27,813 bases of DNA from a candidate division KSB1 bacterium (lineage in GTDB: Bacteria; Zhuqueibacterota; JdFR-76; DREG01). The notes beneath the pieces were generated by a model, which saw nothing but the letters and a program-made list of their open reading frames with translations, was not told the DNA's origin and made no database searches. Location of the stretch: the NCBI GenBank assembly GCA_022566355.1, contig JADFJB010000055.1:1-27813 (forward strand). The letters run 5' to 3'. Positions within the stretch are counted from its first letter, which is position 1. Every line of letters starts with the position of its first letter. This document shows, in pieces, positions 1 through 27,813 of this stretch. A program made the position numbers and the translations under genes.

Positions 1-78
1 TTACTGGTATTGGCAATTTGATACGTTATTTTCAACAAATGTGCCATGGCTAGGGGCTGGGGACTAGAGGCTAGAGGT

Positions 79-141
79 TGACGAATGACGAATGACGAAT
101 GACGAATGACGAATGACGAATGACGAATGACGAATGACGAA
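79..141. repeat. 7-bp tandem repeat, nine perfect copies of TGACGAA
   Basis: Nine uninterrupted copies of TGACGAA can be read directly, followed by a short A run. The unit length of 7 makes it shift frame if translated, and the reading frames across it are low-complexity. It lies in gene-free DNA between a GGCTAGGGGCTGGGGACTAG-type stretch (about 48-78) and an A-rich stretch (141-210). It is probably a slippage-prone intergenic repeat; no function is visible. Confidence 0.95.
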
Positions 142-216
142 AAAAATAACAAATAATAAAATACAAATCACAAATAAATCTCAAATTCAAAAAATCAAAA
201 TTTCCAAACAGAATCC

Positions 217-287
217 GGTAGGACAGACATTCCTGTCTGTCCACACCCAAAGTTCCTACATAGACAGACAAGAATGTCTGTCCTACC
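217..287. repeat. 25-bp inverted repeat (GGTAGGACAGACATTC family)
   Basis: The left arm 217-241 and the right arm 263-287 are reverse complements with one mismatch in 25 bp, separated by a 21-nt loop. The arms begin GGTAGGACAGACATTC. If translated, the arms give VGQTFLSV and DRQECLS peptides, which are well known as spurious proteins from intergenic repeats in uncultured bacteria, so I do not call a gene. The structure suits a small non-autonomous palindromic element or a strong RNA hairpin. Confidence 0.9.
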
Positions 288-289
288 AA

Positions 290-985
290 TTACGTGTCAT
301 CACAATCCACCGGTAATTTCCTCATATAAGGTAGGAGATTGCCACGTCGTCTTTCGACTTCGTCTCAAGCACTCCTCGCAATGACACGGTTATTGATGTT
401 TATTTATTCTTTCTGCTTTGTGCCTTTGTCACTTTGTCACTTCTTGTTTCTCATTCGTCCCTGCAGGACTTCATATTATTTTTCTTTATTCTGTACCCAG
501 GAATAAATCCTGGACTATTTACGCATCGCCAATTCTCGCTTTCTTCGATTTCTTTTTTTCTTTTTTTCCTTTTACCTTTTACCTTTTACCTTGTCACTCT
601 GTGTCTTTGTGCCTTTGCTACTTCTCCGTTGCCATTTCCCGGCCAAACTTTTTCCTTGACTCTTAACAAGAAACCCTTACTTTGGGTATTCAATATTTTA
701 TCATATCATCCTATCAAAAAAAAGGATAAGAACAATAGACGTATTTTGTCCAGGGTGGATTGTGGTTTTCGGTTTTGTTCGGTAAAACCTGGTTGAAGGC
801 AATCGGTAAAACCGAAGTCATCTTCTTAGTGACTTAGAGTCTTTGTGGCAAAAATTCATGAATAGTGCAGGTTAATGATCTTATATCTAGATTGAAACAA
901 AGTTTTATTATTCAGACTTCATGTAACTTTTGTTTTTTTGCGATCTTGGCGCCTTCGCGGTGAAAATTTATGAATATCCAGGATA
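290..985. other. Gene-free region of degenerate dispersed repeats
   Basis: No convincing gene is seen. Short open frames here are translations of T-rich low-complexity DNA. Recognisable pieces are a GAGATTGCCACGTCG...CTCCTCGCAATGACA stretch (about 339-385), a type of intergenic repeat seen in many uncultured bacteria; three TTTTACC units (570-590); and two diverged copies of a 'GTCTTTGTGGCAAAAATTCATGAATA' type element ending near 865 and 982. The second copy ends just before the RNase H start codon, so that gene's leader is derived from repeat DNA. Confidence 0.7.
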
Positions 986-1624
986 ATGGCTACAACCAAA
1001 AAGAAATATTATGTCGTTTGGAATGGCAGGAAGACCGGTATATTTGCAACCTGGGCCGACTGCCAAAAACAAATTGACGGATTTCCCGGGGCAAAGTATA
1101 AAAGCTTTATCTCCAGACAATTAGCTGAAGATGCCTTTAGAGGAGATAGCAGGGAATATATTGGTAAGAAGATTTTTGAAAGCGAGTTATCTGATTTCGA
1201 ACGGAATTTGCTTGGAAAACCGATTACGGATAGCGTTTCCGTTGACGCCGCATGGAACAGCTCAAATGGCTTAATGGAATATCAAGGTGTTGAAACCGGG
1301 ACTGGTAAATTACTCTTCAAACAAGGACCCTTCCAAGATGCAACAAATAATATCGGTGAGTTCTTGGCCATCGTTCATGCAGCAGTATTTCTAAGAAAGA
1401 TTAATAGCACCATCCCCATTTACACGGACAGTAAAACCGCCCTCAGCTGGATCAAGAAAAAAAAAGCAAATACTCAATTGGCCGGGACGAAAAATAATGA
1501 GAACTTATTTGAAGTCATTGCAAGAGCGGAAAAATGGTTAAACGATAATACGATAGAGAACCAGATCTTGAAATGGGAAACCAAAGCCTGGGGAGAAATT
1601 ATAGCAGATTTTGGCAGGAAATAA
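986..1624 (+). CDS. rnhA: Ribonuclease H with N-terminal viroplasmin-like domain
   Basis: Predicted ribonuclease HI that cleaves the RNA strand of RNA-DNA hybrids (replication primers, R-loops) in the cytoplasm. Residues 7-51 form the viroplasmin/RNase H1 N-terminal hybrid-binding domain (KYYVVWNGRKTGIF, then W23 and FPGAKYKSF). The RNase H fold follows from about residue 82. Candidate catalytic carboxylates are D87 (SVDAAW), E125 (NNIGEF), D148 (YTDSKTA) and D208 near the C-terminus. The length of 212 aa is normal for this two-domain bacterial type, which is common in Bacteroidota and Firmicutes. No strong ribosome-binding site precedes the ATG, and an upstream ATG at 970 is out of frame. 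The gene stands alone, with repeat DNA on both sides. Symbol is by family. Confidence 0.9.
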   Translation: MATTKKKYYVVWNGRKTGIFATWADCQKQIDGFPGAKYKSFISRQLAEDAFRGDSREYIGKKIFESELSDFERNLLGKPITDSVSVDAAWNSSNGLMEYQGVETGTGKLLFKQGPFQDATNNIGEFLAIVHAAVFLRKINSTIPIYTDSKTALSWIKKKKANTQLAGTKNNENLFEVIARAEKWLNDNTIENQILKWETKAWGEIIADFGRK

Positions 1625-1658
1625 ATAAGCATCAGGATAATTTCAAAAAAGGAACTAA

Positions 1659-1739
1659 AGACCTGGCAGGTTTTTTACGCCAATAGAAAAAAATTTCTTT
1701 AAAAATAAAGTTTGTGTAACCTGCAAGGTCTAATCGCAT
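1659..1739. repeat. Dispersed palindromic repeat, copy 1 (GACCTGGCAGGTTT family)
   Basis: Begins AGACCTGGCAGGTTTTT and ends TAACCTGCAAGGTCTAATCGCA, so the ends are inverted repeats of each other around an AT-rich centre. A second copy in the same orientation, with a closely matching right end, is at 8044-8120. This copy carries an A in place of C in the right arm (CTGCAAGG against CTGCCAGG). Two copies in one window indicate a mobile or amplified intergenic element. Confidence 0.9.
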
Positions 1740-1813
1740 ATTTATTTGATATTTGGGATTTGTTTATTGGAATTTAGCTAAAGACCTAGTTCAACCAAAA
1801 GGGAAAAAATGAG

Positions 1814-2794
1814 ATGAAAACTAAATATTTCCACATTGGTTTATTCATTTGGATGGCAATGGCCACTTTATCTTGTTCAAACAAAAAAGACAATAACGCT
1901 TCATCCGTTCAACAAATTCAAAACCGGGGTGAAGGCAAAAATAACTGGTGGGATTCTTTACCACGACCGGCATGGAGTCAATTTGAGAAAATCGATCAAG
2001 ACCAGGATTGGTTTGAAGTCTACCTGGTTCAACCGGGAATTTATGCCATTTATGAACCCGGGCAATTTGATGAGGTGATATCCTACCTGATCACAGGCTC
2101 GGAAAAAGCATTACTTTTTGATACGGGATTGGGAATTGGCGACATTAAAAAAGTCGTGGAGAAATTAACCGATCTTGAAATTTTTGTTTTAAATTCACAC
2201 AGCCATTATGATCACATCGGCGGCAACCACCAATTCGACAATATTTATGCAATGGCCACCGAATATAGCCGGGCTAACGCTTTGGGAGCCACCCATGATG
2301 AGGTTAAGACATTTGTCTCTCAAGGGTGGATCTGGAAACCTACACCGGATTCCTTTTCTGTTGACCAATATCGAATTAAGCCATTCAAGATCACAAAGGA
2401 AACAAATAGTGGTGAAAAAATTGATTTAGGTGACCGGGTTTTGGAAATCATTTTCACTCCCGGGCATGCACCCGATGCCATCTGCTTGATCGATCGTGAG
2501 AATCGACTTCTCTTCACTGGCGACACGTTTTACCCGGCGCCCTTGTACACTCATCTGGAAGGTTCAGATTTCGCGACTTATGCGGAATCTGCAAAAAACC
2601 TTGCCTCGATTAAAAAGCAGGTTGACAAATTGTTACCCGGTCATAATGAGCCGCTTCTTGATAGTCATTATCTCATCCAAATGGCAGCAGCCTTTTCTAC
2701 GATTCTGAAAGGCAAAGGTACATTTGTGAAATCAGATGGAAATCGTGAGTATCAATTCGACGGTTTTTCAATTATCGTCAAAGGGGAGAAGTGA
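1814..2794 (+). CDS. Metallo-beta-lactamase-fold hydrolase, predicted lipoprotein
   Basis: An exported member of the MBL-fold hydrolase superfamily; substrate unknown. Residues 1-21 are a lipoprotein signal with a lipobox at ATLSC (C21), placing it on the cell envelope. The zinc-binding motifs are complete: HSHYDH at residues 129-134, H218 in TPGHAPD, D237 in FTGDTFY, and H277 in LLPGHNEP. This set points to a dinuclear metal site and hydrolase activity, but the pattern is shared by lactonase, glyoxalase II-like and beta-lactamase-like proteins. The start at 1814 is the in-frame ATG; an ATG at 1809 terminates at once. It is followed by 211 nt without a gene before the cytochrome gene. Confidence 0.88.
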   Translation: MKTKYFHIGLFIWMAMATLSCSNKKDNNASSVQQIQNRGEGKNNWWDSLPRPAWSQFEKIDQDQDWFEVYLVQPGIYAIYEPGQFDEVISYLITGSEKALLFDTGLGIGDIKKVVEKLTDLEIFVLNSHSHYDHIGGNHQFDNIYAMATEYSRANALGATHDEVKTFVSQGWIWKPTPDSFSVDQYRIKPFKITKETNSGEKIDLGDRVLEIIFTPGHAPDAICLIDRENRLLFTGDTFYPAPLYTHLEGSDFATYAESAKNLASIKKQVDKLLPGHNEPLLDSHYLIQMAAAFSTILKGKGTFVKSDGNREYQFDGFSIIVKGEK

Positions 2795-2872
2795 CAAGTC
2801 GATCAGAAAACATTTTTTAATAAAGAGAATACAATGGATTATTGGAATGAATTGTTTATCGTAGGATGAGCG

Positions 2873-2944
2873 GCAGAATTGAAAGTTATTTTAGTTATTT
2901 CATCCTTAAAGGAATTTTGAAAGATGATAATTATGCAATTCTGC
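2873..2944. repeat. Short inverted repeat between hydrolase and cytochrome genes
   Basis: GCAGAATT at 2873-2880 is matched by AATTCTGC at 2937-2944, followed by ATAAATATGCGATCCCTAC, which resembles the edge of intergenic palindromic elements in Bacteroidota-like genomes. No gene is seen between 2795 and 3005. Support is modest because the perfect arms are only 8 bp. Confidence 0.4.
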
Positions 2945-3005
2945 TATAAATATGCGATCCCTACTTGATCAAAATAAACGCGATTAAATCAACGGAGGTT
3001 AGGAA

Positions 3006-3977
3006 ATGAAAAAAATACTTTATGTACTTGGCGGTTTAATCCTGTTGATGTTAGTAGTAGCCCTTGGTGCATTGCTTTACTTGCAAATTGCTTTTCCAAA
3101 TGTAAGCCCGGCGAAGGATATAACCATCGAAGCAACAGAAGACAGACTGGCGCGAGGAGAATACCTTGTAAAGCATGTTTCCTTGTGTTTAGATTGCCAC
3201 TCTTCAAAAAATCCAGACTATTATGCCAGTCCAATCATTGCCGGTACAGAAGGCATGGGCGGCGATTTATTTCCAGGCATTCCCGGCCAACTTTATACAC
3301 CGAATATTACTCCGGCTGCGCTAAAAGATTGGACCGATGGCGAGATTGCTCGCGCCATAACTAGCGGTGTGGATAAAGATAACCAACCGCTTGCCCCAAT
3401 GATGCCTTTTATGGAGTATCGTTATTTGGCTGAGGAAGATATTTATTCGATGGTTGCATACCTGCGCTCGCTACCGGCAATCGAAAATGAAGTTCCTGAA
3501 TCTTCCATCGATTTCCCTGTCAATCTTATTTTTCGTACTATCCCAACAGACCCCGATCCGCAGCCGCTTCCCGACCCTTCCGACAGCCTGGCTACAGGAA
3601 AATACCTAACCCGCATTGGCGGGTGTATGTTTTGCCATACCCCTTCACACCAGGGAACTCCAATCGAAGGGAAAGAACTATCCGGCGGCTTTGAGTTTAG
3701 TGATCCGAAAACAGGAACCCTGCGTTCGGCAAATCTTACACCGGATATGGAAACCGGAATTGGCAGTTGGAGTAAGGAAGTATTTGTCAATCGCTTCAAA
3801 GCTTTCGCCGATTCAGCTGCAAGCCATCTACCCGTTTCAAATGTAGGTTTTCAAACCGTAATGCCGTGGACCTTGCAAGCCGGGATGACCGAAGAAGATC
3901 TTGGCGCTATCTATGCCTACTTACAGTCATTAGATCCGATTCAAAATAAAGTGGAGAAATTTACACCGCCGCAGTAA
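3006..3977 (+). CDS. Membrane-anchored diheme cytochrome c
   Basis: A c-type cytochrome with two heme-binding motifs, CLDCH (C61, C64, H65) and CMFCH (C207, C210, H211), so two cytochrome c domains in about 323 aa. Residues 3-30 form a single hydrophobic helix (KKILYVLGGLILLMLVVALG) that probably anchors the protein with its hemes outside the cytoplasmic membrane. Candidate distal methionine ligands lie in APMMPFMEY (residues 130-138) and VMPW (about 284-287). The arrangement resembles the cytochrome subunit of membrane alcohol/aldehyde dehydrogenases and other diheme electron carriers. No dehydrogenase partner is adjacent, so its redox partner is unknown. A good ribosome-binding site (GGAGG, then TTAGGAA) precedes the ATG. 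Confidence 0.9.
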   Translation: MKKILYVLGGLILLMLVVALGALLYLQIAFPNVSPAKDITIEATEDRLARGEYLVKHVSLCLDCHSSKNPDYYASPIIAGTEGMGGDLFPGIPGQLYTPNITPAALKDWTDGEIARAITSGVDKDNQPLAPMMPFMEYRYLAEEDIYSMVAYLRSLPAIENEVPESSIDFPVNLIFRTIPTDPDPQPLPDPSDSLATGKYLTRIGGCMFCHTPSHQGTPIEGKELSGGFEFSDPKTGTLRSANLTPDMETGIGSWSKEVFVNRFKAFADSAASHLPVSNVGFQTVMPWTLQAGMTEEDLGAIYAYLQSLDPIQNKVEKFTPPQ

Positions 3978-4391
3978 AAAAGATTGTAACACAATATTCA
4001 TGTTGTGGCACCCGTGATGGAGTTGTATTCCTTCTCATAAATCTAAATGCAACCTTAATACAACTTACTGTCGAGGAGTTCAACTCCTGGATGAACGGAT
4101 TCAAAATGAGATAACAAGGTAAGCCAAATCCACACACCAACCGGCTAACCGTTATAATCCGTGTTTTTTAGGGATTCCTATCATATAATTAACAAAAAAA
4201 TCGGTACTTATCAAACGTGGTACATATTCCCGGAATATTTTTGCAAATTAATTTGAATTCAAAGTTCCAAATTTTCACAAGCTCTCCACATCAAATGCAA
4301 AGAAACTTTCAGCCTGGATTGCACGCTGATTGCCTGATATGACCTTCTAGACGTACCTTTATTCTAATTTCTTTATTATTAGGAGGACTTA
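3978..4391. other. 414-nt gene-free leader upstream of the RNA helicase
   Basis: No open frame or gene remnant that I can recognise. A perfect 7-bp hairpin AGGAGTT/AACTCCT lies at 4074-4088 inside a TCGAGGAGTTCAACTCCTGG stretch. DEAD-box helicase genes of the CsdA type often have long regulatory leaders, and the long spacing here would allow one, but no specific cold-shock element was identified. Confidence 0.45.
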
Positions 4392-6134
4392 ATGTCCGAT
4401 GAACTTTCTGAACAACCTGGCTTTCACGAATTAGATCTGATCAAACCAGTGCTGAAGGCATTGAATGACGTCGGTTATGAGACGCCCTCCCCTATTCAAT
4501 CCCTTACAATTCCACTCATGTTAGCAGGTAAAGATATACTGGGGCAAGCCCAAACAGGCACCGGCAAGACTGCCGCATTTGCTTTGCCATTGCTGTCGCG
4601 TATCGATCTTAAAAAACACAAACCACAAGTGTTGGTACTGACGCCTACGCGGGAATTGGCCATCCAGGTTGCGGAAGCATTCCAGCGTTATGCAAAGCAC
4701 ATAAAGGGCTTTCATGTTTTACCCATTTATGGCGGACAAGCTTACAGCGAACAGTTGCGCAGGCTAAAACGCGGTGTCCATGTCGTGGTAGGCACACCTG
4801 GCCGGGTGATGGACCATATCAATCGCAAGACCCTTGTATTGGATGAACTTACCTGCCTGGTGTTGGATGAAGCGGATGAAATGCTGCGTATGGGTTTCAT
4901 CGATGATGTGGAGTGGATATTGAAACATACGCCTCCAGGCCGCCAGATAGCCCTGTTTTCGGCCACACTGCCCCATGCCATCCGCCAAATTGCCAAGAAA
5001 TACCTGCAAAACCCTGAAGAGGTTACTATAAAAGTACACATCATCACTGCGGAAAATATTCGCCAGCGCTACTGGATGGTTAGTGGTGTCCATAAACTCG
5101 ATGCATTGACCCGGATTCTTGAGGCCGAGGCTTTCGATGGTATGATCATCTTTGTACGAACCAAAATCGCGACGATTGATCTGGCCGGAAAACTGCAAGC
5201 CCGGGGATATGAGCCGGCGCCGCTCAATAGTGACATTACGCAAAAAATCCGGGAACGTACCATCGAACGATTGAAGGGTGGCAAACTCGATATTCTTGTT
5301 GCTACCGATGTAGCTGCGCGTGGCCTGGATGTTGAGCGCGTCAGTCATGTGATCAATTACGATATTCCTTATGATACAGAATCTTATATTCATCGCATTG
5401 GCCGTACCGGTCGTTTCGGTCGAGAAGGTGAGGCGATCCTTTTCGTTGCTCCACGGGAAAGAAAAATGCTATATGCGATTGAAAAAGCCACCAACCAGAA
5501 GATCGAAATGATGGAGCTGCCCTCGACAGAAGTGATCAACGACAAACGCATTGCCCGTTTCAAGCAAAGTATTACAGATACACTTGCTGCTGAGGAGTTG
5601 GATTTTTATCACCAGTTATTGGATCAATACCGCCAGGAGCACAATGTACCTGCCCTGGATATTGCCGCCGCTTTGGCCAAAATGGTGCAGGGAGACGAGC
5701 CTTTATTATTAACCCACAAGCCTGAAAAATCCTGGGCGCCTTATGAGGATAAGCCCAGGAAAGAAAAAACGGCTGTATTGCGAAGCAAAAAACCATCCAA
5801 CCCGGAAAGCGGAATGCAACGATATCGTATTGAAGTCGGTCTCAAACATGGTGTAAAACCGGGTAATATTGTCGGGGCCATTGCCAACGAAGCCGGGCTA
5901 GACAGCGAGTTTATTGGGCGTATCGATATTTTTGACGATTTTAGCACTGTGGATCTGCCTGAAGACATGCCGCGCAACATCCTTCATGCGTTGAAAAATA
6001 TTTGGGTATCTAACCAGCAGCTAAACATTTCGGAATTTAAAGGAGCCGAAAAACCACACGGTGGTAAAAAGAAGGATGGATTTAAACCCAAACCCCGGCA
6101 TAAGAAAGCAAGAAGCGGACGGTGGAAGAAATGA
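4392..6134 (+). CDS. deaD: DEAD-box ATP-dependent RNA helicase, DeaD/CsdA type
   Basis: Cytoplasmic ATP-dependent RNA helicase for ribosome assembly and RNA remodelling, often cold-induced in relatives. All core motifs are present: Q motif with GYETPSPIQ (28-36), Walker A AQTGTGKT (53-60), PTRELA (85-90), GTPGR (134-138), DEAD (159-162), SAT (190-192), ATDVAARGLD (304-313) and HRIGRTGR (334-341). A DbpA-type RNA-binding RRM-like domain spans about residues 476-549 (MQRYRIEVGLKHGVKPGNIV), followed by a Lys/Arg/Gly-rich tail typical of CsdA-like helicases. The length of 580 aa fits. A strong site, AGGAGG, lies 5-6 nt before the ATG. The downstream gene is convergent. Confidence 0.95.
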   Translation: MSDELSEQPGFHELDLIKPVLKALNDVGYETPSPIQSLTIPLMLAGKDILGQAQTGTGKTAAFALPLLSRIDLKKHKPQVLVLTPTRELAIQVAEAFQRYAKHIKGFHVLPIYGGQAYSEQLRRLKRGVHVVVGTPGRVMDHINRKTLVLDELTCLVLDEADEMLRMGFIDDVEWILKHTPPGRQIALFSATLPHAIRQIAKKYLQNPEEVTIKVHIITAENIRQRYWMVSGVHKLDALTRILEAEAFDGMIIFVRTKIATIDLAGKLQARGYEPAPLNSDITQKIRERTIERLKGGKLDILVATDVAARGLDVERVSHVINYDIPYDTESYIHRIGRTGRFGREGEAILFVAPRERKMLYAIEKATNQKIEMMELPSTEVINDKRIARFKQSITDTLAAEELDFYHQLLDQYRQEHNVPALDIAAALAKMVQGDEPLLLTHKPEKSWAPYEDKPRKEKTAVLRSKKPSNPESGMQRYRIEVGLKHGVKPGNIVGAIANEAGLDSEFIGRIDIFDDFSTVDLPEDMPRNILHALKNIWVSNQQLNISEFKGAEKPHGGKKKDGFKPKPRHKKARSGRWKK

Positions 6135-6135
6135 G

Positions 6136-6154
6136 TTCTGGTGCAAAACCAGTA
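6136..6154. terminator. Possible weak bidirectional hairpin between convergent genes
   Basis: CTGGT (6138-6142) pairs with ACCAG (6148-6152) around GCAAA, with T-rich sequence shortly after. It lies in the 48-nt gap between the helicase stop and the YaiI-family stop on the other strand. The stem is only 5 bp, so this is a tentative call. Confidence 0.25.
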
Positions 6155-6182
6155 TAGTTTTCTAATCTATAATTGATAAAAT

Positions 6183-6638
6183 TTATAATTTTTGTATATG
6201 CTTGGTTAAGAATTGATGCAATTGATTTGCAAAAGCTTCGCGATCACTGGGTTTAAATGGTGAAGGTCCCTTTGTATCAATACCGCTGCCCCTTAATTCG
6301 TCCATAAAATTACGCATCGTAAGCGCCTCGCCGATGTTGTTTTTGTCATAGAATTTTCCTCTCGGGTTTAAGGCAAAAGAGCCTTTTTCAATAATTGCTG
6401 CAGCGAGTGGAACATCCTCGGTGATCACCAGATCTTCGGGTTGAACGCGTTCAATGATCTGATCATCTGCAACATCAAATCCTTCGGGAACAAGTATCGT
6501 GCTTATATATGGTGATTTTGGAATTCGAAGCGGCTGATTAGCAACGAAGACTAGCAAGACACCAACCCTCACTGCTGCCCTAAAAAGAATTTCCTTAATC
6601 ACTTTCGGGCATGCATCAGCGTCAACCCATATTTGCAT
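6183..6638 (-). CDS. YaiI/YqxD family protein (DUF188, UPF0178)
   Basis: A conserved cytoplasmic protein of the YaiI/YqxD family, which adopts a PIN-like nuclease-type fold; its cellular role is not established. The family's opening motif [15 protein letters not shown] is at residues 4-18, and the acidic conserved stretch [18 protein letters not shown] and the [12 protein letters not shown] motif follow. The length of 151 aa is normal. The start lies 1 nt after the stop of the upstream GIY-YIG gene, with AAGGGCATAGT before the ATG, so the two are very probably co-transcribed and translationally linked. The gene is convergent with the helicase. Confidence 0.92.
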
Positions 6639-6639
6639 A

Positions 6640-6927
6640 CTATGCCCTTATTTTAATAAAATCGTCCAAACTTATATTTCCTTTTACCAGGTTTTCTTTA
6701 TTTTTTTTTGTACTATTTTTTACCAGCCTTTCAATGCTGAACGCTTTTTCTTTCGCACCAACACACTCTTGGAAAACCAGTGTTAACGGCGCTTTCCCTT
6801 TAAGGTATTTGGCACATTTATCTCCCTGTTCCTGATGTTCCTTAAGCCTTCTATCCACATCCAGGGTTACACCTGTGTAAAGTGAGCCGCCATTGCATTC
6901 TATGATATATAAATGCCAATCATCCAT
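6640..6927 (-). CDS. GIY-YIG nuclease family protein (YhbQ/UPF0213-like)
   Basis: A small single-domain GIY-YIG superfamily protein of 95 aa. The motif pair appears as LYIIEC (residues 6-11) and LYTGVT (17-22), followed by R28 in RRLKEH and the conserved [11 protein letters not shown] stretch, with E54 as the candidate metal-binding residue. Family members are structure-specific or putative DNA endonucleases; the function of this stand-alone group is poorly defined. It is the first gene of a two-gene minus-strand operon with the YaiI-family gene, 1 nt apart. No clear promoter was identified upstream. Confidence 0.88.
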
Positions 6928-7072
6928 AAAACCAGCTTATAAATAAATATGAAATATCCAGACTGTCCTAGAAATCATTTTGTCACGCCTGTATGCTTTT
7001 AAGTAGGAGTCCATTTTATGCTTAGTGGTCTGTTTCATAAATCCTGTGACATATTTTTAAACGGAGCTATAG
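6928..7072. other. Intergenic DNA with a diverged GATTCCYGCTTAAAAGCAT-type element
   Basis: Read on the minus strand, about 6975-7018 contains GGACTCCTACTTAAAAGCAT then ACAGGCGTGACAAAATG, a diverged relative of the 'ATTCCCGCTAAAAGCAT...GGGAATGACA' sequence inside the element at 7663-7820. No gene is seen. Confidence 0.45.
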
Positions 7073-7179
7073 AGCTGTAGTAATTTGTTTATCTCAATTA
7101 CCCCTCCTAACCTCCCCTTATCAAGGTTATCAAGGGGAGGAATTTCCCCTCCTTGTTAAGGAGTGGGTAGAGGAGGTTA
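7073..7179. repeat. Dispersed palindromic repeat, copy 1 (CCTCCTAACCTCCCC family)
   Basis: GCTGTAGTAATTTGTTTATC leads into CAATTACCCCTCCTAACCTCCCC and a G-rich mirror half ending GAGGAGGTT. The reverse complement of 19972-20069 matches it over its whole length with a few substitutions, so the two copies are inverted relative to each other 13 kb apart. This copy has an internal 9-bp direct duplication (TTATCAAGG at 7118-7126 and 7127-7135) that the other lacks. This is a known style of intergenic element in many bacteria, derived from an imperfect palindrome. Confidence 0.92.
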
Positions 7180-7291
7180 ATTCAAATTTGGTAAATGTGT
7201 AAAAATACATGATGCTTTTCAAGGAAAAAACCTGGGAATATAAACGATGCCATCGCTCTAGGCGACAGCAATCGCTATATTTAGTACTTAT

Positions 7292-7530
7292 TCATGACTG
7301 CTTCAAAAAGGCTATCACTTTTTGGTTTACCATCTGCGCCTGAGTAATTGTCAGGTCATGACCGGCATTGGATATAATTTCCGTTTTTACATACGGCGCC
7401 AAATCATGCAGGCACTGCACAGCTTCCCGAGCAGGATAGATTTTCTCGTTTTCACCAACCAAAAAGAGCGCTGGGATTTTAATACTTCGCAGTTCTTTTT
7501 AATGTTACTCCTTTGTCCTGCGAATACGTC
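7292..7530 (-). pseudogene. Decayed alpha/beta hydrolase, C-terminal fragment
   Basis: On the minus strand an uninterrupted stretch from about 7503 down to the TGA at 7292-7294 encodes about 70 residues: KELRSIKIPALFLVGENEKI, then YPAREAVQCLHDLAPYV, then ISNAGHDLTITQAQMVNQKV. This is the last third of an alpha/beta hydrolase: a beta strand plus acid-residue loop (LVGENE) and the catalytic histidine loop (NAGHD). Upstream, TAA stops interrupt the frame, although a TYSQDKE peptide just before them resembles the usual lead-in to this segment. The nucleophile half is absent. It is a relic, not a gene. Confidence 0.8.
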
Positions 7531-7662
7531 AGTTAAATATAACTACTCGGGACACCAGGAAATTGAAGTATAAAAGGAAGGGATAACAAAATTTATTATT
7601 TTAGTGCTAATATTCATCGAACCTACAATGCAGAATTCTAATTTATCCCACCCTCTAAATAG

Positions 7663-7820
7663 TGTTTGACCGAAAACTCAACATCTAGTGTCATTCCGGT
7701 AATCTTCCCTGCTAAAAACATGCAGGGACAAGCTTGAGCCGGAATCTAATCATTCCAAGCATGTAGATTCCCGCTAAAAGCATTGCGGGAATGACAGAAT
7801 GGGTGCTTTTCGTTCAGACA
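7663..7820. mobile_element. Probable MITE with TG...CA ends and possible 8-bp target duplication
   Basis: The element starts TGTTTGACCGAAAAC and ends CTTTTCGTTCAGACA, which are imperfect inverted repeats (about 12 of 15). It is flanked by the direct repeat CTAAATAG at 7655-7662 and 7821-7828, which would be an 8-bp target-site duplication. Inside are further palindromic parts related to the common GTCATTCCGG...CGGGAATGAC intergenic sequence (about 7690-7797). At 158 bp there is no coding capacity. Caution: CTAAATAG is itself near-palindromic, so it may be part of longer inverted ends instead of a duplication. Confidence 0.65.
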
Positions 7821-7828
7821 CTAAATAG

Positions 7829-8043
7829 GAAGATTTAACTAAACCGGGAACGGATCTTCGTCTGGGGATTGATGCCAATCCGATGTTTTGTGCAGAATTG
7901 TAAGGGAATATTTTCATAAGCACCTATACTTGATAGATCTTTTATTTTATGAAATTATCCGGGATCCAATTGGATAATATTTTGGAATTGACAAATTTAT
8001 CATACTATTTATCAACATCAATTTACTGCAGTCGATAGTATTC
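7829..8043. other. Intergenic DNA, possible short gene tail
   Basis: Immediately after the MITE, plus-strand codons to a TAA at about 7892-7894 read KPGTDLRLGIDANPMFCAEL, which looks protein-like but is too short to identify and follows a TAG. The rest to 8043 is AT-rich with no gene seen. Confidence 0.25.
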
Positions 8044-8120
8044 AGACCTGGCAGGTTTTTATTCCAGAAAATAAAATTCCTAAAAATTGGAGTTTGTGAA
8101 ACCTGCCAGGTCTAATCGCA
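8044..8120. repeat. Dispersed palindromic repeat, copy 2 (GACCTGGCAGGTTT family)
   Basis: Begins AGACCTGGCAGGTTTTT and ends AAACCTGCCAGGTCTAATCGCA. The ends form an inverted repeat (GACCTGGCAGGTTT against AAACCTGCCAGGTC). Same orientation and nearly the same length as copy 1 at 1659-1739, with a diverged AT-rich centre. Confidence 0.9.
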
Positions 8121-8420
8121 CAAAAAATCTGATTCAATCATTGGGAGAAAATAGAAACGAAAAGAAATTCTGATAATAAGCTCTAAACCTGTTCCTGACA
8201 GAGCCTGCCCCTGATGGCAGGTTCAGGGGTTCAGGAATTCTAGACAAACTACAATAACCAACAACAATCAGAACTTGTAAAACTATTAATACCATTCAAA
8301 AATATATATCAAACGCAATGCATTCTTAATTTGTATGGACTAAAATGAAATCAATATTTTTGAATTGTAAATAATTATCATTATATTTAGAACCTAAAAA
8401 AATAGTGAATTTTTTTTGTC
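8121..8420. other. 300-nt intergenic region before phzF-like gene
   Basis: No gene seen. A hairpin with arms CCTGCC (8204-8209) and GGCAGG (8216-8221), extended imperfectly by CTGACAG/TTCAGG, sits within it. The last 150 nt are very AT-rich and could hold the promoter of the following gene, but I cannot assign boxes with confidence. Confidence 0.4.
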
Positions 8421-9200
8421 ATGAAAATCCCAATCTACCAAATAGATGCGTTTACGAGCAAGGTGTTTTCCGGAAATCCGGCTGCTGTCTGTCCATTGGA
8501 TGAGTGGCTAGAGGATTCAATACTGCAGTCTATCGCATTAGAAAACAATCTATCCGAAACTGCGTTTTTTATTCCTGAATCGGAAGGATATCATTTACGC
8601 TGGTTTACTCCAGTTGCAGAAGTGGATTTGTGTGGCCATGCGACTTTAGCTACTGCATATGTCATTTTTAACGACATTAATACAAGGATCGAAAAGGTTT
8701 CATTTCAAACAAGAAGCGGTTTGTTGATCGTTACCAGTAAGGCCAATTTGCTGCAGCTGGATTTTCCCGCCCAGCCACCTGAACCCTGTGAAGCGGATCA
8801 AAAATTATTGCAAGCTTTAGGAGGAAACCCGCTTCATGTATTGCAAAATGATGATTATTTCGTAACCTATGAAACTGAAGCAGAAATCAGGAACCTAAAA
8901 CCCAATATGCAATTGTTGAATACCGTGGACTCTAGAGGAGTCATCGTTACCGCCAAAGGAGACCAGGCAGATTTTGTTTCCCGATTTTTCGCTCCGAGAT
9001 ACGGCATACCGGAAGACCCAGTGACAGGATCTGCCCATTGCGCTTTGATTCCATATTGGTCGGATAAGCTTGGCAAAACCAAATTACATGCGTACCAGCT
9101 TTCAGCTCGTGGAGGAGAATTATTTTGTGAACACAATGGCGATCGTGTGATTATTGCCGGTTGTTGTGTTAAATATATGGAGGGTTTTATCACGATATAA
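8421..9200 (+). CDS. PhzF family isomerase/epimerase-like protein
   Basis: A cytoplasmic member of the PhzF/diaminopimelate epimerase-fold superfamily; phenazine synthesis itself is unlikely with no other phz genes here, so the substrate is unknown. Recognisable parts are the N-terminal QIDAFTSKVFSGNPAAVCPL (residues 7-26), the catalytic glutamate E46 in LSETAFF, the LCGHATLA motif (70-77) and DPVTGSAHCAL in the second half. The length of 259 aa is normal. The two pseudo-repeated halves of the fold are complete. No good ribosome-binding site precedes the ATG, which lies after a T run. The fused E1 gene follows 133 nt downstream on the same strand. Confidence 0.9.
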   Translation: MKIPIYQIDAFTSKVFSGNPAAVCPLDEWLEDSILQSIALENNLSETAFFIPESEGYHLRWFTPVAEVDLCGHATLATAYVIFNDINTRIEKVSFQTRSGLLIVTSKANLLQLDFPAQPPEPCEADQKLLQALGGNPLHVLQNDDYFVTYETEAEIRNLKPNMQLLNTVDSRGVIVTAKGDQADFVSRFFAPRYGIPEDPVTGSAHCALIPYWSDKLGKTKLHAYQLSARGGELFCEHNGDRVIIAGCCVKYMEGFITI

Positions 9201-9333
9201 TCTGGTTTAATATCTACTCCATCCCGTAGTGGCTTTTTATTTAACAGTAAATAATTTGTTTTTTTGCTCAATCAAACTTTTTGCCGATAATAAATAAGCT
9301 TGTTCTTTTAATAAACACCAAAGGACATTGAAT

Positions 9334-11757
9334 ATGCTGGAGACCAAAGAAAAGACTATAAAGTTAAAATCAATCACGCTATCAAAAGAAGAAATCATTA
9401 GTGATTATCGCTTAGCTTTCAAGAATCGGCAAGCCTGTGTACTGGGCCGGAGAGAGGTAATGGGAGGAAAAGCCAAGTTCGGCATTTTTGGTGATGGCAA
9501 AGAAATCCCACAAATCGCATTAGCCAAAGCTTTTCGGTTGGGAGATATTCGTTCCGGGTATTATCGAGATCAAACCCTTGTGATGGCGTTAGGTATTCAC
9601 ACAATCCACGAATTTTTTGCACAACTATATGCACATACAGATGTTGAAGCCGAACCCGCTACCGCCGGTCGTTCCATGAACTGCCATTTTGCAACAAGGA
9701 GCCTCTCTGATGATGGCAGTTGGAAAGATATGATGTCTGAATACAATTCTGCTTCGGACATTTCTCCAACGGGCTCACAAATGCCGAAACTGGTAGGATT
9801 GTCCTACGCTTCTAAATTGTATCGCGAATTGAAAGAACTGCAATCGTTCAAACAATTTTCTAATAATGGAAATGAAATTGCATTTGGAACCATTGGTAAT
9901 GCCAGCTGTGCAGAAGGAATGTTTTGGGAATCTATTAATGCGATCGGTGTTTTAAAAGCCCCCATGGTGCTTTCCATTTGGGATGATCATTATGGCATTT
10001 CCGTTCCAAACGAAGAACAAGTTACCAAAGAAAATATTTCAGAGCTATTGAAAGGTTTCCAACGAAAGCCGGGTAACAATCCTGGTTATGACATCTACAC
10101 GGTTAAAGGATGGCAATACCCGGAATTAATCGAAATCTACCAGAAAGCTGCAAAAATTGCCAGGGAGCAACATGTCCCTTCAATCATCCATGTGACTGAA
10201 ATCACCCAACCCCAGGGCCACTCTACATCGGGAAGTCATGAGCGTTATAAATCTAAAGAAAGGCTTGTATGGGAGGATGAGTTTGACGGCATCAGGAAGA
10301 TGCGGGAATGGATGATTGGTGAAGAGATAGCCACTGCTGAAGAAATGGATGAATACGAAGAAAAAGATAAAAAATTAGTGATCAAAATCAGGGATGAGGC
10401 CTGGGAGAGTTTTCTGTCTCCGATTCGACAGGAAGTGGATGATGTGGCAAGAATGATTGATGATTTGGCTGAAGATTCATCGCAATCGACTGAATTGAAA
10501 AAAGTCAAGAATTCCCTGATCAGTATTCCAAATCCGTTGCGCCGAAACGTGATGCCTGCAGTAAAGGACGCCTTAATTTTGGTCAGGAATGAAGATTCAC
10601 AAGCCAGGCAAAATTTAATCGATTGGAAGAAAAAACAAGAAGATTTGAATGAAGATCGTTACAGTTCCCATTTGCACAGCCAGTCGATAGAATCTGCCCT
10701 CAATGTAGCAGAGATCAAACCGATTTTTTCTGATGATTCTCCTATAATTAATGGTTCTGAAATTTTAAATAAATGTTTTGATGCCGCACTTGGACGGGAT
10801 CCCCGGGTCATTGCATTCGGGCAGGATGTTGGCAAGCTTGGCGACGTTAACCAGGGGTTTAAAGGTCTGCAGGAGAAATATGGCAAGCTAAGGGTTTCAG
10901 ACACTGGAATTCGTGAATGCACGATCATCGGTCAAGCGATTGGTATGGCTTTGCGTGGATTACGACCCATTGCTGAAATTCAGTATCTGGACTATCTCCT
11001 GTATGCCATCCAAATTATATCCGATGATTTGGCTACCCTGCATTGGCGCACCAAAGGCGGTCAGAAGGCGCCTGTCATTATCCGATCGAGAGGCCATAGG
11101 CTTGAGGGTATCTGGCATGCCGGCTCGCCCATGGGGGCCATTTGTCACCTACTTAGAGGAATGCATATCCTGGTTCCACGCAATATGACGCAAGCAGCCG
11201 GATTCTACAATACTCTACTGCAATCTGATGAGCCATGCTTAATAGTGGAGGTATTAAACGGATATCGATTGAAAGAAAAATTACCGGATAATATTAGTGA
11301 ATTTACTGTCCCATTGGGTGTATCGGAAATTTTGCGAGAAGGTAAAGATGTTACACTTGTTACCTATGGCGCTTGCTGCCGGATTGCATTAGAGGCTGCC
11401 GAGCACTTAAAAAAGACAGGTATCGAAACAGAAATTATCGATGTACAATCTCTTTTGCCTTTTGATACCCGAGGCATGATCCTGGAATCTTTGAAGAAGA
11501 CCAGCCGCATTGTTTTTCTTGATGAAGATGTACCAGGTGGTTGTACAGCCTACATGATGCAAGAAGTATTGGAGAAACAAAAAGGCTATTATTGGCTTGA
11601 TTCCGAGCCTCGGACTCTGCCGGCCAAACCGCATAGAACTGCGTTTGGATCTGATGGCGATTATTTCTCCAAACCGAATGTCGAGCAAATTTTTGAGACC
11701 ATTTATGAATTGATGCATGAGGCTGACCCTGGGAAATACCCATTGTTCTATAAGTAA
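9334..11757 (+). CDS. Fused alpha-beta E1 component of a 2-oxoacid dehydrogenase complex
   Basis: Thiamine diphosphate-dependent 2-oxoacid (branched-chain or pyruvate type) dehydrogenase E1, with alpha and beta chains joined in one polypeptide of 807 aa. The alpha part covers about residues 20-330 (YYRDQTLVMALG, GRSMNCHFA, then GNASCAEGMFWESINAIGVL at 188-207 and WDDHYGISVP). The beta part starts near 470 (RDPRVIAFGQDVGKLGDVNQG) and runs to the end (RGLRPIAEIQYLDYL, FDTRGMI). The classic ThDP motif GDG...NN is replaced by GNA...DD, which I recall as usual for Bacteroidota-type fused E1. I choose ATG 9334 because AAGGA lies at a good distance; TTG 9328 is in frame but too close. No E2 or E3 gene is nearby. 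Confidence 0.88.
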   Translation: MLETKEKTIKLKSITLSKEEIISDYRLAFKNRQACVLGRREVMGGKAKFGIFGDGKEIPQIALAKAFRLGDIRSGYYRDQTLVMALGIHTIHEFFAQLYAHTDVEAEPATAGRSMNCHFATRSLSDDGSWKDMMSEYNSASDISPTGSQMPKLVGLSYASKLYRELKELQSFKQFSNNGNEIAFGTIGNASCAEGMFWESINAIGVLKAPMVLSIWDDHYGISVPNEEQVTKENISELLKGFQRKPGNNPGYDIYTVKGWQYPELIEIYQKAAKIAREQHVPSIIHVTEITQPQGHSTSGSHERYKSKERLVWEDEFDGIRKMREWMIGEEIATAEEMDEYEEKDKKLVIKIRDEAWESFLSPIRQEVDDVARMIDDLAEDSSQSTELKKVKNSLISIPNPLRRNVMPAVKDALILVRNEDSQARQNLIDWKKKQEDLNEDRYSSHLHSQSIESALNVAEIKPIFSDDSPIINGSEILNKCFDAALGRDPRVIAFGQDVGKLGDVNQGFKGLQEKYGKLRVSDTGIRECTIIGQAIGMALRGLRPIAEIQYLDYLLYAIQIISDDLATLHWRTKGGQKAPVIIRSRGHRLEGIWHAGSPMGAICHLLRGMHILVPRNMTQAAGFYNTLLQSDEPCLIVEVLNGYRLKEKLPDNISEFTVPLGVSEILREGKDVTLVTYGACCRIALEAAEHLKKTGIETEIIDVQSLLPFDTRGMILESLKKTSRIVFLDEDVPGGCTAYMMQEVLEKQKGYYWLDSEPRTLPAKPHRTAFGSDGDYFSKPNVEQIFETIYELMHEADPGKYPLFYK

Positions 11758-11784
11758 GATATTAACAATTTGGACGTAACTATT

Positions 11785-12075
11785 CAGCCTCAAAGTCTCT
11801 AAGACTCAAAGGATAAAACTATAAACGAATATTTTCCAAGTAATAAAGAAGAATTCCAACTATTCAGCCATTAGCTTTTAGCTGTTTGCCTTTAGCTTAC
11901 TGATGAGATTGTTACTCATTTTTTGTTCACTATTTTAACTGATCCATAATCACTTAACCATCTTTTATTGGGATTAAATGCCAATAGCTAACAGCCAAAA
12001 ACCAATAGCCGAACAATTTCAAAAAAGGGCATCAAAAGATTCATTATATGAACTTTGAGCCTTTGAGTCTTGTAT
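11785..12075. repeat. Nested inverted-repeat element between E1 and propeller lipoprotein
   Basis: Outer arms: CAAAGTCTCTAAGACTCAAAGG (11791-11812) against the reverse complement of 12052-12072 (ACTTTGAGCCTTTGAGTCTT). Inner arms: a run of AGCCATTAGCTTTTAGCTGT (about 11868-11885) against CCAATAGCTAACAGCCAAAAACCAATAGCC (about 11981-12010). The whole 411-nt gap between the two genes thus folds on itself as a nested imperfect palindrome with no coding potential. It may also act as a transcription terminator for the E1 gene. Confidence 0.65.
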
Positions 12076-12168
12076 GAAAAGTTAAACTCACACTTAAAAT
12101 AATAAAAAAAACATCCTCATTTGTTTTACTGAAGGAGAAAGATCATCAAAAATTTCGAATTTAAAAAA

Positions 12169-13071
12169 ATGATCAACTATAGTTTTTTGCTTTTTGGGTT
12201 ATTTTGTGCGCTTGCATCGCCAGCTTGCTCTCAAAACAAAGTTAAACATTTGAAGCTGATAAAAGCCCTTCCGGTCGATTGGATTGAGCAAGTTGAACCT
12301 TCAGGTCTAACGAAGTTCAACGATGTGTTGTTCACCATTTCCGACGATCACGATATCATTTTCAAAATTATTTTTGAAGAAGATCGAGTGGTCTTGGAGC
12401 CATATATTGAGCTTGATTTGCCTGAACCTAAAGAAGTTAAAAAATACGATTTTGAAGGCATCACCGTTGATAACCAGGGGAATTTTTATCTTGCCAGTGA
12501 ATCAACTTTTCGCATATTAAAAGTGAGTCCGGATGGCCAAGAAATGGATTGGATAACTCCAAGTTTGGAATATTTTGGAAAGGAAAAAGGCTTATTCAAA
12601 AAAAATAACGCCAATTTTGAAGGATTAACATTTATCGATGATCATCAATTCATCCTCTGTGCCGAGCGTGAGCCAAGGGGGTTTATCCAAGTGAATACTG
12701 AGAAAATACCGGATGAGATCTATGTAACTGTAAATAATAGATCAAGTCGAAAATGGCCTAAAAAACGTCCGCTCGATTATACCGGTTTACATTTTACCGG
12801 TAATTCATTATTTGTATTAGAAAGAGGCGCCAGCACAATTTGTGAAATCGTTGTGGAAAAAGGTACAGTATTAGAAAAAAGTGTTTGGTCTTATGCGAAA
12901 ATTGAAACAAGCAAGGCGTTAAAATATAAAAATATGAAATACGGTCGCGGCGAAGGACTTTACATAGACGAGAACAATGTTTATGTGATTTTGGACAACA
13001 ATGGCGATAAGAGAAAATATGATTCTTCGGATAGGCGGCCATTGCTTCTCATTATGGAGAGACCTAAGTAA
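12169..13071 (+). CDS. Predicted lipoprotein with beta-propeller (phytase-esterase-like/SdiA-regulated type)
   Basis: An exported protein of 300 aa with an N-terminal signal and a likely lipobox at ASPAC (C20). The body shows propeller-like repeats that begin with EPSGLTKFNDVLFTISD, then DFEGITVDNQGNFYLASE, NFEGLTFIDDHQFILCAERE and GEGLYIDENNVYVILDNNGD. This pattern of 'EG(L/I)..' blades resembles the esterase-like-activity-of-phytase and SdiA-regulated families; enzymatic activity is unproven. The ribosome-binding site AAGGAGAAAG at 12132-12140 is 28 nt from the ATG. An in-frame ATC at 12145 with N-terminus IKNFEFKK would suit the site better, so the true start may be upstream and non-canonical. 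Confidence 0.7.
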   Translation: MINYSFLLFGLFCALASPACSQNKVKHLKLIKALPVDWIEQVEPSGLTKFNDVLFTISDDHDIIFKIIFEEDRVVLEPYIELDLPEPKEVKKYDFEGITVDNQGNFYLASESTFRILKVSPDGQEMDWITPSLEYFGKEKGLFKKNNANFEGLTFIDDHQFILCAEREPRGFIQVNTEKIPDEIYVTVNNRSSRKWPKKRPLDYTGLHFTGNSLFVLERGASTICEIVVEKGTVLEKSVWSYAKIETSKALKYKNMKYGRGEGLYIDENNVYVILDNNGDKRKYDSSDRRPLLLIMERPK

Positions 13072-13193
13072 AAAGGTTTACAAATCCCAAATAACCGAAT
13101 TTCTATGCAAAGTTTAAAATGTCAAATTATTTAACATTAATAAGACTTATGCGAAGCCGGAAAAGACAAATCCTCCATTAAATAGTATTCCAA

Positions 13194-13340
13194 CTATTGC
13201 ATCAATAACATCTTCCTGGATTTTACAAAATTGCCCCCTTAATCTGTAAATGTAGACTCCGCTGGACACCTTTACTCCGGCTTCATTTTTACCATCTCAT
13301 CATTGTTTTACCTGCGAAATAAGTAAGTTCTCTAAACCAC
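13194..13340 (-). pseudogene. Remnant of a C-terminal secretion-sorting (T9SS/FlgD-like) domain
   Basis: Read on the minus strand in pieces: FRELTYFAGKTMMRW (about 13337-13293), DGKNEAGVKVSSGVYIYRL (from 13296) and, after a +1 shift in a T run near 13229, FVKSRKMLLMQ then TAG at 13194-13196. These match the ends of the intact proteins at 20084-22096 and 24664-27294 (G..SGVY.YRL....VQ.RK.ILLR). At least two frameshifts separate the pieces, one next to DGKN where a few bases seem lost. No body of the parent protein remains, since the SpoIIE gene begins 43 nt away. It is a relic of a surface protein. Confidence 0.8.
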
Positions 13341-13382
13341 ATATCTTAATTTTAATAAGAACCGGTCAATAGTAGCCTTACT

Positions 13383-14900
13383 TCAGCGCTTTCGCTTTAT
13401 GATAATTATTGTCATGTCGTCATTCTGCGATGCATCACCGAAGTGCAAATTGGCTGCAGCAATGATCTTCTCAATGATTTCGCTGGCAGAATCTCCGCTA
13501 TTGTGTTGGACAATTTCCTGAAGTCTTTCCTCACCAAATTCTTCCATCCGTTCATTCATGGCTTCAGAAATTCCGTCTGAATAAATTAGCAACAGGTCGT
13601 TCGGATGAATGGATATCTCATCTCTCACATAGGAGACATTCTCTTTAAGACCAAGGGCAATCCCCCGGGTTTCCAGTGGGACAGGTTTTTTTCCCGCAGA
13701 GAAAAGGATCGGTAAATTGTGTCCGGCATTAGTATAACATAAGGTATTTTTCCGGGTATCCAAAATTCCATAAAAAAGAGAAACAAATGTTCGCGAGTCC
13801 GTACTGTGGAATAAAAGTTTATTTGCCCCCTCGAGACAGCCATCTGCATTTACATCGAAAAATGTTTGTCCTCGAATAGTTGCCTGCAGGTTTGACATCA
13901 CCAGGGAAGCTGCCAGTCCCTTGCCGCTTACATCTCCCAACCCGATCGCTAGTTGATCATCATCCAGACGGATAAAATCATAATAATCTCCCCCAACATT
14001 TAAAGCGGGAATACTCATTCCGACAATATCGTAGCCATCGATTTCGGGGTTGGACTTTGGCAGGAGATTTATTTGAATATTTCTTGCCATTTTCGCTTCT
14101 TCCACCACCCTGATTCGCGTCTCCTCTGCTTTCCTGCGTTCGGTAATGTCGCGATAGATTGCATAAACTCCCATCTGTTTGCCATTATTAATAATAGGAG
14201 CCCCGATAATCCAGACATCAATAAGAGACCCGTCTTTACGTTTACGTTTTGTATCACTGTCAGTTCTTTGGCCATGAACCACCATCTTGGAATTCGCAGC
14301 AGCATGTTCTTTGTACTCTTCTGAAACGACCAAATCATTTATTGGCTTTCCGATTGCTTCCTCACGAGAATAACCAAACATTCTTGTGAATTCGTCATTG
14401 ACATTAACCACAATATCATTGTTGTCATGCAATACAATCGCCTCGGGGGCGCTATTGAACAACTCTTCAAGATAAATCTTCTCAACATTCAGTTCTTCTT
14501 CCGCTTGTTTGCGTTCGGTAATATCACGATGATAGATAGCATATACCCCCATCTGGTTATCGCCGTGAAGGATACGGGCATGCAGAATCGAAACATCAAA
14601 CAATGTTCCGTCCTTACGTTTGCGTTTTGATTCAACTTCTACTGTTTGGCCATGAATTACTCTATTGAAATTTTCAGATACTTCATCCTGGAATTCCTTT
14701 GAAGCAACCAACTCATTTACCGGCATTCCGATTGCTTCCTCGCTGGAATAGCCAAACAATCTTGTGAATTCGTCATTTACCTTAACCACAATATTATTGT
14801 TGTCATGCAGTACAATAGCCTCAGGATCGCTATTGAACAACTTTTCAAAATAAGCTTTTTGAATACGTAACTCTTCTTCTGCTTTCTTGGTTTCGGTCAT
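13383..14900 (-). CDS. Two PAS domains plus SpoIIE/PP2C-type phosphatase
   Basis: Cytoplasmic signalling phosphatase: PAS sensors coupled to a SpoIIE/RsbU-type PP2C domain, likely to dephosphorylate an anti-sigma-factor antagonist. Numbered from GTG 14909 (505 aa from the ATG used here), PAS 1 is about 13-135, PAS 2 about 140-260, and SpoIIE about 290-506. Metal-binding acids appear as NVGGDYYDF (D308), GDVSGKG (D326), SDG (444-446) and NDDMT (496-500). The two PAS units are near copies (FNSxPEAIVLHDNN...VNDEFTRxFGYSxEEAIGxP), a recent tandem duplication. I choose ATG 14900, with weak GGAAAG before it; GTG 14909 is possible. No transmembrane segment and no antagonist or anti-sigma gene beside it. 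Confidence 0.93.
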   Translation of the reverse strand: MTETKKAEEELRIQKAYFEKLFNSDPEAIVLHDNNNIVVKVNDEFTRLFGYSSEEAIGMPVNELVASKEFQDEVSENFNRVIHGQTVEVESKRKRKDGTLFDVSILHARILHGDNQMGVYAIYHRDITERKQAEEELNVEKIYLEELFNSAPEAIVLHDNNDIVVNVNDEFTRMFGYSREEAIGKPINDLVVSEEYKEHAAANSKMVVHGQRTDSDTKRKRKDGSLIDVWIIGAPIINNGKQMGVYAIYRDITERRKAEETRIRVVEEAKMARNIQINLLPKSNPEIDGYDIVGMSIPALNVGGDYYDFIRLDDDQLAIGLGDVSGKGLAASLVMSNLQATIRGQTFFDVNADGCLEGANKLLFHSTDSRTFVSLFYGILDTRKNTLCYTNAGHNLPILFSAGKKPVPLETRGIALGLKENVSYVRDEISIHPNDLLLIYSDGISEAMNERMEEFGEERLQEIVQHNSGDSASEIIEKIIAAANLHFGDASQNDDMTIIIIKRKR

Positions 14901-15130
14901 ACTTTCCACAGTTTTATCACAATATACTATATTTTGCTTCAGTTTGTTGGACGTAGCCGCTTCTTTTCTATGGGTATTTAATCCTAGCCGTTAAGCTTTT
15001 TAGTATTTATTTACCCGACATTTCTCAGAATATAGAGCAAAATCCAAACATATTTAAGGTCCATCATAAAAATGAGTACTTTTAGATATTCTTAGGAAAA
15101 ACATAGCTTTGAAAATGATGCAAATCTTAA

Positions 15131-15190
15131 AACCGCTAAAGCGGTTGAAAACTATTGATAATCCTATTAATACCTGGCTTGAAGCCAGGT
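15131..15190. repeat. Double hairpin intergenic element
   Basis: AACCGCTAAAGCGGTT (15131-15146) is a perfect hairpin and ACCTGGCTTGAAGCCAGGT (15172-15190) is a second perfect hairpin, followed by GTTAATGACA. Paired hairpins with this wording occur as intergenic repeats in Bacteroidota-like genomes. It lies about 230 nt upstream of the SpoIIE gene. Confidence 0.75.
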
Positions 15191-15489
15191 GTTAATGACA
15201 AAAAAATGTTATAACGGTTTCAAAACATTGATCTATTTCATTTATCATTTTATAAATCTTGTTCGTCTTGTTAATCCTGCCTTAATACTTTTAGAAATAA
15301 GTATGCATTATTATGACGATCCATATTTAATCAATATAACTCTTTCTAGCAATGATATATTGATTTGGTTTGCACAAAATACATTATCTATCCAGCTCAG
15401 AACATATTATCTCAATTATTAGAAGAAAAAAAATTATACTTACATTTCATTGCATAAAGCATTCTCAATCATAAATGTTACGGCGCCAA
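15191..15489. other. AT-rich intergenic region without recognisable gene
   Basis: A 60-70 codon plus-strand frame crosses this region but has no ribosome-binding site, no start with support and no recognisable motif. A TATAAATCTTGTTCGTCTTG stretch followed by TTAATCCTG near 15250-15280 resembles the common CAGGATTAACAAGAT intergenic repeat. I see nothing else. Confidence 0.4.
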
Positions 15490-15687
15490 ACCGGAACAAA
15501 ACTTTGAGAGAGCACTCACCAAACCAATCAACTCCAGCCAAAAATATAGAAGCAAAGTATTCTCAATAAAGCTTGTTTAAAGTTCAGTTTTTTAATAACA
15601 GCTGTAAAATCTTCTATACGATGTCATATTCCATGTTTCACGGTCATTTCCGGATTCTCCACAACCGGCAAGGTCAATATTCATGAC
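15490..15687 (-). pseudogene. Decayed alpha/beta hydrolase, N-terminal half fragment
   Basis: On the minus strand, from 15687: VMNIDLAGCGESGNDRETW then NMTSY, which is the DLAGHGES-type strand-turn motif of alpha/beta hydrolases. After a frameshift the text continues EDFTAVIKKLNFKQA, the helix before the nucleophile elbow, and after a further shift IFLAGVDWFGE, the segment after the elbow. The GHSMGG nucleophile motif itself is missing, so a deletion has removed the active site. It is unrelated in sequence to the intact-looking hydrolase immediately downstream. No methionine start with a ribosome-binding site remains. Confidence 0.75.
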
Positions 15688-15742
15688 TTTATATTTTTAT
15701 AAAAAGTAAGAAACTCCCGAGAATTGTAATCTGCTATCCTTG

Positions 15743-16934
15743 CTAGCTAACACACCAGTCAAGAAAACGCTCAATAGCATAGAGTATCAATTGTCCGCTT
15801 GGACCGCTCATATTGAAATCGCAAGCGTGCGTTGCCCACGGCAAATGCAAGTAAAGGTTTGGCACGTCACTTGCGCGTAGCTTGCTGGCCAATCTGCGGC
15901 TTTGTTCTGGCGTAACCAACTCGTCTCGCCCGCCATGAATTAACAACGTCGGCGGTGTGTTAGCACCAACGTAATGAATGGGTGACGCGGCTCGATAAAT
16001 CTCTGGTAGTTCTGTCGGATTTCCACCCAAAAAGTCCTCCAGCACCTTTTTGGTATCGATAACAAGGGGTCTGGCCGGATGCGTGTAACCATAGTATAAA
16101 TCAGCGGGCCCATTATAGGGACACCACCCCTCGAATAGCTGGCTCATCTGAAGTATAGGCCGTATGCAGAGCCAGGTGTGCTCCAGCCGAACGTCCCAGT
16201 AAAACCAGGCGTTCCGGATCCAAGCCAAACTCCGAGGCGTGATCTCTGAGATAGGAAATGGCTGATTGAATGTCTGAGATAGGTGCAGGGTAACGAGAGT
16301 GCGGTACCAAACGGTAGCTTACAGCCGCCACTACGTAGCCTCTGCCGGCCAGGTAACTATTGAGATTGGGTAATTGTTTACTGTTACCGCTGCGCCAGGC
16401 GCCACCATGAATGACGATAACTCCCGGGCGGGCCTCATTGTCGGTTGTGGCTCTGTAGAGATCTAGAGTCAGTTCATTTCCATTTGTGCGACGATAGACA
16501 TGGGTGCTACTCTCAATAGTGCTGAACTCGACACCGAAAAAGAGGTCTGAGAAGTCTAATGGGTCTTGTCTCCCAAGCTCTACAAGGCTGCCTTTGTCAT
16601 TTTTGTTATCGAAGGCAATCTCGAATTTCTCTGGTAACTGGTTCTTCACCTGCAACGCACGAAGTATGGGCGTTATGCTAAGAAAGGACGCAATTAGTGC
16701 CAGCACGCCACTGAACCGGCCAAGCCATGAATGTCGCCAACCGGGTAAAAGAACAAGGAGTGAAAGTATTGCTAAAAAGTGGCCATATTCCGTCACGAGT
16801 ATTGCAGCCATCCAGAGGAGGCGCGTAGGGGCTTCAAAAATGGCTAACAACGAAAGAATAAAAACCAAAAGGGCGTACGCCAGTCGCACATAACGCGAGG
16901 TGATCGCCTTTAGAAAACTTGCTAGCCGTGCCAT
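15743..16934 (-). pseudogene. Membrane alpha/beta hydrolase (esterase-lipase type) split by a one-base frameshift
   Basis: Two overlapping frames (16113-16934 and 15743-16228) make one protein of about 396 aa. The first has three or four hydrophobic segments (residues 17-95), then the oxyanion motif VIHGGAWRSGN (174-184) and nucleophile GRSAG (S249), and stops after RGVVSL. The second resumes as YNGPADLYYGY and carries the acid in LIHGGRDELV and the histidine in ATHACDF. Reading CC instead of CCC on the minus strand (plus 16118-16120) restores GVVSYNGPADL, the usual wording of this family, so a single inserted base explains the break. All catalytic residues survive, so it is either very recently inactivated or a sequencing error. 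The product is likely a carboxylesterase; substrate unknown. Confidence 0.85.
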
Positions 16935-17379
16935 GTCACAATGCTTTCATCTTTCAATTCCGTATGTAGAAGCAAAATCAGCAAGGTAGCAATGTAGAAC
17001 GGTACCCATCTCGCCTTCACTGAGTTTCTCGAGGATTTTGTTTACCCCGTGAGATATGTAGATGGAGATTTATCATCATGTTGAAGTTCTCTCTTGGGTC
17101 GAATTATTTTAATAAATCGTGCATTTTTATCTCACAGGGTAAAGTGAGAGATGGTTTGGCCAATCATAATGGTTCTCGTAGGAATCCCTAGGCTCTGGTT
17201 AACAATTGATGTCTATGACAGAAATGTTACTTCGGCAGACGGCGAAAAACAAGAAAAATATTTAGCAGGTGAAAACCCGGTTGAGGATAGTCAAGCCCGA
17301 TGACAATTACAGTCTACTCGTGTGATTTCAGATACGTCTTTCATGGGTACAAGCGCAATTTGCTCGTTGTCTTCTGGAA
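16935..17379. other. 445-nt intergenic region without a gene
   Basis: Apart from the inverted-repeat element at 17040-17144 I see no gene. A minus-strand frame just downstream of the PQQ-like gene (about 17378-17290) reads LIPEDNEQIALVPMKDVSEI without a start and may be chance. Confidence 0.45.
17040..17144. repeat. 105-bp element with 16-bp inverted ends (TTTACCCCGTGAGAT)
   Basis: GTTTACCCCGTGAGAT (17040-17055) and the reverse complement of 17129-17144 (CTTTACCCTGTGAGAT) match at 14 of 16 positions. The inside has no coding capacity. The structure suits a small non-autonomous insertion with terminal inverted repeats; no clear target duplication was found. Confidence 0.7.
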
Positions 17380-18618
17380 TCAAAGAGCTCCAACCGAGAA
17401 AAGCTCGTTTTCGCTACCTAGATAGATAATGCCATCGCTCGCTATGACAGGCGATGAATATGCGGCTCTGTTGCCTGCTCGGAGTGGAAGTTCCCATTTT
17501 TGTGTGCCACTGGGATTGATAGCCAAAAGTTTCAAAGGTCCATCATTAACGTGAAGAAAGATAGTACCATCAGCCCCCACACTCCTCCCGCCAATCCTAC
17601 CGATTCCCGGTAAAGAAACAAGAGGGCGGATTGACCATTTAGTTGTCCCATCAGGGTTAATAGCATAGAGATTCAACTGGTTATCATCTATGTAAATGGT
17701 CCCATCTGGTCCAAGCAGGATCTTAGAACGGGAATTGAGTCTTTTTGATGGCGATTGCCATCTCCATTTTAGCTCACCAGTCGGTGTAACAGCATACAAT
17801 CCTCCGGCGCTGTAACCTACATATATGGTTCCATCGTTAGCAAGCACAGGATCTATATTGCTAAAATTGCTGCCATTTGTGGTCAAGGCTAAGGTCCATT
17901 TCACCTGGCCGTCAGGGTGGAACGCATAGAGGTTTGGGGCCATGTCGTTGATATAAATGACACCGTCTGACCCAAGGGCTGGTGAGTTGTTTGTGATATT
18001 GATCATTTGATAGGACCATTTTAGGGAGCCATCAGAATTTATTGCATAGAGTAAAGCCGAGTCTGCACTGAAATAGATCGTACCATCTGACCCAATGACA
18101 GGCGATTTCAATGGCCCTTCGCCATTAAAAGTCCATCTAAGTACACCATTTGGCTGTATAGCAAAAAGAATCCCACCTATTGTGGGTACATAGACAGTAC
18201 CGTCAGAAGCTACAGCAGGATCACGGCCTGAGAAAACACCGTCCCCTATTGGAGTGCTCCATTTGAGGCTAACAACGGCACCTTTGATATCGACAGCAGA
18301 TAATTGAGCTGACCCGCCCAATGCTGACGTATTAGCCACATATATATCTCCATTTGGACCAATAATTGGAGAAACAATAGGGTCAACCTCTAAATCCCAT
18401 TTTATTTTGGGACTTACAGGGCCGTTGTATGGACTTAAACCAGTATGCTGCGGGTTCTGCTGGGACATTGGCCAGGCCGTGTCTGCCAATGTGGGCCCAT
18501 CAAGATTATCCAGCGTCTCCATAGGCGACTTATTGCTGCATGCTTTGAAAAGTAGAGTAAATGCGCAAATGAAGACAAAAACGAATTGAGAGACAGCAGT
18601 TTTTTTATTTATTCCCAT
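17380..18618 (-). CDS. PQQ-like beta-propeller lipoprotein
   Basis: An exported protein built from PQQ-binding-like (BamB/quinoprotein-type) propeller repeats. About eight repeats carry the signature SDGTIY...LYAI..DG..KW (for example SDGTVYVPT, FAIQPNGVLRW, LYAINSDGSLKWSY, LYAINPDGTTKW). Residues 1-27 are a signal with a probable lipobox ending in KAC (C27), so it is likely anchored to the envelope. No cofactor ligands or catalytic residues are evident, so a scaffold or binding role is as likely as an enzyme. I choose ATG 18618 because GGAG lies 6 nt upstream; an ATG at 18630 lacks such a site. It stands alone, with long gaps on both sides. Confidence 0.88.
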   Translation of the reverse strand: MGINKKTAVSQFVFVFICAFTLLFKACSNKSPMETLDNLDGPTLADTAWPMSQQNPQHTGLSPYNGPVSPKIKWDLEVDPIVSPIIGPNGDIYVANTSALGGSAQLSAVDIKGAVVSLKWSTPIGDGVFSGRDPAVASDGTVYVPTIGGILFAIQPNGVLRWTFNGEGPLKSPVIGSDGTIYFSADSALLYAINSDGSLKWSYQMINITNNSPALGSDGVIYINDMAPNLYAFHPDGQVKWTLALTTNGSNFSNIDPVLANDGTIYVGYSAGGLYAVTPTGELKWRWQSPSKRLNSRSKILLGPDGTIYIDDNQLNLYAINPDGTTKWSIRPLVSLPGIGRIGGRSVGADGTIFLHVNDGPLKLLAINPSGTQKWELPLRAGNRAAYSSPVIASDGIIYLGSENELFSVGAL

Positions 18619-18639
18619 ATTGGTCTCCATTTCTCAAAA

Positions 18640-19051
18640 GACAAATTAGTTTGCTTCCACTTTTGCACATAAAAATAGTTCCATCAGGTTGCGTCGACGT
18701 TACACTCGTGCCATTTCCTTAAAATACAGTTTTCCAATTGAACATTTGGGGCAACTTCCCAATCATCGTCTAACCAATCAATATGTAACTCTGATGAAGC
18801 ATTTTCCGGCTCTTGATCTCCTGATAGAGGCATTAAATCAATCATCTGAATTTACAAATTTGATTAAAACATCTAATCTAACAAGTGCTTCTATAGTTTC
18901 CCAAATATTATACTAAGTTATGATGTGTTACCTTAATTTACAAGGGGAATTTTCCCAAATTAGGCTATATACTAGCTGGATTGGGTAGGCCAATTTAAAT
19001 CGTTTGAAATCAAATTTTCTCTGGAATTTTTGAACAAAAATAAAATAATGG
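18640..19051. other. About 410-nt region, unresolved
   Basis: Both strands carry protein-like short frames: plus 18689-18916 beginning RRRYTRAISLKYSFPIEHLG, and a 54-codon minus-strand ATG frame (about 18860-18696) with SSELHIDWLDDDWEVAPNVQ. Neither has a convincing ribosome-binding site or a family I recognise, so I do not call a gene. The rest is AT-rich with a TTTCCCAAATTAGG tract. Confidence 0.3.
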
Positions 19052-19858
19052 TTAGTTGCAAACATCATTATCGGTGCGGTAATACTTGGTGTTGTTCAAA
19101 TAAAGAAAACCCTCTTGTATCGATAAGGTAAAATTCTTTGTTTCGCCGCTTGCGTAAGCCAAAGTCAAAATATTGCCGTTGACAGCCCAATTGCCACTAT
19201 TGCCACCATCACTAAAAGCACCACTTCCCAAACTGGAAACACTTCCCCCCTGTCCGCTGCTTTGAAAAGTGCCAACACTGCATAGCCAAATTTGATATTT
19301 TTCACGATACCCCATTCCAACATAAATATATACCAACTGCCTTCCGACCACTTCCTGATACCATTTACCATTATCTGACTTCAGTTGATTCGGCTTAGAA
19401 TTATTAGAAGAAGCAACTGTTTTTCCACTCACAATGGCATTGACTACAACCTGGGCTAAATTGGGTGAAACATCACACGATGGATCATCAATCAAGCACT
19501 TAGTGATTGTCATGCCACACCCACATGTGCAATTTTGAGTGTTAAGTACCTCGATAATTTGATTTTGCTGCTTTGTTGTTAGATGGGAAATATCTATCCG
19601 TTTAAGGGCAATGGGAGCACTTTCATTAGAGATTTCATCAATTATCACCTTAGCCAGTTCAGGGGAGACATCACACGATGGGTCATCCGTCAAGCACTCA
19701 GCGATCGTCATTTCACACCCGCAGGTGCAGTTTTGGGAGGTAAAGGCTTTTTTTACGCGTGCTTGTTGCTCATGTGTCAGGTGTGAGATATCAATTTGAG
19801 CATAACTCATGGATGATATTATGAAGACAAAAACAACAGCAAAAATACATTTATTCAT
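19052..19858 (-). CDS. Secreted protein with duplicated CTCGC cysteine repeats and a C-terminal beta domain
   Basis: An exported protein of 268 aa of unknown function. Residues 1-20 are a Sec signal ending SMSYA. Two copies of a 57-residue unit follow (21-77 and 87-143), each reading IDISHLT..QQ...., then QNCTCGC.MTI..CL.DDPSCDVSP. Each has five cysteines at identical spacing (44, 46, 48, 55, 62 and 110, 112, 114, 121, 128), suggesting metal or cluster binding or disulfides. The C-terminal part (about 164-262) is a predicted beta domain (GRQLVYIYVG, LCSVGTF, GNWAVNGNILTL) like small lipocalin-like add-on domains. The start at 19858 follows AAGGAG with 9 nt spacing; an upstream in-frame ATG at 19906 would bury the signal. 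I do not recognise a named family for the repeat. Confidence 0.8.
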   Translation of the reverse strand: MNKCIFAVVFVFIISSMSYAQIDISHLTHEQQARVKKAFTSQNCTCGCEMTIAECLTDDPSCDVSPELAKVIIDEISNESAPIALKRIDISHLTTKQQNQIIEVLNTQNCTCGCGMTITKCLIDDPSCDVSPNLAQVVVNAIVSGKTVASSNNSKPNQLKSDNGKWYQEVVGRQLVYIYVGMGYREKYQIWLCSVGTFQSSGQGGSVSSLGSGAFSDGGNSGNWAVNGNILTLAYASGETKNFTLSIQEGFLYLNNTKYYRTDNDVCN

Positions 19859-19971
19859 TTTCCAATACTCCTTTCTGCAAGAAATGCGGTTATCGACAAT
19901 CGGCACAATAACTTAGCGTATAAAAACAAAATTACTGTAATATATTAAAATTGTACTTATCAATATCATTA

Positions 19972-20069
19972 AAACCTCCCCTGGCCCCTCCTTAAACAAG
20001 GAGGAGAAATTCCTCCCCTTGATAAGGGGAGGTTAGGAGGGGTAATTGAGGTAAACAAATTACTACAGC
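19972..20069. repeat. Dispersed palindromic repeat, copy 2 (CCTCCTAACCTCCCC family, inverted)
   Basis: Reverse complement of the element at 7073-7179, without the internal 9-bp duplication. It begins 15 nt downstream of the stop of the FG-GAP gene (on the minus strand), so its long G/C-rich hairpin (AACCTCCCCTTATC / GGGGAGG) would be transcribed and could terminate or stabilise that message. Confidence 0.92.
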
Positions 20070-20083
20070 CCGAAAGATTTTCT

Positions 20084-22096
20084 TTATCTCAGCAAAATGA
20101 GCTTCCTAGTTTGGACGAACTTGTCCGTTTTTAACCGATATAAATACACACCGCTGATTAAATGTAGTCCTTCATTGCTCCGTCCGTTCCATAAGATCGA
20201 ATGTTGACCTGCGGGTCTTTGTTCATTGACCAACCGCCTGACAAGTTGACCAAGTTGATTGTAAATCGTAATTCTGACTAAACCAGCTTTTTCCAAAAAG
20301 TACTCAATTTTTGTTTCGGGATTAAAAGGGTTTGGGTAATTTTGAGAAAGAGTATATTGTCCCGGCACGAATCTTTGTGTTGCGATTCCTGTAAGGATTG
20401 GTTCTTCGACAATCAAGGTACCGCTAAAACCATGCACAGTATGCTGAATGACGAAACTCCCGGTATCTGTGGGCGTAAACTCAAAAGTCGTAACAGCGCG
20501 CGGTCTCACATTACCTGGTTCAGATGGGGAAGGAGCCGTTACCCAAGGTGTAATACTGACCCAATGCTCATCATCAAGGCTAATATTATATATCGTTAAA
20601 GGAATACCTTTAAGTACGCGTATGGTCGCAGGATAAAGTTGCGTTTGGGCATTGCTGTGGATAAGCGAAATGCCTTGCAGGCCAAGTTCGATCACCTTGG
20701 CATCGGCCGCAGCCGCATCTTCAACGACGAGGATGTCGCCAGTAAAACCGTGACCGATGTTCTGGATTTGATAGGTTCCTACATCTTGAGGGGTAAACTC
20801 GACCGTCATAATTTCACCTACACGTACAATGTCAGTTGCATCGATAAAAGGCAGAATGCGCAGACGATTGACGTGTTCACGAGAATTAGTTGTAACCAGA
20901 AGCCGCAAAGGTTGACCGGCAAGTGAGATAGCAGGATCAGGAAAGAAATCCGAATAAAGCATTTGAATTACCGATACTACATGCACGGACTCTTGCGCCG
21001 GAGTTTCGTTAAGAAGAATTGTTATTGTGTTATCACCGGTGTTGGGAACCGCGAGATCAGGTCTACCATCACCATTGAAATCGCCGGCGACGACAGCATG
21101 TGGTGCCAAACCAACCGGGAAGTTTTGCGCATCAGCGAATCCACCCATACCATCGTTCAACAAGACTACTAAGTTATCATTGCCGCCGTCGGCCACAGCC
21201 AAGTCACTTTTGCCATCCCCATCAAAATCTTCAATGACGACCGCAAATGAGGCGTCACCGGCAGGGTAGAATGAGGCGGTAAAACCTCCCTGCAGATCCG
21301 AAAAAAGTGCGTATACCGTCCCATCCAAACAAGCTACTGCGATATCAGAAATACCGTCCTGATTTAAATCACCTACAGCGATGTTTTTGGGTCCCTTGCC
21401 AACCGGGATCGCCGATTCAAAAGCAAATCTGCCCGTTCCATCTCCAGCCAGGACCACCAATGTATCGCTAAAATCGTTGCCTACTGCTAAGTCGATGAAG
21501 CCATCACCATTAAAATCGGCTGCCTCTATTGGAACCGGACCATCGCCGGTGTAAAAGTCGCCTACTTTCACAAAATTGCCGTTGCCATCACCCAACAATA
21601 CGGTGACGTTGTCGTCATCACGATTGGTAACCGCAAGATCTGCATGACCATCTTCATTGAAATCAGAAATCGCAATCCAGCGCGGTCCCCTGCCGGTTGC
21701 AAAGAAAGTTGGGACGAGGAAGCTACCTGTACCATCTCCTATAAACACGCTAACAGTGTTGCTATCTCGATTAGCGGTGACCGCATCCAGCAAACCATCC
21801 TCATTAAAGTCGCCAGATGCGATGGCATGCGGCGCTTTATGGATGGTAGCAATACTACCCTGCAATGTGAAAGAGCCGGTGCCGGTGCCCAAAATAAGCG
21901 AAATTGTTGAGCCAAATATATTTGCAACCGCCAGATCACGATTGCCGTCACGATCCAGGTCAACCAAGATTACCGAGCGTGGACCATTACCGGCCGGTAC
22001 GGTCATGGACGAAAATTGCAACTTGGGTGTTTGGGCATGAAGTGACGACACTGAAATCATAACAAGTACAAGTAGAGTGGAAGCTAAATGTTTCAT
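20084..22096 (-). CDS. Secreted FG-GAP/VCBS propeller protein with two cupredoxin-like domains and sorting tail
   Basis: Cell-surface or secreted protein of 670 aa. A Sec signal ends near residue 21 (SSLHA). Seven FG-GAP/VCBS repeats (about 40-370) each carry a calcium-binding loop such as DLDRDGNRD, DFNEDGLLD, DFNGDGFID, DFDGDGKSD, consistent with a seven-bladed propeller. Two cupredoxin-like domains follow (about 375-465 and 468-565), each ending FTP.D.G...IQ...HGF.G.L.V. The copper-ligand cysteine expected before the HG motif is N or Q here, so a classical type 1 copper site is unlikely. The end (about 577-670) is a sorting domain with NYPNPFNPETKIEY, GVYLYRL and final RKLILLR. AAGGAAAG lies before the ATG. 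Function unknown; binding or adhesion is plausible. Confidence 0.88.
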   Translation of the reverse strand: MKHLASTLLVLVMISVSSLHAQTPKLQFSSMTVPAGNGPRSVILVDLDRDGNRDLAVANIFGSTISLILGTGTGSFTLQGSIATIHKAPHAIASGDFNEDGLLDAVTANRDSNTVSVFIGDGTGSFLVPTFFATGRGPRWIAISDFNEDGHADLAVTNRDDDNVTVLLGDGNGNFVKVGDFYTGDGPVPIEAADFNGDGFIDLAVGNDFSDTLVVLAGDGTGRFAFESAIPVGKGPKNIAVGDLNQDGISDIAVACLDGTVYALFSDLQGGFTASFYPAGDASFAVVIEDFDGDGKSDLAVADGGNDNLVVLLNDGMGGFADAQNFPVGLAPHAVVAGDFNGDGRPDLAVPNTGDNTITILLNETPAQESVHVVSVIQMLYSDFFPDPAISLAGQPLRLLVTTNSREHVNRLRILPFIDATDIVRVGEIMTVEFTPQDVGTYQIQNIGHGFTGDILVVEDAAAADAKVIELGLQGISLIHSNAQTQLYPATIRVLKGIPLTIYNISLDDEHWVSITPWVTAPSPSEPGNVRPRAVTTFEFTPTDTGSFVIQHTVHGFSGTLIVEEPILTGIATQRFVPGQYTLSQNYPNPFNPETKIEYFLEKAGLVRITIYNQLGQLVRRLVNEQRPAGQHSILWNGRSNEGLHLISGVYLYRLKTDKFVQTRKLILLR

Positions 22097-22365
22097 GAGA
22101 ATACTTTCCTTAATATTTGAGAAATGAAATCCGTCATTGGTACCTTTAACGGGTGTTATAACATTTATAATTATGAAATCTTATAGATTTTGAATGAACC
22201 CGTCTACAACGCGATATGCAAGTATTATATGATGTTTTTATCCTATAAATCCATTGGAAATCTTGAGTATAGATTATACTTAAGAAACCGGATTCGATTT
22301 TGTCCTTTAAGTTGTCTGACCCTCGATTATATTGGAATAAATCAACTCAATTCCCTTCTTGAAGC
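22097..22365. other. Intergenic DNA upstream of the FG-GAP gene
   Basis: AT-rich; holds the leader of the FG-GAP gene. Open frames here are interrupted and show no motif apart from the recombinase relic that begins at 22366. Confidence 0.4.
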
Positions 22366-22535
22366 TCATCTACACATTAATTCAGGAAGTTTATCAATCG
22401 CTTCGTCTTGCTTTTTGTCAATCAAATTAGCATAAATTTTGGGTTCTTTTATATCAGTGTCCAAGAAGTTTGGAGACTGTGTAAAGATCAATATCATGTG
22501 TCAGACAAGTGTTGCAAAAAGTACGTCTGGCATCT
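22366..22535 (-). pseudogene. Tyrosine recombinase/integrase C-terminal remnant
   Basis: Minus-strand text from about 22531 reads ARRTFCNTCLTHDIDLYTVS then KLLGH followed by TGA, then in the next frame DIKEPKIYANLIDKKQDEAI then DKLPELM. This matches the catalytic end of phage-type integrases: R..HTFA (histidine here R), ...LYTVSKLLGH, and IK.T.IYA with the tyrosine nucleophile in KIYA. One frameshift and a histidine-to-arginine change inactivate it, and the N-terminal three quarters are absent. It shows that a mobile or integrative element once lay here. Confidence 0.8.
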
Positions 22536-22580
22536 TTTTATTTTAGTCAGTATGGCAGGCTCACCACCTGGATAACTGTT

Positions 22581-23435
22581 TTATCTTTTCAGAAACAGCC
22601 CGAAGGAAAAAACCGATGCTGATAGTGTGTTTTCGGCAAATATCGCACTGTCCACACCAAACGAAATGCCGAGTTTGTCATTCATCGCGTAAACCAACTC
22701 CGGCCCATAAGCAAGAAAACTCTGATTATTGGCAAATAATCCGCCCATGCCTCCCATAACCGAATCATTACCATTCTTGAGCGATTGAACACCCGTTGCG
22801 CGCAAGATAAAGGTTAGCCTTTGCTTAATTTGGTATCCGAGCTCAAACCCATATCTGAATTCATCGGAATAGCCCTTCGAACGATTGTTAAAACCCGCTT
22901 CTGACGCAAAATACACCGGAGTTGGGTAGAAGGAATGGCCAATCTGAAGCGAGACAAACTGATTGAACTCGCCATCGCTGGTGAGCAGACCATTAGCTTG
23001 TTGATCGTCTCCTAGCGGCAGGCCAAACATGAACCCAAGGCTCAGCACAGTCGAGCCATCCTGACGTAGACCAAATCGAAATCCAACATCGGCATCGGCA
23101 ATGCCTGAGATCGCATCACCTTCGAAATAGACAAAGCCACTCTCCTGGCCAACCTGGCGGTTCAACGTAATCCGCTTGTAAAACGGAATATAGGCCACCA
23201 AAGTAATTCTATCCGTAAGACCGTGTTCTCCATAAAAACTCAATGTATTATCTCCAAGAGTCGGAATGCTGATTTTATTGCCATTGGGTTCGTAAAACTC
23301 ATTTGCCCGGATAAAACGAAATCCGATCTTGTAAAAACCACGGCCTTTCTTCTGTGTCCAGCTACCGGCAAACAAAAACGTTGGTAGTGCAATCACGATT
23401 AGCAGCATGGAGATGAATCTACTCTTTTCTCGCAT
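22581..23435 (-). CDS. Outer-membrane beta-barrel protein, second gene of DM13 operon
   Basis: Predicted outer-membrane barrel of 284 aa. A Sec signal (FISMLLIVIALPTFLFAG) is followed by GSWTQKKGRGFYKIGFRFIR, which resembles the start of XagA-type and related transporter-like barrels, and by alternating amphipathic strands to the end (SASVFSFGLFLKR). No cysteines or heme motifs. I choose ATG 23435 because GGAGG lies 6 nt upstream; the ATG at 23450, next to the stop of the upstream gene, would place that site inside the coding region. The gap to the DM13 gene is 15 nt, so the two are almost certainly co-transcribed and may work together at the outer membrane. Confidence 0.8.
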   Translation of the reverse strand: MREKSRFISMLLIVIALPTFLFAGSWTQKKGRGFYKIGFRFIRANEFYEPNGNKISIPTLGDNTLSFYGEHGLTDRITLVAYIPFYKRITLNRQVGQESGFVYFEGDAISGIADADVGFRFGLRQDGSTVLSLGFMFGLPLGDDQQANGLLTSDGEFNQFVSLQIGHSFYPTPVYFASEAGFNNRSKGYSDEFRYGFELGYQIKQRLTFILRATGVQSLKNGNDSVMGGMGGLFANNQSFLAYGPELVYAMNDKLGISFGVDSAIFAENTLSASVFSFGLFLKR

Positions 23436-23450
23436 CTTAATCCTCCGCAT

Positions 23451-24386
23451 TTATTTCAATTCAGCATAGCCGAAAGTCACATTGAACGGCTTGCAATGGA
23501 TAATCACCCAGGAATAGGTATCCAATTCGATATCCCCTTGAATTGTATAAAGTTGTTGACCTTGCGTGCTATTCAATCTTTCAACTTCGAGACTGTTTGA
23601 TCCTACGGAATTCGAAGTAGAGAGATAGACATAAAGTCCGGGACCATTGCTGCTTAAAAAGTTGTCATCGAATTGTAGCAATAGGTTGCCATTATCTTGT
23701 TTTTCCATTGTGACCCCACCCCGAACCGTATACGAACTCCCAGGTCGAGGTACGAACTGACCGGACTTTGTTTGGCCGAGCACTTCGAATAGCGCCGGAC
23801 TACTATCGATACCGTCCACAGTTGCGGTTATTTCCGCGATACCAGGTTTGAGAGCGGTTGCAAGACCGTTTACATCAATGCCCGCTATTTCCGGACTGCC
23901 GCTCCGCCACATCACTACCTTTCCGGCAATCGTATCGCCATTCAAGTTTAATACCATCGCTGAGAACTGTATTGTTAGGCCAGGACTACTATTGGCTGAA
24001 TCGGGAGTTACAATAACGGTCGCCACCTGATTTGGGTCTGTCACGATAGTTAGCAAAACGGGTTCGCTCACAATGTTGTTTACTTTTGCCACTATCTGAA
24101 CCTGACCCGGCATGATACCGGAAGCAGTGCCATTGTCATCGATAACCGCAATATCTGAATTTGAGCTTGTCCATTGGAAGACTGTCGATTGTACTTGCTG
24201 GCCCAAACTGTCGTAGTACGTCGCAGCAAAATCGATGTTTTCGCCTACACGAATCGCGCTGTTTGCTGGCTCTATCTCAATCTTCGGTTCAAAAAGTTGA
24301 ACCGGATCCTGAATAAAGTCAGTTCCGACACAGCTCGTTGCAAACGTTAAAAGCAATAGAGCTGCTGCCAATTTCTTCCGAAACAT
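23451..24386 (-). CDS. Lipoprotein with two Ig-like (Big_2) domains and a DM13 domain
   Basis: Envelope lipoprotein of 311 aa. The signal ends in a lipobox ATSC (C19). Two bacterial Ig-like (Big_2 type) domains follow at about 35-115 and 120-202 (for example WTSSNSDIAVIDDNGTASGI and SGSPEIAGIDVNGLATALKP). Residues 208-311 are a DM13 domain: GQFVPRPGSSYTVRGGVTME, DDNFLSSNGPGLYVYLS and the closing HCKPFNVTFGYAEL with its conserved cysteine C298. DM13 is suggested to act in redox or electron transfer by comparative work on animal DOMON-DM13 proteins; its bacterial role is not established. A strong site (GAGGAG) lies before the ATG. It is the first gene of an operon with an outer-membrane barrel. 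Confidence 0.87.
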   Translation of the reverse strand: MFRKKLAAALLLLTFATSCVGTDFIQDPVQLFEPKIEIEPANSAIRVGENIDFAATYYDSLGQQVQSTVFQWTSSNSDIAVIDDNGTASGIMPGQVQIVAKVNNIVSEPVLLTIVTDPNQVATVIVTPDSANSSPGLTIQFSAMVLNLNGDTIAGKVVMWRSGSPEIAGIDVNGLATALKPGIAEITATVDGIDSSPALFEVLGQTKSGQFVPRPGSSYTVRGGVTMEKQDNGNLLLQFDDNFLSSNGPGLYVYLSTSNSVGSNSLEVERLNSTQGQQLYTIQGDIELDTYSWVIIHCKPFNVTFGYAELK

Positions 24387-24663
24387 ATCGCTTACTCCTC
24401 ACGATTTTTTTTACAATACTTAATCTGTCAGGTTATGAATTAGTAACTTCAACAGCCAAAGATACAGATCAAATTTCACAAATCTATCACAAAACGTTCA
24501 AATAACGCTCATATAACCAACCGCGTACCGCGACCTGATTTACAAAATTTATTTCAATTCTTCATCCCAGTTGAGTACAACAATGAGTTCATGCGTAATT
24601 CATACGGTCGAGGCACCTCTTTTGCTCGCTCCCACCCTCGCCGTAGCATTTATTACTTAAACC

Positions 24664-27294
24664 TTATCTCAACAGTATCATCTTCCTGTTCTGAACTTCG
24701 TTTCCGGCTGATAATCGATATACATAAACACCGGCGCTAACGGTTTCTCCGTGATTATCTTTGCTATCCCAGGTGACCGATTGATTTCCTGCTGGCTGTC
24801 GGTGATCCACCAAAGTGCGCACTTCCTGACCGAGGGAATTGAAAATCCTTAAAATAACCTGTTCACCTCTGGGAAGATCATATGTAATCTTTGTTGCAGG
24901 GTTAAAAGGGTTTGGAAAATTTTGCTGCAGCTCGAAACTGGTGGCAACCGGAAACGACCTATCAGGTTCGAGGCCGGTAATGTCGGATAAATCCATTTTG
25001 TACATCGAGCGTCCGTGGGTTCCGGCAACCAAAAAATGTTCAGTGGGATGAATCTTCAAATCCGTTACGGTGACCATTGGCATGCCGCTGCCCAGAGCCT
25101 CCCAGATTTGCCCGTTGTCGATGCTGATATAAGCGCCGACATCCGTCCCGACATATATAATATTCGCTTCAATTGGATCGATAGCGATAGCATTAATGGG
25201 GGCGTTGGGTAAATTACTGCTGATATCTGTCCAGGTTTCAGCCATATTCATAGTACGAAAAATATGCGGTTCCGGATCGTGCCATTTTAGCCCGGAAAAA
25301 GTAACGTAGGCGATATTTTCATCCGTCGGATCAACCGCGACCCGGGTGATCCAGCGGTATGGCATGTTGGGACCGGTAACTTCGTTCCAGGTTGCACCAA
25401 GATCCGTGCTCAGCCAGACGTGACTATCGTCAGTACCGGCATAAATGATATCGGAATTGGTTGCAGCAACGGCGATAGTGGTAACAGTTCCCAGGCGGGG
25501 ACCGCCTTCGGTCAAATCAGGGCTGATCGCGGTCCAACTCGCCGCTCCGTTCTCAGTTCGATAAACCCGATTGGTTCCATAATACAACCTCGAAACATTG
25601 TTGGGATCCATCACCACTGGTGTTGACCAATTTGTCGGTTCGGACGGATCGATACCATTATTAACTGGTTGAAAGCTCACCCCACCATTGGTGGATTTAC
25701 CCAAGTCACCGAATTGTGACTCGGAGTAGATGATATTCGGGTTGGTGGGATCAATAATCACATAGAAGCCGTCACCACCGAAAATGAACTCCCAGTCATC
25801 CAAGTCACCGGTGAGAGTTCGCGTGGTCCCGTTATCTTGAGTTCCGCCGTATAATCTTTCAGGATTATTGAGGTCCAACCCGATTTCGTAAAATTGAGTG
25901 ACGGGTAAATCAGCAGTTTCTGTCCATGTTAAACCTCCGTTTGTAGAAATATCGATGCCACCATCATTTCCGGTAATGATATGATCCGAATTTTGGGGAT
26001 TAAATTTTAGATCATGAAAATCAACATGAAAAAGAGATTCAGCACTCCAGCTAAAACCGCCATCGGTCGTTTGCGAAAGCAAGACGTCCAGGACATACAC
26101 AATATCGGGATTTTCCGGATGAACTCGCACCTGACCAAAATACCAGCTAAAACCGCCGAAACCATTGGAAAGCTGGTTGTTCGGGTCAGCATCGGTCCAG
26201 GTATTACCCTGATCTGTGGTTTTGAAAAGCCCCAGGTATGCTTGCCCATCATTATAAAGTGCATAAATGATATCCGGCTCACTCTGACTGATTGCCAAAC
26301 CAATACGCCCCACATCTGTGGCCAGAGGATTGGGTAAACCACTGAAATTCGGATCGATCAATTCCCAACTATCGCCGCCATCAAAGCTGCGAAAAATACC
26401 GCTGGTTTCGCCGAAAAGATGATTTGACTGCGGACGACGAACCCGTTCCCACATGGCCGCCATCATAAAGGAAGGATTTGTAGGATCCATAACCAGATCA
26501 ATTGCGCCGGTAGAATCACTAACGAAGAGGACTTGTGACCAACTGGCCCCGCCGTCTTCGCTGCGGTAGATTCCCCGCTCCGGGTTGGGTGCAAAATAAG
26601 AGCCGACAGCCGCAACAAACACCCGTTGAGTATTCGTCGGATCGATCAACACCCGGCCGATAGAGACGGTACTCTCCAGGCCCATCAACTGCCAAGTAGA
26701 ACCGGCATCAATGGATTTATAAATGCCTGCACCCGGGAAATTATTATGACCGCCATTCGGCTCGCCGGTTCCGACGTAAATGATATTCGGGTTGATGGGA
26801 TCAATCGCAATATCACCCATAGTCAAGATCGCCTGATCATCAAAAATCGGCTCCCAGGTGACACCGGCATCGTTGGATTTGAACATACCGCCAGTGCTGG
26901 GAATAGCGTAAATATTATTAGGGTCCAAAGGATCGAATTCGATATCATGAACTCTCCCCTGTACATTGGTTGGCCCGGCAAATTCCCATTGCAAATCGAA
27001 ACTGATTCGCGAGATTTTCTTCGATCTCATTGCCTGAGCAGTTCTCAACATCTCTAAATGGGCATCTTTTTCCGCTTTCCAGTGAGGAAAAGTTCTCTGT
27101 TTCCAGAACCATTCCGAGGGCCGTGGGTCCGGTCCCGAGCCGGGTTTTTCTAAGAGGCGTGTGAAATTCTCGTTCGCATTCGGTGTATTATGCATGAATG
27201 AAAAATATATTAAAAGAGCAGCACAAAGCATAAGAGTAAGCAGCACTGATATATGAATAGCCTCTTTTGACAGACCTTTTCGGAAGTTTTTCAT
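24664..27294 (-). CDS. Large exported BNR/Asp-box (sortilin-like) propeller protein with sorting tail
   Basis: Exported protein of 876 aa. Residues 12-35 are a hydrophobic signal or anchor. From about 100 to 770 there are at least twelve Asp-box (BNR) motifs of the form S.D.G..W (SNDAGVTW, SIDAGSTW, SEDGGASW, SFDGGDSW, TTDQGNTW, TTDGGFSW, STNGGLTW and others), each after a DP.NP..IY strand, giving a sortilin/VPS10-like or sialidase-like propeller. The catalytic residues of sialidases are not evident, so a binding role is more likely. The C-terminal 90 residues are a sorting domain (NFPNPFNPATKITYDL, GVYVYRL, RKMILLR). There is no good ribosome-binding site. Upstream in frame lies a decayed kinase N-terminus, so a longer product starting there cannot be fully excluded, but no ATG exists. 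Confidence 0.88.
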   Translation of the reverse strand: MKNFRKGLSKEAIHISVLLTLMLCAALLIYFSFMHNTPNANENFTRLLEKPGSGPDPRPSEWFWKQRTFPHWKAEKDAHLEMLRTAQAMRSKKISRISFDLQWEFAGPTNVQGRVHDIEFDPLDPNNIYAIPSTGGMFKSNDAGVTWEPIFDDQAILTMGDIAIDPINPNIIYVGTGEPNGGHNNFPGAGIYKSIDAGSTWQLMGLESTVSIGRVLIDPTNTQRVFVAAVGSYFAPNPERGIYRSEDGGASWSQVLFVSDSTGAIDLVMDPTNPSFMMAAMWERVRRPQSNHLFGETSGIFRSFDGGDSWELIDPNFSGLPNPLATDVGRIGLAISQSEPDIIYALYNDGQAYLGLFKTTDQGNTWTDADPNNQLSNGFGGFSWYFGQVRVHPENPDIVYVLDVLLSQTTDGGFSWSAESLFHVDFHDLKFNPQNSDHIITGNDGGIDISTNGGLTWTETADLPVTQFYEIGLDLNNPERLYGGTQDNGTTRTLTGDLDDWEFIFGGDGFYVIIDPTNPNIIYSESQFGDLGKSTNGGVSFQPVNNGIDPSEPTNWSTPVVMDPNNVSRLYYGTNRVYRTENGAASWTAISPDLTEGGPRLGTVTTIAVAATNSDIIYAGTDDSHVWLSTDLGATWNEVTGPNMPYRWITRVAVDPTDENIAYVTFSGLKWHDPEPHIFRTMNMAETWTDISSNLPNAPINAIAIDPIEANIIYVGTDVGAYISIDNGQIWEALGSGMPMVTVTDLKIHPTEHFLVAGTHGRSMYKMDLSDITGLEPDRSFPVATSFELQQNFPNPFNPATKITYDLPRGEQVILRIFNSLGQEVRTLVDHRQPAGNQSVTWDSKDNHGETVSAGVYVYRLSAGNEVQNRKMILLR

Positions 27295-27317
27295 GGGGAC
27301 TTTCCCTATTTGCTCTA

Positions 27318-27454
27318 TTTCGGCTGCATTAAATCTGGGTAGAAACTTGATTGCGACTTCTCGTTCCAGTTTAGTATCTTCAGCTTTATAAACCCATGCC
27401 GCCTTCTCCGAGTTTGGACAGGATTACTTAATGGGAAATTGTTTTGCCGCCCAT
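27318..27454 (-). pseudogene. Ser/Thr protein kinase N-terminal remnant
   Basis: From an ATG at 27454 the minus strand reads MGGKTISH, then TAA, then [12 protein letters not shown] (the glycine-rich loop), and after a small deletion [20 protein letters not shown] (the VAIK lysine motif), then FNAAEIEQ. This is the first about 45 residues of a bacterial Hanks-type kinase (usual text: [29 protein letters not shown]). An in-frame stop and a frameshift kill it, and the catalytic lobe is gone, replaced by the BNR gene 15-25 nt away. The AEDTKL part is in frame with the BNR gene. Confidence 0.85.
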
Positions 27455-27609
27455 TGTTCACTCTTATTGGAATTACCAAAGCCGAAAACATTGATGGAAA
27501 TAATTCTAAAGTAATCAATTATATCTTTGTAGTCAAGGTGTTTTGATTCGTGAATAATCATTAGTTCGTCCCCTTAATAAAAATACAATTATTTATAAAG
27601 TTGGGAGTT

Positions 27610-27813
27610 TTAAAAGCCCCTGCCAACCGAAGCCCAGACGGCGGGGCCCAATTTCTCTATCCAAATATGGCCAAGCGGTTGATTTTCAAGCCGTTTATAA
27701 ATGCCCACATAGAGGCTCTTGAGAAACTCTATTCGCTTCTTGAGTTCTGAGTTGAGAGATACGAACCTTCCCATCATTTTGTCCTCTTCTTCGGACACCT
27801 GAGAAACCGCAAC
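27610..27813 (-). CDS. Possible C-terminal end of a gene running off the window
   Basis: A minus-strand frame is open from the window edge (27813) to a TAA at 27610. It holds a GTG at 27798 (SEEEDKMMGRFVSLNSELKK, then RIEFLKSLYVGIYKRLENQP) and ends AVWASVGRGF. The first half looks helical and could be a protein tail, but no family is recognised. It may be spurious. Confidence 0.3.
   Translation of the reverse strand, partial: VAVSQVSEEEDKMMGRFVSLNSELKKRIEFLKSLYVGIYKRLENQPLGHIWIEKLGPAVWASVGRGF

What the first reader, a model, noticed from the sequence alone, without database searches (positions are those of the whole stretch)
22581..24386. DM13-Ig lipoprotein co-transcribed with an outer-membrane barrel
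A lipoprotein with two Ig-like domains and a DM13 domain (conserved cysteine C298 in HCKPFNVTFGY) is followed at 15 nt by an outer-membrane barrel. DM13 has been proposed as redox-related in animals; a bacterial pairing with a barrel suggests a surface-exposed redox or substrate-handling complex that I cannot match to a described system. Domain calls are direct; the joint function is inference.
Basis: partly seen in the sequence, partly recalled or inferred. Interest (0 to 1): 0.6.

Follow-up and report, generated by a model that had tools for sequence, protein, structure and literature searches.

The report
DM13 lipoprotein–outer-membrane barrel gene pair
Two neighbouring genes encode a lipoprotein carrying a DM13 domain with one never-varying cysteine and a 12-stranded outer-membrane channel; the same pair recurs in several bacterial phyla, often near oxidative-stress and redox genes, so it is probably an undescribed envelope redox module whose chemistry is still unproven.

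Summary
Window 22581-24386 (- strand) encodes a 311-aa lipoprotein (two Big_2 Ig domains, DM13 at residues 221-310, E 6e-14) followed at 15 nt by a 12-stranded barrel of the COG4313/PF13557 fold. It is not a one-off. In this phylum (KSB1) DM13 occurs in 11 of 82 genomes, and the close barrel occurs in exactly those 11, always just downstream. The pair also recurs in Calditrichota, Bacteroidota/Kapaibacteria, Zixiibacteriota-type MAGs and, with a duplicated barrel plus 1- and 5-heme cytochromes, in a further clade. The DM13 cysteine is invariant wherever it was covered, including sets fetched without selecting for it. In Bacteroidota without this pair, DM13 lipoproteins still usually abut another barrel-like protein (13 of 20 loci), and DoxX, YHS, YceI, methionine-sulfoxide reductases, DUF547 and regulators gather around DM13, echoing S. 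aureus SaeP(DM13)-SaeQ(DoxX)-SaeRS. Best reading: an outer-membrane redox or oxidant-handling module; conserved pair about 0.9, redox mechanism about 0.45. Main rival: ligand (glycan or hydrophobic) capture without redox. I found no description of the pairing in the literature I could search.

The parts
23451..24386 (-). CDS of DM13 lipoprotein, 311 aa
   Evidence: ORF; Pfam Big_2 and DM13; orthologues 43-81% identical
24330..24386 (-). lipoprotein signal peptide and lipobox, C19 followed by V-G-T-D
   Evidence: C19, G21, T22, D23 invariant in 10 orthologues
24042..24296 (-). first Big_2 Ig-like domain (about residues 31-115)
   Evidence: Pfam: two Big_2 stretches; PDB profile match to LigA over both Ig domains. 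Missing together with the second in orthologue L041
23775..24032 (-). second Big_2 Ig-like domain (about residues 119-204)
   Evidence: Pfam best stretch 121-191; structural matches
23457..23726 (-). DM13 domain (residues 221-310)
   Evidence: PF10517 E 6.4e-14; only copy in the genome
23493..23498 (-). H297-C298; C298 is the only mature cysteine besides the lipidated C19
   Evidence: Cys present in 137 of 138 aligned DM13 domain matches (one truncated), residue before it H/W/Y/F, rarely Q/N; cysteine counts
23436..23450 (-). 15-nt spacer between the two genes (alternative ATG at 23450 would abolish it)
   Evidence: the G030 orthologue has only the 15-nt start
22581..23435 (-). CDS of 12-stranded outer-membrane barrel, 284 aa, COG4313/PF13557-type
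   Evidence: always adjacent to DM13 in the 11 genomes of this phylum that have it

Best explanation
A two-gene outer-membrane module. SHOWN: the genes are adjacent, same-strand, tightly spaced and co-conserved; one is a lipoprotein holding a DM13 domain on two Ig spacers, the other a predicted 12-stranded channel of the COG4313/FapF fold. INFERRED: the lipoprotein sits in the outer membrane beside the barrel; its single free, invariant DM13 cysteine (naked thiol or cofactor ligand) does redox chemistry on an oxidant or on a small, probably hydrophobic, molecule that the barrel passes or binds, as part of an envelope oxidative-stress or redox response controlled in some lineages by an ECF sigma factor or a two-component system.
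For: DM13 and the close barrel coincide in the same 11 of 82 genomes, adjacent every time. The pair recurs in five named MAGs from other groups (L060, L061, L064, L065, L066), in the Bacteroidota sample (13 of 15 genomes with the barrel at E<1e-30) and in a tandem-barrel clade. Gene distances -61 to 210 nt at the longest ORF, mostly under 30; DM13 and barrel distances correlate r=0.82 over 34 genomes. Cys invariant in 29/29 unlinked Bacteroidota-type and 39/39 barrel-linked entries, most of which were fetched without selecting for Cys. Unlinked Bacteroidota DM13 genes abut a barrel-like gene in 13 of 20 loci: CSDAG family 8, a second family 3, window-type paralogue 2. DoxX 6/20 and YHS 6/20 within 4 kb versus 0 and 1 at 4-8 kb; YceI 3, MsrB 2; in KSB1 DUF547 4/10, YHS 3/10, DoxX 2/10, none at 4-8 kb. 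The CSDAG barrels carry an invariant CSDAG[IF]C pair. Mono- and pentaheme cytochromes follow the tandem barrels in 6 of 6 loci. SaeP is a DM13 lipoprotein encoded with DoxX-family SaeQ and the SaeRS system, which responds to neutrophil components including hydrogen peroxide (PMC7189620).
Against: No redox activity has been shown for any DM13 protein in the papers I could read. The window's own flanks carry no redox or regulatory gene, and most Bacteroidota pairs stand alone, so the redox guild is not universal. The barrel of the window has no cysteine. Neighbours conserved within a close clade (the cytochromes) may be inherited synteny. The DM13 model resembles a carbohydrate-binding module. 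Cys and H/W counts for the cyanobacterial and actinobacterial sets are biased, as the search pattern itself required [HW]C.
Confidence: 0.45

Rival explanations
1. Ligand capture without redox: DM13 on Ig spacers is a binding module (glycan or hydrophobic ligand) that hands its ligand to the barrel, like a small Sus-type lipoprotein-channel pair; the cysteine is structural.
For: VIA-align pairs the model's second Ig plus DM13 (119-311) with Big_2-CBM56 of a beta-1,3-glucanase, 7r3t: Z 14.2, 155 aligned, rmsd 6.0. COG4313 channels are implicated in uptake of hydrophobic molecules (PMC4493636); the barrel also matches the oligosaccharide porins KdgM and NanC at Z 19-20. Insect Knickkopf, with two DM13 domains, protects chitin (PMC4140639).
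Against: The Ig domain alone gives Z about 12, so the DM13 share of the match is modest; no sequence link DM13-CBM56. No glycoside hydrolase was noticed as a recurrent neighbour. A purely structural lone cysteine would not be expected to stay invariant while the FGxAxL motif is lost.
Confidence: 0.25
2. Signal accessory: the DM13 lipoprotein is a sensor or modulator of an envelope regulator, as SaeP is for SaeS, and the barrel is part of the sensing or is the regulated output.
For: Two-component genes and an RskA_C-like lipoprotein lie upstream in L033 and L039; a two-component pair lies upstream in L066, with ECF sigma genes in L034 and L066. A Streptomyces plasmid DM13 gene is flanked by two two-component systems. 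SaeP precedent (PMC7189620).
Against: Most pairs have no regulator nearby, including the window. The barrel is more constant than any regulator.
Confidence: 0.15
3. Secretion pore: the barrel exports a polypeptide as FapF does, and the lipoprotein is its surface anchor or substrate.
For: FapF is the best Foldseek match and ties with 4rl8 by Z.
Against: No Fap-like subunit, chaperone or protease was noticed beside the pair; FapF is built on the same fold as small-molecule COG4313 channels.
Confidence: 0.07
4. Chance or merely inherited adjacency of two functionally unrelated envelope genes.
For: Within one phylum, vertical inheritance alone keeps neighbours together.
Against: Patchy (11/82) yet coincident occurrence; same pair in several phyla while flanking genes differ; other barrel families paired with DM13.
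Confidence: 0.05

Closest known systems
SaeP/SaeQ accessory proteins of the Staphylococcus aureus Sae system
   Same: Lipoprotein with a DM13 domain; DoxX-family partner and regulator genes alongside, as in some relatives of the window pair (PMC7189620).
   Different: Gram-positive, no outer membrane and no barrel; no Ig domains are reported for SaeP. The window itself has no DoxX or regulator gene next to it.
COG4313 / PF13557 channels (Pput2725, SphA, TcpY)
   Same: 12-stranded barrel, best structural match 4rl8 Z 23.7; orthologues match PF13557.
   Different: About 8% identity in the structural alignment; those channels are linked to catabolic genes or a regulator, not to a DM13 lipoprotein (PMC4493636).
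FapF, amyloid secretion pore of Pseudomonas
   Same: Same barrel fold, Z 22.9.
   Different: No other Fap gene noticed in the neighbourhood.
Knickkopf family of insects (two DM13 domains + DOMON)
   Same: DM13 domains on extracellular, membrane-anchored proteins (PMC4140639).
   Different: GPI- or TM-anchored, with DOMON; no Ig or barrel partner.
Big_2-CBM56 C-terminal region of Paenibacillus bglH (7quz/7r3t)
   Same: Ig followed by a beta-sandwich that aligns with the Ig-DM13 part of the model.
   Different: No detectable sequence relation of DM13 to CBM56.

Membership tests
DM13 (PF10517) | profile score over the curated cut-off | tested here: met
   52.9 bits vs cut-off 25
DM13 (PF10517) | nearly invariant cysteine near the C-terminus | tested here: met
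   C298; 137 of 138 aligned domain matches, the other truncated
DM13 (PF10517) | electron-transfer function suggested by the family name | not testable with these tools
   name only; no assay
COG4313/PF13557 channels | 12-stranded barrel of 270-320 aa | tested here: met
   284 aa precursor, 12 long strands in AF2 model; 4rl8 Z 23.7, rmsd 2.6, 240 aligned
COG4313/PF13557 channels | sequence profile match | tested here: inconclusive
   window protein none; 5 of 11 orthologues match, best E 7.7e-11
COG4313/PF13557 channels | N-terminal segment occluding the lumen; uptake of hydrophobics | not testable with these tools
   residues 1-29 of the model have pLDDT < 50
Sae-like accessory system (DM13 + DoxX + two-component system) | DoxX-family partner next to DM13 | tested here: not met
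   no DoxX among the ORFs around the window pair; present in relatives L034 and six of L237-L242
Sae-like accessory system (DM13 + DoxX + two-component system) | two-component genes in the same cluster | tested here: not met
   none beside the pair in the window; present in L033, L039, L066
FapF secretion system | fap operon partners beside the barrel | not tested
   no dedicated Fap profile search; neighbours read by eye only
CBM56 | CBM56-like fold of the DM13 domain | tested here: inconclusive

The most novel reading that the evidence does not exclude
A widespread, undescribed outer-membrane redox module of FCB-group bacteria: DM13 lipoprotein plus channel (several barrel families recruited), extended in some lineages by DoxX, YHS, YceI, methionine-sulfoxide reductases or multiheme cytochromes, moving reducing equivalents or a redox-active small molecule across or along the outer membrane, with S. 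aureus SaePQ as its Gram-positive counterpart.
Probability: 0.25. Interest if true: 0.8.

Novelty: new variant of a known kind. Interest (0 to 1): 0.55.

Why it matters
DM13 is named an electron-transfer domain without biochemical proof in anything I could read. A compact two-gene module with a single candidate residue, and a consistent gene guild in relatives, makes the function of DM13 testable in ordinary Bacteroidota, and would bear on what SaeP does in S. aureus and what DM13 does in insect Knickkopf.

Tried and rejected
PDB sequence search for DM13 and for the barrel: no usable match. Profile comparison of the window barrel with the two other DM13-linked barrel-like families: no detectable relation, although one CSDAG member matches PF13557 at 1e-4. 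H297 as a barrel-specific feature: rejected, since 18 of 29 unlinked Bacteroidota-type DM13 also have H and some linked ones have Y/W/F. Ig domains as essential: orthologue L041 lacks both and keeps the pair. Cytochromes as general partners: only in the tandem-barrel clade. DM13-CBM56 sequence link: none found. Literature: of the listed papers holding 'DM13', few concern the domain and none describes a barrel pairing. Promoter/terminator scan: no signal above shuffles.

Full report
OBSERVATION. On the minus strand, 23451-24386 encodes a 311-aa protein and 22581-23435 (or 23450) a barrel. Pfam gives two Big_2 stretches and DM13 at 221-310, E 6.4e-14. The lipobox is FATS-C19. The AF2 model of the lipoprotein has mean pLDDT 89 with three beta domains. 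The genome has no other DM13. The spacing is 15 nt with the start used by the G030 orthologue.

THE BARREL. It has no Pfam hit of its own, but 5 of 11 orthologues match PF13557. AF2 (pLDDT 76, pTM 0.72) shows 12 long strands. Foldseek ranks FapF first and the COG4313 channel 4rl8 next; VIA-align gives 4rl8 Z 23.7 (240 aligned, rmsd 2.6) and FapF 22.9, which are tied, with KdgM and NanC at 19-20. COG4313 channels have been implicated in uptake of hydrophobic molecules (PMC4493636).

RECURRENCE IN THE PHYLUM. DM13 is found in 11 of 82 genomes. A profile of the barrel finds scores of 440-510 bits in exactly those 11 genomes; every other hit is at 120 bits or below. In all 11 the barrel lies directly downstream on the same strand. 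If placed at random, two sets of 11 among 82 would coincide once in 1.4e13, though shared ancestry makes the genomes non-independent. Named relatives are candidate division KSB1 and a Caldithrix MAG.

RECURRENCE ELSEWHERE. A scan of 84,980 genomes with a DM13 alignment returned 80 loci; the 12 best all have the barrel adjacent, and the other 68 (cyanobacteria and actinobacteria) have none. The 12 include MAGs labelled Bacteroidetes, Kapaibacterium, Zixiibacteriota, Calditrichaeota and Nitrosomonas. Barrel searches of 395 genomes in the phylum of the Kapaibacterium MAG gave 15 genomes at E<1e-30, of which 13 have DM13 upstream; exceptions are G226 and G152, plus a second barrel copy in G439 that abuts DUF547. 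In the phylum of the Zixiibacteriota MAG, 11 further genomes carry two barrels, tandem in all but one whose contigs break, behind a DM13-like, Ig-rich lipoprotein, followed in 6 of 6 inspected loci by a one-CxxCH and a five-CxxCH protein.

COUPLING. In 34 representative genomes the gap ranges from -61 to 210 nt at the longest ORF, mostly below 30, with overlaps such as -4 and -1; DM13 and barrel distance matrices correlate at r=0.82 (0 of 999 permutations as high; not corrected for the species tree). Orthologue L041 has lost both Ig domains but keeps DM13 and barrel, so the Ig domains probably act as spacers (inference).

THE CYSTEINE. C298 is invariant in all barrel-linked DM13 proteins, even in the tandem-barrel clade where the following FGxAxL motif is gone. 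Over 138 aligned domain matches it is missing in one truncated entry. The cyanobacterial and actinobacterial entries were selected by a pattern that contains the cysteine, so only the 29 other Bacteroidota-type entries and most linked ones are unbiased. In the window protein it is the only cysteine besides the lipidated one; the barrel has none. The preceding residue is H, Y, W, F or rarely Q/N, and does not track the barrel.

THE DM13 GUILD. In the same 395-genome sample, 43 genomes have DM13. Of 20 loci without the close window-type barrel, 13 have another barrel-like gene beside it on the same strand: 8 of a family starting QGCSDAG[IF]C, 3 of a second family, 2 weak window-type barrels. The first family ends in F or W and keeps both motif cysteines in 8 of 8; that it and the second family are barrels is read from sequence character, with one weak PF13557 match. 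DoxX and YHS (Pfam-scanned seeds) occur within 4 kb in 6 and 6 of 20 loci against 0 and 1 at 4-8 kb; YceI 3, MsrB 2. In KSB1, DUF547 4, YHS 3, DoxX 2 of 10, none at 4-8 kb. L034 holds DUF547-DM13-barrel-YHS-ECF-DoxX. L033, L039 and L066 have two-component genes upstream. L041 has a molybdopterin oxidoreductase (MsrP-like by sequence) downstream. L192 has MsrAB next to a barrel without DM13.

MECHANISM. Shown: a conserved lipoprotein-barrel pair with one invariant cysteine, belonging to a domain family whose neighbourhoods are enriched in redox and stress genes. Inferred: localisation, physical contact, and the chemistry. I favour envelope redox or oxidant handling (0.45) over capture of a glycan or hydrophobic ligand (0.25), which draws on a CBM56-like alignment of the Ig-DM13 part (the Ig alone accounts for much of it), over a SaeP-like signalling role (0.15), secretion (0.07) and chance (0.05).

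KNOWN OR NEW. DM13, DoxX-linked DM13 lipoproteins (SaeP/SaeQ, PMC7189620) and COG4313-type barrels are each known. The DM13-barrel pairing was not found in the open-access papers searched; subscription papers, including the original DM13/DOMON analysis, could not be read. I rate it a new variant of a known kind.

Noticed in passing
window 19052-19906 (-): Secreted protein with two copies of a cysteine-rich motif QNCTCGC(E/G)MTI..CL.DDPSCDVSPELA, then a weak lipocalin-like domain; no Pfam family for the repeat.
   Followed up: no
window 24664-27294 and 20084-22096 (-): Sortilin/BNR-repeat and FG-GAP proteins with type IX secretion C-terminal tails flank the pair.
   Followed up: no
L190 3002-3835 and 2271-2999 (-): Window-type barrel directly followed by a DUF547 gene, with no DM13 nearby.
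   Followed up: partly
L192 7561-8661 and 8679-9503 (+): MsrA-MsrB fusion gene 17 nt upstream of a window-type barrel without DM13.
   Followed up: partly
L183-L188: Tandem barrels behind an Ig-rich DM13-like lipoprotein, then a 150-aa gene, a one-CxxCH and a five-CxxCH cytochrome-like protein.
   Followed up: partly
L066: Contig labelled Nitrosomonas carries a KSB1-like pair, a type IX secretion tail protein with Spondin_N and two-component genes; probably misbinned.
   Followed up: no
L251 7859-10269 (+): A window-type barrel lies between two DM13 genes on the same strand.
   Followed up: no
L037 8166-8206 (-): The DM13 gene is split between two ORFs while tblastn reads through in one frame; pseudogene or assembly error.
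   Followed up: no
L039 4602-5510 and L033 7497-8471: RskA_C-like (anti-sigma-K C-terminal) lipoprotein between the two-component genes and DM13; RskA_C also matches one DM13 domain weakly (E 0.013).
   Followed up: no
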